Below, piece by piece: positions 1-64,000 of a stretch of 64,000 bases of DNA. The notes under the pieces are model-generated. The model was not told the origin of the DNA. It saw nothing but the letters and a program-made list of their open reading frames with translations, and did no database searches. Both the position numbers and the translations under genes were made by a program. This DNA comes from Desulfoluna sp. (GTDB taxonomy: Bacteria > Desulfobacterota > Desulfobacteria > Desulfobacterales > Desulfolunaceae): NCBI RefSeq assembly GCF_030145185.1, contig NZ_JAQYWB010000031.1, positions 1 through 64,000 on the forward strand, written 5' to 3'. Within the stretch, counting starts at the first letter, position 1, and each line of letters starts with the position of its first letter.

Positions 1-236
1 ATCTCCCCGCCCCCGCGCACGGCCTTCCCGCCCCTCGGCTGCTCCGCGCCTTGGGCGGGGCGGCCTTGCGCTCATCGGCTTCGGCAAACGCTTCGGTTCT
101 TCCATGGTGCGCAAGCGCACCCTACCCCATCACCCATTTTTCCCCCCTGGCCTATTTCCTATGACCTGTTCTTTCAGGCCTTCGGCCTCCAAAAGGGAAA
201 AAGGTAAAAAACCAAAAGGCTACCTGCAAGCTCCGC
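1..236. other. Region downstream of the variable kinase, running to the window edge
   Basis: No convincing gene is visible. On the minus strand, just after the kinase stop, there is a small inverted repeat (AGGCC/GGCCT around 176-188). Next comes one copy of the short GTGCGCAAGCGCACC palindromic motif (about 105-120), which is shared with the tandem repeats near 6.2-7 kb. The outermost 100 bases are very GC-rich. In a typical DGR the accessory gene, template repeat and reverse transcriptase follow the variable gene on this side. None of them can be seen in the 236 bases available. Confidence 0.5.
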
Positions 237-2654
237 TTACAGTGTCCTCGCGAGACGAAAACCGAGGCGGCTGCCGCGATCGCCGGGGCTGCAGTTGTCG
301 CGATTGGCGCTCCGGCAGCTGCGGGCGCCGCTGCCCCAGCTACCGCCGCGTCTCACCCGGACGGAGCCTGATGACGGCCCCACTGGGTCGGTAACATTCC
401 CTGAAGGATAATCCGCAGACCAATCCTGGCACCACTCATAAACATTGCCGATCATGTCGTACAGGCCCCAGGCATTCGCCCTTTTTTGTGCCACAGGATG
501 CGTCCCACTGCGTGGACAAGAAATCTGTTTCTCTTTCCAATCTGATGAATCATACCCTCCCTCATAATCAACACAGCTATTTCCTCCATACCAGGCAATA
601 GGATCCAATGCGGGACCGTTGTTAGCCCCCTTAATTACCAGATCACCCGTATACAAAGCAGTTGTACTCCCTGCCCTACTCGCGTACTCCCACTCCGCCT
701 CCGTTGGCAAACGATAATGGGTCCCACCTTCTTTTGTGTTCAACTTCCGGATAAATTCCTGAGCATCTTCCCACGATACCTTTTCCACCGGACAGTCAGC
801 CCCGCAATTCTTAAACTTCGATGGGTTCCCACCCATCACCGCCTTCCACTGACCCTGCGTCACCTCCGTCGTCTGAAGATAATAGCCCTTGGTCAATGTC
901 ACTCGGTGCTGCCTCTCATCATCATCACGCCCCGACTCCCCCGACGGGCTCCCCATCATAAATGTCCCCGGCTTGATGTAGACAAGCTGCATCCCCAAGC
1001 TGTTGGAGATTTTCACCGCAGGGCCTTTAGATACGATGCGCGCCAAGACAACCTCGGCTGTGTACTCCTGTCCCTTTGTAAGGGTGATCCACTCTTTTTT
1101 TGTTTCATACCCGGCCCGAGAGACCGACAGATGATACCGGCCCGGTTCCAGGGCCATGCCTGGGGTGAACCGGGGTTTGATGTTCAAAATCCTCACCACA
1201 GCATCGGTGGGGGTGGTGGAGGCATAAAGGTGGCCCGGTTGTACCTTCTCTTTCAGGGTCACAGAAACCCGCGCGGTTTGGCCCTTTTCCACCGTTACCC
1301 ATTTTTCCTGAGGAAGGTAGCCAGTCTTGGCAACGCGGATCTTATAGGACCCGATTTCAAGGGACATATTGTCCTGATAAGCGTGAGAACCAATCAAAAA
1401 GCTCACCGTTGCACCGCCGGGGGTGGTGGTGACAACTAGCTTGCCGGCAGATGAAACCGGAACGGGGGCTTCCGCGGTGACGGCAGGTTCTGCCTGGACC
1501 CTGACCGGCTCCCGGGCTTTATCGGCATCCCAGTATCCCCCGAAAAACAGGCCCAAGAAAATAACCATAAGCCCCGCTAAGCCCATGCCCCACTTCAAAA
1601 TAGGGGGCGGCCCCCCGGGCTTCGACCCATCGGAGGATGAAGATGATATCTTTTCAGGGATGGATGGGTTCGATGCCCTTAAGGCGTCCCCGTTAAGAGC
1701 CTCGAGCACCGCCTCGAACCCACGGAACCTTACCTGATACTCCTTCTCCAGGCACCGCATCACCACCTGGGACATTTCCCCGCTGATTCCTTCCATGGGC
1801 TCTGGAGCTTCATTCAAGACCTGATAGGAGATATCCCCGCGACTGAAGGGCGGCGTTCCCGTCAAGAGCTCATAGAGCACCACCCCAAAGGAATAAATAT
1901 CCGACTCCCGGCCCACGTTCTTGCCCCGGATTTGTTCGGGGGACATATAGACCAGGGTGCCGGAGCTTCCGGAGTTGGCGATGCGGCTCATGGAGCTTTT
2001 CACGGTCTCGGCGATGCCAAAGTCGGTGATCTTGGGTTCGCCTTCGGTGTTCACGAGGATATTCGGGGGCTTGATATCCCGATGGATGACGCCCTGTTTG
2101 TGGGCGTAGGCGAGGCCTTTGGCGATCTTGAGGCCGATGGTTTTCACCTCAATCTCGGGCAACCGTTTGTCGGGAGCCGCAAGCTTCAATTCGGTCAGGC
2201 TCTTTCCATCCACAAACTCCATGTCGATGTACTTGATGGCCCCTTTGTCCTGGAACTCGAAGATCCGGACGATGTTGGGGTGGTTGAGCTTCGCCATGGT
2301 CACCGCCTCCTTGCGGATGTTCTCCATGGCCTCAATGTCCGACGCCACCGCCTCGGGCAAGACCTTGAGCGCTTTGTCGCACTCCATCTTCCGGTCGAAG
2401 ACCCGGTAAACCGCCCCGAAGCCCCCCTGACCGAGTTTTCCCCGTACCTCGTAGCGGTCATCAACCAGATGCCCTTCGGGCAATTGCTCCAGGTTCACCA
2501 CCCCGTAGACCGGGGCATTTTTAACCACCGTTTTGTACGGGTCCGGTGAAGCTGTGGGCCCACCGCCCTCTGGCGTTGCAGCCGGAGTCCCGCAGTGGTG
2601 GCAAAATTTCGAATCACCATCCAACTCTTTCCCGCATTTTTTACAAAAAGCCAT
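237..2654 (-). CDS. Transmembrane Ser/Thr protein kinase with zinc ribbon, PEGA repeats and FGE/lectin-like variable C-terminus
   Basis: This 805-residue protein is a predicted membrane receptor kinase. A zinc ribbon (C4, C7, C18, C21) opens the protein. A complete Hanks-type kinase domain follows: glycine loop GQGGFGAV at 75-82, K97, E116, HRDIKPPN at 191-198, DFG at 211-213 and SPEQ near 238. One hydrophobic segment lies at about 352-374. Two PEGA-type beta domains (about 400-535) and a formylglycine-generating-enzyme-like domain (about 545-805; motifs GTFMMGS, RLPTEAEWEYA, GNVYEW, RRGGSW) complete it. The start was set at the ATG at 2654 because the zinc ribbon begins there and a G-rich ribosome site precedes it; an upstream in-frame extension has no such support. 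The kinase is predicted cytoplasmic and the PEGA and FGE domains periplasmic. The FGE domain may bind ligand rather than catalyse. The last ~38 codons have the composition of a DGR variable region (separate entry). Kinase and FGE calls are firm; signalling partners are unknown. Confidence 0.92.
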   Translation of the reverse strand: MAFCKKCGKELDGDSKFCHHCGTPAATPEGGGPTASPDPYKTVVKNAPVYGVVNLEQLPEGHLVDDRYEVRGKLGQGGFGAVYRVFDRKMECDKALKVLPEAVASDIEAMENIRKEAVTMAKLNHPNIVRIFEFQDKGAIKYIDMEFVDGKSLTELKLAAPDKRLPEIEVKTIGLKIAKGLAYAHKQGVIHRDIKPPNILVNTEGEPKITDFGIAETVKSSMSRIANSGSSGTLVYMSPEQIRGKNVGRESDIYSFGVVLYELLTGTPPFSRGDISYQVLNEAPEPMEGISGEMSQVVMRCLEKEYQVRFRGFEAVLEALNGDALRASNPSIPEKISSSSSDGSKPGGPPPILKWGMGLAGLMVIFLGLFFGGYWDADKAREPVRVQAEPAVTAEAPVPVSSAGKLVVTTTPGGATVSFLIGSHAYQDNMSLEIGSYKIRVAKTGYLPQEKWVTVEKGQTARVSVTLKEKVQPGHLYASTTPTDAVVRILNIKPRFTPGMALEPGRYHLSVSRAGYETKKEWITLTKGQEYTAEVVLARIVSKGPAVKISNSLGMQLVYIKPGTFMMGSPSGESGRDDDERQHRVTLTKGYYLQTTEVTQGQWKAVMGGNPSKFKNCGADCPVEKVSWEDAQEFIRKLNTKEGGTHYRLPTEAEWEYASRAGSTTALYTGDLVIKGANNGPALDPIAWYGGNSCVDYEGGYDSSDWKEKQISCPRSGTHPVAQKRANAWGLYDMIGNVYEWCQDWSADYPSGNVTDPVGPSSGSVRVRRGGSWGSGARSCRSANRDNCSPGDRGSRLGFRLARTL
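240..350 (-). other. Candidate DGR variable region (VR) at the 3' end of the kinase gene
   Basis: The final codons after GGC GGT AGC TGG are dominated by triplets ending in C whose first two bases vary: GGC, AGC, GGC, then CGC AGC TGC, then GAC, AAC, TGC, AGC, and finally GGC, AGC, CGC. All can be derived from AAC by changing only the adenines. Flanking framework codons (CGG AGC GCC AAT CGC; CTC GGT TTT CGT CTC) match the conserved tail of FGE-type DGR target proteins. Adenine-specific substitution of AAY codons at the 3' end of a C-type-lectin/FGE domain is the hallmark of DGR mutagenic homing. The template repeat and reverse transcriptase are not in the window, so this rests on codon pattern and domain type. 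Confidence 0.72.
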
Positions 2655-2904
2655 ATCCCCCCCCCAGTATCGTAGTCGCCCCCAGGCAACAGGTATTTTG
2701 CCTGTAATCAAAATTATCTCTTTACTACAACAAGGCCGTAAAGACAAAATTGTTATCACTCATAACGCCATAAGATCGGTTCGCAAGCGCCCCCTGCCTC
2801 ACATCCCCCACACCGATAATCAAGGATCGAAGGGCTATGTGTAGATAGGCTCGTGCCCTGAGGATTTGCCTTTGATAAGAGATAAGAATGGATCTATTAC
2901 GTTT

Positions 2905-3006
2905 GCAACTATTCAGCTTATGCCTCCGGCGGCCCTGCCGGGGGCTAAACTTTTGATCCGCCTTCGCCCAAGGGCTACGGCGCGACAAGAAAGTTTGATA
3001 AACAGG
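2905..3006 (+). repeat. Dispersed repeat family F
   Basis: Contains the family F core CTATTCAGCT followed by GCCTCCGGCGGCCCTGCCGG, then AAACTTTTG and a TTTGATAAACAGGTTTTAAC-like end. Related copies are near 37390-37476, 47873-47956 (inverted), about 50160-50225 (partial, inverted) and 51012-51129. Confidence 0.6.
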
Positions 3007-3179
3007 TTTTAACAAATGATTCCAGATTTACCCTTGGATCAAAGGCGGATGCGATTTGCCCCGAGGAATCCGCCTACGCCCATGTCAATGCGTCACCATT
3101 CGAACAACGCCAATGGGCTACGGCGCGACAAGCGATCCGGCTACGCCGTGACATGGGGGCAAAATGCATTCGTTGGCCT

Positions 3180-3396
3180 GCTTTCAAGCTGACACACCTT
3201 GCCGCCGGAGTTATTCCGGTTAAAATCAACCCGTGAATTGACACGGAAGCACCGACAGCTCATGCACTTGCGACATCCGTTGTCACCCCTCACCCGTCGT
3301 GCGAATGCGGACGCGAGGTGCCCAGGATACCGCCAGCCGTAGAGCATTCGCAAACCCGCTTTCAAGGTGGCCCCACCTTGCCGCCGGAGGCTTTTT
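3180..3396 (-). repeat. Dispersed repeat family A, long form (~215 bp)
   Basis: Family A core: GCCTCCGGCGGCAAGGTG, a short palindrome (AAGGTG..CACCTT), GAAAGC, then GCGAATGC. The long form continues through GCGTCCGCATTCG, a GGGTGAGG-like stretch and TTCCGTGTCAATTCAC. This copy reads on the minus strand and ends in a T-run on the plus strand, 66 bases upstream of hrpB. Other long forms are at about 5998-6130, 15831-16035 and 53305-53430. Confidence 0.75.
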
Positions 3397-3461
3397 TTGT
3401 TGTGCTGAATCGTTACCGTTTTTTATGGTATTTCCCCTCCGCTTTTTATAAAACCCAGAGG

Positions 3462-5969
3462 ATGAATCCTACACTGCCCATCCATGATGTTCTTGATGAT
3501 ATTTGTACGGCCCTTGAAACGGGCCTTTCTGCGGTGGTGCAGGCGCCCCCCGGGGCCGGCAAGACCACAGGGGTTCCCCTGGCTTTGCTTTCCGCTTCGT
3601 TTTTATCGGGTAAAAAAATGGTGATGCTGGAACCCCGCAGGCTCGCGGCCAGGGCTGCTGCGGGACGCATGGCGGAGATGCTGGGCGAAAAAGTCGGAGA
3701 GACCGTGGGGTATCGCATCCGCTTAGAAAAAAAAGTCTCGGCAGCGACTCGCATTGAGGTGGTGACGGAAGGGATTCTGACACGGATGATTCAAGGGGAC
3801 CCGGAGCTCTCCGGCATCGGCTTGGTGATCTTTGACGAATTCCATGAGCGAAACTTAAACAGTGATCTGGGGCTGGCCCTGACCCTGGAGTGCCAGGGGG
3901 TATTAAGGGAAGATCTGCGCATCCTCGTCATGAGTGCCACCCTGGACGCCGAACCGGTGGCCAGGCTCCTGGGGGAGGTGCCCGTCATCACCTCTGAAGG
4001 CCGTGCCTTTCCCGTGGCCACCCACTACCTCCCCTTACGCAAGCCGACCCCCACGCCATGGGACATTGAAGCGGCCTGCGCCCGGGCTGTGGCCAAAGGA
4101 CTCGCCGAAGAGGAGGGCGACATGCTGGTTTTCCTGCCCGGTGCCGGAGAGATCCGACGGGTGGAGAGCAGGCTCCGCCAGATGGCGCTGCCCGAGCAGA
4201 TCGATCTCTACCCCCTCTTCGGTGCCCTCAGCAAGGAGGCACAGGACAAAGCCATCAAGCCTTCGCCTGCCGGGCGTCACAAGGTGGTGCTGGCCACGGC
4301 CATCGCCGAGACCTCCCTCACCATCGACGGGGTGACCCTGGTGGTGGACGCCGGGCTCATGCGGACGTCACGCTTCTCTCCTGGCGCCGGCATGGGGCGG
4401 CTGGTAACCCTGCCCGTCTCCAAGGCCTCCGCAGATCAACGGCGGGGCCGGGCCGGACGAACAGCACCCGGCATCTGTTACCGCCTCTGGAGCGAGGGCC
4501 GCACCAGCACCCTCGCGCCCTTTACCGCACCGGAAGTCCTCCATGCGGATCTCGCGCCCCTCGTCCTGGAGCTGGCCCTCTGGGGGGTCACCGACCCGGC
4601 CGAGCTCACCTGGCTGGACCTGCCCCCGGAAGGCTCCTGCCAGCAGGCCCGAAGCCTGCTTCAAGACATGGGAGGCCTGGACGCAAAAGGGCGCATCACG
4701 GCCCACGGAAAAGCCATGGCCCGACTCGGCCTGCATCCCCGACTGGCCCACATGCTCCTGTGCGCAAAGGAGAAAAAACTCGGGTCCGAGGCCTGCCTCC
4801 TCGCCGCCCTCCTCACGGAACGGGACCCCTTCACCGGAAACCGGAAAGAAGCCGACCTCCGACTGCGCATGGAGGCGATGCTTCCGGGCAGTCGCCGGGA
4901 AGCCGCCCTCAACCCCGGGGCGGCGGCCCGCATCAAAGAGACCATGAGGCAACTCGCGACACGGCTTCAAATCAAAGGAAATCCCAAAGAGCCCCGTCAC
5001 TCAGGTCGCCTTCTGGCCCTGGCCTTTCCCGACCGCATCGCCATGGCGAGAAAAGGCCGCCCCGGCCATTTTCAGATGGCTTCAGGCAGCGGCGCCTTCC
5101 TGTATGAGACCGACCCCCTGGCCTTTGAACCCTTTATTGTCGCAGCCGACCTGGACGGCAACCGGCAGAACGCACGGGTCTACCTTGCCGCCCCCCTTGA
5201 CGAAGAGCTCCTCAAGGCCGATCACGCTCACCGCATGAGACGCGAAGAGGTGGTCTCCTGGAATGATTCAAAAGAGAAGGTGGAGGCCGTGACCCGCCAT
5301 ACCCTCGGAGCCATGATCCTCTCCGAAAAACGACTGGCAAAACCCAGTCCCGACGCCGTCACAGGAGCCCTGATTCAAGGACTCCAGGCCCGGGGAATCG
5401 GCCTCCTCCCCTGGAACAAAACCACGCGAAGCCTCCAGTCCCGGGTTCTCTTTCTTCGCAACCATGCCGGGTTCGAGGATCTGCCGGATCTCTCCGATCC
5501 CACGCTTCAGGAAACCGCCGCCCAATGGCTCGCGCCCTTTCTCATCGGTGTCACCCGCATGGGAGGCCTGGCCAAAGTGGATCTCGCCGGAGCCCTCACC
5601 GCCCTGATCCCCTATCCCTGGCATCGGAAAATCGACACCCTCGCCCCCACCCACATGACCATCCCCAGCGGGACCCATATTCCCCTGGACTACGGAAACG
5701 GCGAGCCCCCCTTCCTTGCCGCGCGCATCCAGCAGCTCTTCGGCCTCACCGACACCCCCACCGTGGCCGAGGGCCGCGTCCCCGTCACCTGCCACCTCCT
5801 CTCCCCGGCCTCCCGGCCCATGCAAGTGACCAAAGACCTCAAGAGCTTCTGGGCCAACACCTACCCCGAAGTTAAAAAAGAACTCAAAGCCCGCTACCCC
5901 AAACACCCCTGGCCCGAGGATCCCCTCACCGCCGTCGCCACCAACCGGGCCAAGCGGAAAGGGAAATAA
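3462..5969 (+). CDS. hrpB: ATP-dependent helicase HrpB
   Basis: This 835-residue DEAH-family (DExH) RNA-helicase-like protein matches HrpB in length and order of motifs. Walker A GAGKTT is at 31-36, the HrpB-typical DEFHER replaces DEAH, SATL follows, and RRGRAGR (motif VI) lies in the second RecA-like domain. Helicase-associated domains and the HrpB C-terminal signature (YPKHPWPEDP near the end) complete it. An open frame continues upstream through a dispersed repeat. The ATG at 3462, preceded by AGAGG, was preferred because the encoded protein then begins like other HrpB proteins. HrpB's cellular role is poorly defined in bacteria. It appears to be a single-gene unit followed closely by a family A repeat. 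Confidence 0.95.
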   Translation: MNPTLPIHDVLDDICTALETGLSAVVQAPPGAGKTTGVPLALLSASFLSGKKMVMLEPRRLAARAAAGRMAEMLGEKVGETVGYRIRLEKKVSAATRIEVVTEGILTRMIQGDPELSGIGLVIFDEFHERNLNSDLGLALTLECQGVLREDLRILVMSATLDAEPVARLLGEVPVITSEGRAFPVATHYLPLRKPTPTPWDIEAACARAVAKGLAEEEGDMLVFLPGAGEIRRVESRLRQMALPEQIDLYPLFGALSKEAQDKAIKPSPAGRHKVVLATAIAETSLTIDGVTLVVDAGLMRTSRFSPGAGMGRLVTLPVSKASADQRRGRAGRTAPGICYRLWSEGRTSTLAPFTAPEVLHADLAPLVLELALWGVTDPAELTWLDLPPEGSCQQARSLLQDMGGLDAKGRITAHGKAMARLGLHPRLAHMLLCAKEKKLGSEACLLAALLTERDPFTGNRKEADLRLRMEAMLPGSRREAALNPGAAARIKETMRQLATRLQIKGNPKEPRHSGRLLALAFPDRIAMARKGRPGHFQMASGSGAFLYETDPLAFEPFIVAADLDGNRQNARVYLAAPLDEELLKADHAHRMRREEVVSWNDSKEKVEAVTRHTLGAMILSEKRLAKPSPDAVTGALIQGLQARGIGLLPWNKTTRSLQSRVLFLRNHAGFEDLPDLSDPTLQETAAQWLAPFLIGVTRMGGLAKVDLAGALTALIPYPWHRKIDTLAPTHMTIPSGTHIPLDYGNGEPPFLAARIQQLFGLTDTPTVAEGRVPVTCHLLSPASRPMQVTKDLKSFWANTYPEVKKELKARYPKHPWPEDPLTAVATNRAKRKGK

Positions 5970-5997
5970 AAAGGAAAAGGGAAAAAGAGGGAAAAAA

Positions 5998-6130
5998 GCC
6001 TCCGGCGGCAAGGTGAGCCACCTTGAAAGCGGGGTTGCGAATGCGCTTCGGCTGTCGGGCCTATAGCGCCTCGCGTCCGCATTCGCGTGAAGGGTGAGGG
6101 TGCTTCCGTGCCAATTCACAGGGTGACATG
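5998..6130 (+). repeat. Dispersed repeat family A, long form
   Basis: Begins GCCTCCGGCGGCAAGGTG only 29 bases after the hrpB stop. It runs through the AAGGTG-AGC-CACCTT palindrome and GCGAATGCG to CGTCCGCATTCGCG and a GTGCCAATTCAC end. The GCCTCC end faces the stop codon, as in five other copies. Confidence 0.8.
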
Positions 6131-6193
6131 AACCAGATTAACTCCAGTCGCCAAATTATCTCTCGGTCCCAGGCAGAGCCTGGTAACAAAAAA

Positions 6194-7020
6194 ATGGTGC
6201 GCAAGCACACCCTACGGTATAACGCGTTGCCGACGGCGTGGGGGCTGTAAGGTAGGGTGTGCTTGCGCACCGCGAACCAACCGCAACGGTCATGAGAACC
6301 CGTATACGGATATCCCTTACCCCGCCCAGAAATGGCTTTCCCGAGTCTCCGCCTCCATGCTTGAAACCCCGCAACCTATGAATTTCACCCCCGCGCTACG
6401 GCTTTTCATACCGGCAAGGCAGAGCCTTGCACCCGACGCTACCAGGCAGAGCCTGGGAGCGAAAAAAAGATGCGCAAGCACTCCCTGCGGTATAACGCGT
6501 TTCCGTCGGTGTGGGGGCTGTAAGGTAGGGTGTGCTTGCGCACCGCGGACCAACCGCAACGGTCACGAACCCGTATACGGATATCCCTTACGCCGCCCGG
6601 AAATGGCTCCCCAGAGGCTCTGCCTTCAAGCTTAAAACCCAGCAACCTCAGAATTTCACCCCTGCGCCACGGCTTTTCAGACCGGCAAGGCGGAGCCTTG
6701 CGCCCGACGCTACCAGGCAGAGCCTGGGAGCGAACAAATGGTGCGCAAGCACACACTACGGTATAACGCGTTCCCGACGGCGTCGGGGATGTAAGGTAGG
6801 GTGTGCTTGCGCACCGCGGACCAACCGCAACAGTCATGAACCCGTGTACGGATATCCCTTACGCCGCCCAGAAATGGCTCTCCGGAGGCCCTGCCTCCAG
6901 GCTTAAAACCCCGCAACCTGTGAATTTCACCCCTGCGCCACGGCTTTTCATACCGGTGCACCCGGCGCTACCAGGCAGAGTCTGGGAGCGAACAAATGGT
7001 GCGCAAGCACACCCTACGTG
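6194..7020. repeat. Tandem array of ~260-273 bp units (repeat family B)
   Basis: Three full units start near 6194, 6467 and 6738, with a partial fourth from 6996. Each begins with a 20-bp arm starting GGTGCGCAAGCACACC. The matching inverted arm lies about 36 bases later (in unit 1, 6196-6215 and 6252-6271, perfect). The rest of the unit contains CCGTATACGGATATCC and ends ACCAGGCAGAGCCTGG. A single further copy lies at about 17961-18110, and arm fragments occur near 105 and 46422. Units have diverged by point changes, which indicates older duplication. Confidence 0.9.
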
Positions 7021-7159
7021 GTGTCGCGTAGCGGGTTATTTTCGTTAATCTGGCCGTCTGAAGTAGATTGGGCTGAATAGTTTCTAACCAAGAACCTTTT
7101 CGGCCTTGGTCATCGTTTGGGCCGCGACCTTTAAAAAACCGAGAAAGATGAACCGAAAC

Positions 7160-7227
7160 GGAGCGCCGCACTCCGGTGCGGCTTTTTAGTTCGTCGTTAG
7201 CCATGCCGCACCGGAGTGCGGCGCTCC
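7160..7227. repeat. Repeat family C: perfect 23-bp inverted repeat
   Basis: Arms 7160-7182 and 7205-7227 are perfect reverse complements (arm begins GGAGCGCCGCACTCCGG), with a 22-base loop starting TTTTTAG. The repeat-related sequence extends over roughly 7086-7350. The same element is at 18450-18517 (perfect arms) and 37179-37245 (degenerate). Confidence 0.85.
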
Positions 7228-7636
7228 ATGGGACAAGGGTGTTCAGGTGGTGATGTAGACACGCTGATGGCCGAAACGATAATCGAGGCCACCTTTTTTT
7301 TTAATAGATAGAGCGCAGCGACTCCTCAAACGAAGCACCAAGCACGAAGAACGTTTTCGACAACCCACCATATTGGGGCCTTGATGATGGCTGAGAAAGG
7401 GTGGCTATGAAAGTCATCTCTCCCCAGCCCCCTCACTTCTCCCCTTGAAACAAACCTGAAACCCCTGTATTTTATGACAAGATCCAATCCACAGGCAGCC
7501 ACCCCAGCCCTGGGTATGTCTCCGTAACCCGATTATCAACGCCCCCAGCATCAAGCCCCACCAACGCCAGGGCTGCCTTCCAATCATCAAAACGGCTGCA
7601 ACCCAACACAACCCATCAACAAAAAAGAGGGCCCCC

Positions 7637-7942
7637 ATGAAAATGCTTATGCATGTCACCTTTCCCCACGAGCCCTACAATACGTTGGTAAAAAAAGGGA
7701 CCGCCGTTATCCTGCTCGATGAAATTCTCGAAGAAATAAAACCCTTTTCGGCCTGGTTTACCGAGGAGAACGGAAGGCGGGCAGCCATCCTGATCGTCAA
7801 TGTCACCAACGCCTCCGTCATCCCCATCTACTCGGAGCCCTTTCATCTCAACTTTAATGCAGACGTTCATTTTCGCATCGCCATGTCCCCGGAAGATCTG
7901 GCAAATTCAGGGCTTGAAGGCCTCGGCAAAAAATGGAATTGA
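7637..7942 (+). CDS. Conserved hypothetical protein, 101 aa
   Basis: A 101-residue soluble protein preceded by a GAGGG ribosome site. The opening MKMLMHVTFPHEPYN and alternating hydrophobic strands suggest a small alpha+beta (ferredoxin-like) fold. No catalytic motif is evident. It has no signal peptide or membrane segment. It stands alone between repeat DNA and a convergent membrane-protein gene. The family was not recognised with certainty. Confidence 0.75.
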   Translation: MKMLMHVTFPHEPYNTLVKKGTAVILLDEILEEIKPFSAWFTEENGRRAAILIVNVTNASVIPIYSEPFHLNFNADVHFRIAMSPEDLANSGLEGLGKKWN

Positions 7943-8002
7943 ACAAAGCGAGCCTCATCAACCGATGTCCCGAATCGTCTTCCGGCCTCTCATCCTGTGA
8001 CT

Positions 8003-8836
8003 TTATAGGGGGGACGTTCGAAACTGAAGGTCGGTATGGGGCACTTGAAGATACCGAAGGGCAGAGGATATTCGTGGAAAATAACGTTTTTGAAAAATCC
8101 GGGAAAGGTTGAGGCCAATCCCCCCGTAGAGGTATCGGCGGGGGGCTGTGGCGTCGTCATACCCTCGGGTATAGTACCCCAGGTGAAACTCCAGGTATTG
8201 CGGAAACCCCGTGCTGAAACGGTGGAACCCGCCGAGTTTGAGGGCTGCAAGAAATTTCATGTGGTTATAATCGGTGAGGATATCCGGTTCATCAAAGGAG
8301 GGGGTGTATTCCAGGCGAAAATCCAGCCTCTCTGAGACGCCGGGAAACCGCTGGGTCGCATACCCAACAAAGGCCCCGACAGCGTTCATCAGAAAATCTT
8401 CATGGGAGAGTCCGTAAGAGCTGAAGGCATCCCCCACCTCCATGAACCCCATCAAGCCGAACGCGGAAAGAGAACCGTAAAGTGGAGCCTCCGTCTCGGA
8501 ATAACCCCACTTGGAGCAAGAATGGGACAGGCCATGGGAGAGGAAATAGGTGGCATAGGCATGACCGAGTTTGTCGGCCCCGCCAGTGTCCGTTCCCTGG
8601 CCAAACCACCCCTCACTCGTCGTGCTGGGGGTCTCCTGCCCATAATCCCAGTTGGCGATCCCCCAGCCGGTGATAAAAAGAATCCCCCCGGCGTTGGCCG
8701 CAAAAAGCTTTGCGCCCCGATCCGACTCATGGCCCGACTCATGGCCCGACTCACGGGCCGAGGCAATGCCGACCAGAACCATGATGAGAATAAGCCCCAT
8801 CATGATCACGGCGATGCATGTTTGCAGGGTTTTCAT
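8003..8836 (-). CDS. DUF2279-like periplasmic/outer-membrane-associated protein
   Basis: A 277-residue protein with an N-terminal hydrophobic signal or anchor (about 4-27). A short acidic tandem repeat (ESGHESGHESD) follows. The body contains GGADKLGHAYATYFLSHGLS, which resembles the DKxxH motif of DUF2279/YfiM-type proteins. Alternating aromatic stretches near the C-terminus (YLEFHLGYYTRGYD) could be beta strands. The ATG at 8836 was chosen; a GTG 15 bases upstream is an alternative. Function is unknown, and the family call is from motif resemblance only. Confidence 0.75.
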   Translation of the reverse strand: MKTLQTCIAVIMMGLILIMVLVGIASARESGHESGHESDRGAKLFAANAGGILFITGWGIANWDYGQETPSTTSEGWFGQGTDTGGADKLGHAYATYFLSHGLSHSCSKWGYSETEAPLYGSLSAFGLMGFMEVGDAFSSYGLSHEDFLMNAVGAFVGYATQRFPGVSERLDFRLEYTPSFDEPDILTDYNHMKFLAALKLGGFHRFSTGFPQYLEFHLGYYTRGYDDATAPRRYLYGGIGLNLSRIFQKRYFPRISSALRYLQVPHTDLQFRTSPL

Positions 8837-8950
8837 CCAAAACACTGTCACAAAAGGGTGTTGATAACATCATGCGCTTCCGGCGCAAAGGGGAAAAATT
8901 CCCTGACGCAATTATACCGCAAACACCCATGCAAAGACATTGATATACCG

Positions 8951-8991
8951 TAAATAAACGGGCCGGAGGGTCGTTCCCCCTCCGGCCCGTT
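8951..8991 (-). terminator. Rho-independent terminator of the carbonic anhydrase gene
   Basis: A 14-bp perfect stem (8957-8970 with 8978-8991; arm AACGGGCCGGAGGG) and 7-base loop. On the minus strand it is followed by TTTATTTACGG. It lies 6 bases beyond the stop codon. Confidence 0.85.
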
Positions 8992-8996
8992 ACGGA

Positions 8997-9668
8997 TCAT
9001 GAATCATGAATCTTTTCTGTGCGTTCATACGCCTGACGAATCGCCCGGCCCGTAATGGATTTTATACTCTCGGCGCTGCTGACCGACACATCCAGATCTT
9101 GAAGCAGGCCATTGCCGATGTTGTAAATCCACCCGTGAACGGTCAAGGGTTTTCCCATTTCCCAGCCTTTTTCAATGGTGGTGGTGCGGCAGACGTTCTT
9201 GACCTGCTCGATAATATTGAGTTCACAGAGACGGTCGCTTCGGGCCTCTGTATCGGCAACGGTCTCAAGGAAATCATCGTGGGCAAACTGCACATCCCGC
9301 AAGTGGCGCAGCCAGTTGTTAATGAGGCCTTGAGACGAATTCGCGAGGGCTTCGTGAACCCCCCCGCAATTGTAATGACCGCACACAATGATGTCCTTGA
9401 TCTGGAGGACCTCCACGGCATACTGGATCACGGAGAGACAGTTAAAATCGGTGTGAATGACCATGTTGGCCACGTTGCGGTGCACAAAAACCTCACCGGG
9501 CAAAAGCCCCACCAGCTCGTTGGCCGGCACCCGACTGTCCGAACAGCCGATCCAGAGATAATTCGGTGACTGCTGACTGGAGAGTTTTGAGAAGAAATCG
9601 CCTTGCTGTCGGGTCATTTCTGCAGACCAGGCGCGATTGTTTTGAAACATTTTTTTGAGATTGCCCAT
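8997..9668 (-). CDS. can: Beta-class carbonic anhydrase
   Basis: This 223-residue cytoplasmic zinc enzyme interconverts CO2 and bicarbonate. The zinc and catalytic residues are in place at the same numbering as E. coli Can: C42, D44 and R46 in CSDSRVP, and H98 and C101 in CGHYNCGG. The ATG at 9668 follows AGGGACG at good spacing. The open frame extends 49 codons further upstream, but that part overlaps intergenic sequence and is not conserved-looking. A strong terminator follows. It is separated by 149 bases from the upstream anti-sigma-type gene, so it may be transcribed separately. Confidence 0.95.
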   Translation of the reverse strand: MGNLKKMFQNNRAWSAEMTRQQGDFFSKLSSQQSPNYLWIGCSDSRVPANELVGLLPGEVFVHRNVANMVIHTDFNCLSVIQYAVEVLQIKDIIVCGHYNCGGVHEALANSSQGLINNWLRHLRDVQFAHDDFLETVADTEARSDRLCELNIIEQVKNVCRTTTIEKGWEMGKPLTVHGWIYNIGNGLLQDLDVSVSSAESIKSITGRAIRQAYERTEKIHDS

Positions 9669-9817
9669 ACATCGTCCCTGATTGATTTTCATAAAATCGC
9701 TACGCCCAAAGGCATCGGGCCCCTTCCCTTCTCGAAAGCTTCCCAACTTTCGCCGCGACGGGAAAAGAGCCGTGATGTGGCTCAGGCGCCGCAAGCCGGT
9801 GAACCGGCATCGCATGC

Positions 9818-10231
9818 TTAGATATAGTTGGTGATTACCACCCGCGTCCCTTCATCGACGCCGCTTATAATCTCCAGTTTGTCGGCATTTTTACGCATGT
9901 TCGGCAGACCCATCCCAGCCCCGAACCCCATGGAGATCACCTCGGGAGAAGCCGTTGAAAACCCCTCGACCATGGCCTGAGGGATGTCCGCAATGCCCGG
10001 TCCCAGATCCGCGACCTCTACCACGATCCGCTCAAGATTGATGTCCGCCAGGAGCTTACCACCCCCGACCGCGTGCGCCACAACATTCACCTCGGCCTCG
10101 TAAATGGCCACGGTGGTCTTCTTGATAATTTTCGTATCCACGTTGAGTTGCTTGAGAATATGTTTTACCTGGCTGGAAGACGTTCCTGCTTTTGCAAAAT
10201 CCCCATCAGCAATGTCAAATTCGAACTTCAT
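9818..10231 (-). CDS. Anti-sigma-factor-type ATPase (RsbW-like, GHKL fold)
   Basis: A 137-residue single-domain protein of the HATPase_c/RsbW type. An N-box-like segment (YEAEVNVVAHA) is at about 44-54, an ADLGPGI G1-type motif follows, and GFGAGMGLPNMRKNADK forms the ATP-lid/G2 region. Such proteins usually bind or phosphorylate an anti-anti-sigma partner. Here the gene ends a minus-strand cluster with DRTGG proteins and a hydrogenase-like Fe-S protein, a grouping familiar from anaerobes. A good GAAGGGG ribosome site precedes the ATG. The partner protein is not in the window. Confidence 0.88.
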   Translation of the reverse strand: MKFEFDIADGDFAKAGTSSSQVKHILKQLNVDTKIIKKTTVAIYEAEVNVVAHAVGGGKLLADINLERIVVEVADLGPGIADIPQAMVEGFSTASPEVISMGFGAGMGLPNMRKNADKLEIISGVDEGTRVVITNYI

Positions 10232-10342
10232 AACACCCCTTCATCTCCTCTTCTCCAAGCGTGGCAAGGCACTGAAATACGCCAGTAACGCACCGGAGGA
10301 TTGCGCCCAACCGACATGTCATACGCCTCACATGTCTTCCGT

Positions 10343-10696
10343 TCAATAGATAGGTTTGAGACCGGCTTCATAGAGAATACCACTTGCCTTGTAGACGGAA
10401 CACTCCGTTTCAATGACAACAATCCCATTTCGGTTTGCCAGTTCGACCATTGCAGGGCTCACCTTCTTACCACGGGCAATGACAATACAATCGATCTCGG
10501 CCACTTCCGCGGTCCGAATGGTCTGAAGAGTGCATAGCCCGGTGATAAAAAGAACCCCTTCGACGTCCAGGGTCAAGACGTCGCTCAAAAGATCGGCGGC
10601 AAACCCGAAAGAGATATGGTTCTCCTGCTGCGTCTTTCCACTGACGATATCACCCCCGAGAAGTGATGCAATATTTGTAATTTTCATATGCTTCAT
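10343..10696 (-). CDS. DRTGG-domain protein (second copy)
   Basis: A 117-residue stand-alone DRTGG domain, paralogous to the protein encoded at 11280-11636. Shared features are an opening strand-helix (ITNIASLLGGDIVSG), the conserved ADLLSDVLT/SDLLSDVMG segment, a central IIVIARGK-type strand and an ETxxxxYKASGILYEAG end. DRTGG domains are associated with CBS and adenylate-responsive proteins, but their biochemical role here is unknown. An alternative ATG lies three codons downstream. It sits between the anti-sigma gene and the remains of a PHP-domain gene. Confidence 0.85.
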   Translation of the reverse strand: MKHMKITNIASLLGGDIVSGKTQQENHISFGFAADLLSDVLTLDVEGVLFITGLCTLQTIRTAEVAEIDCIVIARGKKVSPAMVELANRNGIVVIETECSVYKASGILYEAGLKPIY

Positions 10697-10872
10697 TTCT
10701 TATCATTGTCCGATGGCCTGGAGGCCCATGCCATCTGTTACGACCCCAAAGGGTCTGGGTCCTCATGCGTGATGGAGACATCAGTCATCACCACAACGGG
10801 CCTTTGACAACAGTCCCATATCGTATCTCACCAACGCCTGATCGGCTTTTCCAGGGCCGTCATGCATCTACC

Positions 10873-11299
10873 TCATTTTCCATTCCAAAGAACGGAAACA
10901 CCGCGGGGGACACCCCTCTCGGCTTGAATCTCATCCAGATTTTCACAAACCATATCCAGAACCGCCTGCAGGAACAAAGAGAACCCCCACCCGGCCAATC
11001 CGAATCCCAATCTTATCTCCTGGAAATCTGGTTTATCAATAATAAACAGTGTTCCTTCCGCAGCCAGAGGCTCAACAAAGTGGACGACAGAGCCATCGAC
11101 AAAGAGCCACACCAACACCTCCGGTAAAGAGGTGAGAAACCGCGTTTATCGCTTCGGTACCGCCACCACGCGTCATTGCCGGGTGATCGTGTATGCGGTG
11201 ATCCTGAGGATGAAGAGCCCCTGCGCCACACCCGCCGAATCAATCCCCGCAAGAGACGAGCGCCGTATGAAGATAAAGATCAGCCCGGAAGCTCGGCAT
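10873..11299 (-). pseudogene. Decayed PHP-domain protein gene
   Basis: The ATG at 11299, overlapping the end of the upstream DRTGG gene, opens with MPSFRADLYLHTALVSCGD and then hits a stop. This matches the start of PHP-family metallophosphoesterases (FRADLHIHT.LSPCGD). In another frame the next stretch reads GLFILRITAYTITRQ then stop, matching the second PHP motif (GLDIL.ITDHNTTRQC). The following stretch TSLPEVLVWLF resembles the TTREEVHVLALF segment. At least one frame change, several stops and lost metal-binding residues show the gene is broken. Genes of this type often sit between DRTGG and anti-sigma genes in such clusters. The 3' limit is uncertain. Confidence 0.6.
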
Positions 11300-11636
11300 C
11301 GTCCGCCAGCATGCGATAAAGAAGACCCGCCACCTCAAAGGTCTCCATGGAGGTCCCCAGCAAAGGCACCCCTTCACGATCGCTGTCTTCAAGGGTCTCG
11401 GTATTCGGGACAAACCCTTTGACGATAATCACCCCGGCCAGATCCTTCAGGGCCGCAATCCCCACCACATTCCGGTGAGACTGGAGCGTCACCCAGAGAG
11501 TGCCCTCATCCGTGGACCCCATGACGTCCGAGAGCAGATCGGAGACATAGCCCCCTTTGATCTCACGGTCCAACCCCGCCTCACCGCCAAAAACAGTGAG
11601 GTTCAATTTTTCAACAACATCTTTGACCTTCATCAT
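11280..11636 (-). CDS. DRTGG-domain protein (first copy)
   Basis: A 118-residue stand-alone DRTGG domain with the conserved YVSDLLSDVMGS segment, a central GVIIVKGF strand and a C-terminal helix. Its start overlaps the stop of the upstream Fe-S protein gene (ATGATGA), so the two are very likely translationally coupled. Its own end overlaps the start of the broken PHP gene. It is homologous to the second DRTGG protein at 10343-10696. Confidence 0.87.
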   Translation of the reverse strand: MMKVKDVVEKLNLTVFGGEAGLDREIKGGYVSDLLSDVMGSTDEGTLWVTLQSHRNVVGIAALKDLAGVIIVKGFVPNTETLEDSDREGVPLLGTSMETFEVAGLLYRMLADDAELPG

Positions 11637-13009
11637 TCCTCCAGATCGATGGCTCTGCCATCGAATATGTTTTTACCCCAGACTGCATCCAGAATCTTTC
11701 CTGCCTCGGTGATCTTTGTCTTGTCCCCGGCGACCCTTTTCTTCTGCAAAAAAATACACTGCCTCAGGCTGGCATCCCCATTGACCACATCTTCTGCCAG
11801 CGCCTGACAGTTGGGAGAGCCACAAAGCCCGCAATCCACCCCCGGCAAAATGGCGAGAATCTTCTGAAGCTTCTCCATTTTTACCATGGCCCGTCCCATG
11901 TCCTCATCAAGCGTCAGGGCGGGCTTGGGATTGATCTTCCCCAGCATGATATGATCTACGAGGTATTCCGTGTCATCGTCGATATCGTCCCACCGATCCG
12001 GGTCTTTCAAACAGGTGGCTTTTCTCGATCGCTCCGCACGGTTTCTCAGGCGTTCCACCGTCAAAAACCGATTGCAGCTGGTGAGTACCCCGCCGGCACA
12101 ACTTTGGTCACAGGACCGCAGCTCCAGAAAATCAATATCGGAGATCTCTTCATTTTCCATGTTCTCCAAAAACTCAATGACGTTGGCAATGCCGTCAATG
12201 GCCAGGCTGCGGCCTCGCGCGTATTCCGACTCCCCAGCCGTCAGGAACCAGAGAACGCCCTTTTCACACAAGGTCTCCGCCAGAGGTTCCGGCGGCATGT
12301 CCTTCTCTTCACCCCGAATCCGCTTCCAGACCCGGTTGTAAATATAATCCATGTTGATCACCCCATTTAAAATCGTCCGCTCATGGGGATTGGGGGTCTT
12401 GACCGCAGACACTTTGGCGGCGCAGGGCGTCACGTAAAAGGTCCCGATTTCGTCATCAGGTACTCCCTGGGCCAGCAGTTGACGCCGATAAAAAAGGGCG
12501 GCAATGTCCACCGGCGCGCGCATGGGGATCACATGGTCCAAAAGGGAAGGAAAGCGCGTCTGAATCAACCGGAGAACGGCGGGGCAAAAAGACGAGATAA
12601 AGGGTTTTTTGTCTTGGTTGTTCTTGATGTATCGGGCCGTCGCCAGATGAAACACCCGCCACATCATCCCCACCTCGAACACATCGGTAAATCCCATCTC
12701 CAGAAGTTCCGAGTAGATCCGCTGCTTGGGGATGGTCTCCGGAAACTGCCCCTTCAGAATCGACGGCAGAAGCGCCACCCGCCGTGTGTACTTGAAGATC
12801 TCGTTAAAATCGTCCTGCTCCACACGAATGGCCGACTCCGGGCAGGCCCGATAGCACTTGCCGCAATCGATGCACCGATGCTGGAAAATCAGGGGCTTCC
12901 CGTTGCGAATCCGAATGGCATCGGTGGGGCACACGGACATGCAGTTGCAGCACCCCCGGCACTTCTCATAGTCCACCCGCAGCGCATGATGAATGGCATT
13001 GTTGCTCAT
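11633..13009 (-). CDS. [FeFe]-hydrogenase-like iron-sulfur protein
   Basis: A 458-residue cytoplasmic protein. Two ferredoxin-type 4Fe-4S motifs open it (CRGCCNCMSVCP and CIDCGKCYRACP). An Fe-only hydrogenase large-subunit-like core follows. A C-terminal Fe-S motif (DCGLCGSPNCQALAEDVVNG...C) closes it. The H-cluster signatures are altered: SSFCPAV in place of TSCCPxW, TPCAAKVSAV in place of MPCxxKxxE, and ELRSCDQSCAGG in place of ExxxCxGGC. A role as a redox or H2 sensor or electron carrier is therefore more likely than catalytic hydrogenase, which fits its regulatory-type neighbours. The ATG at 13009 was chosen; a TTG four codons upstream is possible. Confidence 0.88.
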   Translation of the reverse strand: MSNNAIHHALRVDYEKCRGCCNCMSVCPTDAIRIRNGKPLIFQHRCIDCGKCYRACPESAIRVEQDDFNEIFKYTRRVALLPSILKGQFPETIPKQRIYSELLEMGFTDVFEVGMMWRVFHLATARYIKNNQDKKPFISSFCPAVLRLIQTRFPSLLDHVIPMRAPVDIAALFYRRQLLAQGVPDDEIGTFYVTPCAAKVSAVKTPNPHERTILNGVINMDYIYNRVWKRIRGEEKDMPPEPLAETLCEKGVLWFLTAGESEYARGRSLAIDGIANVIEFLENMENEEISDIDFLELRSCDQSCAGGVLTSCNRFLTVERLRNRAERSRKATCLKDPDRWDDIDDDTEYLVDHIMLGKINPKPALTLDEDMGRAMVKMEKLQKILAILPGVDCGLCGSPNCQALAEDVVNGDASLRQCIFLQKKRVAGDKTKITEAGKILDAVWGKNIFDGRAIDLEE

Positions 13010-13807
13010 GGTGTCGTCCAAAATATGTTCATTTATAAATTTCTGCCCTCTCTCATCAAAGTGAGATGAACCATAGAGGTCAGAAAGGAAAAACTATAAA
13101 AGGCGGAATGCCGAAGGCTTACTCTGGGTCGTCGAAGGGTAGACGCAGTGGCAATCGGCGGTGACCCGGAGAGCCCTTCCGACAGGAGGCCGGCGTTGGG
13201 GAATGGCCACAGGATGAAAAATGTTTGACAACAGAAACCGATACGAGGTTTTCCTTGTTTCATGAGTGCTTCCCGCCACGATACAATCGTCTAAATTACT
13301 TACTTAAAAGTAACACACAACCGCCATTACACTTTTCAACAAACACCCATAAATGTTAATATTGGCAAATTAGTCAAGGATAAACCGGATAAATCCCTTG
13401 AAAAAACAGATAAAAATAAAATTATTTACTTTAATTGAATTTTTGATTAACAGCCATTCAACCGCACCCACTAAAAAAAAATTGCCCGATCACTGGGTCT
13501 TATAGGGGAACACCGATTGACATGGACGAGGGAACCAACGCGCGTCAGCCCATCACCTGCATCCTGAGCTCATCCTTCACAGGAGAAGACGTCAGAGACG
13601 CGAAAATTGTTTACCGTAAAAAAGGTCCGCGTTCTTGGGTCAACCTGAAAGACGATCAAAAACGCTTAGCCCGGATATTTCATGAGAAAACAATCAGGGC
13701 TAAAGGAGGGGATGCCCGAGGCCTCGAACCGATTGCGCAAAGGGTTCGATCCCTGCTATACAGCAGCAGATATGTAACAAACAACTTCTTAGATACTGGG
13801 GTTATCC
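13010..13807. other. Intergenic region with a solo MITE end
   Basis: About 800 bases. Bases 13300-13480 are AT-rich and may hold promoters. A lone left end of the family D element (CCCGGATATTTCATGAG, from 13670, about 35 bases) lies just before rbsD. A short open frame across it (13522-13836) was not accepted because it runs through the repeat and into rbsD. Confidence 0.55.
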
Positions 13808-14227
13808 ATGAAAAAAGGCACACTCATCAACGCTGAACTCAGCCATGCAGTGGCACGGCTTGGACACAACGACGGCCTCTGCGTCTGCAACGCAGGTCTC
13901 CCTATTCCCGACGAGACCCAGCGTATCGACCTGGCCGTGAGCCCGGGCGTCCCCTCCTTCCTCGACACGGTCAAAGCGATTTTATCCGAAATGACCCTCG
14001 AGTCTGTGGAAATGGCCGATGAATTCCCGGAAAAGAGCCCCGAACTTCACGACGCCTTGATCGCCCTTCTCAAAAAGGAAGAGGCCCTTCTTGAAAAAGA
14101 GATTCCCATCCTCTATATCCGCCACGAAGCCCTTAAAATTGCCACCAAACGCTGCCGGACGGTGGTGCGGACCGGTGAGTTCACCCCTTACGCCAACGTG
14201 ATCCTTAAAGCGGGCGTTGTATTTTAA
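13808..14227 (+). CDS. rbsD: D-ribose pyranase
   Basis: A 139-residue RbsD/FucU-family mutarotase that interconverts pyranose and furanose forms of ribose. It shows the family opening MKKGTLINAELSHAVARLGH with catalytic H20, the GLCVCNAGLPIP motif and the C-terminal TGEFTPYANVIL segment. No ribose transporter or ribokinase gene is adjacent, so it appears to be a stand-alone gene. A hairpin follows the stop. Confidence 0.95.
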   Translation: MKKGTLINAELSHAVARLGHNDGLCVCNAGLPIPDETQRIDLAVSPGVPSFLDTVKAILSEMTLESVEMADEFPEKSPELHDALIALLKKEEALLEKEIPILYIRHEALKIATKRCRTVVRTGEFTPYANVILKAGVVF

Positions 14228-14243
14228 GTCCTTCCGTCAACAC

Positions 14244-14269
14244 GGCCGGGAGCCCTCACAAACCCGGCC
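14244..14269 (+). terminator. Possible terminator after rbsD
   Basis: A 7-bp GC stem GGCCGGG/CCCGGCC with a 12-base loop, followed by ACCTTTAA. It lies 17 bases past the stop; the U-tract is weak. Confidence 0.5.
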
Positions 14270-14361
14270 ACCTTTAACCGTCAGGAACGTCCTCCAGCCA
14301 CAAGGTGACGCCCTTTAAAAGGGGCATTGGGATACGGCCACCCCTCCACATTCCACGACGC

Positions 14362-14382
14362 TAACCCGGATATTTCGGGTTA
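14362..14382. repeat. Palindromic family D-end remnant
   Basis: TAACCCG-GATATTT-CGGGTTA, related to the TAxCCCGGATATTTCA ends of the 245-bp family D element. A second isolated end (CCCGGACATTTCATGA) is at 15001-15016. Confidence 0.5.
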
Positions 14383-14586
14383 AAGGGCCTGGCCGGTAAG
14401 CCATAAGCACCGGCCTCGCATAATTTTCTGTCCCAGACCCGAGGCGCCCTCCGATAACTTCTTTCCTTGCATGCCTGAGTCATTACGTGGTAAGCCATCC
14501 AAGACATCACACTGAAATTTAAGTCATTATCTCCATTCGAGACACGCCTAAAAAATCGCGACCCCACGAACGACACTGGAGGAGAC

Positions 14587-14976
14587 ATGAAACACGCCTG
14601 TGCCATCCTTGCCTTCACCCTTGCCCTCTGCCTGAGCATCCCCACCCCGGCTCCGGCCTTTTACACCCGAGGCACCATCACCCGCGACATTGCCTACGAT
14701 CGCCTGGCCGTCTCAAAGCCCCCGGCAGGCCTCACCACCTATCGCCCCAGGGTGACCGGTCTTCTCGTCAACAAAACCCGGGATAAAATCTTCATTTCAA
14801 CCCAAATGGCCTTCTGCAATGTCTTTGGAGAACACCTGGCGACCCTCACCCTCCGCTGCACCCTCCCCCCCATGAAAAAAACGTCTTTTGGAAAAATAAC
14901 CGCCCAAAAAGCCCCCGCGACTCTCAAGGACGCCCATCATGTGGAGTGGACCGTTCTCCGCATCAGAAAGAATTGA
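14587..14976 (+). CDS. Exported hypothetical protein, 129 aa
   Basis: A 129-residue protein with a clear Sec signal peptide (hydrophobic stretch 4-20, likely cleavage after APA near 24). It is preceded by a strong GGAGGAG ribosome site. The mature part is short and basic with alternating strands; no cofactor motif is seen. The family was not recognised. It is flanked by isolated family D repeat ends. Confidence 0.75.
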   Translation: MKHACAILAFTLALCLSIPTPAPAFYTRGTITRDIAYDRLAVSKPPAGLTTYRPRVTGLLVNKTRDKIFISTQMAFCNVFGEHLATLTLRCTLPPMKKTSFGKITAQKAPATLKDAHHVEWTVLRIRKN

Positions 14977-15192
14977 AATCGTTCCAAGCCAGCGGATTAA
15001 CCCGGACATTTCATGAAAACCACAACGAAATTTACTTGAAAATGATTTTCGTCCCTCAGCACCTGCAGCCAACACAATGAACTTTTGGGTAAAATATTCA
15101 TTTATTCGTTGACAGCATCCATTCATGCCCAGTAAGCATTGAATATCATCATCTATTTTCATCTGAACCCCAACCCAAGAGAGGACCAGCCT

Positions 15193-15822
15193 ATGACACC
15201 GGCCGCACAACAGGGACTTGCCGCGCTGAGAGACACCTCGAATTTCCAATGGATTGTCATTCCTATTTTGCTTCTTGTGATCTATGTCTACGCCGTGGAA
15301 ATGGGCAAGGAAAACTGGAAGGTGGTTCTGGCGGGGCTCGCCTTCATTGGAATGGATTTTTTCAACGAACTCTGGAACGGGCTCGTCTTTCACTTCACCG
15401 GCTACGCACCGGTGTGGGGGGCACCGGCCGACTCCAGCTTCATCATCCTCATCGGATGGAACATCGAGATTCTCTTCATGTTTCTGGTCATGGGGGTGGC
15501 GTCGGTAAAAAGTCTCCCCGCAGACAGGCACAAAAAAATCCTGGGCGTCCCCAATCGGACCTTCTACATCCTCTTTTACACCACCGCCTGCGTGGTGGTG
15601 GAGTGTGTCTTAAACGCCATCGGCGCCCTCACCTGGGACTGGCCCTGGTGGAGCATCAAATTTCCCCTCTTTATTTTCCTGCTCGGCTACCTGCCCTTCT
15701 TTGTCGTCTCCTTCTGGGTGCACGACATGAAAACCGACCGGCAACGCGTCAAAGTCGTCTCCACCATCCTGGCCTTTGACTTCACCTGCGCCGCGATCTT
15801 CGGCGGACTGGGGTGGATTTAA
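15193..15822 (+). CDS. Multi-pass inner-membrane protein of unknown function
   Basis: A 209-residue protein with about six hydrophobic segments (first at about 20-36, last at the extreme C-terminus). Tryptophan-rich loops include MDFFNELWNGLVFHFTGYAP, and a conserved-looking WNIE segment is present. The ATG at 15193 follows GAGAGGACC and gives a cytoplasmic N-terminus; the open frame extends 18 codons upstream without a ribosome site. The family was not recognised. A family A repeat begins 9 bases after the stop. Confidence 0.78.
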   Translation: MTPAAQQGLAALRDTSNFQWIVIPILLLVIYVYAVEMGKENWKVVLAGLAFIGMDFFNELWNGLVFHFTGYAPVWGAPADSSFIILIGWNIEILFMFLVMGVASVKSLPADRHKKILGVPNRTFYILFYTTACVVVECVLNAIGALTWDWPWWSIKFPLFIFLLGYLPFFVVSFWVHDMKTDRQRVKVVSTILAFDFTCAAIFGGLGWI

Positions 15823-15830
15823 AAACGAAC

Positions 15831-16035
15831 GCCTCCAGCGGCAAGGGGGTGCCACCTTGAAAGCGGTTTTGCGAATGCTCTATCGCTGTCGGAATTCTCA
15901 GTACCTCGCATACGCATTCGCATGAGAGGTTAAGGAACGCCTCGCCCGTGACAAGCGTATGAGCGGCCGATGCTTCCGTATAAATTCACGGGAGCACATG
16001 AGCCGGACGAACTCCGGCTGCAAGGTAACGCCCGC
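15831..16035 (+). repeat. Dispersed repeat family A, long form
   Basis: Begins GCCTCCAGCGGCAAGG 9 bases after the upstream stop. It continues through GCCACCTTGAAAGC, GCGAATGC and GCATTCGCATGAG, then extends with TTCCGTATAAATTCACGG. This is the longest and most diverged family A copy seen. Confidence 0.75.
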
Positions 16036-16296
16036 TCGGAAGCGGATTGACGAAGGTAGATCATCTTGCCGTCAAAATTACTTTTGAGTCAATATCCCCG
16101 CCACCTGGCTTTACACCCTGCCAATCGTCCCGACACCCCCCACCCGTCTCAACCTCTCCCCCCCCTTCTCATCCCATCATAATTCGTTGATTTCGAATAT
16201 CTTAACCACACATGCAGTAAAATAAACATTGGTATGCAAATTGCTAAATAGTATTGACTAACACTCGAAATCATGAAGACCACGGGAGAGATAAAC

Positions 16297-17928
16297 ATGC
16301 GCAAGCAGCTGACCATCAAACAAAAGGCTATATTTCTGCTTACAGGAATTACAGCCGGCATTGCCATCATCTGTATCCATTCCAACCTTGTCATGAGCCG
16401 AATCGTTTCCATCGACCAAACCCTGGAACTCATGGAGACGATGAACATAAAAATTCTGGAATGCAGGCGTCAGGAAAAAAACTTTCAGCTGCGGGGATTC
16501 AAGGCTCATGGAACGGATACAAAGAACTCACTCGAAAAATGGGAGGGCCACTGCGAGTCCATCCAGACGCTCCTGGAGCATGCCCAACAGAAAGCCCCGG
16601 TTTTTTATAAGGCCCCCCTGCAAAACGCAGGAAAAGAGATCCATGCCTATCAACAGGGGTTTCTCCATCTGACGACCCTCTACGGAACGCCAGAATACAC
16701 CCAAAAAAAAGCATCGCTGGAATCTGTCATGGTTTCCCACGCCCGACGTTGCCAGAAGATCTCAAAAGAGATCAGTGCCCGGGAAAGTGCTCGGAAAAGC
16801 GCCCTCATCCAACGCGCCGCCCGCGTCAACGTCGGGGTGGGCCTCATCGTCATTTCCAGCTTAATCCTGCTTGGCTTTGTGCTGATCAAAAAGCTGGTTC
16901 AACCGGTCCAGAGGCTCTCCAATGCCTTAGAGGACATCGCCTCCAGAGACGGAAACCTCACCGTGCGTCTTCCCGTCACCAACCGCGATGAAATCGGAAA
17001 CCTGGCACACTGGTTTAACCTCTTTGTGGGAAACATTCATACCATCATCAGCGAGGTCTCCCGGGAAACCGACGCCCTGGTCACAGCCTCCGGGGACTTA
17101 GACGCCATCTCCGGCGCCATGACACAAAATGCCGGGAACACCGCGGACCGTTCCGGAACCGTTGCCGCTGCCGGCCTTCAAATGAGCGCCACCATGAACG
17201 CCATATTCAGCGCATCGGAAGAGGCCACGAGCAACCTCAGCCGGGTGGCGACGGCCACCGAAAAGATGGAAGCCACCATTGACCACATTGCCTCCAACTC
17301 CCAAAAAGCACGCGCCATCTCTAAACAGGCGGTGGCAAACGCCGATTCTGCCTCGACCCGGATCCAGGATTTAACCGGCGCCGCCGCGGACATCACCCAG
17401 GTCGCGGCAACCATCACCGAAATCTCCAACCAGACCAACCTCCTCGCCCTGAACGCAACCATTGAAGCCTCCAGAGCCGGTGCCGCCGGCAAAGGATTTG
17501 CCGTTGTGGCCAACGAAATAAAGGTCTTAGCCAAGCAAACCGCCGAGGCCACCCTGAATATCCATGAAAATCTTGCAGAAATGCAGAAGACCACCCAGGC
17601 AGCAGAAGGAGACATTCAAAACATCTCCGGGGTTATTCACGACATCGACACCCTCATTTCCGATATCGCCACGGCGGTGGACCAGCAGTCCACCACCACC
17701 CGGGAGGTGGCGGGTCGGCTGCTTCAAACCTCAGGACGCATCGGAGATGTCAACGGCAACCTCGCCGAAGGCACTCTGGCCGCCAAAGAAATTTCTGGGG
17801 ATATGTCTAAGATTGATACGGCCTCACGGGAAATTCTGCAAACGGCATTCTCCTTAGGCCGGGATGCCGATTCCCTGGCAGACATCGGCTCCCGGCTCAA
17901 AGGAAGAATTTCGAAATTTATCATATAG
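16297..17928 (+). CDS. Methyl-accepting chemotaxis protein
   Basis: A 543-residue chemoreceptor. A first membrane helix (about 9-31) and a periplasmic sensor region of ~145 residues, probably a four-helix bundle, precede a second membrane helix (about 178-199). A HAMP domain (about 200-255) follows. The cytoplasmic signalling region carries the hairpin-tip motif [17 protein letters not shown] (about 378-394). The ATG at 16297 follows GGGAGAG; an ATG 24 bases upstream lacks a ribosome site. No C-terminal CheR-tethering pentapeptide is seen. No chemotaxis genes are adjacent, so it is an orphan receptor; its ligand cannot be told from sequence. Confidence 0.95.
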
Positions 17929-17960
17929 GGCAGTCACGCCACCTGACCGCCGGAGACACC

Positions 17961-18110
17961 CCAAAAAAAATGGTGCGCAAGTGCACCCTGCGGTGCAACG
18001 CGTTCCCATCGGTGTGGGGGATGTAAGGTGTGTGCTTGCGCACCGCGGACCAACCACAACGGTCATGAACCCGTATACGGATAACCCTTACGCCGCCCGG
18101 GAATGGCTCC
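17961..18110 (+). repeat. Single copy of repeat family B
   Basis: Matches most of one unit of the tandem array at 6194-7020: ATGGTGCGCAAGTGCACCCTG, the inverted arm GTGTGCTTGCGCACC about 37 bases later, then CCGTATACGGATAACCC. It starts 33 bases after the chemoreceptor stop. A short mirror repeat TTTCCCGCGAAGGCGGGAA lies a little further on, near 18225-18245. Confidence 0.8.
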
Positions 18111-18295
18111 CCGGTCACGTGGTGATACAAAAGGTGGCGAGGAGGGTATCACGCTCTGTACCGTTTTTACCGTCTTGCCTTCGTCTTTTTCTTTCTGCCA
18201 TCGTCTTTCCCGCACTGCAATCGTCTTTCCCGCGAAGGCGGGAACCCATGGTGGATTGAGGATACTGCCGAGATTTATAAAGAGGATGGTGACGT

Positions 18296-18640
18296 AAACA
18301 CGAAGGTGGCCAAAACGATGATCGAGGCCACCTTTTCTCATAATTGATAGGGCGCAGCGACTCCTCGAACGAAGCACGAAGAACCTTTTCAGGCCTTGGT
18401 CATCGTTTGGGCCACGACCTTTAAAAATCCGAGAAAAACGAATCGAACCGGAGCGCCGCACTCCGGTGCGGCTTTTTAGGTCGTCGTTACCCATGCCGCA
18501 CCGGAGTGCGGCGCTCCAGGGGACAAGGATGTTCAGGTGGTGATGTAGACACGCTGATGGCGGAAACGATGATGCGGCCACCTTTTTTTATAATTGATAG
18601 AGCGCAGCGACTCCTCGAACGAAGAACGAAAAACCAAGCA
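18296..18640. repeat. Repeat family C, one full copy and one partial copy
   Basis: A partial copy (about 18296-18390; AAAACGATGATCGAGGCCACC through GCGACTCCTCGAACGAAG) is followed directly by a full copy. The full copy holds the perfect 23-bp inverted repeat (18450-18472 with 18495-18517) and ends with the same CGATTCC-like and GACTCCTCGAACGAAG segments. It abuts the 3' end of the binding-protein gene. Confidence 0.8.
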
Positions 18641-18653
18641 CGAGAATCCTTTT

Positions 18654-20243
18654 TTACGCCTTAAACCACCATCTCTGGGCCGCACGGAACCCATCGAGTT
18701 CCCAGTTTACGGCAGGCTTGTGAAGGCCGATTTTTTTACTCGCCCCGGCGATATCCAGACCAAAGGCTGGGATGATGACCCCGCCTTCATCACGGACCAG
18801 GCGCTGCATTTCCCCATACTGGGATTTTCGTTTGGTCTCATCGAGTTCACCCCGAGCCGCCACGAGCAGCTCGTTGAACCGTTTGTGCTTCCAGTGGGTG
18901 TCGTTCCAGGCGGCGTCATCGGCATAGGCGGTGGAGAACATCATGTCTTCGGTGACGCGCCCCCCCCAAAAGACGGCACAAAAGGGCTTTTTAAGCCAGA
19001 CATTGCTCCAGTAGCCGTCATTGGGCTCACGCACCACATTCACATCAATCCCGGCCTTTGCGGCGCTCTCCCTGAAGAGCACCCCGGCATCCACGGCCCC
19101 GAGAAAAGCGGCATCAGCGGTATGAAAATCCACCTTCAGGTGATCCATCCCCGCTTTTTTAAGATAGTGTTTTGCTTTGTCTGGATCATAAGCCCGCTGG
19201 GGCAGGTCCCCTGCATGATAACGGTTCCCGGTGCTGATGGGATGATCGTTCCCCACCACAGCATATCCCTGGAACACAGCTTTCACCAACTGCTCCCGGT
19301 CCACCGCGTGTTTAAGGGCCATGCGCACATTGTTGTCGCTGTAGGGTGCCTTGTCCGTATGCATGGCAAAGGTGTAATGCCTGTACCCGTTTTGCTTGAC
19401 CAGCTGAATCCCCGGCATACGCTCCAAAAAGCGAAGGGTCTTTAATTCACACCGGTTAATGACATCGACCTGCCCGGTTTTCAGGGCATTGGTTCGGGCG
19501 TTGATGTCGTTGATGGCGAGGGTCTCCACCTCGTCAAACCACCCCCGATCGTCCCTGAAGTAATTGGGGTTTCGCACGGTGATGCTGCGAACCCCGGGCT
19601 CAAATTGTTTCAGGCTGTAGACCCCGGTAAAGATCCCATCCGTCCCGTCATGACCTTCGGGCACAATCACCAGGTGATAATCCGTTAAGATATAGGGGAA
19701 ATCGGCGTTGGGCGACATCAGATCGATGCGGAGGGTGTACGCATCCTCCTTCACAATGCTCTTGATCGATTTCACGATCGCCTTGGCAGCCGACTTGCTC
19801 TTCTCCCCCCGGTGGAGGTTAATGGAGTGAATCACATCGTCGGCGGTCATGGTTTTGCCGTTATGGAAGGTCACCCCTTTTCGCAACCTGAACACCCAGG
19901 TTCCGGCATCGGCAGAGGATTCATAGCTCTCGGCAAGCTCCGGAACGGCCCGGCCCTCGCTGTCAATCTCCATGAGGCTGTTCCCCAATTGACCATACAC
20001 GAGGGTCTGGGTCATCATGTCCGTCAGCACCTCCGGCGAGAGCGTGTCCGTGGTGGACGCGCCCGCCATGCCGACCCGAAGCCTCCCGCCCCGCTTCGGC
20101 CCTTCAGCGGCGCTGGCCCCCAAGGGAAATAAAGAGGGGGCGACGGTCAGGGCAACCCCCAGGGTCACGGCTCGGCGCATGAACTCACGACGCGAGATGC
20201 GCCCTTTCTCATAAAGTGATTCCAACTCGTTTAATTTTTGCAT
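18654..20243 (-). CDS. ABC transporter substrate-binding protein, family 5 (copy 1)
   Basis: A 529-residue periplasmic binding protein of the peptide/nickel/opine group (DppA/OppA). The N-terminus carries a twin-arginine signal (SRREFMRRA, R18-R19) and a hydrophobic core, so it should be exported folded by Tat. Family motifs GKTMTADDVIHSINLH and the YNDN/YSDNxVRMALKHAVDR segment are present. It is a close paralog of the protein at 24891-26480 throughout its length. A GAGGAAG ribosome site precedes the start. It is the last gene of the transporter cluster, separated from the ATPase gene by a MITE. The substrate cannot be inferred beyond the family. Confidence 0.93.
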   Translation of the reverse strand: MQKLNELESLYEKGRISRREFMRRAVTLGVALTVAPSLFPLGASAAEGPKRGGRLRVGMAGASTTDTLSPEVLTDMMTQTLVYGQLGNSLMEIDSEGRAVPELAESYESSADAGTWVFRLRKGVTFHNGKTMTADDVIHSINLHRGEKSKSAAKAIVKSIKSIVKEDAYTLRIDLMSPNADFPYILTDYHLVIVPEGHDGTDGIFTGVYSLKQFEPGVRSITVRNPNYFRDDRGWFDEVETLAINDINARTNALKTGQVDVINRCELKTLRFLERMPGIQLVKQNGYRHYTFAMHTDKAPYSDNNVRMALKHAVDREQLVKAVFQGYAVVGNDHPISTGNRYHAGDLPQRAYDPDKAKHYLKKAGMDHLKVDFHTADAAFLGAVDAGVLFRESAAKAGIDVNVVREPNDGYWSNVWLKKPFCAVFWGGRVTEDMMFSTAYADDAAWNDTHWKHKRFNELLVAARGELDETKRKSQYGEMQRLVRDEGGVIIPAFGLDIAGASKKIGLHKPAVNWELDGFRAAQRWWFKA

Positions 20244-20578
20244 ACTTCCTCACTGAATCCTTTCTCTGGTTCTGGTTGGGAAATATCCTCCGGGTCGGGC
20301 ACGGTAAATCGAGCAGGCCGCCTGCATCAGGTGGCAGAAAAAAGCAGAACGACAATATAAAACGCCTCCGGTGGCCCCACCGCAAAGAAAAACATTGAAA
20401 CATCTGGTAAACTTTTTTTTGCCACAGAAAACATGAGTCTTAAATCAAAGGAGGATAGGGATTATGCCAAAAGTATTCTTCTATAATCCGAGCAAATAGG
20501 AGCGGAAGACCTCCCTTTAAGAGACCTTCCGATGCGCATTCGTAACCCCCTTTCAAGGGGGCTCATCGTGAGCCTTAG
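20244..20578. other. Gap between the binding protein and the MITE
   Basis: About 335 bases with no gene. A weak GCGCATTCGTAACCCCCTTTC stretch near 20534 resembles the far end of repeat family A. The region may carry a promoter for the downstream binding-protein gene; none was identified. Confidence 0.4.
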
Positions 20579-20823
20579 CCCGGATATTTCATGAGAAAAC
20601 AATCAGGGCTAAGGAATAGTTCGTAATTGCAGTTCTTTGCAGTAATATTTTCAATTATTTCAAAAATGCAAAATGTAATCCACAGTATTCTGTCTGATTT
20701 TCTCACCCTTCGGGCGAGCCGAATGCACCCATCTTCTGCGTTACCAGAGCTTTGAGGTAAACCACTACATCTGCAGCTCTGGTGCCTTGTATATGAATGC
20801 ACTCGACTCGTGAAATATCCGGG
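20579..20823. mobile_element. 245-bp MITE, family D (copy 1)
   Basis: Bounded by inverted ends CCCGGATATTTCA (20579-20591) and TGAAATATCCGGG (20811-20823), each flanked by TA plus one base. It has no coding capacity. Copies of exactly the same length are at 27399-27643 and 36864-37108. They share internal blocks such as TTTCTCACCCTTCGGGCGAGCC and GAGCTTTGAGGTAAACC. The TAA stop of the ABC ATPase gene directly abuts this copy. Confidence 0.85.
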
Positions 20824-22443
20824 TTAGGCGACGCTGCCTTCGAGGTAATTATCGAGCCAGTCGGTGTCCATCTCCGGGACGGACGCGAGCAGTTTTTCGG
20901 TATAGGCATGATGGGGAGGGCTGAGGACTTCGGCACGGGGTCCCTGTTCCACGATACGGCCCTTCAGCATCACCACCACCTCATCGGCGATGGCTTTCAC
21001 CGTATTCAGATCGTGAGTAATAAAAAGGTAGGAGACTCCGAGCTCATTCTGGAGACGCTGGAGAAGCTTCAGCACGGACTCTGCCACAAGGGGGTCCAGG
21101 GCGGAGGTCACCTCATCACAGATAATCAAATCGGGCTTGGCCGCCAGGGCACGGGCAATGCAGACCCGCTGTTTTTCTCCGCCGGAGAGCTCCGACGGAT
21201 ACCGGGTGATGTAGGATTCGGGAAGCTCCACCATAACAAGCAGCTCTTTAACGCGGGCACTGATGGCTTCTTTTTCCATCCCGAAATAAAAGGCCAGGGG
21301 CCGGCCGATGATCTGCAGGATGGTGTGACGGGGATTTACGGCCACATCAGGCATCTGGTAAATCATCTGCAGGCGCCTTAAGGTCTCCCGATTCCGTTGG
21401 GAAGTCTTCGGTTTGAGCAGGTCATCCCCAAAACGAATCCGTCCTTTGGTGGGGGGCAACAGCCCGGTGATCACACGGGCCAGCGTACTCTTGCCGCTAC
21501 CCGATTCCCCGACCACCGCCACGGTCGTCTTCTTCCGCACATGAAGCGAGATATTTTTCAAGACCCGCTCCCCCTTCTTGTACCCGGCAGTGATGCTGTC
21601 TACCTTTAAAATCGTTTCACCACCCTTGGCGTTTTTGCGTTTTCGTCCCTGATCGTGACGCACAGAGATCAGCTCTCGGGTGTAACTCTCTTTGGGCTCA
21701 TCGAGAAGGGCTTCCGCCGCCCCCTCTTCCACCAGATTTCCATCCTTCAACACCATGATCCGATCTGCCATCTGGGCGACCACAGCCAGGTCGTGGCTGA
21801 TGTAAATCGCGGCGGTGTTTTTATCCCGGATGACGTCCCGAATGGCCGCCAGCACTTCAATTTGAGTGGTGACGTCCAGGGCGGTGGTGGGCTCATCAAA
21901 GATGATGATGTCAGGATCTGCGGCCATGGCCATGGCCACCATGGCCCGTTGGAGCTGCCCCCCGGAGACCTGGTGAGGATACCGGCGACCGATCTGTTCC
22001 GGCTGGGGAAGGTTCAGGCGATCATAGAGCTTCACCGCCTTCTTCTCCGCCCGGGCTTTTCCGGCGATACCATGCTGAAGAGGCACCTCCGTAAACTGCC
22101 GGATCAGGGTATGGGCCGGGTTGAACGAAGCGGCGGAACTCTGGGCCACGTAGGCGATACGGGTTCCCCACAGTTTTCGTTTTTGGGCGGCGGTCATCTC
22201 CATCAGGTCCATCCCGTCAAAGACGATGGACCCTTGGGTCACGGCACAGCCAGATCGGATATACCCCATGGCCGCCAGGCCCAGGGTGGATTTTCCCGCC
22301 CCGGACTCACCAATAAGCCCGAGCACCTCGCCCCGCTTCAGGGTGAGGTCGATGCCATGAATAATCTCATCCTGGCCCCCAGATATATGAATATCTGTCA
22401 AGGTTAACAAACTACTGTTTTTTGTCTTTTTATTCTTCATCAT
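20824..22443 (-). CDS. Double ABC ATPase of a peptide/nickel-type importer (DppD-DppF fusion)
   Basis: A 539-residue protein with two complete ABC domains in tandem. The first has Walker A GESGAGKST and signature VSGGQLQRA; the second has GESGSGKST and LSGGEKQRV. Each has Walker B (IIIFDEPTTALD; LIICDEVTSALD) and its H-loop (ISHDL; ITHDL). It would power the DppB/DppC-type permeases encoded upstream. A single fused ATPase replaces the usual two genes, as in YejF/GsiA-type systems. The TAA stop sits at the very edge of a MITE, so the original C-terminus may have been altered by the insertion. Confidence 0.93.
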   Translation of the reverse strand: MMKNKKTKNSSLLTLTDIHISGGQDEIIHGIDLTLKRGEVLGLIGESGAGKSTLGLAAMGYIRSGCAVTQGSIVFDGMDLMEMTAAQKRKLWGTRIAYVAQSSAASFNPAHTLIRQFTEVPLQHGIAGKARAEKKAVKLYDRLNLPQPEQIGRRYPHQVSGGQLQRAMVAMAMAADPDIIIFDEPTTALDVTTQIEVLAAIRDVIRDKNTAAIYISHDLAVVAQMADRIMVLKDGNLVEEGAAEALLDEPKESYTRELISVRHDQGRKRKNAKGGETILKVDSITAGYKKGERVLKNISLHVRKKTTVAVVGESGSGKSTLARVITGLLPPTKGRIRFGDDLLKPKTSQRNRETLRRLQMIYQMPDVAVNPRHTILQIIGRPLAFYFGMEKEAISARVKELLVMVELPESYITRYPSELSGGEKQRVCIARALAAKPDLIICDEVTSALDPLVAESVLKLLQRLQNELGVSYLFITHDLNTVKAIADEVVVMLKGRIVEQGPRAEVLSPPHHAYTEKLLASVPEMDTDWLDNYLEGSVA

Positions 22444-22469
22444 AAGATATCCCTTTCAAAACCCATTCC

Positions 22470-22535
22470 TCAGGCGGCAAGGTGGCGAAGCCACAGTAGC
22501 AAAAACCACCTGGAAAGCGGGCTTGCGAATGCGCG
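22470..22535 (+). repeat. Dispersed repeat family A (core)
   Basis: CCTCAGGCGGCAAGGTGGCG, CCACCTGGAAAGCGGG and TTGCGAATGCGCG. It lies between the permease and ATPase genes. Its orientation relative to the preceding stop is opposite to most other copies. Confidence 0.65.
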
Positions 22536-22702
22536 TCGGGTCTCAGATATTAAGGTTGAAATACGTCCGCCTTTGATTCGTGTTATTCTGGAATCACCTT
22601 CCAACACCTGTTTGCCAAACGTTTTAAACGCCTGACCCTCGGCAAAATCGCCGGAGTTTTTTGTGCAATAACAGACGTTGAATGGTTCCACGGTTGAATC
22701 GC

Positions 22703-23530
22703 TTAATGAGCAGACTTCCCCTGCATGTTAAGCATCCAGTCCACCACCAGGTTAACGCCGATGGTCAGCATGGCAATCACCGATGCGGGCCACAGGGCGG
22801 CGGGAATTCCAAAGGTAATGGCCCCTGCATTTTCCCTGACCATGCTCCCCCAGTCCGCAGCCGGAGGCTGAAAGCCCAGGCCCAGAAAACTCAACGCGCT
22901 GATGAAAAGAAATACAAAGCAAAATCGCATCCCAAACTCCGCGATAAGGGGCGGCAGGGTATTGGGCAATATTTCCCGGCGCATGACCCACCAGAAGCCT
23001 TCTCCCCTCAAGCGAGCCGCTTCCACATAGGGCATCACCTCAACATCCATGGCCACCGCCCGGACCAGACGGAACACGCGGGTGCAGTCCAGCAGGGAGA
23101 GCACCACCACAAGGACGGTCACCGAGGTCCCCATCACCGAAAGAACCATGAGGGCAAAAATCAAGGGCGGAAACGCCATGACAATATCCACGAGGCGCCC
23201 CAGGATCTGATCCACCCACCCCTTCAAGGTGGCCGCAGCAAGCCCCAGAAGGGTCCCGGAGATAAAGGCGATAAAGGTAATAAGAAGGGCAACGCCGATG
23301 GTATTTCGTGCGCCGTAAATCAGGCGCGTCAGCATGTCCCGACCGATATGATCCGTCCCCAGAAAAAAATCTGGACTCATGGGGAGCCACACGTCCCCCA
23401 CCACTTCGGTCTCCCCGTAGGGAGCGATGGCAGGAGCCAGAAAAAAGACCCCTAAGTTCAGCACAATCACAAAAAGACCGAACAGTGCACTGGGAGGCAT
23501 ACGTTTTAAAATATTCATTATTTGTTTCAT
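22703..23530 (-). CDS. ABC transporter permease, DppC type
   Basis: A 275-residue inner-membrane permease with about six helices. It has the family N-terminal segment and FLGTDHIGRDMLTRLIYGAR, characteristic of DppC/OppC. The EAA-type cytoplasmic loop (EAARLRGEGFWWVMRREILPN) contacts the ATPase. A GGGGG ribosome site precedes the ATG. It lies only 10 bases after the DppB-type gene, so the two form one transcription unit. Confidence 0.93.
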   Translation of the reverse strand: MKQIMNILKRMPPSALFGLFVIVLNLGVFFLAPAIAPYGETEVVGDVWLPMSPDFFLGTDHIGRDMLTRLIYGARNTIGVALLITFIAFISGTLLGLAAATLKGWVDQILGRLVDIVMAFPPLIFALMVLSVMGTSVTVLVVVLSLLDCTRVFRLVRAVAMDVEVMPYVEAARLRGEGFWWVMRREILPNTLPPLIAEFGMRFCFVFLFISALSFLGLGFQPPAADWGSMVRENAGAITFGIPAALWPASVIAMLTIGVNLVVDWMLNMQGKSAH

Positions 23531-23540
23531 ATCCCCCTCC

Positions 23541-24524
23541 CTATTGCGGATGCCGCAGGCGAGGATTACTCACCATGGCCAGGACGTCTGCCGTGAGGTT
23601 AAGCCCCACGTAAGTGATGGCAAAAATCAACCCGCTTGCCTGAACCACCGGCAAGTCCCTCTTGGAGACAGAGTCCACGAGCAGCTGTCCCAACCCCGGA
23701 TAGACAAAGACCACCTCCACGACCACCACCCCCACCACCAGGTAGGCTAAGTTAAGGGCGATTACGTTGATGATGGGTGCCAGGGCGTTGGGCAATGCAT
23801 GGTTGAAAATAATGCGCCGCTTGGAGATCCCCTTGAGGCGGGCCATTTCAATAAAGGGCAGGTCCATCACGTTGATGATGGCCGCACGAGTCATGCGCAT
23901 CATATGGGCCAGAACCACAAGGGTGAGCGTAATACAGGGGAGGGTGATGGTGTGCAATTTAACCAACAGCGGCATATCGCGGGTAATACTGGAGATGCTG
24001 GGAAAAAGAGCCAGCTTGACGGAAAAAAGGGTGATGAGAATGTAGGCCACAAAAAACTCTGGGAAAGAGATGGCGGTCAAGGTGGAGATAGAGAGCAACT
24101 TGTCCAGCCAGGAGTCCCGGTAAAGCGCGGCTAACATGCCGAGAAAAAGCGCCAGGGGAACGGCCACCAGAGCCGTGGTCCCCGCAAGGAAGAGCGTGTT
24201 TTTGAATCGCCAGCCGATCAGATCGGCGATGGGTTTCCCGCTGGCCAGGGAGTTCCCGAAATCCCCACGGACCACTTCTCCAAGCCAGGTTACGTACCGG
24301 ATATGGGCAGGAAGGTCGAGTTTCAATTCTGCGCGAAAGGCCGCTACGGTTTCCGGCAGAGCATTTTGCCCTAGAACGGCTTCAGCCAGATCCCCGGGAA
24401 GTGCTTCCACCCCGACAAAAATCAGACCGGAGATGACCAGAAGGGTCCCGATGCCGATGGCCAGTCGCTGCGCCACCATTTTTACAATTGGATTGTTAAT
24501 AAAACGCTTCATAGCACGTGTCAT
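23541..24524 (-). CDS. ABC transporter permease, DppB type
   Basis: A 327-residue inner-membrane permease of the DppB/OppB family. A membrane helix near the N-terminus, the GDLAEAVLGQNA region, and the EAA-type loop (IEMARLKGISKRRIIFNHALPN) are present. The C-terminal VVVEVVFVYPGLGQLLVDSV segment is typical of the family. The ATG at 24524 follows AGGGG; an upstream ATG at 24548 is less well placed. Confidence 0.93.
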   Translation of the reverse strand: MTRAMKRFINNPIVKMVAQRLAIGIGTLLVISGLIFVGVEALPGDLAEAVLGQNALPETVAAFRAELKLDLPAHIRYVTWLGEVVRGDFGNSLASGKPIADLIGWRFKNTLFLAGTTALVAVPLALFLGMLAALYRDSWLDKLLSISTLTAISFPEFFVAYILITLFSVKLALFPSISSITRDMPLLVKLHTITLPCITLTLVVLAHMMRMTRAAIINVMDLPFIEMARLKGISKRRIIFNHALPNALAPIINVIALNLAYLVVGVVVVEVVFVYPGLGQLLVDSVSKRDLPVVQASGLIFAITYVGLNLTADVLAMVSNPRLRHPQ

Positions 24525-24890
24525 GCGGCCCCTATGATCCATCACCATTCTTCTTTACAACAAGCGGGCGATGCATGACAAAAGATCCGGAAACCACCGA
24601 ACCCCCTCTCTCCTTTCTTTTATGGTTTCAAAAAGGAAGGGATAATCCTCCCCTTCTCATTTATTCAGCGCCTGGATCTGACGACAAACTCTTTATTAAA
24701 ACGCCTTCTATGGTTAAAGACGTTCATCGTTCTTGGTTCCTTGTTCTTCGTTCAATGTATTCACTACGCTCATGCCTTTTAGAATGACACACGAACGAAG
24801 CGACTCCTCGAACGAAGAATGTTTTCGACAAACCACCTCAAGCCCCTTCGCATTACGGCTAAAAAAAGGTGGTCATAAAATTTATGCTAT
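24525..24890. other. Gap inside the transporter cluster
   Basis: A 366-base gap between the second binding protein and the DppB gene. Fragments of repeat family C (GCGACTCCTCGAACGAAG, about 24798-24815) lie at its SBP-proximal end. No gene is seen. It may contain a secondary promoter or processing site, as often follows a binding-protein gene. Confidence 0.4.
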
Positions 24891-26480
24891 TTAGGATTTA
24901 AACCACCAGCGCTGGGGGGCTCGCATACCGTCGAGTTCCCAGTTGACTGCGGGTTTGTTAAACCCGATTTTTTTGCTTGCCGCAGCGACGTCCATACCGA
25001 AAACCGGAACAACCGTTCCCCCGTCATCCCGGACCAGTCGCTGCATCTCGCCGTACTGGTTTTTGCGCTTATTTTCGTCCAGTTCGCCACGCGCTGTCAC
25101 GAGTAACTCGTTAAACCGTTTGTTCTTCCAGTGGCTGTCATTCCAGGCGGAATCTCCGGCATAGGCGGTGGAGAACATCATGTCCTCGGTGGGCCGTCCC
25201 CCCCAATAGCAGGCACAAAAGGGCTGTTTCAACCAGACATTGCTCCAATAGCCATCGTTGGGAACGCGTGCCACCTCCACATCAATGCCTGCCCTGGCCG
25301 CGCTCTCTCTGAAGAGCACCCCGGCATCCACGGCACCGAGAAAGGCTGCATCCGCAACATTCAGCGCCACTTTCAGACGATCGAGTCCCGCTTTTTTAAG
25401 ATAGTATTTCGCCTTATCGGAGTCATACGTCCGCTGGGGAAGGTCGTCTGCGTGGTACCGGTTCCCCGTACTGATGGGATGATCGTTCCCCACCACGGCA
25501 TAGCCTCGGAACACTGTTTTCACCAGCTGTTCCCGGTCTACTGCGTACTTCAACGCCATGCGCACGTTGTTGTCGTTATACGGGGCCTTGTCCGTATGCA
25601 TCACAAAGGTGTAATGCTTGTAGCCTTCCTGCTTAATTATCTGGATGCCAGGCACGCGCTCCAGAAAGCGAACCGTCTTCAGCTCGCACCGGTTGATCAC
25701 ATCCACCTGACCGGTTTTTAATGCATTGGTTCGGGCGTTGGTATCATTGATGGCGATGGTTTCCACCTCATCAAACCAGGCTCTGTCATCCCTAAAGTAG
25801 TTGGGGTTTCGTACGGCAACGCTGCGAACGCCCGGCTCGAAACTCTTCAGGGTGTAACCGCCCGTAAAAATTCCATCGCTGCCGTCGCTGCCTTCAGGAA
25901 CGATGATCAAATGATAATCGCTCAAAATATAGGGAAAATCGGCATTGGGGGAAACCATTTCAAAGCGGACAGTATAGGGGTCCTCTTTAACAATCTTCTG
26001 AATCGGACTGACGATGGCCTTGGCCACAGATTTACTCTTGTCTCCCCGGTGGAGATTGATGGAGTGAATCACATCGTCGGCGGTCATGGTTTTGCCGTTA
26101 TGGAAGGTCACCCCTTTTCGCAACCGGAAAATCCAGGTTTTGGCGTCGGGAGAGGACTCGTAGCTCTCGGCAAGCTCCGGGACGGCCCGGCCTTCATTGT
26201 CAAGTTCCATGAGGCTGCTTCCCAGCTGCCCACAGACCAGAACCTCCATCATCATGTCCGTCATCACGGCAGGCACCAGCGTATCGGTGGTTGACGCCCC
26301 GGCAATGCCCATCCGCAAGCGTCCGCCCTTCCGTGGTCCTTCGGCAGCCTTTGCCCCCAGGGGGAAAAAGGCGGGGGCCACGCTCAAAGCGGCCCCCATG
26401 AGCATGGCACGTCTCATAAACTCACGGCGTGAGATACGCCCCTGCTGATACTGTAAATCCAAATCCCTTAATTTATTCAT
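24891..26480 (-). CDS. ABC transporter substrate-binding protein, family 5 (copy 2)
   Basis: A 529-residue Tat-exported binding protein (SRREFMRRA signal), the same length as copy 1 and closely similar along its whole length. Its ATG overlaps the stop of the marR gene (ATGA), so it is probably translationally coupled to the regulator. It is first in line among the transporter genes. Differences from copy 1 are spread over the ligand-binding lobes (for example QIIKQEGYKHY versus QLVKQNGYRHY). This suggests related but not identical ligands. Confidence 0.93.
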   Translation of the reverse strand: MNKLRDLDLQYQQGRISRREFMRRAMLMGAALSVAPAFFPLGAKAAEGPRKGGRLRMGIAGASTTDTLVPAVMTDMMMEVLVCGQLGSSLMELDNEGRAVPELAESYESSPDAKTWIFRLRKGVTFHNGKTMTADDVIHSINLHRGDKSKSVAKAIVSPIQKIVKEDPYTVRFEMVSPNADFPYILSDYHLIIVPEGSDGSDGIFTGGYTLKSFEPGVRSVAVRNPNYFRDDRAWFDEVETIAINDTNARTNALKTGQVDVINRCELKTVRFLERVPGIQIIKQEGYKHYTFVMHTDKAPYNDNNVRMALKYAVDREQLVKTVFRGYAVVGNDHPISTGNRYHADDLPQRTYDSDKAKYYLKKAGLDRLKVALNVADAAFLGAVDAGVLFRESAARAGIDVEVARVPNDGYWSNVWLKQPFCACYWGGRPTEDMMFSTAYAGDSAWNDSHWKNKRFNELLVTARGELDENKRKNQYGEMQRLVRDDGGTVVPVFGMDVAAASKKIGFNKPAVNWELDGMRAPQRWWFKS

Positions 26481-27010
26481 AATGAGTCACTCATTTCTTT
26501 CTCCATGCCTGGATCATAAACGTCACCAAGGCTGTTAATACCAGGTTCTGACAAAAGGCTGCCGTCTCCTTCCACATTAATCAGACGAAGAATCTGATCC
26601 ATGGCTTCATTAAGCTGCTTCACCTGGTCCACTGGCATATGCCCGAGGCCTGATATCAATTTGGATTCCAGAGGATCCGGCAGGACTTGTGCCAGCTCCA
26701 GCCCTGACGGCGTCAGGATAATCAACATCACACGCCGATCGCCTTCTTTTCGGACCCGGGAGACCAGAGCCTTTTTTTCGAGTCGGTCCACAAGCCCCGT
26801 CATGTTGGAGGCCGTCACGTAGAGATTACGACTGAGATCTACGGAAGAGAGTGGCCCGACATGATAAAGAGTGCGCAGGACATTGCTCTGTGAACTGGTC
26901 AGCCCAAAAGATTTGCTCTCCTTTGCACCATCATTTTGAACGACACGATAAAACCTGCGAATAGAGCCTACAATTTTTTTAATCTGTTCTTCGTTATCCA
27001 AAGGAGCCAT
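26477..27010 (-). CDS. MarR-family transcriptional regulator
   Basis: A 177-residue winged-helix regulator. The helix-turn-helix region SSVDLSRNLYVTASNMTGLVDRLEKKALVSRV (about 56-87) is followed by the wing RKEGDRRVMLIILTPSG, which is diagnostic of MarR. A longer than usual acidic C-terminal tail (last ~30 residues) is present. It overlaps the binding-protein gene by four bases and is the first gene of the cluster, so it probably controls the importer and itself. The effector is unknown. Confidence 0.92.
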   Translation of the reverse strand: MAPLDNEEQIKKIVGSIRRFYRVVQNDGAKESKSFGLTSSQSNVLRTLYHVGPLSSVDLSRNLYVTASNMTGLVDRLEKKALVSRVRKEGDRRVMLIILTPSGLELAQVLPDPLESKLISGLGHMPVDQVKQLNEAMDQILRLINVEGDGSLLSEPGINSLGDVYDPGMEKEMSDSL

Positions 27011-27398
27011 CCAAGTATAAACATGGTTCTAAAAAATCGATTTAACACGCCCAAAAAAATATTTTATCTCCAGAGCCTACCATACAAAAGATCAAGAAAC
27101 AAATAGTCAATACATTGATGATTTAGAAATGCACCATCAATTCCTTAATTAGAATCGATGCGATCATGGAGTAAGAGAACAGATCGGGTCTGTCAAAATA
27201 ATAGCTGAATATCTAAAGAAAAAAAGAAAGGGGGGAGGCCCTCCGTTCGCTACGGGTAAAAACGTTACCCCAAAGGGATATGCATTTCCTGGTGTTTTGA
27301 GGCGATACGGGGTGCGGATTAAGAAAAAATGAAATGATGAATACATTGAGGGATGATAAGATATATTTTCATTGAGAGGGTCTCACCGCCGATTCTAA
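27011..27398. other. AT-rich upstream region of the marR-importer cluster
   Basis: About 390 bases with no gene. The AT-rich stretch at 27030-27180 is the likely promoter/operator region of marR. Several short partial dyads containing ATTGATG/CATCAAT are visible, but no single operator can be assigned. Confidence 0.4.
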
Positions 27399-27643
27399 CC
27401 CGGATATTTCATGAGAAAACGATCGGTCTAAAACAATAGGCGGCTATTGCGATGGGTTATTGTGAAAAATTCAGTTATTTCAAAAATACAAAATGTAATT
27501 CACGGTTATCTGTTTGCTTTTCTCACCCTTCAGACGAGCCGGGTGCACTCATCTGCTGCGTTATCAGAGCTTTGAGGTAAACCACTACATCTGCAGCTCT
27601 GATGCCTCGCAGATAAGCGCACCCGACCCGTGAAATATCCGGG
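27399..27643. mobile_element. 245-bp MITE, family D (copy 2)
   Basis: Ends CCCGGATATTTCATGAG (from 27399) and CCCGTGAAATATCCGGG (to 27643), flanked by TAA and CTA. Internally it shares the GAGCTTTGAGGTAAACC and CTGCAGCTCTG blocks with the other two copies. It ends 9 bases from the stop of the lipoprotein hydrolase gene. Confidence 0.85.
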
Positions 27644-27652
27644 CTAAGATAT

Positions 27653-28510
27653 TTATTCGGCAGGCTCCCGGCTTCGCAAGAGCCCCTGGTCTTCTAACAA
27701 CCCGGGCCACTGAATGGCCCACCCCTGCTGATGTGTGACATGATCTACGATAACCGGAGACACAGCTGACAGCGAGGTCATATGAGAGGCAAAAGAGGAA
27801 TAAACCCTTTCTGGGATGACCCGATCCCCTTTGCCGATAAAATGGTGCTGGGGGATATGCGCCAGCTTCCCAGCCAAATCGGCCGGATTCAAGGAGGCAG
27901 AGAGCGGGGTCAAGCCATGAAGATGACAAAATGCCTCGGTATCGAGATTGCCAGCCACCGTCACCAACCTGTCAATATCATTTCGCCTTGCGCTCAGCAG
28001 CGCGGCCACAGCGCCCCCCCCGGAAAAACCGATCAGCTCAAGACGATCATACCCCCCCCGCCCTTTCAAGGTATCCAAAGCACGATCCATCTCGGCGATC
28101 ACCGCCTCTGAAAAGGGGTGCGTCGACCAGTACCGTGGGTGACAACTCCCCGTCTGCAGATACTGACATGGCCGGGCCAGATAGGCTTTATCAAGGGTGG
28201 GATCTGCAAGCATCAAATTCAGAGCGGTGGGGTTCACCGGAGACGGGTGAGCGGAAAGCCGGCGACGGGTACGCCAGGCCAGGCCGTCGCCTTCGATATA
28301 GACGCGCAGCACGTCGGAGTGCGGCTGCGGCGGCATCAGACTGGCCAGCGTAAAGAGGTCACCGGCGACACGCCGAATCTCCAGCCCGGAGGACTCTCCG
28401 CGCTGCTGGAGGTCGGCAAAGGTCAGCTGGTGCGGAACCGTCGCACAACCGCTCATCACAAGGGCCAAAAAGCCCATCCATGCACCCAACCCCTTGCGCC
28501 TCACTCTCAA
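27653..28510 (-). CDS. Alpha/beta-hydrolase-fold lipoprotein
   Basis: A 285-residue predicted lipoprotein: signal sequence with lipobox VMSGC (Cys at about 22). The body has a nucleophile elbow GFSGGG (about 165) and a late histidine (VDHVTHQQGW), consistent with a Ser-Asp-His esterase/lipase-like enzyme. The start is a TTG at 28510, supported by GGGAGGG six bases upstream; no ATG is better placed. Substrate unknown. A MITE lies directly behind it. Confidence 0.85.
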   Translation of the reverse strand: MRVRRKGLGAWMGFLALVMSGCATVPHQLTFADLQQRGESSGLEIRRVAGDLFTLASLMPPQPHSDVLRVYIEGDGLAWRTRRRLSAHPSPVNPTALNLMLADPTLDKAYLARPCQYLQTGSCHPRYWSTHPFSEAVIAEMDRALDTLKGRGGYDRLELIGFSGGGAVAALLSARRNDIDRLVTVAGNLDTEAFCHLHGLTPLSASLNPADLAGKLAHIPQHHFIGKGDRVIPERVYSSFASHMTSLSAVSPVIVDHVTHQQGWAIQWPGLLEDQGLLRSREPAE

Positions 28511-28540
28511 TGCCCACCCTCCCTGTGATTTATCGTATAA

Positions 28541-28580
28541 ACAACCCTACCCCGTCATAAACGAGGCATGGCTGTTTTTT
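28541..28580 (+). repeat. Hairpin repeat family E (degenerate copy)
   Basis: CCCCGTCATAAACGAGGCATGG followed by CTGTTTTTT. Related to the hairpins at 32707-32741 and 37337-37375. One copy lies downstream of each of the three autotransporter genes. Confidence 0.55.
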
Positions 28581-28835
28581 CCAGTTTTTTCCAAAAAAAT
28601 TCGGTAACTATTTCTCCAGGCAAGGACGGCTACCACTCCCCGTGATGGGCACGGCATTACCTTTGCCCATCCTGATACCGCTGCAATGCCAACGGTGTGG
28701 CTGGCGTGAGCGCCAGCCATGTCCATGTTTTGGGGCCACAGATACCAGGGGAAACCCGTGGCGGAGGATAAGGTGTAATCAGATATCTTTATGACCCAAA
28801 TGCGGATGTGCTTTGCCCCGACAAGGGGACAAAGC

Positions 28836-28890
28836 ACATTCGCAAGCAGCTTTCAAGGTGGCTCACCTTGCCGCCGGAGGCCTGCTTTTT
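28836..28890 (-). repeat. Dispersed repeat family A
   Basis: On the minus strand it begins GGCCTCCGGCGGCAAGGTG 10 bases after the stop of autotransporter 1. The same placement and orientation are seen behind autotransporter 3. Confidence 0.8.
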
Positions 28891-28899
28891 CCTTATCGT

Positions 28900-31800
28900 T
28901 TAAAATTCAAACCGCACCTTGCCGCTGATGCTGTGGGCAACAAAATCTTCGCGACCGGTATAATCAAAGCCAAGACGCAGGCTCACGGCGCTCTCCTCGA
29001 CGCTGGCCAGGGTAAGGGCCGTGGAGAGTTCCCAGCTGGTCTCGGCCGGATCCGCACCGTGGGCCACAAAACTCGTGTTGCCGCCGACAAATCGGGCCGT
29101 GGTGACCACGCGGTCTCCTTGAAGGTCGTAGCGCATCATGGCGGAGGCTTCCGGGGTCAGAACACCCCAGGATTTCACCCAGCTGCGCTGGACGGTGGCA
29201 CCGCCGCCGACATTCAAGACGGTATAGTCCTGGGAATCAACCTCAAGCGCCCCGCTCTCCTTGCCCCCGGTTTCCGTGTAGTTGTCGTAGTCTTTAATCG
29301 AGTAATCCACCACCAGACGAGGGGTGACCTGCCATCCGGCGGCGCTTAATTTCATCCCCAGGTTGACCATGGCGTTGTAGCTGGTGCTGTCGTAATCACC
29401 GGTAAACACGTTGTCTCCCAGACGCCGGGCGCTGTCCACCTCGCCAACCCCCGCGGAGAGGACCGCTTCACCGAACCATGTTCCCCCATCCACGCTGCTG
29501 TAAAGACTGAACAGGGTGTCGTCCATGTCCATTTCAGAGCTGCCGTCATCGGCGTCCGCGTTGGTTTTGCCCTGGGTAAAGGCGACCCCTAAGGTCAGGG
29601 AACCAACCTGCCGGTCGCAGCCGAGGCTGAGCCCTGTGGTGTCGGCATCAAAGCCAACGACCCCATCCCGCTTGCCCTGGTCGGCGTCGGTGAGGCTGGC
29701 GTTGTACCACAGGCCGCCAGCGGCCGCGATTTCATCGCCACTGTTGAGGCCCATGAGCCCGCCCAGGCGGTTGCCAATATTGGCCTGAGAGCCACTGATG
29801 GTATGATTCATCCCGGTGAGGAAGGCCCCACTGACCTTGGGGGCCCAAGCTTCGGGGTCGGTGCCAAAGACAAAGTCGCTGGGCATGTCGGCAAGGGCAG
29901 CATGAAATGCTTCACCCGCATTACCTGAGATTTCGGCCTCATCAGCGGTCAAGAATTGAACCTTTACAACCAGCTGTTGGTCGTCGATTGATTCCTGGGA
30001 CCAACTCAGAGCCAGAAGGGGTGAGCCCGCAAGCGTCAAATCATCCTGGCGCCACTGGTCGGGATCAAGTTTTGAGGCGCTCAACAAGGCGTACTCTTTG
30101 CTCCCAGCCTGATCAGAGTATTGTTTTTTGTCCGGCACAATCCGAAAAATCGTTCCGGCTTCCAGATTCGCGGTCTCGGTCTGAAAATAAAAGAAATTAT
30201 TTGTCTCAGTCCCCGGGGCGTACGCAAAGGTATCGTCTGCGTCAAACGTCGCCTGCAAGGTTCCTGTGGCGGCGTTGTTCAGGGTATCAACTTCGAGAAA
30301 GCCACTGAGAAGACCGCGGTTGTTGACGATCACGGAGATTTCTGCCTCACTGTCAGAGGGATCGACTCCCACGACCGAGCAATCGCCTGTCACCGATGAA
30401 GTTGCATCGATATTGACGGTCGCGTTCCGCCCAAGATAGATGGCGGCACTGCCCGATTTTTCCGCCACCCCATAATGGGAAAATACCTGAATCCGGCTGC
30501 CATTTTCCAGGTTGATGTTGCAGGTTCCATCATCCATGCCGGCCACGATGCCAAAGGCAGTGGCAGTCTCGGCGGTGGCATCGGCGACAACCGTCGCATG
30601 GTCGAGGTTGAGGGTCGTGGCCCCATGAGAGTCCGTCACGAAAACACCCACCGCTTGTGACATCGATTTCTCTGCAGGGGAAGCCTTCGTCTTCGTTGTC
30701 GTTGCGGTTAACGTTGCCTTGGCAAAAACCCGGACATCAGAATCGACAAGCTCCAAAGTGGGGACATCCCCCTCTGTCTCTCCCCCTAAGTGCTTAAACT
30801 CAATGCCACAGGCTTGAACCTGAGCGCAATCACCCGCCGTGGCCGACGCCATGACATCAATGGAGGAATGTTTCAGAGAAACGGCTGTGTGACTCTCCTT
30901 AAACGCAACAGAGGATGTCGAAACATCTGAAACGAGAGATGTCACCGAAGGCCCTTCCGTATCCAGCAGCAGCCCATGGACATCGACATGCGCGTGGGCC
31001 TCCCCTTCCGACCCCGCCTGTACCCTGGCGGTGGCATCGGCCGTCATCGTCACCGAGGCATCGGTAAGTTGAAGGGTGGCACGATCATAATCCACCGCAC
31101 CCACCCCCAAGGGAATCACTTGATCATTTCCGAATGTGCCCCCCTTAATCTCGGCAAATGCATCTGCCGTACCAATCTGTTCTGCCGTTGCGGTCATGAC
31201 TCCGATCACATCGGCCTGGGTCAGGTCGATGGCCACCTCTTCAACACCTTGCATACCCAACACACTGACAGCGGACAGCGCTACGGCTTTCTCGTCTCCC
31301 CCACGATGTGTTTCTGCCACAGAGGTTGCCGTCACGCTGGAGCCTGAAGTCACCCTTGCGATCCCGTGTTGAGACTTGGAGACCACGCCGCCAGAGGCAA
31401 TGGCGATGTTCCCGCGCGCTTCGCCAGACAGTTCCGATCCGTTGTTCACCAAAATGTGTGCATCAAGGCGCGGGACATACTCAATAAAGGCACCGACAGC
31501 CAGGGCCATTCCCTCTTCAGAGGCCGCCGCCGAGTGGATACTGGAGTGATCGTCAAGAACGACCTCGGCCTCTTCGACCTCACTCATCAGCACGCCTTGA
31601 GCCTGGGCAATGGCCCCCTTTCCGGTTGCAACCTCCGACACCCGAATCTTCGAGGCGTCTGCCAATGAAACCACCCCGTGGGCAGACTCATCGATATAAA
31701 CACCCAAGGCCTGACCAAATACCTTTGAAATTGTCCCCTTCGAAACCTCGGTCCCCCCTGCCACCTCAAGGGTAGAGCCATTCGTCATGGTCAGCTGCGC

Positions 31801-32346
31801 AGTATTCTTTTCGGTAACCCCCGACATCATAAGGCCGACAGCCTTTCCATTTTTTGAGGTGGCCTTGAGCGCAGCCCCATCCATCGTGACATGGGCGCTG
31901 TCAGTGTGGGCTATCTTTACAGCGATTGCCGTGGCGCCACTGACGGCATCGACACCCACAGAGGCATTCTTTTGCATCACCACCCGGTGGTCACGGGTAG
32001 GCTCCCCTTCTTCACCATCCAGAATGATCCCATACACCTCATCAACAGACGGCTCCCCTTGGGCCATCGAAATTTTTGCACCATCAGCCAGGACAACCGT
32101 CCCGCCATACCCCAGCCTCACGGCGGCATCGCCCCCCTTGACATTCAGCGCGGCCTCTTTTTCCAATTGAACGGTAAGATCTCCCAGATCGGGATGATTC
32201 ACCGCCTCGACATGATCCGTGCCGGTGATCGTGAGGGTGTCCCCGGAGACCGTGTCAGCCCACGTCCAGACCGGAAACCCGGCTGTGGCACACCAAAAAG
32301 CGACCAGAAGCCGAAGAGAAACAAAATCAAAACGGGTTTTACTCAT
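28900..32346 (-). CDS. Autotransporter with beta-barrel domain (1 of 3)
   Basis: A 1148-residue type Va secreted protein. A signal peptide (about 1-30) is followed by a passenger of ~800 residues built from short beta-helix-like repeats rich in Ala, Thr, Val and Asp (patterns such as VTMTADATARV and GAALKATSKNGKAVG). The C-terminal ~285 residues form the outer-membrane barrel and end in VRFEF, with the terminal Phe expected for BAM recognition. The barrel is almost identical to those of the two neighbouring autotransporters, while the passenger is clearly different. The passenger has very few cysteines and no protease triad was recognised. The function is probably adhesion or surface display. 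Confidence 0.93.
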   Translation of the reverse strand: MSKTRFDFVSLRLLVAFWCATAGFPVWTWADTVSGDTLTITGTDHVEAVNHPDLGDLTVQLEKEAALNVKGGDAAVRLGYGGTVVLADGAKISMAQGEPSVDEVYGIILDGEEGEPTRDHRVVMQKNASVGVDAVSGATAIAVKIAHTDSAHVTMDGAALKATSKNGKAVGLMMSGVTEKNTAQLTMTNGSTLEVAGGTEVSKGTISKVFGQALGVYIDESAHGVVSLADASKIRVSEVATGKGAIAQAQGVLMSEVEEAEVVLDDHSSIHSAAASEEGMALAVGAFIEYVPRLDAHILVNNGSELSGEARGNIAIASGGVVSKSQHGIARVTSGSSVTATSVAETHRGGDEKAVALSAVSVLGMQGVEEVAIDLTQADVIGVMTATAEQIGTADAFAEIKGGTFGNDQVIPLGVGAVDYDRATLQLTDASVTMTADATARVQAGSEGEAHAHVDVHGLLLDTEGPSVTSLVSDVSTSSVAFKESHTAVSLKHSSIDVMASATAGDCAQVQACGIEFKHLGGETEGDVPTLELVDSDVRVFAKATLTATTTKTKASPAEKSMSQAVGVFVTDSHGATTLNLDHATVVADATAETATAFGIVAGMDDGTCNINLENGSRIQVFSHYGVAEKSGSAAIYLGRNATVNIDATSSVTGDCSVVGVDPSDSEAEISVIVNNRGLLSGFLEVDTLNNAATGTLQATFDADDTFAYAPGTETNNFFYFQTETANLEAGTIFRIVPDKKQYSDQAGSKEYALLSASKLDPDQWRQDDLTLAGSPLLALSWSQESIDDQQLVVKVQFLTADEAEISGNAGEAFHAALADMPSDFVFGTDPEAWAPKVSGAFLTGMNHTISGSQANIGNRLGGLMGLNSGDEIAAAGGLWYNASLTDADQGKRDGVVGFDADTTGLSLGCDRQVGSLTLGVAFTQGKTNADADDGSSEMDMDDTLFSLYSSVDGGTWFGEAVLSAGVGEVDSARRLGDNVFTGDYDSTSYNAMVNLGMKLSAAGWQVTPRLVVDYSIKDYDNYTETGGKESGALEVDSQDYTVLNVGGGATVQRSWVKSWGVLTPEASAMMRYDLQGDRVVTTARFVGGNTSFVAHGADPAETSWELSTALTLASVEESAVSLRLGFDYTGREDFVAHSISGKVRFEF

Positions 32347-32706
32347 GGTTACGAACCTCCCAGCTCAAAAAATCATTACATTTTAAAATTCGGCTCCACT
32401 GACTTCATTCGAATCAGCCATTTTATGCGCCGTCCTCTGACTGATGACTTTTGTCAGGCCTTAAAACCCTTGTATCGGAACATAGAGCTGAAGAGGATAG
32501 TTAATATTTGGTTAAAATTTAGTTAATAATTCGCCAAAATTTTATTGATACCACTTAAATTAAAGCAACTATTTAAATTCGCAAATGCAGACCAAACAAG
32601 GCATATCAGACAACAGAACAAGATATAGGGTCCTCAAAACAGATTGAATAAAAATCACGGCAGGGTGAAAAATGGAAAGATAAATAGAGCAAAGCACCAA
32701 AAACAA
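32347..32706. other. Upstream region of autotransporter 1
   Basis: AT-rich, especially 32500-32600; it presumably contains the promoter. No gene is seen. Confidence 0.4.
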
Positions 32707-32741
32707 ACACCCATGCGCCGTCATAAACGAGGCATGGGTGT
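32707..32741. repeat. Hairpin repeat family E
   Basis: Perfect 10-bp arms ACACCCATGC (32707-32716) and GCATGGGTGT (32732-32741) around GCCGTCATAAACGAG. It lies about 170 bases beyond the 3' end of autotransporter 2 and may act as its terminator or as a processing hairpin. No strong U-tract follows on either strand. Confidence 0.7.
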
Positions 32742-32908
32742 CTGGTACACCTTTCTTTTTGTTACAATACCACTGAACGTTGCCCTGGCGGACGCTTGGC
32801 ATTTAGCGTCATACCCTCGAAGTGCATTCGCACTCCGTGGATGCATCCGTCTACGCTTGGATCCGCCGCAGCATAGAGCTTTTCAACCAACGTGGCTCCG
32901 CCACCCTG

Positions 32909-35900
32909 CTAAAATTCAAACCGCACCTTGCCGCTGATGCTGTGGGCAGTAAAATCTTCACGGCCGGCATAATCAAAGCCGAGGCGCAGGCTCACGGCGC
33001 TCTCCTCGACGCTGGCCAGGGTAAGGGCCGTGGAGAGTTCCCAGCTGGTCTCGGCCGGATCCGCACCATGGGCCACAAAACTCGCGTTGCCGCCGACAAA
33101 TCGGGCCGTGGTGACCACGCGGTCTCCTTGAAGGTCGTAGCGCATCATGGCGGAGGCTTCCGGTGTCAGCACGCCCCAGGATTTCACCCAGCTGCGCTGG
33201 ACGGTGGCCCCGCCGCCGACATTCAAGACGGTATAGTCCTGGGAATCAACCTCCAGGGCCCCGCTCTCCTTGCCCCCGGTTTCCGTGTAGCTGTCGTAGT
33301 CTTTGATGGAGTAATCCGCCACCAGCCGCGGGGTGATCTGCCATCCGGCGGTATTGAGTTTCATCCCCAGGGTCACCATGGCGTTGTAGCTGGTGCTGTC
33401 GTAATCGGCTGTGAACACTTTGTCCCCTAGGCGTCGGGCGCTGTCCACCTCGCCAAACCCTGCGGAGAGGACCGCTTCGCCGAACCATTTGCCCCCATCC
33501 ACGCTGCTGTAAAGACTGAACAGGGTATCATCCATGTCCATTTCGGAGCTGCCATCATCGGCGTCGGCATTGGTTTTGCCCTGGGTGAAGGCGACCCCGA
33601 GGGTCAGGGGACCGACCTGCCGGTCGCAGCCGAGGCTGAGCCCTGCGGTGTCGGCATCAAAGCCGATAATCCCGTCCCGCTTGCCCTGATCGGCGTCGGT
33701 GAAGCTGGCGTTGTACCACAGGCCGCCAGCGGCCACGAGTTTGTCTCCACTGTTGAGGCCCATGAGCCCGCCCAGACGATTCTCGATGTTGGCTTGAGAG
33801 GCGACGAGGGTATGGGCCATCCCGGTGAGAAAGGCCCCACTGACTTTGGGCGCCCAGGCTTCGGGGTCGGTGCCGAAGACAAAGTCGCTGGGCATGTCGG
33901 CCAGGGCGGCGTTGAACGCTTCGGTTGCATTACCGGAGAGACCGGCCTCGGCAGGTTTTAAAAAATGAATGCGAGCAATCAGCTGGTCGGTGGATTCACC
34001 CGACCAGCTCAATCCCAAAAGCGGAGAGCCTGCCAGCGTCAACGTGGACTGGTCCCACGACGTTCCTGACTCGGGGCCTGTCGCCTCCAAGAGGGCGTAC
34101 TCTATGCTCTGACCCTTATTGGTTTGGTACACACTATTGCTGGGCATAAACCGAAATGTCGTTCCGGCGTCCAGCTTCGCAGCTTTGGTTTTAAAATAAA
34201 ACGTATTCGAGGCCTTGGGGTCATAGAGATACTCAGTGGTAGAATCCAGGGGCACCTGCAAGGTGCCGGTGGCAAAGTTATGCAGGGTGTCCACATCAAG
34301 GCGACCGCTGATAAGGCCACGGTTGTTGACGATCACGGATACGTCTGCCTCACCGTCAGAGGGCGCTTCCCTCATGACCGAACAATCGCCTGTCACCGAT
34401 GAGGTGGCATCGATATTGACCGTTGCGTCTTGATCAAGATACAGAGCCACACTGCTCGAGTTATCATCCTGCCCATAAGAGGAAATGACCTCAACCTGGC
34501 TTCCGTTCTCCAGGTTAATTTGACAAGTTCCGTCCGTCCCCACGACAGCAATACCAAAGGCACGGACGGTGGTTGCGGTGGCCTCCACGACGACCGCCGC
34601 ATGATCGAAATTCAGGGTGGTGACTCCATGAGCACCTATCATCGCAATACCGATGGCTTGTGAAATTGATCCCGCCACAGGTGAAGCAGACTCCTTGGTG
34701 ACTGTTGCGACGGCAGAAACCCGAACGTCCGAATCGACAAGTTCCAAGGTAGGGGCATCGCCCTCCTGCTCGCCACTGAGATTCGTAAGCCCAATGCCTG
34801 TGGCATCGACTGCAGCGCAATGGTCCGCCGTTGCCGAGGCCGAGACATTCACCGTTGAATGAGCCAGAGAAATGGCTGTGTGGCTCACCTTGAGCTCTTT
34901 GAGAGCTTTCGAATCTTCTGAAACGAGCGTCTTCACGTCAGCCGCTACCGGGTCCACCAGCATACCGCAAACACCGACATGCGCCTGGGCCTCCCCTCCT
35001 GAACCGTCCTTTACCCTGGCGGTCGCGTCGGCCGTCATCGTCACCCTGGCATCGGAGAGAGTAATTTTCGCACGATCATAGCCCTTCGCCCCCATGCCGA
35101 CGGGAACGATGCCGAATGCACCCTCACCTGCAATAACAGCGTTTGCATCGCCTCTGAGGGTATTCTCAGCCGTAGCCTTCATGCTACCTGTTATCTCAGC
35201 ATGGGTGATGGTGACGTCCACCTCCTTGACGCCGTCCGTCACCAACACAGCGGCAACGGCCTCGGCCTGGCTCTTATCTTTGGAAATGGCCGTTGCGGTG
35301 ATGTGAGAGCCCGAGGCGACCACAATCTCGCCATCTCGCACCAGTCCCGTTGGATAACCAACGACATTCGTCATCATCGCTCCTCCCACAGCAAACGCTT
35401 TGGAGCCGCGAGCGATCGCATCGACACTGGAACCCTTTTCAATCCGCATGATTGACGCATCATTATTACTGCCAAGGTTGGCAAACTGCACCCCGGCCGC
35501 CAAGACCTTCTGCCCGACCCTGAAGGAGGTGGCATCCGCTGTAATGCTGGCGTCATTTACGGACACCTCCGTTGCCTTGGAGGAATTAAACACGGCCACC
35601 CCCACCGCTTGGGCACCAGCCGCGCCATTCGTCGTGTCCGCCGAATCCCCGCCGCTTACCTCAACAGTCGCCTTGATCGCCGACCCGGACTGACACGCCA
35701 CGGAGACCTGATCACTGTCATCCCCCCACTGACCTTTGCTATGGACTCCCCATGCGTAAATGTCATTCTCCCCATCGTCAGCCACCGAAACATCCGTGGT
35801 GACATGCGCCCCCTTTTGCAAGGTGACGGTAGCCTGATGGATATCATCAAGATAGATACCTGAATGATAAATATTTGTGGGCTTGTCATTGACGATTTTT

Positions 35901-36415
35901 GATGTGACCTCTACCTTCGCTCCATCCATGGAAACCTCGGCACTCTCGGCATGATCAATCCCAATGCCTTTCACCGATACGGAGCGGTCACCATCACCCC
36001 CAACAGCATCCGAGCCATCGAGAGCAACAACGGAGTCCTTATCCATCGCCACCCGGCTGTCATCGGTGACACCGGCTCCCCCACTCAACGCGATTCCATA
36101 GATATCGCCCTTCTCTGAAAGGGCTTCACCGCCGGTGCGGGAAAGACGAGCCCCGGCAGCCATCATCACCGACCCGCCAGAACCCAGGCTCACAGCGGCG
36201 TCCTTTCCCGTCACATTCAGCGCGGCGTCCTTTTCAAATTGTACGATAAGCCCAGGAATCTTCGGCCAATTAACCGCCTCGGTATTATCCGTACCGATAA
36301 TCGGAAGGGTCTCCCTGGGCGCGGGATCCGCCGCCCATGCCGGGGTCACTACTGCGACACACACAAAAGCCGCCAGCAGCCTTAATAATTTGAAATCAAA
36401 ACAAGTTTTCTTCAT
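32909..36415 (-). CDS. Autotransporter with beta-barrel domain (2 of 3)
   Basis: A 1168-residue type Va secreted protein with signal peptide (cleavage near AWAAD, about 28). Its ~830-residue repetitive passenger shares the scaffold order of the other two: an IIGTDNTEAVN opening, runs of SVVALDGSDAVG-type turns, and VTMTADATARV. Sequence differs in most loops. The C-terminal ~290 residues are nearly identical to autotransporter 1, again ending VRFEF. Conservation of the barrel at DNA level is much higher than in the passenger. Probable surface adhesin or antigen; no enzymatic motif seen. Confidence 0.93.
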   Translation of the reverse strand: MKKTCFDFKLLRLLAAFVCVAVVTPAWAADPAPRETLPIIGTDNTEAVNWPKIPGLIVQFEKDAALNVTGKDAAVSLGSGGSVMMAAGARLSRTGGEALSEKGDIYGIALSGGAGVTDDSRVAMDKDSVVALDGSDAVGGDGDRSVSVKGIGIDHAESAEVSMDGAKVEVTSKIVNDKPTNIYHSGIYLDDIHQATVTLQKGAHVTTDVSVADDGENDIYAWGVHSKGQWGDDSDQVSVACQSGSAIKATVEVSGGDSADTTNGAAGAQAVGVAVFNSSKATEVSVNDASITADATSFRVGQKVLAAGVQFANLGSNNDASIMRIEKGSSVDAIARGSKAFAVGGAMMTNVVGYPTGLVRDGEIVVASGSHITATAISKDKSQAEAVAAVLVTDGVKEVDVTITHAEITGSMKATAENTLRGDANAVIAGEGAFGIVPVGMGAKGYDRAKITLSDARVTMTADATARVKDGSGGEAQAHVGVCGMLVDPVAADVKTLVSEDSKALKELKVSHTAISLAHSTVNVSASATADHCAAVDATGIGLTNLSGEQEGDAPTLELVDSDVRVSAVATVTKESASPVAGSISQAIGIAMIGAHGVTTLNFDHAAVVVEATATTVRAFGIAVVGTDGTCQINLENGSQVEVISSYGQDDNSSSVALYLDQDATVNIDATSSVTGDCSVMREAPSDGEADVSVIVNNRGLISGRLDVDTLHNFATGTLQVPLDSTTEYLYDPKASNTFYFKTKAAKLDAGTTFRFMPSNSVYQTNKGQSIEYALLEATGPESGTSWDQSTLTLAGSPLLGLSWSGESTDQLIARIHFLKPAEAGLSGNATEAFNAALADMPSDFVFGTDPEAWAPKVSGAFLTGMAHTLVASQANIENRLGGLMGLNSGDKLVAAGGLWYNASFTDADQGKRDGIIGFDADTAGLSLGCDRQVGPLTLGVAFTQGKTNADADDGSSEMDMDDTLFSLYSSVDGGKWFGEAVLSAGFGEVDSARRLGDKVFTADYDSTSYNAMVTLGMKLNTAGWQITPRLVADYSIKDYDSYTETGGKESGALEVDSQDYTVLNVGGGATVQRSWVKSWGVLTPEASAMMRYDLQGDRVVTTARFVGGNASFVAHGADPAETSWELSTALTLASVEESAVSLRLGFDYAGREDFTAHSISGKVRFEF

Positions 36416-36863
36416 GATTGCATACCTCCCAACGCAATAAACAAAAATTCAAAATGTATACCTTAATTTTTAATTCGCTTAAAAAGTTACCTCGTACGGT
36501 AAAACTTCAAACACAAACAGCACTCATGAGTTACCTTTTCAGCATTACCGTCATGCCAGAACTAAAAACAGATCAAACAAACGGTGAAGTGTATTGAACG
36601 GCCTCGAAACAAACCCTGCGCGCCACACAACCCCGTAACCGACATCTTTAAAAGGTAAAACGTGTCGTCATTCAACGGGCAGCGCTCTAACCAAATCAAA
36701 AGCAGACATCCTCTTTACCGGGCGGACTCTGAAGAATAAGCAAAATCTTATATCGGACTACAAAGCCAAAAAGATTAGTCAATTATTCATTGGATATTTT
36801 ACTGACAATCAGTTGATGTATTTTGAAGTAACATCATTGATTATGGAGGGGTAGGCCAGATAG
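36416..36863. other. Upstream region of autotransporter 2
   Basis: About 450 bases, AT-rich between 36720 and 36850, with no gene. Probable promoter region. Confidence 0.4.
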
Positions 36864-37108
36864 CCCGGATATTTCATAAAAAAACGACCACGTCAAATCA
36901 ATAATAAGTTATTACAATAGGTTACCCCGAAGGATGTAGGCATTTCAAAAATGCAAAATGTAACTTACCTTTTTCTTCTCGCTTTTCTCACCCTTCGGGC
37001 GAGCCGAGTGCAACCATCTTCTGCGTTATCAGAGCTTTGAGGTAAACCACTACATCTGCAGCTCTGATGCCTTGAATATGAGTGCACTCGACTCGTGAAA
37101 TATCCGGG
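36864..37108. mobile_element. 245-bp MITE, family D (copy 3)
   Basis: Ends CCCGGATATTTCATAA (from 36864) and CTCGTGAAATATCCGGG (to 37108), flanked by TAG and ATA. Its length equals that of copies 1 and 2. No coding sequence. Confidence 0.85.
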
Positions 37109-37178
37109 ATAGGTAGAGTATTAAAAATCCGGCCTTGGCCATCGTTTGAGCCACGACCTTGAAAAGAGCCCCGAAATT

Positions 37179-37245
37179 GAGCGCCGCACTCCGGTGCAGC
37201 TTTTTAGTTTGTCGTTATCCATGCCGCACCGGTGTGCGGCACTCC
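37179..37245. repeat. Repeat family C (degenerate inverted repeat)
   Basis: GAGCGCCGCACTCCGGTGC and GCCGCACCGGTGTGCGGC arms with a TTTTTAG loop, as at 7160-7227 and 18450-18517 but with a few mismatches. Confidence 0.75.
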
Positions 37246-37336
37246 AGGGAATAAGGGTGTTCAAGCGGTGATGTGAACACGGCGATAGCCGAAACGATGA
37301 TCAAGGACGACAATCCGCTACCACGTGCTCACCAAA

Positions 37337-37375
37337 CACCAATGCCCCATCATAAACGGGGCATTGGTGTTTTTT
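37337..37375 (+). terminator. Hairpin repeat family E with U-tract
   Basis: Perfect 12-bp arms CACCAATGCCCC (37337-37348) and GGGGCATTGGTG (37358-37369), followed by six T on the plus strand. It has terminator form for plus-strand transcription, although no plus-strand gene lies immediately upstream. On the minus strand it follows autotransporter 3 at about 440 bases. Confidence 0.65.
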
Positions 37376-37389
37376 ACGAGTTTTTTTTG

Positions 37390-37476
37390 TGCCTATTCAG
37401 CTGAACGTTGCCTCCGGCGGCCCTGCCGGGGGCCAAACTTTTGCCTGATTTTATAAAGACGGGTTTAACAAACAGG
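37390..37476 (+). repeat. Dispersed repeat family F
   Basis: CTATTCAGCTGAACG, GCCTCCGGCGGCCCTGCCGG, AAACTTTTGCCTGATTTTAT and GGGTTTAACAAACAGG. The inverted copy at 47873-47956 shares nearly all of it. Confidence 0.7.
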
Positions 37477-37756
37477 CCTTAATACATCTCTCTTTGTTTG
37501 ACCGTTGAAGTCGTGAAAACTCTGGCCACTGGCTCCGTCATCAGCGAATGTGAACACCCTGAAAACCAATCTTCGCAGCCCTCGCAGCTATAGTTATCAC
37601 GTTCATGTCAACCCAGAAATTCCCAGAGAAAAGCCGTCAGCTCACGCACGTACAACGCTCGTTGCTGGCCTTCACTCTCCGGGCGAATGCAGACGCATTT
37701 AGACCCCTCCGGGCGAATGCGTCCGCATTTCAGGCTCAAGACACGCCTCCCGATGC

Positions 37757-37804
37757 GCATTCGCAAACCAGCTTTCAAGGTGGCTCACCTTGCCGCCGGA
37801 GGCT
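37757..37804 (-). repeat. Dispersed repeat family A
   Basis: On the minus strand it begins GCCTCCGGCGGCAAGGTG 13 bases after the stop of autotransporter 3, the same placement as behind autotransporter 1. Confidence 0.8.
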
Positions 37805-37816
37805 GTTTTCATCGTC

Positions 37817-40800
37817 TTAAAATTCAAAGCGCACCTTGCCGCTGACACTGTGGGCATTAAAATCTTCACGGCCGGCGTAATCAAAGCCGAGGCGCAGGCT
37901 CACGGCGCTCTCCTCTACGCTGGCCAGGGTGAAGGCCGTGGAGAGCTCCCAGCTGGTCTCGGCCGGGTCCGCGCCGTGGGCCACAAAGCCCATGTTGCCG
38001 CCGACGAACCGGGCGGTGGTGACCACGCGGTCTCCTTCCAGGTCGTAGCGCATCATGGCGGAGGCTTCTGGGGTCAGCACGCCCCAGGATTTCACCCAGC
38101 TGCGCTGGACGGTGGCGCCGCCGCCGATGTTCAGAACGGTGTAGTCCTGGGAATCGACTTCCAGGGCCCCGCTGTCCTTGCCCCCGGTTTCCGTGTAGCT
38201 GTCGTAGTCTTTGACGGAATAATCCACCACCAGTCGGGGGGTGACCTGCCATCCGGCGGAGCTTAATTTCATCCCCAGGTTGACCATGGCGTTATAGCTG
38301 GTGCTGTCATAGTCGGCCGTGAACACCTTGTCCCCTAAGCGCCGGGCGCTGTCCACGTTGCCAAACCCTGCGGAGAGGACCGCTTCGCCGAACCATTTGC
38401 CCCCATCCACGCTGCTGTAAAGACTGAACAGGGTATCGTCCATGTCCATTTCAGAGCTGCCGTCATCGGCGTCCGCATTGGTTTTGCCCTGGGTAAAGGC
38501 GACCCCTAAGGTCAGGGAACCAACCTGCCGGTCGCAGCCGAGGCTGAGCCCTGTGGTGTCGGCATCAAAGCCAACGACCCCATCCCGCTTGCCCTGATCG
38601 GCGTCGGTGAAGCTGGCATTGTACCACAGCCCACCAGCGGCCGCGATCTCGTCCCCGCTGTTGAGGCCCATGAGCCCGCCCAGACGGTTCCCGATATTGG
38701 ATTGAGAGGCGACGAGGGTATGGGCCATCCCGGTGAGAAAGGCCCCACTGACTTTAGGCATCCAGGCTTCGGGATCCGTACCAAAAACAAAGGAGTCCGG
38801 CATATCGTTTAAAGCAGCGTTTAGCGCCTGGCCCGCATTGCCGGAAATACCGGCCTCGACAGGGCTCAAAAAAGACACCCTGGCAACCAACTCGTTATCG
38901 GACGGGGTGTCCACCCAGTTCAACCCGAGCAAAGGTGAGTTGCCTTCAATCACCAACGTCAACGCGGCCTGATTTTCCGACACATTGCTGCCGGATTGAA
39001 GCAGCCCATACTCTTTGCTGTCACCCGCCTTGGCAAGGCCCAGGTCATCGGAAGGAACAATCTTGAATGTTGTGCCATCTGCAAGGAGAGCAGAATCGGT
39101 TTCAAAATAAAAAGTATTGTCCGCTTCCGCTTCGGCAGAATACCCGAAGCCGTCTTTAGAACCAAAGGTCGCCTGCAAGGTACCGGTGGCGGCGTTGGTC
39201 AGAGCCACCCTGCTCAGACGTCCGCTGAGAAGGCCCTGGTTATTCACAGAAACCTGAGACCGAGTCTCTCCGTCACTGAATACCATAGAATAATCGTCAG
39301 ATTCAGTCCCCTTGACAGCCCACGCCCCCACGACAGACGACGTCTCATCAATGGTGATCTCGCCTCTTTCAAGAAGAATAGCCGCACTAGATGGCTCCAT
39401 CTCGCGTGCGTCAACCTCCCCTTTGGAAGAAACACCCACGGCCTTTACCACGCTGCCGTTAGCCAGGCTAATAACCAGCGGCCCATGATTTTCAATCCCG
39501 CAAATACCGATTGCTACGGCCCGCTCGGCTTCCGCCGTAGCCAGGACCCTCGTATTATCGAAGGCAAAGGTGGCCTTCCCATAAAGGTCGCTCACAGCAA
39601 TCCCCATGGATACAGCGATCGAACCCTCTATAAGGGCTGCCTTTGTCTGCTCCCCGGTAGAGGTCGAAAAAGCTTGAATCGTGGAATCAGTTAATTGGAG
39701 AGTGGCCGGATCCCAGTCATTCTCACCGCTGAGTCCCTTCAGCTGAATGCCGGAGACAGCAGAAAAACTGGTACGAGCTGCCGTTGCCTTGCCGGTCACC
39801 TTAATGGTTGTCCCATCCAGGGTGATAGCGGTCCGGTCGCCCACCCGTAGTCTATCCATTGACATCCCGCTATCGACCAAGGTCACTCTGTCGACGCCTT
39901 GCGGGGCAACCAACAACCCGGAGACCATTGATATTTTCTCCGACACACCACCCACCCTTGCGGCACTGTCACCATTCGGGGCCTTAGCCGTTGCCTCCGC
40001 CGTCACCGTCACCGTTGTATCGGTGAGCCGGATATCTGCGTTGGTGTAACGCACTGCGCCAATGCCCACGGGAACAACACCCTCATCGCTTTTCCCGACC
40101 ACGGCAATCGCATCACCGGTGCTCTGATCAGCTGTCGCTGTCATGGTGCCAGTGAGGGTCGCATCGGTCAGGTCAATGTCAACCCAGTTTACATTTTCCA
40201 TCCCCAGCACAGTGGCCGAGGCAATGGCACTGCCCTCTGGCGTTGAATCGGTAGTCTTGAACGCCACCTCTGCTGCATGTGCAGTGGCCTTGGCCGTAAA
40301 ACACTTCTCCCCCGCCGCCTTGACCACACCATGCCTTGAATACCTTATAATAGCCGCACCGGCACTCGCTTCAGTCCCCTCGGCCTCGGCATTCACGCTT
40401 GATCCGTTGCCCACCATCAAGCTTGCGGTATCCGGGCTCTCAATATCTTCTAAAAGAACACCGATGGCTAAGGCCTCACCCGCCGCGCCCTGAGACTTCG
40501 CCGTGGCATGAATATGGGACTCTCCGTCCAACGCGACCTCAGCCTCCTCCGCCGTGTAGATGAGCACTCCCAAGGCGCTGATTTCGGCCTTATCACCGGA
40601 TACCTCCTTGGTGACGTCAATCGTAGAGCCTCCGGCCAAGGAAACCACCCCATGAGCGGTCGTTTCAATCAAGACCCCAATGGCTTCACCCTCTTCATAT
40701 GAAACCGCCCCCTTCACTTGCAGGGCCTGTCCCTTAACGACAAGGGAAGCGCCATCACTCATCGCCAATTCCGCCGTGTTAGGCAGTGTGACATCCCCCA

Positions 40801-41305
40801 GATGAAGGCCATACACGTCGCCCTTTGTTGTCGAGGCTTCGAGCCGTGCCCCGGCCATCGTCACGTGAGCACTGTCAGCATGTTGGATATCGATACCCGT
40901 CGTGTCTCCCGCTCCTGCAGATTCCACGACCACCGAGGCCCCTTTGCCCAGGTCAACCCGGTTGTCACTGTTTTCCCAATGACCGTCCATGAGAATACCG
41001 GTCAACGCCTCAGCGTTCGCCGCCTCCCGTTTAAGATAAATTTGCGCCCCTGACTCCAGGGTCACCGAGCCTCCTTCCCCGAGGCGCAGGGCAGCGTTGC
41101 CTTCCGTCACGTCCAGTAGCGCATCCTTTTCCAGCTTTATCGTAAGGCCACGGGTATCCAGGCCACCCTCGGCACTGGTATTGTCCGTACCGGTTATCAC
41201 CACGGGGGAGGCGGTGACCGCCTCGCTTGCCGCGGCAACCCCTGGTCCACACAGCATCAGAGCAAAAAGCCCCGCACACGTCAGATCCAATCGAATTTTT
41301 TTCAC
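37817..41305 (-). CDS. Autotransporter with beta-barrel domain (3 of 3)
   Basis: A 1162-residue type Va secreted protein. The start was set at GTG 41305: the encoded VKKIRLDLTCAGLFALML signal peptide lines up with MSKTRFDF and MKKTCFDF in the other two, and GAAAGGG lies at good spacing. An open frame continues 35 codons upstream without homology. The passenger (~860 residues) has the same scaffold as the others (VVITGTDNTSAEG opening; TVTVTAEATAK repeats) but is the most diverged of the three. The barrel (last ~290 residues) is almost identical to its neighbours and ends VRFEF. Probable surface adhesin or antigen. Confidence 0.92.
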   Translation of the reverse strand: MKKIRLDLTCAGLFALMLCGPGVAAASEAVTASPVVITGTDNTSAEGGLDTRGLTIKLEKDALLDVTEGNAALRLGEGGSVTLESGAQIYLKREAANAEALTGILMDGHWENSDNRVDLGKGASVVVESAGAGDTTGIDIQHADSAHVTMAGARLEASTTKGDVYGLHLGDVTLPNTAELAMSDGASLVVKGQALQVKGAVSYEEGEAIGVLIETTAHGVVSLAGGSTIDVTKEVSGDKAEISALGVLIYTAEEAEVALDGESHIHATAKSQGAAGEALAIGVLLEDIESPDTASLMVGNGSSVNAEAEGTEASAGAAIIRYSRHGVVKAAGEKCFTAKATAHAAEVAFKTTDSTPEGSAIASATVLGMENVNWVDIDLTDATLTGTMTATADQSTGDAIAVVGKSDEGVVPVGIGAVRYTNADIRLTDTTVTVTAEATAKAPNGDSAARVGGVSEKISMVSGLLVAPQGVDRVTLVDSGMSMDRLRVGDRTAITLDGTTIKVTGKATAARTSFSAVSGIQLKGLSGENDWDPATLQLTDSTIQAFSTSTGEQTKAALIEGSIAVSMGIAVSDLYGKATFAFDNTRVLATAEAERAVAIGICGIENHGPLVISLANGSVVKAVGVSSKGEVDAREMEPSSAAILLERGEITIDETSSVVGAWAVKGTESDDYSMVFSDGETRSQVSVNNQGLLSGRLSRVALTNAATGTLQATFGSKDGFGYSAEAEADNTFYFETDSALLADGTTFKIVPSDDLGLAKAGDSKEYGLLQSGSNVSENQAALTLVIEGNSPLLGLNWVDTPSDNELVARVSFLSPVEAGISGNAGQALNAALNDMPDSFVFGTDPEAWMPKVSGAFLTGMAHTLVASQSNIGNRLGGLMGLNSGDEIAAAGGLWYNASFTDADQGKRDGVVGFDADTTGLSLGCDRQVGSLTLGVAFTQGKTNADADDGSSEMDMDDTLFSLYSSVDGGKWFGEAVLSAGFGNVDSARRLGDKVFTADYDSTSYNAMVNLGMKLSSAGWQVTPRLVVDYSVKDYDSYTETGGKDSGALEVDSQDYTVLNIGGGATVQRSWVKSWGVLTPEASAMMRYDLEGDRVVTTARFVGGNMGFVAHGADPAETSWELSTAFTLASVEESAVSLRLGFDYAGREDFNAHSVSGKVRFEF

Positions 41306-41631
41306 GAAGACAACCCTTTCAACCCATGTCATCAAACAAAAATGACATGCTCTTACGCATAAAAATAATCTACAGCTCTTTTCCCTGCAGATCTCGCCAT
41401 GCCTTGGCATGACCTACTTCCTCAAAAAAAACATAGTTATCCCATCGGGGGCACCATCCCATTTCCCGTTACGCAGAGAATGAGCCACCCCCCGCGTTCA
41501 ACGCCTCGGATTCCCATTGTTTATAACTATGATAAGTTCAATGAAAAACATAGTTAAAAGAAGGTTAAAATCAATGCCTGAAGCGGCCGCTTAGTAAAGG
41601 ACAACATCCCTATATCACGTGTCTTATCTGA
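41306..41631. other. Upstream region of autotransporter 3
   Basis: About 325 bases without a gene. ATAACTATGATAAG-like AT-rich stretches near 41430 and 41520-41560 are possible promoter sequence. The MFS gene ends at 41632. Confidence 0.4.
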
Positions 41632-42978
41632 TCATTTCGCCGTGATGGCCCTCTGCCCCAGGGCATAAAGCAGAAAAAACCCGATAAGGATCACAAAAGT
41701 GACGGGAAAGGCAAAAAACGTTTCCATAAAGAGGCGGTCTTCGAGACCCGGGCCGGTGAGCAAGGGCTCTTCGGCCATGAGGGGCGATCGCCCCATGGAG
41801 AGGAGCACAGCGTAGAGTACGCCGAGAAAGCCATAAGAGAGATTATAGGCCAGCCCTTTGAAGCTGAGAACCGTGGCCCGAACCGCCGAAGCGGCCACGC
41901 TGTTCAGGTAATGGCTGACGAAAAAGGCGAGCATGCTCATGGCGCCAAAGAGCATGAGGGCGGGGAGAAGGCCCAGATATGGGGTAAAAAAAGCCATCCA
42001 AACCAGGCTGGGGAAGGTGATGGCGGCGAGCACGGCCAGGTTGAAGCCAGGCGATCGGGTCTCGGCCAGATGACGGGAGAGCCTCGGCACCACAATGCCC
42101 ACGCCCGCCACCAGAGCACCGATAAAACCAAACCCCGCCTCGGGAATCCCGATGACCCGGTAGTACTGACTGGCCAGGGTAATGACCATGCGCATCACCC
42201 CGTCAAAAATCAGCCCCACCAGAATAACCTTGAGGGCAAAGGGTGTGGAGAGAATCCAGCGCCCCGCGTCAAGCGTTTTTTTCAACGCCTGGGCAGTGGA
42301 GGGAAGTTCGTTCTGCTCCAACGTCTTGGGCTCTTTCATGGCAAGGGCACACCCCAGGGTGAAAAGGCCAAAAACAAAGGTCATCACCAGGGGAATACGC
42401 AAGGTTAGGTCCTGGGTGACGGTGAGCCCAATACCAAGGAAAGAGACAAATCGGCCCATCACCTCCGGGTCGTAGACCAGCCCGCCGGTGATCATGGCAA
42501 CGACAAAAGCCACCGACTGAACCCGCATTTGCACTTCCAGCACCCGGCCCCATTCCCCTTCCATCCCCTCCTGCTTCAGGGCATCAAAGGCCAGGGCTTC
42601 ATCCGCGCCGCTGGCCGACGCCTCGGCCAGCCCGCTCAGGACCCGGTTCACCAGAAAGATGCCAAACAACAGCGCCCCTCCCCGGATGGGAGCCACACAA
42701 AGGAGAAAAAGCTCCACACACATCATGGCCCCGGTGGCCACCAGAAGACGCTTGCGGCCGATGGTATCGGCAAGGGCTCCGGAAGGCACCTCGGCCAGAA
42801 CGATCACCGCGGCCCAGATGGCGTTGAGCAGGGCAAACTGGGAGACCGTGAGTCCAAAATCAAGAAAAAGAATCGAAAAAACCGGATAATAAAACCGAGC
42901 CGTAAAGAAAAGACGAAAGGCAATGAAGAGCCTTACGTTTCTTACGGAAAAAGGGGATCGAGATGATAAAACCGACAT
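41632..42978 (-). CDS. MFS transporter
   Basis: A 448-residue inner-membrane protein with about 12 hydrophobic segments. The MFS motif A-like loop VPSGALADTIGRKRLL lies between helices 2 and 3. The ATG at 42978 follows GGGAGA with good spacing; the open frame extends 18 codons upstream. The family resembles drug/proton antiporters or other exporters, but the substrate cannot be told. It is a single-gene unit between the autotransporter cluster and the oxidoreductase. Confidence 0.9.
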   Translation of the reverse strand: MSVLSSRSPFSVRNVRLFIAFRLFFTARFYYPVFSILFLDFGLTVSQFALLNAIWAAVIVLAEVPSGALADTIGRKRLLVATGAMMCVELFLLCVAPIRGGALLFGIFLVNRVLSGLAEASASGADEALAFDALKQEGMEGEWGRVLEVQMRVQSVAFVVAMITGGLVYDPEVMGRFVSFLGIGLTVTQDLTLRIPLVMTFVFGLFTLGCALAMKEPKTLEQNELPSTAQALKKTLDAGRWILSTPFALKVILVGLIFDGVMRMVITLASQYYRVIGIPEAGFGFIGALVAGVGIVVPRLSRHLAETRSPGFNLAVLAAITFPSLVWMAFFTPYLGLLPALMLFGAMSMLAFFVSHYLNSVAASAVRATVLSFKGLAYNLSYGFLGVLYAVLLSMGRSPLMAEEPLLTGPGLEDRLFMETFFAFPVTFVILIGFFLLYALGQRAITAK

Positions 42979-43424
42979 GGCAGGTCTCCCGTCAGGGTCA
43001 GTAAAAACTGCGATGGCCCTCCATGGGAACACAGAGGGCGCAGTGAAAAAATCTGAAAACCAGTAATCCGCATCAAGGGGACAAAGCCACGGCAGCGAAA
43101 ATATTTTAAAAATCGCATGCGACGGCGCAAGGGGTCGTCTCTTTCAAAGAAGTTCGGGTTTCGCAAATCATAACAAGCCCCGCACCACAACGAAATACCA
43201 ATTCATCCCAGCCGTTTATTAAGCCTTCAAACATCAGCAATCAAAAAACCTAATAAAAGTATGCTCACAACAACCATGAGCACAAACCGAAGAGCCCGGC
43301 CAGGCAACCGGGGAGTCCCTGTATCTCAAGGCACTGTCATTTCAAACAATAGTCATATATTCCTTTTAAATTCAGGCAGATTTATTTTATCATTTATCCT
43401 GTGTTCCGGCTGTGGTATTCATCA
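42979..43424. other. Divergent intergenic region (MFS / aldehyde oxidoreductase)
   Basis: About 450 bases with no gene; AT-rich between 43180 and 43420. Promoters for both divergent genes are expected here. Confidence 0.4.
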
Positions 43425-43448
43425 ATTAATGATTTATTAATCATTAAT
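43425..43448. promoter_or_regulatory. Palindromic operator-like site upstream of the aldehyde oxidoreductase
   Basis: Perfect inverted repeat ATTAATGA-TTTATTAA-TCATTAAT, centred about 46 bases before the start codon. Size and symmetry fit a dimeric regulator site. The regulator is unknown. Confidence 0.5.
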
Positions 43449-43482
43449 TTCATCATGTTTTACTTATGGAGAGGAACGCATC

Positions 43483-45213
43483 ATGAATAAGATTCTTAGA
43501 ATCGACACAAAGCAGAAAGGGTTTTCCTATTCTGAACCGGAGACCCGCCTTGCCCTCATGGGAGGGCGCGCCCTGACGTCACGAATCGTGATGGACGAGG
43601 TTCCTCCGACGTGTCACCCCTTAAGCGCCGATAACAAAATTATTATCGCACCCGGCCTTCTTTCCGGCACCACTGCCGCAAACTCCGGGCGACTCTCGAT
43701 TGGCGCCAAATCCCCCCTCACCGGAGGGATCAAGGAGAGCAACGCCGGTGGCCTTGTTTCTCAGAAACTTGCCCGCCTGGGCATCAAAGCCATTATCCTC
43801 GAAGACAAACCCGAAGGCGACGACTACAGCCTCATCCACATCACCAAAGACGGGGTAAAATTCATTCCCGCCGATGACCTGGTGGGGATGACGAACTCAG
43901 AGGTGATCACCACCCTCTGGGAACGTTTCGGCGAAAAAGTCGGCGTGGCCTGCATTGGCCCGGCTGGAGAGCAGCGCCTCACCGGCGCCTCCATCCAGCT
44001 TGCCGATCCCAAGGGCAATCCCGGAAGGGCCGCCGGACGCGGGGGCTTAGGCGCCGTCATGGGCTCTAAAAAAATCAAAGCCATGGTCATCGACGACGCT
44101 GGCTGCGAGCGTGTCAAGCCCGCCAACAAGGAGGCCTTCTCCGGGGTGGCCAAAAAATGGGCCAAACTCCTCACCAGCCACCCTGTTTCAGGCCAGGGCC
44201 TTCCCGCCTTCGGGACAGCCATCCTTGTCAACGTGGTCAATGAAGCCGGCGGCATGCCTACCAAAAACTTCCGCACCGGTCGCTTCGACAAAGCCGAAAA
44301 CATCAGCGGCGAGTTGATGGCCGAGCTCATCGAAAAACGCGGCGGCATCATCAAGGAAGGCTGCCACCCCGGCTGCGTCATCAAATGCTCCCAGGCCTAT
44401 CACGATAAAAACGGCGACTACCTGACCTCCGGGTTTGAGTACGAAACCATCTGGGCCTTCGGCGCACACTGCCTCATCGACGACTTAGACGCCATCGCTG
44501 AAATGGACCGTCTCTGCGACGACATCGGTGTCGACACCATCGATACAGGGGTGGCCATCGGCATCGCCATGGAAGGTGGACTCATCGAGTGGGGCGACAA
44601 GGCCGGTGCCATTGACCTGGTCAATAAGATCAGAACGGGCGACCCCATGGGTAAGATCATCGGCAACGGCGCGGCCTTCACCGGTCAGGCCCTGGGCGTG
44701 GACCGTATCCCTGTGGTCAAAAAGCAGGCCCTGCCCGCCTATGATCCCCGTGCCGTTAAAGGGGTGGGCGTCACCTACGCCACCACCCCCATGGGGGCCG
44801 ACCACACCGCAGGATACGGCGTCTGCCAGAACATCCTCAAGGTGGGGGGCGACGTGGATGCCCTGAAAAAAGAGGGCAACATCGATGTCTCTAAAAACCT
44901 CCAGGTAGCCACCGCCGTCCTGGACGCCGCAGGCCTCTGCATCTTCGTGGCCTTCCCTGTCCTGGACAGTGAAGACGGCTTCGGCATGATTGTAGACATG
45001 CTCAACGCCCGCTACGGCGTCAACCTCACCGCCGATGACGTCCTCGCCATCGGCATCAACACCTTAGAGACCGAAAAGGCTTTCAACCGTGCCGCCGGTT
45101 TCACCAAGCATGACGACCGACTGCCTGCCATGTTCAAGGAGAATCTGGAGCCCCATAACGTCACCTGGGACTTCACCGATGAAGAGCTCGACAGCACCCT
45201 GAACTTCGGATAG
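43483..45213 (+). CDS. Aldehyde:ferredoxin oxidoreductase (tungsten/molybdopterin enzyme)
   Basis: A 576-residue cytoplasmic enzyme that oxidises aldehydes to acids with ferredoxin as partner. The N-terminal domain carries the pterin-binding signatures (GGRALTSRI, NSGRLSIGAKSPLTGG, GRGGLGAVMGSKKIKA). Four cysteines can ligate the 4Fe-4S cluster: C294, C298 and C302 (spaced CX3CX3C) and C486 in DAAGLCIF. Length is near the family norm (~600). A GGAGAGG ribosome site precedes the ATG. A MoaD/ThiS-family gene follows after a hairpin, as commonly seen for this family. The exact substrate subtype is not resolved. Confidence 0.95.
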   Translation: MNKILRIDTKQKGFSYSEPETRLALMGGRALTSRIVMDEVPPTCHPLSADNKIIIAPGLLSGTTAANSGRLSIGAKSPLTGGIKESNAGGLVSQKLARLGIKAIILEDKPEGDDYSLIHITKDGVKFIPADDLVGMTNSEVITTLWERFGEKVGVACIGPAGEQRLTGASIQLADPKGNPGRAAGRGGLGAVMGSKKIKAMVIDDAGCERVKPANKEAFSGVAKKWAKLLTSHPVSGQGLPAFGTAILVNVVNEAGGMPTKNFRTGRFDKAENISGELMAELIEKRGGIIKEGCHPGCVIKCSQAYHDKNGDYLTSGFEYETIWAFGAHCLIDDLDAIAEMDRLCDDIGVDTIDTGVAIGIAMEGGLIEWGDKAGAIDLVNKIRTGDPMGKIIGNGAAFTGQALGVDRIPVVKKQALPAYDPRAVKGVGVTYATTPMGADHTAGYGVCQNILKVGGDVDALKKEGNIDVSKNLQVATAVLDAAGLCIFVAFPVLDSEDGFGMIVDMLNARYGVNLTADDVLAIGINTLETEKAFNRAAGFTKHDDRLPAMFKENLEPHNVTWDFTDEELDSTLNFG

Positions 45214-45236
45214 CTGCGGCACCCTTCTGAAATGAA

Positions 45237-45266
45237 TAAGAGCCGTGCCATTGCGCACGGCTCTTA
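45237..45266 (+). terminator. Hairpin between the oxidoreductase and MoaD-like genes
   Basis: Perfect 12-bp stem TAAGAGCCGTGC/GCACGGCTCTTA with a 6-base loop, 23 bases after the stop. No U-tract follows (CCGTTAC), so partial termination or mRNA stabilisation is as likely as full termination. Confidence 0.6.
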
Positions 45267-45301
45267 CCGTTACAGGGGCTTAAGCCAGCCAAGGAAACCG
45301 C

Positions 45302-45535
45302 ATGGAAATTGAAATTAAACTGTTTGCGACGCTCCGGCCCTACCTGAAAGGCCTTTCTCGGGAGGGGCACCTGGATGTCCCGGATGAAACCACCGTGGCG
45401 GATATTGTGGAGATACTCCAGCTGCCGGCCGAACAGGTCCGGCTGGTCTTTGTCAACGGCAGGCATGCGAGCAGAGAACATATTTTGAACCCAGGCGACC
45501 GCGTGGGAATCTTCCCCCCCGTCGGAGGCGGTTAA
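45302..45535 (+). CDS. MoaD/ThiS-family sulfur carrier
   Basis: A 77-residue ubiquitin-like protein ending in VGGG, the di-glycine tail that is adenylated and thiocarboxylated. It has the beta-grasp strands IEIKLFATLRPYL and the LVFVNGRH segment typical of MoaD. Directly downstream of the tungsten aldehyde oxidoreductase, it probably supplies sulfur for the pterin cofactor of that enzyme. Confidence 0.9.
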   Translation: MEIEIKLFATLRPYLKGLSREGHLDVPDETTVADIVEILQLPAEQVRLVFVNGRHASREHILNPGDRVGIFPPVGGG

Positions 45536-45620
45536 AATCCAGATAAAAACGATCTGTAAACGAAATCACCCCTCAAGCTAAAATTTTTTCACGCCATCGC
45601 TGCTTACATTGGGAGGTATC

Positions 45621-46346
45621 ATGCGAATCCGCTGCACCCTTATTGCCCTTGTTGTTCTGTTCGTTTGTTCCTGCGCCCACCACCCGTCCCTCACCCCAAA
45701 GACCCTCGACCAAGCCTACCTTGCTGCCATCATCGATGCAGAGGTGGCCACCCCTTCAGAAATCTCAAAAGATCTACTGGCGATTACCCCTGGCAACCCG
45801 AGGCTCATCCGAAATGCACAAGGGGACATCCGCGTCGTCACCTGGACCGACTGGAAGGGATACGACACGAAGGTCGGACAACACCTCTCCCTCTCCCGAA
45901 ATGTCTGGGTCACCGTGGCCCCCTTCATGCAGTCTTTCTGCCGCGAATGCGAATTGACGGGACAGGCCCTCGACCTTCGGGTACGCCAGAGACTCGGTCT
46001 GCCTCCTCATGATCCCAAAACCCGATTTGTCGAGTTCTGGGTCTCTCCCGACGACCTCTTCCGCCCCTCCCCCGACCCGGAGATCACCGACCATGAAGCC
46101 GAGCTCTCCTTTCCTGAACCCCAACGGTTTATCACCATCTCCCAGGATCACCGACGATGGTTCGAAACCCTGCAAAAAGAGTCCTATGGGAAGGGGGGGT
46201 ACCCCTGGACACGCCTGGGATACACCTATGACTGGGGAGGAAAAACAGAGGTGGGAGAATCAGAGTTCATCATCACCCAAGGGGCGGATGTGACCGTCCA
46301 CAGCGTGACGCTGACGGAAGAGTACTGTGAGGGCCGCGAATGGTGA
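45621..46346 (+). CDS. Lipoprotein of unknown function
   Basis: A 241-residue protein with signal sequence and lipobox FVCSC (Cys at about 18). A CREC pair (SFCRECELTG) near the middle could bind metal or form a disulfide. Tryptophans and aromatic residues suggest a beta-rich fold. The ATG at 45621 follows GGGAGG. The final codons GAA TGG TGA lie in the first copies of a heptamer repeat, so the C-terminus was shaped by that repeat. The family was not recognised. Confidence 0.8.
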   Translation: MRIRCTLIALVVLFVCSCAHHPSLTPKTLDQAYLAAIIDAEVATPSEISKDLLAITPGNPRLIRNAQGDIRVVTWTDWKGYDTKVGQHLSLSRNVWVTVAPFMQSFCRECELTGQALDLRVRQRLGLPPHDPKTRFVEFWVSPDDLFRPSPDPEITDHEAELSFPEPQRFITISQDHRRWFETLQKESYGKGGYPWTRLGYTYDWGGKTEVGESEFIITQGADVTVHSVTLTEEYCEGREW

Positions 46347-46421
46347 ATGGTGAATGGTGAATGGTGAGCGGTGAGTGGTGAGTGGTGAGTGGTGAGTGGT
46401 GAGTGGTGAGTGGTGAGTGGT
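46338..46421. repeat. Heptanucleotide tandem repeat (12 copies)
   Basis: Four GAATGGT units, one GAGCGGT and seven GAGTGGT units in perfect 7-base register. The first two units contain the last codons and stop of the lipoprotein gene. The array then joins a fragment of repeat family B (GTGCTTGCGCACC). Confidence 0.95.
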
Positions 46422-46899
46422 GTGCTTGCGCACCATTTGTTCGGAAAACCAATCCCTTTTGTAACTATTCAGCCCATGCCACCCAATCGTCACACACCGA
46501 TACGACAGGGACGATGAGGAAGGACACCGTATAAAGGGTCTGTCCTTATGGTAACCGTGTCGATGTGAAAGGTAGGGTGCGCCGTGCGCACCGCTTAACG
46601 TGCAGTAAACCTGCAACGCCGCATTTTATAATAAATGTTGGGATGGGGCCGGCGGTTTGCGTGACGTTGAACGGTGCGGGAGCCGCACCCTACGGTCTGA
46701 AACGGTTTTGTGAAATTTTTTCCAAAAAGAGGCCCTCCGGTGACAGGATGAAGCTGAATAGTTACCCCTTTTGTAACCATTCAGCCCAATCTACTGGAGT
46801 GGAGAGAACATCCCGCCATCCGATCCCCCATAGACAACATGCTTAAGCACCATTTATTCAGAAAACCAGCCCCTTTCGTCATTTAATGGACCTATTTCA
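46422..46899. other. Repeat-derived intergenic region
   Basis: About 480 bases with no gene. It includes a family B arm fragment (46422-46436) and scattered family F ends (TAACTATTCAGCC near 46462 and 46770, and GCTGAATAGTTAC near 46752). Confidence 0.5.
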
Positions 46900-47694
46900 T
46901 TAAGAGGCCTTTCTGCAGAGAAGATGCACATAGCGCCCCATGGAGGCGAAGGGCTCTTTGCGGCAGTAGGCGCGCTCGACCTCAAGGGTGTCTTCGTAGC
47001 TTCGGGCCTTCTGGACATCCTTTGTCATGTAGTCGGTAAAGACCCGGACCCCGGTTTTCCGGACGACGGTCAGCCCCATGCCGGCCACCCACCCCTCGAC
47101 CTCTGCCGGGTCCAGGGGATGGAGCGGTGTAAAGCTTTGGGATAAACCGCCGAACTCCCCGGACATGACCTTGCGAAAATTTCCAAAGGTGGCGTTTCGC
47201 TGAATCAAACAGTTGACGTTATAAAACATCAGGGAGAGGGTGCCTCCCGGAGCCAGGGAGTCCACCAGGGCCTCAAGGGAAGCCTTTGGAGCCACCAACC
47301 ACTCCAGGACCGCGTGAAAAAGAATCAGCTGGAAGCCTTCATCTTTGTCTTGAATAAAATCCTGAAACGGCCCCTGATGAAAAGAGCAACGCTCCATCAC
47401 CTGCGCCTCCGACGCCATGGCATCGGCAAGCTCCAGCATCCGCTTCGATAAATCACAGAAATGAACCCGATGGCCCTGCCCCGCCAGCTCGCATCCCATC
47501 TGCGCCATGCCGCAGCCGGCATCCAGAATATCCAGGGGCTGAGCCCCCCCATAGAGCCCCGAAACAAGCTCCGTCAGGTCTTCCGTCAGCAGGGCCAGGC
47601 GAATGCGTCCCTTGATGGTTCCGTAAATATTCTTTGCAAAGCGATCGGCCAGATCGTCAAAATTCCGATCTTCTCTGGGGTGGCTTTCCTTCAT
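46900..47694 (-). CDS. cmoM: SAM-dependent methyltransferase, CmoM-like
   Basis: A 264-residue class I methyltransferase. Motif I LDILDAGCGMAQMG (about 55-68) and FDLS/FCDLSKRMLELA follow the Rossmann order. The N-terminal NFDDLADRFAKNIYGTIKGRIR and C-terminal VVRKTGVRVFTDYM are characteristic of CmoM, which methylates the carboxymethoxyuridine at tRNA position 34. The ATG at 47694 was chosen for its match to CmoM starts; ATG 47739 is an alternative. No other cmo gene is nearby. Confidence 0.85.
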   Translation of the reverse strand: MKESHPREDRNFDDLADRFAKNIYGTIKGRIRLALLTEDLTELVSGLYGGAQPLDILDAGCGMAQMGCELAGQGHRVHFCDLSKRMLELADAMASEAQVMERCSFHQGPFQDFIQDKDEGFQLILFHAVLEWLVAPKASLEALVDSLAPGGTLSLMFYNVNCLIQRNATFGNFRKVMSGEFGGLSQSFTPLHPLDPAEVEGWVAGMGLTVVRKTGVRVFTDYMTKDVQKARSYEDTLEVERAYCRKEPFASMGRYVHLLCRKAS

Positions 47695-47872
47695 GGCGGT
47701 CCTGCCCTGTGGGTTGGGGGTGTTTTCATCGTAACTCATGGCTTCAGATACACCGATTTCCACACAAAGTCGAGGGTTCCCCTCTTTTTGAAGAGATGGG
47801 TCAGGCTCCCGAATAGGGGCCGAAAGACGGGCCAAAAGAAACGTGATGTTCCCCGGGGGCAAAGGTTATGAT

Positions 47873-47956
47873 CTGTTTGTTAAACCCGTTTTTAATAAAA
47901 TCAGGCAAAAGCTTAGCCCCCGGCAGGGCCGCCGGAGGCATAAGCTGAATAGTGAC
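47873..47956 (-). repeat. Dispersed repeat family F (inverted copy)
   Basis: Reads on the minus strand from GTCACTATTCAGCTT through GCCTCCGGCGGCCCTGCCGG and AAGCTTTTGCCTGATTTTAT to GGGTTTAACAAACAG. Confidence 0.7.
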
Positions 47957-48056
47957 TCCCAGACAATGCCAGAATCAGGGCTGAGGCAAGGGCTTGCGCA
48001 CGCTTGGTTGAGCTGGTAGGGTACATTTTTTTAAACCCGAATTCAAGGGATCGACC

Positions 48057-48455
48057 ATGCTCACCGTCACCGCGGCGCTTCTCCGCAAAGAGGGCAAAAT
48101 TCTTGTGGCACGCCGCCGCCCCGGCATCCGCCACGCAGGGCGCTGGGAATTCCCCGGTGGAAAACCCGAAGCCGGAGAAACCCCGGAGGAGGCCATTGTC
48201 CGGGAAATCCGGGAAGAGCTGGGCATCCTCACGACTGTTTCTGCCTACTTTGGAGAGAGCATCGCCCACAACGGCAATGCAGAAATCCGATTGCTGGTCT
48301 TTGAGCTGATCTGGGTAGAGGGGGACCTGATTCCGGTGGATCACGACCGCATCGACTGGGTTCATCCGGAGGCCCTTCTCAGCTACGACCTTTTAGAGCC
48401 GGACCGTCCCATTGCCCGACAATATATCCAGCGTGAGGAAACACAGCCCCGGTGA
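48057..48455 (+). CDS. mutT: MutT-type NUDIX hydrolase
   Basis: A 132-residue NUDIX enzyme with an intact Nudix box (GGKPEAGETPEEAIVREIRE then ELGI, about 37-60). Length and the WEFPGGK lead-in fit MutT, which removes 8-oxo-dGTP; other NUDIX substrates are possible. Its stop overlaps the GTG start of the next gene. Confidence 0.9.
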   Translation: MLTVTAALLRKEGKILVARRRPGIRHAGRWEFPGGKPEAGETPEEAIVREIREELGILTTVSAYFGESIAHNGNAEIRLLVFELIWVEGDLIPVDHDRIDWVHPEALLSYDLLEPDRPIARQYIQREETQPR

Positions 48456-49060
48456 CATCCTGCCGCAGTATCCCGTATCGCCTTTTCTGCACACGCCGGA
48501 ACATCCTGCTGTGCGATGTGGTTTTCTCCTTTTCGGAGCCTTCCTGCAGCCATGGACGCGTCACCCTTGTGATCACCTATCCGGACCCGACATCAGGCGG
48601 CGCGGTAAAGCGCCATGCGCAATCTCAGAGCTGGTTTGAAAACGGTCACGGAGAGCTGCTCATGTGTGTCGGCCGGTTTTCTCTGCCCGACGCCCTGAAA
48701 AGACGCGGCATCGGGTCCTGGATCTGGTCCGCCATCCATCGTCACCTTCCCCCGGAGGTCCAGGACCGCTTAATCCTCACGGGGTCCCTCTCTTCCACCG
48801 ACGCACTGGTCTCCAGAACCGATGCCGACGGCCGACCGGTCATGGGCTCTGAGGCCCCTTTGTTGATGAACCAGGTGGGGATACGAAACCGCTTCTGGGG
48901 CCGAATGCTCTTGCCATCGGACCTGAAGCAGCCTGTTCTCTGGTGTGATGAGAAAGGAAACGGTGCGTTTCGCGGACGTTTCAAAGACCCGCTTCACGCC
49001 CGGAACGAAGACCGCATCCGGGCTGAGCAGCCCGCGGCCCCCCTTCTAAGATCTGCCTGA
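48452..49060 (+). CDS. Hypothetical protein coupled to mutT
   Basis: A 202-residue soluble protein starting with a GTG that overlaps the mutT stop (GTGA), so translational coupling is likely. A central segment (LKRRGIGSWIWSAIHRHLP) resembles the acetyl-CoA loop and helix of GNAT acetyltransferases, but the match is weak. The N-terminal third is cysteine- and serine-rich. Family not recognised. Confidence 0.7.
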   Translation: MTSCRSIPYRLFCTRRNILLCDVVFSFSEPSCSHGRVTLVITYPDPTSGGAVKRHAQSQSWFENGHGELLMCVGRFSLPDALKRRGIGSWIWSAIHRHLPPEVQDRLILTGSLSSTDALVSRTDADGRPVMGSEAPLLMNQVGIRNRFWGRMLLPSDLKQPVLWCDEKGNGAFRGRFKDPLHARNEDRIRAEQPAAPLLRSA

Positions 49061-49389
49061 AAAAAGACGGTTGGTACCGATTCAGCTCCAAAAGAAGACT
49101 CCGGCGGTAAGCTGTGCCCCCTTGCCACGGCGCAGCCGTTTTTTCCAAGCGCAGCTGAAGGCGAAGACGGATCGCTTGTCGCGCCGTCGCCCTTTGACGT
49201 GGGGCGAATGGCGACGAAAACAGACTGGAATCACCCACCACTTAACTCCCCCCTATCGACCGGCATCGGCAGGAATATTCACAACCCTCACTATTCATTT
49301 GACGAACGATCCATAATCCCATTAGCATTCACTGATTAACTCACCGTAACGACAACATGCAGCCCACCCCAACGGATACGGAGACCGCC
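49061..49389. other. Intergenic region upstream of the first enoyl-CoA hydratase
   Basis: About 330 bases. A fragment resembling repeat family A (CTCCGGCGGTAAGCTGTGCC, about 49087) is present; no gene is seen. Confidence 0.45.
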
Positions 49390-50139
49390 ATGGAACGACT
49401 CATTTTCACCTGCGAAGGACGCATCGGCCGACTCACCCTGAACCGCCCCGACAAATACAACGCCTTTGACGAAGAGATGGTCTCAGAGCTTGAGGCCCTT
49501 TTCGCACGGCTCATGTACAATGAAGAGGTGGGTGTCCTCATTATAGACGGAGGCGAGGCCAAAGGCTTCTGCGCCGGACTCGACATGCAGGGCTACGGAC
49601 CGGCCATCTTCGGCATGCGCCCGGTGGATGCCTACAACGCCCAGGCGCGCATGAGCCGCCTGATGCTTGCCATGCGCCGCATCCCGCAGCCGATCCTCTG
49701 CTGCGTTCACGGGGCCGCCGCAGGCATCGGATTCTCCATGGTCATGGCCTCGGATATTCGCATCTTAGCCGACAACGCCCGCTTTTCCGCCGCTTACATC
49801 AACATCGGCCTGGGCGGCGCAGACATGGCCTCCAGCTACTTTCTCCCTCGCCTCATCGGATCGGGCCGGGCCAACGAATACCTTCTCACCGGCAACTGGA
49901 TGAGCGCCGAAGATGCCATGAGTCTGGGTTTTGCCAGCCGCCTCGTGACCCAAGAGGCGATGATCCCCACCGCCACCGAGCTGGCCACCCTCATGCTCTC
50001 CAAAAACCCCCTGGGAATCCGCATGACCAAAGAGGCCATCAACGCCAACATCGACGCCGGTGGCCTGGAATCCTGTCTCCAGATGGAAGACCGAAACCAG
50101 ATGCTTATGGCCTTTGCCATGCACAACCCGAATCAATAG
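49390..50139 (+). CDS. Enoyl-CoA hydratase/isomerase family protein (1)
   Basis: A 249-residue crotonase-fold protein. The oxyanion-hole segment KGFCAGLDMQGYG and the HGAAAGIGFSMVMASDIRI segment are conserved. At the usual second catalytic position the motif reads YINIGLGGADMASSYFLPR, where one of the usual glutamates appears replaced; isomerase or other crotonase activities are possible. The ATG at 49390 follows GGAGA; an in-frame ATG at 49357 lacks a ribosome site. It is followed by a second crotonase gene. Confidence 0.9.
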   Translation: MERLIFTCEGRIGRLTLNRPDKYNAFDEEMVSELEALFARLMYNEEVGVLIIDGGEAKGFCAGLDMQGYGPAIFGMRPVDAYNAQARMSRLMLAMRRIPQPILCCVHGAAAGIGFSMVMASDIRILADNARFSAAYINIGLGGADMASSYFLPRLIGSGRANEYLLTGNWMSAEDAMSLGFASRLVTQEAMIPTATELATLMLSKNPLGIRMTKEAINANIDAGGLESCLQMEDRNQMLMAFAMHNPNQ

Positions 50140-50294
50140 GTTCGCGAATGGAGTTTCACACCTTGTCGTCTTCCCCGGCAGGGCCGCCGGAGAATCTTTC
50201 CCTCTATCAAAGCTGAATAATGACGTTTTAAATTATTTTTTCTCGACGTGGCTTTGCCACACCAGCCATCCCATGAAACAGGAGACTACAAATT

Positions 50295-51011
50295 ATGACA
50301 TCAGTCGTTTTGTATGAAAAGAAGGGGGCGGTCGGGCTCATCACCCTCAACCGGCCTGAGCGCCGCAACGCCATCACCCAACCACTTCTTACCGAGCTGT
50401 TTAATATTGTAGAAGCGGCTGACGCAGATACGGAAGTGGGTGCTCTGGTGCTGACAGGACAGGGGAGCAGCTTCTGCTCAGGCATCGACCTGGACTGCCT
50501 GGCCACCGACAATATCGTCAACCCCCGAGGCGACGGCAAAGACATGGTGGATGTGTTTCAGGCGTGCGCCACCCCCATTATCGGCGCAGTGAGCGGTTAC
50601 GCCATCACCGGCGGCTTTGAGCTGGCGCTGAACTGCGATTTTCTTGTCGCTGATGAAACCGCCTGCTTCATGGACACCCACGCCAGAATCGGAATTCACC
50701 CCGGCTGGGGCATGACCCAACTCCTACAGCAGGCTGTGGGCCGAAAACGAGCCCTTCAAATCTCCCTGACCTGCGAAAAAATAACGGCCAAAAAAGCCTT
50801 TGACTGGGGCCTGGTCAATGAAGTGCTCTCGGAAGAGACCTTGCTCGCCCGCGCCCTGGAGCTGGCGCAAAGCATCACCTCTGTCAACCGGGAGATGATG
50901 CAAACCGTGAAAGGCTTTATTGAAAGGCAAAATGCCGTCCACGTAAACGAGGGCCTCAGCCAGGAAAAAGCCGCGTTTAAAACCTTTGCCGCGAAGGTCC
51001 TGAAGAGTTAG
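50295..51011 (+). CDS. Enoyl-CoA hydratase/isomerase family protein (2)
   Basis: A 238-residue crotonase-fold protein with GSSFCSGIDLDCL and GYAITGGFELALNCDFLVA motifs. The HARIGIHPGWGMTQLL segment lacks the usual second glutamate. A strong AGGAG ribosome site precedes the ATG. It is 155 bases downstream of crotonase 1, from which it has diverged widely. The partner pathway is not in the window; a fatty- or aromatic-acid degradation role is inference. Confidence 0.92.
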   Translation: MTSVVLYEKKGAVGLITLNRPERRNAITQPLLTELFNIVEAADADTEVGALVLTGQGSSFCSGIDLDCLATDNIVNPRGDGKDMVDVFQACATPIIGAVSGYAITGGFELALNCDFLVADETACFMDTHARIGIHPGWGMTQLLQQAVGRKRALQISLTCEKITAKKAFDWGLVNEVLSEETLLARALELAQSITSVNREMMQTVKGFIERQNAVHVNEGLSQEKAAFKTFAAKVLKS

Positions 51012-51129
51012 GTAACTATTCAGCTTGTGCCTCCGGCGGCCCTTCCGGGGTTCAAACAACGCATCTGCAACCTGCTTTCAAGGTGGTACACCTTGCCACC
51101 GGTGGCTTTTTTAGAGCTGAATAGTGACA
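51012..51129. mobile_element. ~118-bp repeat element with terminal inverted repeats (family F ends around a family A core)
   Basis: Left end GTAACTATTCAGCT and right end AGCTGAATAGTGAC match as inverted repeats (13 of 14). Inside are the family F GCCTCCGGCGGCCCTTCCGG block and a complete family A core with T-run. It lies immediately after the stop of crotonase 2 and has no coding capacity. Confidence 0.7.
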
Positions 51130-51167
51130 GATTGAGACCCTCAGAAAATGAATAGGCGAATCACACC

Positions 51168-51845
51168 ATGCCCGACTTTAAAGCCGTGTTCTTCGATGTG
51201 GATGGCGTCCTTCTGGACTCCCTCCCCCCCCACCTTGCCCTCTGCAGGGCGTTGAACATCCAATACGGACTGGGACTCGACATTCCCGATATCGCGGCGT
51301 TCAAACGCATCGCCCGAAGCGGGGTTCCCATCAGCCCCATGGTGGCCTTTTTCCGTGCGGTGGGATTTCCTGAAGAGGAGGCAAAAAGAGGGGACCATGA
51401 GTATCGAATGCATTTCACGAAACGCTACCGGATACCCGTGTTTCAAGGGGTTCAAGAGATGCTGCAACGCCTGACAGACTCAGGTCTTTATCTCGGCATC
51501 GTGACGGCAAACACCCTGACCAACATCCAAAAACCCCTGAAATCCGCGTTCAGCCTCTTTCACCCCCCTTGTGTCTTCACCCACGACACCACCGAGGGGC
51601 TTCCCAAAGCAGAGGCGATCCGGAAAGGAGCAAAGATTCTGGGCATCACGCCGTCTGAGATTCTTTTCGTCGGAGATCAACGGTCCGATGCGCAATCCGC
51701 AACGGACGCGGGGGCCCACTTTCTGGGCGTCACCTACGGATGGGGCATAGCGGCGGTAAAAATGAGCGGCCCTACGGCCGGATCTCCGGATGAAATCGCG
51801 GCATGGGTGACTCACCGGGTGCGCCCCAACCGGACAGAGCCATAG
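51168..51845 (+). CDS. HAD-superfamily phosphatase
   Basis: A 225-residue phosphoglycolate-phosphatase-like HAD hydrolase. Motif I FFDVDGVLLDS (D10, D12), motif II VTAN, the lysine of GLPKAEAIRKG, and motif IV FVGDQRSDAQSA are all intact. A helical cap domain lies between motifs I and II. Substrate unknown. Confidence 0.88.
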   Translation: MPDFKAVFFDVDGVLLDSLPPHLALCRALNIQYGLGLDIPDIAAFKRIARSGVPISPMVAFFRAVGFPEEEAKRGDHEYRMHFTKRYRIPVFQGVQEMLQRLTDSGLYLGIVTANTLTNIQKPLKSAFSLFHPPCVFTHDTTEGLPKAEAIRKGAKILGITPSEILFVGDQRSDAQSATDAGAHFLGVTYGWGIAAVKMSGPTAGSPDEIAAWVTHRVRPNRTEP

Positions 51846-52123
51846 AAACGGCCTTCTTCCATGGCAAAACGGGAGAAAAAGCGATCCCGCAAAAAAGCCA
51901 CTGGAGTGATTCCGGGCACTGTCTAACCGTGGATTGCCGGGGTTAGCCGGACTCCGTCCTTTTCCAGAATCTGCATAATAAGTCTCTGCATCCCCGCCCT
52001 TTGCATGATATAGAGGAAAAGTATCCCAAGAAGACGCCCGGAACCCAGAGTTCAGATGATCACCCGGGACGCAGGTAACTATCCGAAAATAAATCATCAT
52101 GACAATAAAAAAAGGATCAAACC

Positions 52124-52405
52124 ATGGCCAGTGCAAAAGCCCGCCACATCCTTGTGGCAACCGAAAAAGAGTGCAAAGACCTGAAGAAAAAAATTGAAAA
52201 CGGCGGCGACTTTGCCAAACTCGCCAAAAAATTCTCCAAGTGCCCCTCAGGTGAACAGGGAGGTTTCTTAGGTGAATTCAAGCCCGGCGAAATGGTCCCC
52301 GAATTTGACAAGGTGGTCTTTTCCGCAGAGCCCGGCGTGGTCAGTGAGCCCGTAAAAACCGATTTCGGCTACCACCTCGTGGAAGTTATCAGCCGCAAAG
52401 ATTGA
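52124..52405 (+). CDS. ppiC: Parvulin-type peptidyl-prolyl isomerase
   Basis: A 93-residue single-domain rotamase, the same length as E. coli PpiC. Family motifs KARHILVATEKE, GGDFAKLAKKFSKCPSG, GGFLGEFKPGEMVPEFD and the FGYHLVEV end are conserved. No signal peptide, so cytoplasmic. Preceded by AAGGATC and followed by a hairpin terminator. Confidence 0.95.
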   Translation: MASAKARHILVATEKECKDLKKKIENGGDFAKLAKKFSKCPSGEQGGFLGEFKPGEMVPEFDKVVFSAEPGVVSEPVKTDFGYHLVEVISRKD

Positions 52406-52432
52406 TGCCCAAACGCCTGAGTATAGAATAAA

Positions 52433-52463
52433 CAGCCCCCCGATGTTTAGCCTGGGGGGGCTG
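52433..52463. terminator. Terminator-like hairpin after ppiC
   Basis: 9-bp arms CAGCCCCCC and GGGGGGCTG with a 13-base loop. On the minus strand the stem is followed by TTTATTC, so it may stop transcription better in that direction; there is no U-tract on the plus strand. Confidence 0.6.
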
Positions 52464-52631
52464 CTCACGGGCTCTCCACTGAAAGCACTCATAAAAAATC
52501 ACCGCCCGAATATCCTGCCCCCCTTCCCTGAAATGTGCTATGAGTTTGTGATACATCAGATAACATATATCGTTTGAACGGATGAGGACCCTCCGCAGGA
52601 CCCCACCCGTTCAGATTACAGGGAGTATCGC

Positions 52632-53258
52632 ATGAAGTCGATCGGGCGTCTTTTCCGTCATTTTTTTTATGATTTATGGATCGGTTTGCCGGGATGGGTG
52701 GTTTTTTTCAGTATCTTCTGGCTGGTAAGCGTCTTTTCGGTAAGCACCGACATCGCCTCGGCTCTCTTTCTGGGGGCAGGCACGGCCCTGGTACTCCTGG
52801 CCACAAATACCTTTTTTTCCTGGGCGTCCACCGCCTCATATTTCCAGAGCGGTGCCCCGACCTCGCTTCGATACTTCCTTCCTGTCCTTCGAGGGATACT
52901 CTACCTCCTCTGCGCCTCCCTTATCGTGCCCTTCTATGAGCTCCTGCTGCGACTCGTGGTACCTGAAGCCTATCAACGATTTCAGGACATCACCCCCTTT
53001 ATCCCGGTCGCCTGCCTGATCCTCAGCCAGTTCGGCTCCCTTCCTCACCGCCACCCTGTCCGTGAATCAGTGATCGACAGCCTCTCCACGGGCACCGGAT
53101 TCCTTGTCTATCTGCTCTTCCTCGGCGTCATCACTCAACGCCTGGTCCAATACGAAAAAAGCCCCTTTTACGGGGCTGTCCTGGGAGGAATCCTGCTGGG
53201 CATGATCGCCTATCTCGGGCGAGAAAAACAAAAACGCAACACGAACGCACACGAATAG
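52632..53258 (+). CDS. Integral membrane protein of unknown function
   Basis: A 208-residue protein with about six hydrophobic segments (first about 21-40, last about 180-197) and a basic C-terminal tail (REKQKRN). Preceded by GGGAG. No transporter or enzyme motif was recognised. A family A repeat begins 47 bases after the stop. Confidence 0.78.
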   Translation: MKSIGRLFRHFFYDLWIGLPGWVVFFSIFWLVSVFSVSTDIASALFLGAGTALVLLATNTFFSWASTASYFQSGAPTSLRYFLPVLRGILYLLCASLIVPFYELLLRLVVPEAYQRFQDITPFIPVACLILSQFGSLPHRHPVRESVIDSLSTGTGFLVYLLFLGVITQRLVQYEKSPFYGAVLGGILLGMIAYLGREKQKRNTNAHE

Positions 53259-53304
53259 AAGAGACAAAAAGCCTGCCTTCTGTGGCTAAAGTGCCTGAAA
53301 AAAA

Positions 53305-53430
53305 GCCTCCGGCGGCAAGGTGTGCCACCTTGAAAGCAGGTTTGCGAATGCTCTACGGCTGTCGGTACGATAGGCACCTCGCGTCCGCATTCGCGTGAAG
53401 GGTGAGGACGTGCCTCGCAGGACGCAAGCG
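53305..53430 (+). repeat. Dispersed repeat family A, long form
   Basis: GCCTCCGGCGGCAAGGTG, GCCACCTTGAAAGC, TTGCGAATGCTC, CGCGTCCGCATTCGCG and GGGTGAGG in order, as at 5998-6130. Fragments of families B (ACCAGGCAGAGCCT, about 53459) and C (CTCCTCGAACGAAG, about 53555) follow. Confidence 0.8.
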
Positions 53431-53612
53431 CATAAACTGCGGGACTTCTCTCGACGCTACCAGGCAGAGCCTATGAGCGAAAAATGGTGATAAAATCACG
53501 AAGGTAGCCGAAACAATCATCATGGCTTTTTTTACAATGGATGAAGCATTGCAACTCCTCGAACGAAGAACTAAGAACCAAGCACGAAGAACCTTTTCCT
53601 CTCGTTGCCAGG

Positions 53613-54497
53613 CTATGCCGCGTACCAGAGTCCTTCCTCTGAGCCCTTTACCATCCCGGCCTTCTCCAGCCGCACGAGGTGCTTTTCTATCATGCATTTC
53701 TCCCAAAACAACACAAACCGGGTGGGATGCTTCGGGTAGATGAGCCGTTGGCTTGCCAGGGAATGAATATCAGAAGGATGCTCTTTGATAGCATCCAGGA
53801 TCCGCTCCTCCCTCTGAAAAATTCGCCCTCGAAATTCAGCCAGGACCTCTGCCGATGAGCCATTGCAGACCTTCTTGCTGTGGGAGGTCACCATGGCCCT
53901 GGGCTTCAGGGCAATCAGCCGATCAATGGAGGCCATCAGATCGTCGATATCCGCATCGGGGTCGGCATAATTGGGGCCCACCGCGGTCAAACAGATATCC
54001 CCGGTGAAGAGAATCTCCTCCTCCGGGAGAAACACCGAACAATGCCCCGCCGTGTGACCGGGGGTGTGAAGAATCTCCATGCGGGTCTTCCCGCAATCAA
54101 TCACCTGGCCATCCGCCAGGGTGCCATGAACCGGACGCTGAGTATAGAGGAGCGTCGGGTCCACCGGAAATTCATCCATATGATCCTGAAACCCGCCCTC
54201 CATCAAGTGGCTCCAGCCCCCGCTTGCCGCGACAAGGGCCACATCATCCATGGACGCACGCTCCCGGGAATGGACGCACACCTTCGCCCGGGGAAAAAGC
54301 CCGTTGCCCTTCACATGATCGATGTGGCGATGGGTGTTGATAATGAGATCCACACTCTCCGGCTTAATCTCCGACAAGGCTCTGCCTCCACCGGTTTCCA
54401 CAAGAACTTGACGATCGTCCTCAATAAAAAGGCAGTTTGACCCGCCATACCCTGCATTCACAAGCAGGGAGACACCGTCTCCCAATGAAACACACAT
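53613..54497 (-). CDS. Metallo-beta-lactamase-fold hydrolase
   Basis: A 294-residue MBL-fold protein. The metal motif reads HRHIDH (THRHIDHVKG), followed by HTPGHTAGH, GDICLT and a late TSHSKKV histidine. The C-terminal third (SLASQRLIYPKHP..VLFWEKCMIEKHLVRLEKAG) resembles a small helical/winged domain often fused to such hydrolases. Substrate unknown. The ATG at 54497 was used; a GTG three codons upstream is possible. Confidence 0.88.
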   Translation of the reverse strand: MCVSLGDGVSLLVNAGYGGSNCLFIEDDRQVLVETGGGRALSEIKPESVDLIINTHRHIDHVKGNGLFPRAKVCVHSRERASMDDVALVAASGGWSHLMEGGFQDHMDEFPVDPTLLYTQRPVHGTLADGQVIDCGKTRMEILHTPGHTAGHCSVFLPEEEILFTGDICLTAVGPNYADPDADIDDLMASIDRLIALKPRAMVTSHSKKVCNGSSAEVLAEFRGRIFQREERILDAIKEHPSDIHSLASQRLIYPKHPTRFVLFWEKCMIEKHLVRLEKAGMVKGSEEGLWYAA

Positions 54498-54869
54498 CGT
54501 TGACACACTCCAAACCGCTTTGACTGCGGCTTCATTTCAAGATCTGATCACATCATCCGGCATGTCTTTTCAGCCATGACCTCCAGATCCAGCGGAGCTG
54601 TTTTGATCATGTCCAATGGCATGAGGAGCCCTGAGACCAACCCCAGCACTCCCACCTGTCGGACAAAAAAAAGGAAAGATTATCTCAACCCACCCCAGGA
54701 ATCAACCTGTTTGCCCTCCTCCCCATGAAAACCCTGTTGCCAAACCGACAACCCTTACTATAGAGTAAACATTTACATTCACAACGATTGATGCGCTCAC
54801 AAAAAGTCACCGTCCAAGACCCGTGCGGCACTTCTTAGAAGGCCATCAAGACATACGCACGAGGTCCTC
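54498..54869. other. Intergenic region
   Basis: About 370 bases between divergent genes; no repeat or gene recognised. Confidence 0.4.
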
Positions 54870-55217
54870 ATGAGCCGTCCGGCATCCAAAGCAACCGCTG
54901 TTGTCATCCACTATCTGGCCTACCTTCCCCTGGCCGGGGTCACGCTCTCTGTTTACTTGATTCTGAAAACCCTGATCCTTCAAGTCATCCTCCTCGTTGA
55001 CAAAGGAGGATGGGCCTGGGTAAAAACCCATCAAGCCTTGAACCTCGGGTTTCTGCAACTCATTCTGGACGACCGGCTCTCGGCGGTTCGCCGTCAACTG
55101 GTCTTAGGTGCCGCCAAACTCGCCAACACACCGGCCCTCATCGTCTTTCCCTGCATCGCCCTTCTCTGCTGGCTCACAGGAAAAGGCCTGCAGGCTCTGG
55201 CCAAGGGAATCAAATAG
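54870..55217 (+). CDS. Small membrane protein of unknown function
   Basis: A 115-residue protein with two or three hydrophobic segments (about 11-43 and 87-105). Preceded by GAGGTC. It ends 25 bases before the convergent glycerol-3-phosphate dehydrogenase gene. Family not recognised. Confidence 0.6.
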   Translation: MSRPASKATAVVIHYLAYLPLAGVTLSVYLILKTLILQVILLVDKGGWAWVKTHQALNLGFLQLILDDRLSAVRRQLVLGAAKLANTPALIVFPCIALLCWLTGKGLQALAKGIK

Positions 55218-55242
55218 TTCCTTATATTTTCGCACCGGCTTT

Positions 55243-56805
55243 TCACCCCTCCAAAATATATCCCTTTGCCAATGCGATGAAACGGTCCACCTGAGCATCC
55301 GCCCAGGCCTGGTCTTTGCCGAGCTCCTTGGCCATCAGGCGGGCCACAACAGGGGCCGCCTCCATGGCGGCCCGGGCGTCCAGGATCAGGGCGCGGGTGC
55401 GTCTCGCCAGGACATCCTCCACGGTACGGGCCATTTCGTTTCGCGTGGCCCAGACCACTTCAGCCTGACGATAGGGCAGCTTCTCGTGGATGGGGTTCGC
55501 CAGCTCCGGGGACTCTTTTTCGATGCGCTTGATCAGGCGGGCATCGCTGCCGTAAAGGGGATACGGAGCATTGCCCGCTTCGTCGGCGGACCAGCCGTGG
55601 AGATTGAGGTACTCGGTCCGGGAGGGTCGGTCCGGAAGACCGGCCACATGCATGGCATGATCCACGACGTCCTGGCCCATTTTGCGATAGGTGGTCCACT
55701 TGCCCCCGGCGATGGTAATCAGCCCGGAGTTGGAGATCTCCAGGTGGTGGTCGCGGGAGATCTCCGCCGTCTTTTTGGCGTCGGTGGAGCCGATAAGGGG
55801 ACGAACGCCGGCAAACACACTGAGGACATCGCGGCGTTCCGGGTTCTTGGTAAGGTATCGGGCGGCATGGGTCAGCAGAAACTCGATCTCATCGTCCTGG
55901 GGCCGGGGCTCCATCACGGGTTTGTCGATGGGGGTATCGGTGGTCCCCACGATGACCCGATCGTGCCAGGGCACGGCAAAAAGAACGCGGCCGTCGTCGG
56001 TCTGGGGCACCATGATGGCGCTGTCCCCAGGGAGAAAGGATTTCTCCAGGACAATGTGCACCCCCTGACTCGGGGCGATCATGGGCTCTCGGGCGGCATC
56101 GTCCATCCTGCAGAGATCGTCGACGAACATGCCCGTGGCATTGACGACGCAGCGCCCTGTCAGCTCGACTTCTTCGCCACTCTCCTCGTCCACGACCCGA
56201 ACCCCCGTCACCAGCCCCTGGTTCTTTATCAGACCCGCCACCCGCATGCCATTGACCAGGCAGGCACCATGGTCTTCCGCCGTCAGCGCCAGGGTCACGG
56301 CGAGTCGGGCGTCATCAAACTGGCCGTCGTAGTACATGACCCCGCCCTTGAGGTCTTCCGGTTCCAGGGTGGGGATCAGTTCAAGGGTCCGCTCCCGGGA
56401 AAGATACTTGGAAGGCTTGATCCCGAGTTTTCCGGCCAGCATATCGTAGAATTTCATGCCAATCCCGTAGAAGGGCCCTTCCCACCAGCTGTAATTGGGG
56501 ACAATAAAGGATTGATGACGAACCAAGTGGGGCACATTATGAAAGAGAAGCCCCCGCTCGTGAAGGGCCTCCAGAACCAGCGTGATATTGCCCTGCTGAA
56601 GGTATCGAACGCCTCCGTGGATGAGTTTTGTGCTGCGGCTGGAGGTCCCTTGAGAAAAATCGGCCTGCTCCAGAAGAAGGGTGGAGAACCCTCGGGAGGA
56701 GGCCTCCACCGCCACGCCAAGGCCGGTGGCACCACCGCCTGCCACGATAACATCCCACACACGCCCACGCTCTGTTGCCTGCGAAAACATTCTGGATCTG
56801 TTCAT
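55243..56805 (-). CDS. glpD: Glycerol-3-phosphate dehydrogenase, FAD-dependent
   Basis: A 520-residue flavoenzyme that oxidises glycerol-3-phosphate to dihydroxyacetone phosphate and feeds electrons to quinone. The FAD-binding fingerprint VAGGGATGLGVAVEA (about 21-35), STKLIHGGVRYL, the conserved WTTYRKM segment and a C-terminal helical domain match GlpD/GlpA. A GGAGG ribosome site precedes the start. No glpK, glpF, glpB or glpC gene is adjacent, so the GlpD/GlpA distinction rests on length (~500, without a Fe-S tail). Confidence 0.94.
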   Translation of the reverse strand: MNRSRMFSQATERGRVWDVIVAGGGATGLGVAVEASSRGFSTLLLEQADFSQGTSSRSTKLIHGGVRYLQQGNITLVLEALHERGLLFHNVPHLVRHQSFIVPNYSWWEGPFYGIGMKFYDMLAGKLGIKPSKYLSRERTLELIPTLEPEDLKGGVMYYDGQFDDARLAVTLALTAEDHGACLVNGMRVAGLIKNQGLVTGVRVVDEESGEEVELTGRCVVNATGMFVDDLCRMDDAAREPMIAPSQGVHIVLEKSFLPGDSAIMVPQTDDGRVLFAVPWHDRVIVGTTDTPIDKPVMEPRPQDDEIEFLLTHAARYLTKNPERRDVLSVFAGVRPLIGSTDAKKTAEISRDHHLEISNSGLITIAGGKWTTYRKMGQDVVDHAMHVAGLPDRPSRTEYLNLHGWSADEAGNAPYPLYGSDARLIKRIEKESPELANPIHEKLPYRQAEVVWATRNEMARTVEDVLARRTRALILDARAAMEAAPVVARLMAKELGKDQAWADAQVDRFIALAKGYILEG

Positions 56806-57151
56806 GATTCCTCCTTACCCTCGGGTATAGGCTTGCTCACACTATCAAAAAGGGGATGCCAACGATCCACGGCCCTCTATTCAACCCTCACAGGTTATCG
56901 CACCAAATTCGCTGTCTTCAAAAATGAGTTTATGCTATAATATTCAGATAATATATCATGCTATATACGTAAGATTCCGGCCCCAGCTGCCCATTCAATT
57001 CGCTTTTATCAGCCGCCTGCCATGATGCGAAATCTGTACAAACCGACGCGTTGAGATCTCCAAAACCCCCTGTACCAAAAAAAGAAACACACCGCAGTAT
57101 AGCCTCTGTCATTGAATTTTCAACCATGGATCATTCAACAAAGGAAAGACC
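56806..57151. other. Divergent promoter region (glpD / hypothetical)
   Basis: About 345 bases without a gene. The AT-rich stretch at 56925-56975 (TATAATATTCAGATAATATA) is the best candidate for promoter sequence; direction not resolved. Confidence 0.45.
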
Positions 57152-58060
57152 ATGAACCAGAAAAGCCCACGTGACGAGATATCCCTGAAGATTCTTGAAG
57201 AACTCCGCAGAGGGATCACCCCCGAAGAGGAGATGCGCCATTTTCTTGAATCCACCTTCTCCATCAGCCGCCAGGAAGAGCTGAGGCTCTTTTTAGAGGA
57301 TCAAGAGAGCACGGATCGCGAGATGCTCTTTGAGCTGCTCTTTTTTCCCGATCGGAAGACCAAGCTGAAGCTTGAGTCCCTCTTCACGACCTATCGATTC
57401 AACGCCGAAGATGAAAAGGCGATCCTTGAGGCTGTCTGCCAAGAGAGGATTCAGGCCGATATCAGCCTGGGGCCATCCGCCGACCCGATCCAGGTTAACC
57501 TTCCGAAAGAGTGCAAGGAGTTGTTCGTCAAACGCCTTAATATGAAGGCAAACCCACCTGAGAGCGTTGTCAATGCAGCAAAAAACCATTTAAAAGAAGA
57601 CAAAGGCACCCTTTTTCTTGTCCTGCTGAGGGGCGAAAAAATGAGATGGTCAGACGAAACCACCGGATTTACCACACGTCTGCTGGCTGGCCTGTCAGCC
57701 CAGGATTCCGATCTGGAGACCCTCCTGGTCACGGCCATTATCACCATGGGCTCCTTTACCGGCGCCTACCCCCTCATGGATCACTTCCTTGCCATTCGCC
57801 AGAACATGGAGGCTGCCGCTGAAAAGGCGCATCAATTTGAAGAGGGATTAAAAACCCTCACCATGGAAACCATGATGATGCAGGGCATGATCGGCCCCTC
57901 TCACTCAGAAAAAGAGCTTCGCCACAAAATCCGCGTCATGGACACCTTGATCCTCAAAGGATTTAATGTGGACCCCACGCTGCTGGATCCGGTCCAAGTC
58001 GACCTGGGCGATTTCTCGGGCAGTGAGGGAGTGACAGGGATGTTCAAGAACCTGATTTGA
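57152..58060 (+). CDS. Cytoplasmic hypothetical protein, 302 aa
   Basis: A 302-residue, largely helical, acidic protein rich in Glu, Leu and Arg. Preceded by GGAAAG. It has no signal peptide, membrane segment or cofactor motif. The leading region (EEEMRHFLESTFSISRQEELRLFLED) and a methionine-rich stretch (METMMMQGMIG) are notable. Family not recognised; coding status is supported by length and codon use. Confidence 0.8.
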   Translation: MNQKSPRDEISLKILEELRRGITPEEEMRHFLESTFSISRQEELRLFLEDQESTDREMLFELLFFPDRKTKLKLESLFTTYRFNAEDEKAILEAVCQERIQADISLGPSADPIQVNLPKECKELFVKRLNMKANPPESVVNAAKNHLKEDKGTLFLVLLRGEKMRWSDETTGFTTRLLAGLSAQDSDLETLLVTAIITMGSFTGAYPLMDHFLAIRQNMEAAAEKAHQFEEGLKTLTMETMMMQGMIGPSHSEKELRHKIRVMDTLILKGFNVDPTLLDPVQVDLGDFSGSEGVTGMFKNLI

Positions 58061-58166
58061 ACAGACCGCTGAGTCGCCACCAAAAGAAGAGACGATGCCA
58101 GCCTTTGAGGTAAGCCCCTGAAAAGAGATGTGTCACTGTGCTTTGCTCGCGCGGCTCCGTGCAAAG

Positions 58167-58217
58167 CGCACCCACAACCTGCTCTCAAGGCGGCACACCT
58201 TGCCGCCGGAGGCTTTT
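58167..58217 (-). repeat. Dispersed repeat family A
   Basis: On the minus strand it begins GCCTCCGGCGGCAAGGTG about 41 bases after the stop of the lipoprotein gene of the Mla operon. Confidence 0.8.
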
Positions 58218-58257
58218 TTCAGCGCTGAACCGTTACTCTTTATTTTATTTTGAGCCC

Positions 58258-58854
58258 TTATTCCAATTGTCTGAGGGTCTCAACCACTTCGCTGCTGAAT
58301 ACGGAAATCAACCGGCTCAGGGCTTCGACTCGGGCCGGTTGGTCTGCACCACCTACTTTTCGTTGCAGAGTCGTGTGGGCGGTCGTAAGGGTTTGCCTCT
58401 TTCCATTTTTCACCCCCCACCGCAGATCAAAGAAAGCATTGCCCGCCTCATCGGTATCAAAACGAACCACATCCATAAAAACCTGCATGGAGACACCCCC
58501 CTTCGGGGTATCAAAGGGATAGATGAAAAACTTCTCCGCGCCGGTGAGCCGGGAGAGATTTTCGGCCACGGCCCGGGCGATGCCCTCGCGAAGGGGCTCC
58601 GCCCACCGCTGATAATCATTCAACAAAAGGGTATGGTTCATGCGACGGGCCACGATCTGAGGCCTGTCCAGATGAGACGGCAGCACCACGGGTCCCACCA
58701 CCACATACATGGACGGATCCCAGCTTCCGGTCTCCTCCGCGGGTACCGCTGCCGGATGAAGCAAGTGGTAGGTCACCGCGGGCGAGGGGGAAGAAAGGCA
58801 GCCTGTCATGAACAGCAGGGCTCCGACCGTGATCACATAAAAAATCTTTGGCAT
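58258..58854 (-). CDS. ABC-type transport auxiliary lipoprotein, PqiC-like
   Basis: A 198-residue lipoprotein (lipobox FMTGC, Cys at about 19). The body has the YHLLHPA opening, the VVVGPVVLPSHLDRPQIV segment and the WAEPLREGIARAVAENLSRL helix, which are typical of DUF330/PqiC proteins. These sit on the inner face of the outer membrane and partner with MCE proteins. The ATG at 58854 follows GGAG at good spacing. It is the last gene of the Mla-type operon. Confidence 0.88.
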   Translation of the reverse strand: MPKIFYVITVGALLFMTGCLSSPSPAVTYHLLHPAAVPAEETGSWDPSMYVVVGPVVLPSHLDRPQIVARRMNHTLLLNDYQRWAEPLREGIARAVAENLSRLTGAEKFFIYPFDTPKGGVSMQVFMDVVRFDTDEAGNAFFDLRWGVKNGKRQTLTTAHTTLQRKVGGADQPARVEALSRLISVFSSEVVETLRQLE

Positions 58855-58907
58855 CTTTTTCTCCATTATTTTATTCGCGGGGACAGGTTGGCTTGTCCCT
58901 GCGGGAT

Positions 58908-59906
58908 TCATTGCCTTTTGTCCTTGCCAAAAACCAGAGCCTCTGGATGACGTTCAAGATAATCGACCAGGATACGCATGGAGCGTGCCGCTTCCGCGAC
59001 TTCGCCAAGCATGCGGTTAAGCCGGTAAGTGACGGCCGAGTCTTCACCCAGGCTGGCCTCCATACTTTCGAGAGCCTTTTCCGCCTTATCCATCATGGCC
59101 TGGGACGAGGTACCTACCCCCTCCAGGACATCAAGCGCTCTCTTTACCCCCGCATCGGACTTCACAACCAGTTTTCGGGTCTCCTGCGCGGTCCCTTCAA
59201 TGGAATGCCTGATAGGACCGATGGCTTGTCTCGCCTGCTTCATCAACCCTTCAAATTCCTTAATGGCGCCATTCATATGGTCCAGGGTGTTGTTCTCCTC
59301 CACCGAAAGGATCAGTCGATCGATGGACTCCACCGTGGAGATTACCCGATCCATAATGGCTTCCACGGGAATATTTTCTATGGTTTTTGAAAACTCTGAA
59401 ATCCCTGAAAGGATAGTGGGCAGCTCCTTTGCATCGTCCATGCGACCGGTCAGGGCATAGGGCTTGTCCTGATGGAATCCGATATCCACATAGAGTTTCC
59501 CCGTCAGCAGGCTATCAATTTTAAGCTGTGCCCGAAGCCCTAAGTTCACAAGTTCCTTCCGGAAAGCCTCCTCGTCCATGGACCCCAGAATCCGTTTGGT
59601 TTCCTTGCCGTAATCCATCAGGGATATCCGGTCGGTATCCACATCAATATAAACGGGAATACAAAAGGAAAAATTCTGGCTGTCAAAAATCAGGTCAATT
59701 CCCGTCACATGGCCCACTTTAACCCCCATAAAACGCACCGGAGCCCCCACATCCAGCCCCTTGAGGGAGTCCTCAAAATAGAGGACAAAACGCTCTTTCT
59801 CCGTAAAGAACTGACCCGCACCAAAGGTGATGACAATCCCGGCCGCCAGAATGCACGCGCCCACCACAAAGGCTCCGATGATGCTGAGTTTCGCTTTCTG
59901 ATTCAT
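58908..59906 (-). CDS. mlaD: MCE/MlaD-family lipid transport protein
   Basis: A 332-residue protein with one N-terminal membrane helix (about 7-30) and an MCE domain (about 36-115, including GLDVGAPVRFMGVKVGHV). A long coiled-coil or helical tail follows. It forms the periplasmic tube between the ABC permease and the outer membrane. The ATG at 59906 follows GGGAG; the open frame extends 28 codons upstream. Genes upstream encode the ATPase and permease, and downstream a PqiC-like lipoprotein. Confidence 0.9.
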   Translation of the reverse strand: MNQKAKLSIIGAFVVGACILAAGIVITFGAGQFFTEKERFVLYFEDSLKGLDVGAPVRFMGVKVGHVTGIDLIFDSQNFSFCIPVYIDVDTDRISLMDYGKETKRILGSMDEEAFRKELVNLGLRAQLKIDSLLTGKLYVDIGFHQDKPYALTGRMDDAKELPTILSGISEFSKTIENIPVEAIMDRVISTVESIDRLILSVEENNTLDHMNGAIKEFEGLMKQARQAIGPIRHSIEGTAQETRKLVVKSDAGVKRALDVLEGVGTSSQAMMDKAEKALESMEASLGEDSAVTYRLNRMLGEVAEAARSMRILVDYLERHPEALVFGKDKRQ

Positions 59907-59970
59907 AACCACTCCCATGGTTTTAAGGCCCGATCCGTGGATACGGGCCATCCTCTGGTGCCCGAAAAGG

Positions 59971-60741
59971 CTAATGCCCGTCCTCACCACGTGTCAAAAA
60001 TTGAATCACCCGTGGATCCTTCGAGTGTGCCAGAAGGTCTCGGGGATTGCCCGAGGCGATGAGGGTCTTCGTCTCGGCATCCAGAAACACAGAATCTGTC
60101 CCAATGGCAAAGATACTGGCCAGTTCATGGGTCACCACGACGATGGTGGCCCCAAGGGAGGCCTTAAGCTCCAGGATCAAATCGTCCAGACGGCGGGCAC
60201 TGACAGGATCCAGCCCGGCCGAGGGTTCATCAAAAAAAAGAATCTCCGGATCAAGGGCTATGGCCCTGGCCAGGCCCACCCGCTTCTTCATGCCCCCGCT
60301 GATCTCGGCGGGGAGATGGTTTTCAAACCCGGCCAGATCCACCAGGGCGAGTTTAAACATCACCAGCTCCCGAATTTCGCCCGGTGAATAATCGCTGTAC
60401 TGGTACAGGGGCAGCGCCACGTTTTCAAAAAGGGTCATGGAACTGAAAAGCGCCCCGCTCTGGTAAAGAATGCCGATGCGCTGCATCAAGGCCTTCTGTT
60501 CATTCTCCGAGGCCTCGTACAGGGAGGTCCGGCCATGGAAGACCTTCCCCTTTGCAGGCTCCTTCAGCCCCACAAGATGGCGGAGCAAGGTGCTCTTCCC
60601 GCAGCCGCTGCCTCCCATGATGATAAAAATTTCACCCCGGTTCACCACAAAATCGAGGTCTCTTTGAATCACCCGCGTCCCATAGGCCATGGTGAGATCC
60701 GTCACCTTGATGGGGGCAGTGTCTCTACTTTTTTTTACCAT
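59971..60741 (-). CDS. mlaF: ABC ATPase of lipid transport (MlaF-like)
   Basis: A 256-residue ABC ATPase. Walker A GGSGCGKST (about 42-50), the signature ISGGMKKRVGLARA typical of MlaF, Walker B LFFDEPSAGLDP and H-loop VTHEL are intact. The ATG at 60741 was chosen because it starts two bases after the permease stop and gives the normal MlaF length. The 105-codon upstream extension of the open frame lies inside the permease gene in another frame. Confidence 0.94.
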   Translation of the reverse strand: MVKKSRDTAPIKVTDLTMAYGTRVIQRDLDFVVNRGEIFIIMGGSGCGKSTLLRHLVGLKEPAKGKVFHGRTSLYEASENEQKALMQRIGILYQSGALFSSMTLFENVALPLYQYSDYSPGEIRELVMFKLALVDLAGFENHLPAEISGGMKKRVGLARAIALDPEILFFDEPSAGLDPVSARRLDDLILELKASLGATIVVVTHELASIFAIGTDSVFLDAETKTLIASGNPRDLLAHSKDPRVIQFLTRGEDGH

Positions 60742-60743
60742 CT

Positions 60744-61865
60744 CTATACCCCGATAATACTGGTCACCACAGCGATCAAACCATCGGCAATGATGATCCC
60801 CACGATGGCTGCAACCACCGCCTGGGTGACGGCCCCGCCCACATCCGAAGCGCTGCGGCCGCACCGCATGCCGTAGTAACATCCCGCCAGGGCGATGATG
60901 ACCCCGTAAAGCGCGCTTTTGAGAATACCGTGCATAAACTGTGTGACATCCAAAGAGGAACAGGTCTGATGCCAGTACTGAACCCAGGGAATATCCAGCA
61001 TCCCCACCCCGATGGCCATGCCGCCGCCGATGCCAATGAAATCTGCATACAGACAAAGCAGCGGCATCATAATAACCAGCGCGATCATCCTCGGCACCAC
61101 TAAATACTCGGCGGGATTCAGCCCCATGGTGGTGAGGGCATCCACCTCTTCATTGACCTGCATGGTGCCCAGCTGGGCGGCAAAGGCTGCGCCTGTGCGA
61201 CCCGCCATGATAATCCCCGTCATCATGGCCCCAAGTTCACGGGCCATGGCAAGCCCCACGATATCCGCCACATAAATCTGGGCCCCGAACAGCTTCAGCT
61301 GTACAGAGCCCACAAAGGCAAAAATCACGCCAATGACGAGACTGATGAGCGAAACAATGGGCAGGGCCGATGCCCCGCAGTCTTGAAGAAGAAGAAAAAA
61401 ATCATCACGCCTGAAGCGCCCTTTACCGACCAGGACCCTGCCAAACCCCAGGACCACCTCGCCGATAAAAGAGAGAAAATCCAGAACCGCCATCCACACA
61501 GAAGAGGCTGACCGCCCCATACCCATCAGAAAGGAGTCACGGGGCAAGGCCCCTGAGTCATCCACCCGCCCCTTTCCCTGAGCGGCGAGGGCGATCAACC
61601 GCAGCATGCCCTGAGGAAGAGCCTGGTCGTCCACCTTTACGTCCCGGGCCTTTAAGGCGTCCACGAGGCTGCTAACAAAAACAGCCAGGAGAGAGCCCCA
61701 GCTGATCAACCCCGACGTTTCAAAACGGACCCGACGCACTGCACCCAGAGTCTTAAGGGAATCAGCAACCCGAAGCCGTGGCCCAGCCTCCCGCCAGGAG
61801 CCATGAAGAGACACGACCCCTTCATCGCCTTCCGTTGTAATGGTGACACCACGTTTCTCATGCAT
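60744..61865 (-). CDS. mlaE: ABC permease of lipid transport (MlaE-like) with N-terminal extension
   Basis: A 373-residue permease. The C-terminal ~260 residues match MlaE (MARELGAMMTGIIMAGRTGAAFAAQLGTMQVNEEVDAL; five or so helices). The N-terminal ~110 residues resemble a STAS-like domain (GVVSLHGSWREAG, FETSGLISWGSLL), a role usually played by separate MlaB. First gene of a four-gene operon (permease, ATPase, MCE protein, lipoprotein). No MlaC homolog is encoded nearby. Confidence 0.92.
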   Translation of the reverse strand: MHEKRGVTITTEGDEGVVSLHGSWREAGPRLRVADSLKTLGAVRRVRFETSGLISWGSLLAVFVSSLVDALKARDVKVDDQALPQGMLRLIALAAQGKGRVDDSGALPRDSFLMGMGRSASSVWMAVLDFLSFIGEVVLGFGRVLVGKGRFRRDDFFLLLQDCGASALPIVSLISLVIGVIFAFVGSVQLKLFGAQIYVADIVGLAMARELGAMMTGIIMAGRTGAAFAAQLGTMQVNEEVDALTTMGLNPAEYLVVPRMIALVIMMPLLCLYADFIGIGGGMAIGVGMLDIPWVQYWHQTCSSLDVTQFMHGILKSALYGVIIALAGCYYGMRCGRSASDVGGAVTQAVVAAIVGIIIADGLIAVVTSIIGV

Positions 61866-62451
61866 GCCTTACCGCTCCCTTTCCCGAACCCTCCGCCTGA
61901 GAGGCGGTTACATATTTTAACCCGTTTTTCATGCCACAAGACAAAACAGATGTACGTGGATTACACCAATAACACAACAGGATATCCCCAACAACAAAGG
62001 ACAACGAACCGCCGGCCCCACCCCAGAAATCGCTTCGCTCCAGATTTTGAATTCGTTATTGCCCCTGGGGTCCCCTGGAAAACCATTATCATAAAATGAC
62101 ATCATTCTTTTAAATGGCCGAAAAAACGGACTGGGAAACAATAAATGACACATTAATATTCATTGAAAACAACCTGACATTAAACTATATTTATAGGATA
62201 ACACACATTAAAATTCATCTCTCCACACAGCGACGCCCACGGGAATTATGCCCAACAGCAGGCAGGGATAAAACCGTGGCCACGCCAGTTCTTCCTCATC
62301 GAATCCACTACCTGAACATTCGTCTCTGAAAAATACGGGGACCCACCCGATTGCGACACACAAGGTCAAGGGTCCTCCCAGATGAGACCGTTGCAACAAG
62401 GGCAATCCATTATCAGCGCATCACATCAACCCCAGACACGAAGGATGCATC
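61866..62451. other. Divergent intergenic region (mla operon / polysaccharide locus)
   Basis: About 585 bases, AT-rich around 62090-62220, without a gene. A promoter-like pair for the plus-strand locus is noted separately. Confidence 0.5.
62163..62191 (+). promoter_or_regulatory. Sigma-70-like promoter candidate upstream of the polysaccharide locus
   Basis: TTGAAA (62163-62168), 17-base spacer, TATATT (62186-62191). Would leave a leader of about 250 bases before the first start codon, a length that could carry an antitermination signal; none was identified. Confidence 0.35.
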
Positions 62452-63165
62452 ATGGGCCAGACCAACCGCAACATACCGTCCCCCCTCAGGAGCAGTGCTG
62501 AAACGCGACGCATCTACTCTGTGCTGTTTGAACAGAAGGGGGCAACCTCGCCCCAGGCCGTCCTCATCACGAGCGGCTGGTCGGGGGAAGGAAAAACAAC
62601 CCTGACCTGTAACCTGGCGGCGCTGGCCGCCCGGGAGAAGGGCAAAAAAGTCCTGGTGGTCGATTGGAACTGGTTTGCCCCCGGGGTTCACACGCAATTC
62701 GGCATTGCCGCCCTCCCCTCACTCACCGCATCTCCCCCCCCCCTCGACAAAGTCACGCACGTCCAGGAAATGGGAGATCTTTCTGTTCTGACCGTCGCGG
62801 CTTTTTTGAAAACAGAGAGTTGGAAAGAGGCCTGTTCCGTGACAGACCAGGCCGCACTGATCAACAAAGCCAAAGATCAATACGACCAGATTTTCATCGA
62901 CACCTCCGCTGTCTACCCCACGAACCTGAACATGAACGATCCCATCCTCCTGAGCAAATCCGCCGATGGCGTAATTGTGGTCTCCCTGACCCACGTCACC
63001 CCAAGATCAAAGACCAAAGGTGCCTGCTATGCACTTCAGTCAAGCGGAGCTCTGGTTCTCGGCATCGTTGCCAATCAGTGGAGAAATCCTCTAAGCCCTT
63101 TGAGCCATCTCCCGAACCACCGTTTCATGCCGGATCAAAAGAATCACGTCTCCGCCACCCCCTAA
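62452..63165 (+). CDS. CpsD/CapB-like polysaccharide regulation ATPase, divergent
   Basis: A 237-residue cytoplasmic P-loop protein. Walker A SGWSGEGKTTLTCNLA (41-56) is intact, and IFIDTSAV resembles Walker B of BY-kinases. The Walker A' segment reads VLVVDWNWF, keeping only the first aspartate of the usual DxDxR pattern. No tyrosine cluster is present at the C-terminus, so it may bind nucleotide without acting as a tyrosine kinase. It is followed by a Wzz-like gene. Confidence 0.8.
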   Translation: MGQTNRNIPSPLRSSAETRRIYSVLFEQKGATSPQAVLITSGWSGEGKTTLTCNLAALAAREKGKKVLVVDWNWFAPGVHTQFGIAALPSLTASPPPLDKVTHVQEMGDLSVLTVAAFLKTESWKEACSVTDQAALINKAKDQYDQIFIDTSAVYPTNLNMNDPILLSKSADGVIVVSLTHVTPRSKTKGACYALQSSGALVLGIVANQWRNPLSPLSHLPNHRFMPDQKNHVSATP

Positions 63166-63194
63166 CCGCTAACCACGATATCGTGAGGTTGATC

Positions 63195-63953
63195 ATGATC
63201 TTTTTCCTTGAGCGACTGCTTTACCGTCTATCGGCGAACCGGGCCTTTTTCTGGCTGGCCCTGACCCCCACGTTTGCGTACCTCATCATCATGGCCTTTA
63301 TCCCAAATATTCACACCATATCGGCCACCTTCTCCGTCGATGCTGAGGCGCCCATTGCCGAAACAGGGACCCCCACCGGCTACATCCCCCTCGAGACCTT
63401 TCTCTCGGACCCTGCCCTCTGGGAAACATTCCTCAGAGAAAATTTCAACCCCCAACGCATCATGGGCTACCCAAGGGGATACGGGTTGAGTCTTTCGCGA
63501 GGCGAGGTTGACGCGATATACCAAGAAACGTCAGCCCTCCAAGCGATGAAGAACAAAAACACTGAAATAAAAACGACCTACACCGGTGACGATAAAGGAG
63601 TAGGAAACCACATCGTCTTCTACTACAGCACCACCCTGCATGAGCGCATTAAAGAAGGATACAAAAGGCAGGCGTCACATCTCACTCCACCCCAGATCGC
63701 CCCCCCGGTCGTCAATGAGGCTATCTCATCACGGTCCCTCTGGAGCCCTTCCCGAACCTTGCCCACCCTCCTCTGCTTTATTGCAGGGATCCTGGTGTAC
63801 CTTTTTATTCAGATCGTCCGTGAACTGATGGACGACTCCTACAAATCCGAAAAACAGATCGCCGAGCACACCCGGCTTCCCATTCTGGGGTCACTCCCGA
63901 ATATGAATTGCGTCCCCGCTGCCGCGAAAACACCGCCCCCCCATGACAGATGA
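63195..63953 (+). CDS. Wzz-like chain-length/co-polymerase membrane protein
   Basis: A 252-residue inner-membrane protein with hydrophobic segments at about 18-36 and 205-223 and a periplasmic loop between them. This is the two-helix topology of polysaccharide co-polymerases, though the loop is short. The C-terminus is cytoplasmic (TRLPILGSLPN resembles the LPVLGVIP-type motif after the second helix). The ATG at 63195 follows GTGAGGTTG; the open frame upstream overlaps the previous gene in another frame. Acts with the CpsD-like ATPase. Confidence 0.8.
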   Translation: MIFFLERLLYRLSANRAFFWLALTPTFAYLIIMAFIPNIHTISATFSVDAEAPIAETGTPTGYIPLETFLSDPALWETFLRENFNPQRIMGYPRGYGLSLSRGEVDAIYQETSALQAMKNKNTEIKTTYTGDDKGVGNHIVFYYSTTLHERIKEGYKRQASHLTPPQIAPPVVNEAISSRSLWSPSRTLPTLLCFIAGILVYLFIQIVRELMDDSYKSEKQIAEHTRLPILGSLPNMNCVPAAAKTPPPHDR

Positions 63954-63963
63954 ACGGAAACCC

Positions 63964-64000
63964 ATGATGCCAAAACCCCCGCAAAGAGAAAATCCCATGA
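63964..64000 (+). CDS. Start of a further gene, cut by the window edge
   Basis: ATGATGCCAAAACCCCCGC after ACGGAAACC, 10 bases past the preceding stop. Only about 12 codons are visible, so neither reality nor function can be judged; an ATGA at the very end could be a second start. Confidence 0.3.
   Translation, partial: MMPKPPQRENPM

Follow-up and report, generated by a model that had tools for sequence, protein, structure and literature searches.

Target gene and variable region

The window, by which we mean the whole stretch of 64,000 nucleotides that was analysed, starts with the first base of contig C84. A gene at 237..2759 (minus strand) encodes, according to Pfam, a zinc ribbon, a Ser/Thr kinase, PEGA repeats and an FGE domain. 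The start listed for this gene is a GTG at 2759, and an ATG at 2654 may be the true one, as it is the better fit to the start of both paralogues described below. The protein kinase domain (PF00069, E=2.5e-56) covers residues 103-346 (1722..2453, minus strand), and the best-scoring PEGA stretch (PF08308) covers residues 439-504 (1248..1445, minus strand). A hydrophobic stretch in the interval from kinase to PEGA looks, by eye, like a putative membrane helix. The FGE-sulfatase domain (PF03781, E=3e-44; 246..989, minus strand) holds the variable region and was recognised both by Pfam and by sequence matches to PDB entries, the top solved structure being variable protein 1 of Treponema denticola (2y3c, E=2e-34). 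These matches suggest that the variable region is carried by a C-type-lectin/FGE fold. An AlphaFold model built from one sequence reached a mean pLDDT of 34.3 and was set aside.

On the minus strand the gene ends with VRVRRGGSWGSGARSCRSANRDNCSPGDRGSRLGFRLARTL, followed by the stop codon TAA at window positions 237-239. A preliminary description of this DNA had reported a run of triplets derivable from AAC, embedded in a conserved framework, and both are present in this tail. It had placed them at 240-350, which is the right region with a slightly different extent, the variable codons running from 362 down to 264. In this variable region of 33 codons (VR1; 264..362, minus strand), most of the variable columns lie on template adenines of diversity-generating retroelements (DGRs) from the same order.

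Variation among the paralogous targets

A DNA search of the genome with the tail returned two more strong matches. They lie on contig C118 (7.4 kb), and each is the 3' end of a gene for a 965-aa kinase-PEGA-FGE protein. These two genes are paralogous targets. The three tails read VRVRRGGSWGSGARSCRSANRDNCSPGDRGSRLGFRLA (VR1), RRVERGGSWGSRARSCRSANRSSVSLGSRSVDVGFRLA (VR2) and DRVMRGGSWFDRARLCRSADRDSSSPGYRYFSIGFRLA (VR3), and 31 of 114 columns vary among them. VR1 and VR2 display a hypervariable core between conserved flanks, with differences at 2 of 110 upstream columns, 21 of 102 columns in the VR and 4 of 84 downstream columns, whereas the contrast is weaker for VR1 against VR3 (13/110, 22/102 and 15/84) and for VR2 against VR3 (11/110, 27/102 and 11/84).

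The flanks of VR1 and VR2 diverge by 6/194, or about 3%, which predicts about three background differences inside the VR, and the C/T differences found there number three. Among the other 18 differences, 17 fall on columns that are adenines in the template of L190, a complete DGR of the same order, and one lies in an (A/C/G)TC codon. Given that the flanks are about 3% apart but 17 of the 21 differences in the VR lie on L190 adenine columns, the rewriting, or an exchange with another VR, postdates the last shared 3' ends of the two genes. At four variable columns out of the 31 (21, 77, 84 and 102) the difference is C/T and not adenine-derived, so that the earlier statement that only adenines had been altered does not strictly hold.

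The changes are also distributed unusually within codons. Between VR2 and VR3, codon positions 1, 2 and 3 changed 13, 11 and 2 times in the VR versus 110, 97 and 282 times elsewhere in the gene (p=2.5e-7). The skew has the same direction in all six pairs that can be formed from the three genes and a homologue in the related genome G006, with p values ranging from 0.047 (VR1 against G006) to the 2.5e-7 just given.

Comparison with templates of other genomes

DGR reverse transcriptases (RTs) were searched for in 146 genomes of the order with an alignment that combined the L110 RT fragment with Brt of BPP-1, and at a threshold of 183 bits, set by ourselves, 13 of these genomes had an RT. Of the 17 RT loci looked at (L178-L194), 16 showed the SQ/YxDD motif pair and 14 had a nearby N-rich reading of the same framework, which in L190 is NRVNRGGGWNNNAANCRSANRNNNSPGNRNNNLGFRLALSP. 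As proxies for the template (TR) we used 13 sequences, namely 12 of the 14 N-rich readings and L075, which comes from outside the set of RT loci and in which a VR/TR pair of its own was seen; L178, which is one residue longer, and L184, whose framework differs, had been excluded by hand before counting. The L190 template has an A at 25 of the 31 columns that vary in the genome under study versus 3 of the 83 constant ones (Fisher p=2e-16), and across the 13 proxies an A stands at 17-25 of the 31 variable columns (p 1.1e-6 to 2e-16). This adenine-column footprint, measured against templates of other genomes, does not depend on codon usage.

The template of L208 (genome G233; NGSNRVNRGGSWNNNARNCRSANRNNNTPGNRNNNLGFRLASTQ) was the nearest to the hypothetical template of the genome itself among the matches scored, of which there were two candidates per genome; the five templates in this comparison were chosen by hand. 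It has an A at 25 of the 31 variable columns (p=1.5e-13), and each of the three VRs has another letter at 20 of its 32 adenines. Its non-A letters differ from the three VRs at 16-17 of 82 positions, mostly third positions, as is to be expected for a template from another genus. The variable columns that are non-A in L208 are the four C/T columns together with columns 12 and 97, where the genome's own template may read AAA and ATC, respectively, and seven adenine columns of L208 are without variation in the three VRs. The own template is predicted to read SNRVKRGGSWNNNARNCRSANRNNNS-GNRNNNLGFRLAR.

As a control we used the DGR of L190 (G066:C12), where one TR/RT lies between two FGE target genes. 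Mismatches between VR and TR fall on TR adenines in 17/18 and 17/17 cases (34/35 together), as do 19/20 differences between the two VRs. In each VR, 17 of the 28 adenines of the template have been replaced, which is near the 20/32 of our VRs against L208. The genome under study, with 25/31, is less clean than this control and compares well with T. denticola, for which an excerpt of PMC4891356 gives A in the TR at 38/56 mutated columns.

The codons themselves carry a matching signature. Where L208 reads AAC (12 positions), the three paralogues have a C at the end of 35 of their 36 codons, the expectation from their own codon usage being 12.9 (third-position C amounts to 27% in the three genes); the resulting P=5e-16 is inflated, as paralogues are not independent of each other and the framework codons are C-rich too (15/26 in VR1, by eye). 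This count of codon ends agrees with variable codons that derive from AAC or AAT.

We therefore read the 3' ends of the three kinase genes, in the window and on C118, as DGR-written variable regions, to which we assign a probability of about 0.9, and we hold the origin of the variation in a DGR to be a shade firmer still. The central claim of the preliminary description, a DGR-type variable region on a domain of the FGE/C-type-lectin type, is thereby borne out, with 2y3c as the best structure match and paralogue variation mostly on the template-adenine columns of the same order. A history without any retroelement, in which diversifying selection or gene conversion acted among FGE paralogues at loop positions where the framework varies, appears highly improbable to us. 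The RGGSW...GFR framework is indeed common to many FGE homologues, and the near-identical flanks of VR1 and VR2 in otherwise diverged genes suggest gene conversion. However, the same codons change at positions 1 and 2 while the third stays C, the variable columns coincide with template adenines nucleotide by nucleotide, and conversion alone shifts variants without being able to generate such a spectrum.

Under the DGR reading, a template rich in AAC would be copied into RNA and this RNA reverse-transcribed with random bases at the adenines, and the cDNA would replace the last ~100 bp of each of the three genes. This homing would yield three receptor-like kinases with a common FGE/C-type-lectin scaffold and differing residues at presumed ligand-contact positions. 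The kinase probably reports ligand binding by the FGE/C-type-lectin face, a role that we infer from the domain order and from DGR targets described in the available parts of PMC7517822 and PMC10907252.

Search for the template and the reverse transcriptase

The assembly (G000) comprises 5.79 Mb in 152 contigs and is 96.92% complete and 3.89% contaminated. DNA searches of it with the tail and with the hypothetical template returned the three VRs and otherwise chance-level pieces; the absence of a TR rests on the template-query search, in which all candidates in eight family genomes were scored. A TR at window positions 1-3000 was ruled out, the VR being without a repeat there. The preliminary description had expected the template and the RT to the left of the window, where contig C84 ends; neither was found elsewhere in the assembly. 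RVT_1 located three RT places (C114, C26 and C31), and the DGR-RT profile found the same three only, at 62 bits or less. None of the three was accepted as the missing DGR RT, since TIGR04416, the model for group II intron maturases, matches them all: two score above its cut-off, and the one on C31, a fragment cut by the contig end, scores below. In a sensitivity control, RVT_1 recovered the DGR RTs of 4/4 genomes (G066, G083, G133 and G127). PF05635, the one family used to look for an accessory protein such as Avd, had no match in the genome; Avd is not known from all DGRs. Rfam gave no match in four loci. The preliminary description had named two findings that would speak against it together: the lack of a template and RT is what we observed as far as the assembly reaches, whereas variation off the template adenines was mostly not seen.

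The position of the contig ends is relevant here, as they lie 236 and 239 bp past the stop codons of the VR1 and VR2 genes. The ends of C84 and C118 share an identical 144 nt (1..144 of the window), of which these are the only two full copies. Partial matches belong to a dispersed repeat family with at least 44 matches in G000 (40 of 95 candidates were scored) and the core GGTAGGGTGCGCTTGCGCACC, which by its look may be REP-like. Since the assembly is broken at a repeat directly behind two VRs, a cassette located there could be missing from it.

Our best reading is that these genes are orphan or remote DGR targets whose cassette is unassembled, unbinned or lost. That the cassette exists in the organism, either in the assembly gap at the ends of C84 and C118 or on an unbinned element, has roughly even odds; its loss comes somewhat short of that, and some other state of affairs is left with a small share.

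Mobile elements are often missing from binned assemblies, and a DGR on a plasmid, a phage or another unbinned element might diversify the chromosomal targets in trans. Two scans of viral contigs yielded no exact match to the tail pattern or the template pattern, and a plasmid scan yielded one partial match, on a Prosthecochloris plasmid; all of these scans need a close sequence and are weak negatives. Targets diversified in trans (PMC10907252) and remote kinase/C-type-lectin targets in cyanobacteria (PMC7517822) are described in the excerpts of these reports; we consider such an element an unlikely source. It is unlikely too that several VR-bearing receptor kinases are kept diverse without a chromosomal DGR by an engine acting in trans, with targets and engine inherited separately; that engine would be either a DGR on a mobile, unbinned element or an RT of another type, for instance a resident group II maturase.

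Variable regions in related genomes

No DGR-type RT was found by RVT_1 in any of the eight family genomes (8/8); an RT fragment in G003 (L059) and an RT-like ORF of 1294 aa in G006 (L054), which has the motif GLPQG instead of the SQ motif, remained without class. The DGR-RT profile likewise found no DGR-type RT in G000, G001, G002 and G007, nor in G001 and G003-G006, where the best match had 93 bits versus 183 in G066. In G006, which is 97% complete, a homologous VR-type kinase gene lies inside a 544-kb contig, and neither a TR nor a DGR RT was found in this genome. Directly behind that gene, an IS200-like transposase gene was noted (L060 10207-10761 on G006:C16; Y1_Tnp, PF01797, barely over the cut-off), which may be of the REP-associated kind. 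G001:C72 has two tandem FGE genes (L061 8528 and 9857) with tails that differ at 28/114 columns, and 17 of these columns are adenines in L208; G001 is the weaker case because the upstream flanks of its two genes differ as well (44/300). In the remaining five family genomes the template query gave one weak match, in G002, and none in the other four. VR-type genes are present in G000, in G006 and, less clearly, in G001.

Such a distribution could mean that the cassette was lost from the lineage and that the VRs are drifting remnants, which we regard as possible, at somewhat less than even odds. Neither our 97%-complete assembly nor G006 and G001, both with VR-type FGE genes, revealed a TR or RT, and DGR-type RTs were found in 0/8 genomes of the family. 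The four C/T columns would correspond to ordinary drift, and left-over targets in strains without complete DGRs are reported for T. denticola in the excerpt of PMC4891356. On the other hand, the rewriting or VR exchange that is later than the shared flanks of VR1 and VR2 fits poorly with drifting remnants, and the contig ends shortly behind the two stop codons leave room for a hidden cassette.

Inverted repeat at the stop codon

An inverted repeat with an 8-bp stem and a GGA loop spans the stop codon of the window gene (224..242, minus strand) and is a candidate for a target-site hairpin or a terminator. The stem is perfect in VR2 and VR3, and in VR1 a C-G pair is replaced by T-A on both sides and one T-G wobble occurs; its z score is -3.6 for VR2/VR3 and -2.1 for VR1. 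It is kept in four genes, the three of this genome and that of G006, with 8 bp (7 in G006) and a 3-nt loop, GGA or GAA. According to the excerpt of PMC3240598, BPP-1 has an 8-bp stem with a 4-nt loop, the stop codon is boxed in the structure figure, and efficient homing needs the structure; hairpins of phage DGRs have stems of 7-10 bp and a 4-nt GRNA loop.

Whether this element serves as a transcription terminator only or as a DGR target site is evenly balanced in our view, and the terminator reading has no bearing on the VR itself. The G006 stem is followed by two G and then seven T, as would suit a terminator, and the 3-nt loop is a poor fit to the GRNA loop of the phage hairpins. In contrast, a terminator scan of the window did not list the inverted repeat, the stem is conserved in the four genes and its change in VR1 is a paired one, and a search of the genome for its pattern with up to two mismatches gave no other places than those behind VR2 and VR3. 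Among VR genes of other genomes, that of L211 has a perfect stem, and none was seen in the stretch examined behind the VR genes of L075, L227, L228 and L233 and the two of L061.

Relation to known systems

Several elements of our best reading are already in print, as kinase/C-type-lectin DGR targets, remote targets, action in trans and left-over targets all appear in the excerpts of PMC7517822, PMC10907252 and PMC4891356. The remote DGR proteins of cyanobacteria (PMC7517822, in part) resemble ours in joining a Ser/Thr kinase to a C-terminal variable domain, there of the C-type-lectin type, in having several paralogues per genome and a 3' VR, and in being distant from the cassette. They differ in that DGR components exist in the genomes there, whereas none were found in our assembly, and the zinc ribbon and PEGA repeats belong to ours only. 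T. denticola (2y3c; PMC4891356, in part) shares the FGE-type domain, the RGGSW...GFRLA framework, multiple targets and target-only strains; there, a DGR is present in 9/17 strains, whereas the targets described here are kinase fusions for which no TR/RT was found. The DGR of G066:C12, from the same order, has the template reading given above, FGE targets and variation at A columns in common with our genes, but its RT and TR lie beside two targets, and each target entered this comparison with its final ~260 residues. In Thiohalocapsa PB-PSB1, the targets are likewise FGE/CLec proteins and a protein kinase domain is among the domains of a figure legend, but the cassettes are known; according to the excerpt of PMC10907252, incomplete loci there either undergo diversification in trans or are accounted for by intact variants within the population. 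The main text of PMC8144416 does not mention kinase, FGE, sulfatase or Desulfo.

Comparing paralogues with the templates of relatives thus allows a DGR footprint to be recognised without an RT or a template, and receptor kinases with zinc ribbon and PEGA repeats join the likely targets of DGRs. Should the family truly lack the engine, these genes would suit the study of targets that outlive, or borrow, a mutagenic machinery.

Two further loci deserve mention. A self-scan for A-bias in loci L019-L144, with the window and L001-L018 outside its range, found pairs only in L075, L092 and L098. The pair in L075 (10541-11060) is a clean VR/TR pair, 381 nt apart, in an FGE gene that belongs to 'bacterium isolate bin.35', with no RT seen by eye among the listed ORFs of at least 80 aa in its surroundings. 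At L127 10598, an FGE reading from Nitrospirae, SNRVIRGGSWNNNPNNLRCSNRNNNAPTDRNNNVGFR, has template-like Asn nearly throughout and is either an unmutated VR or a template.
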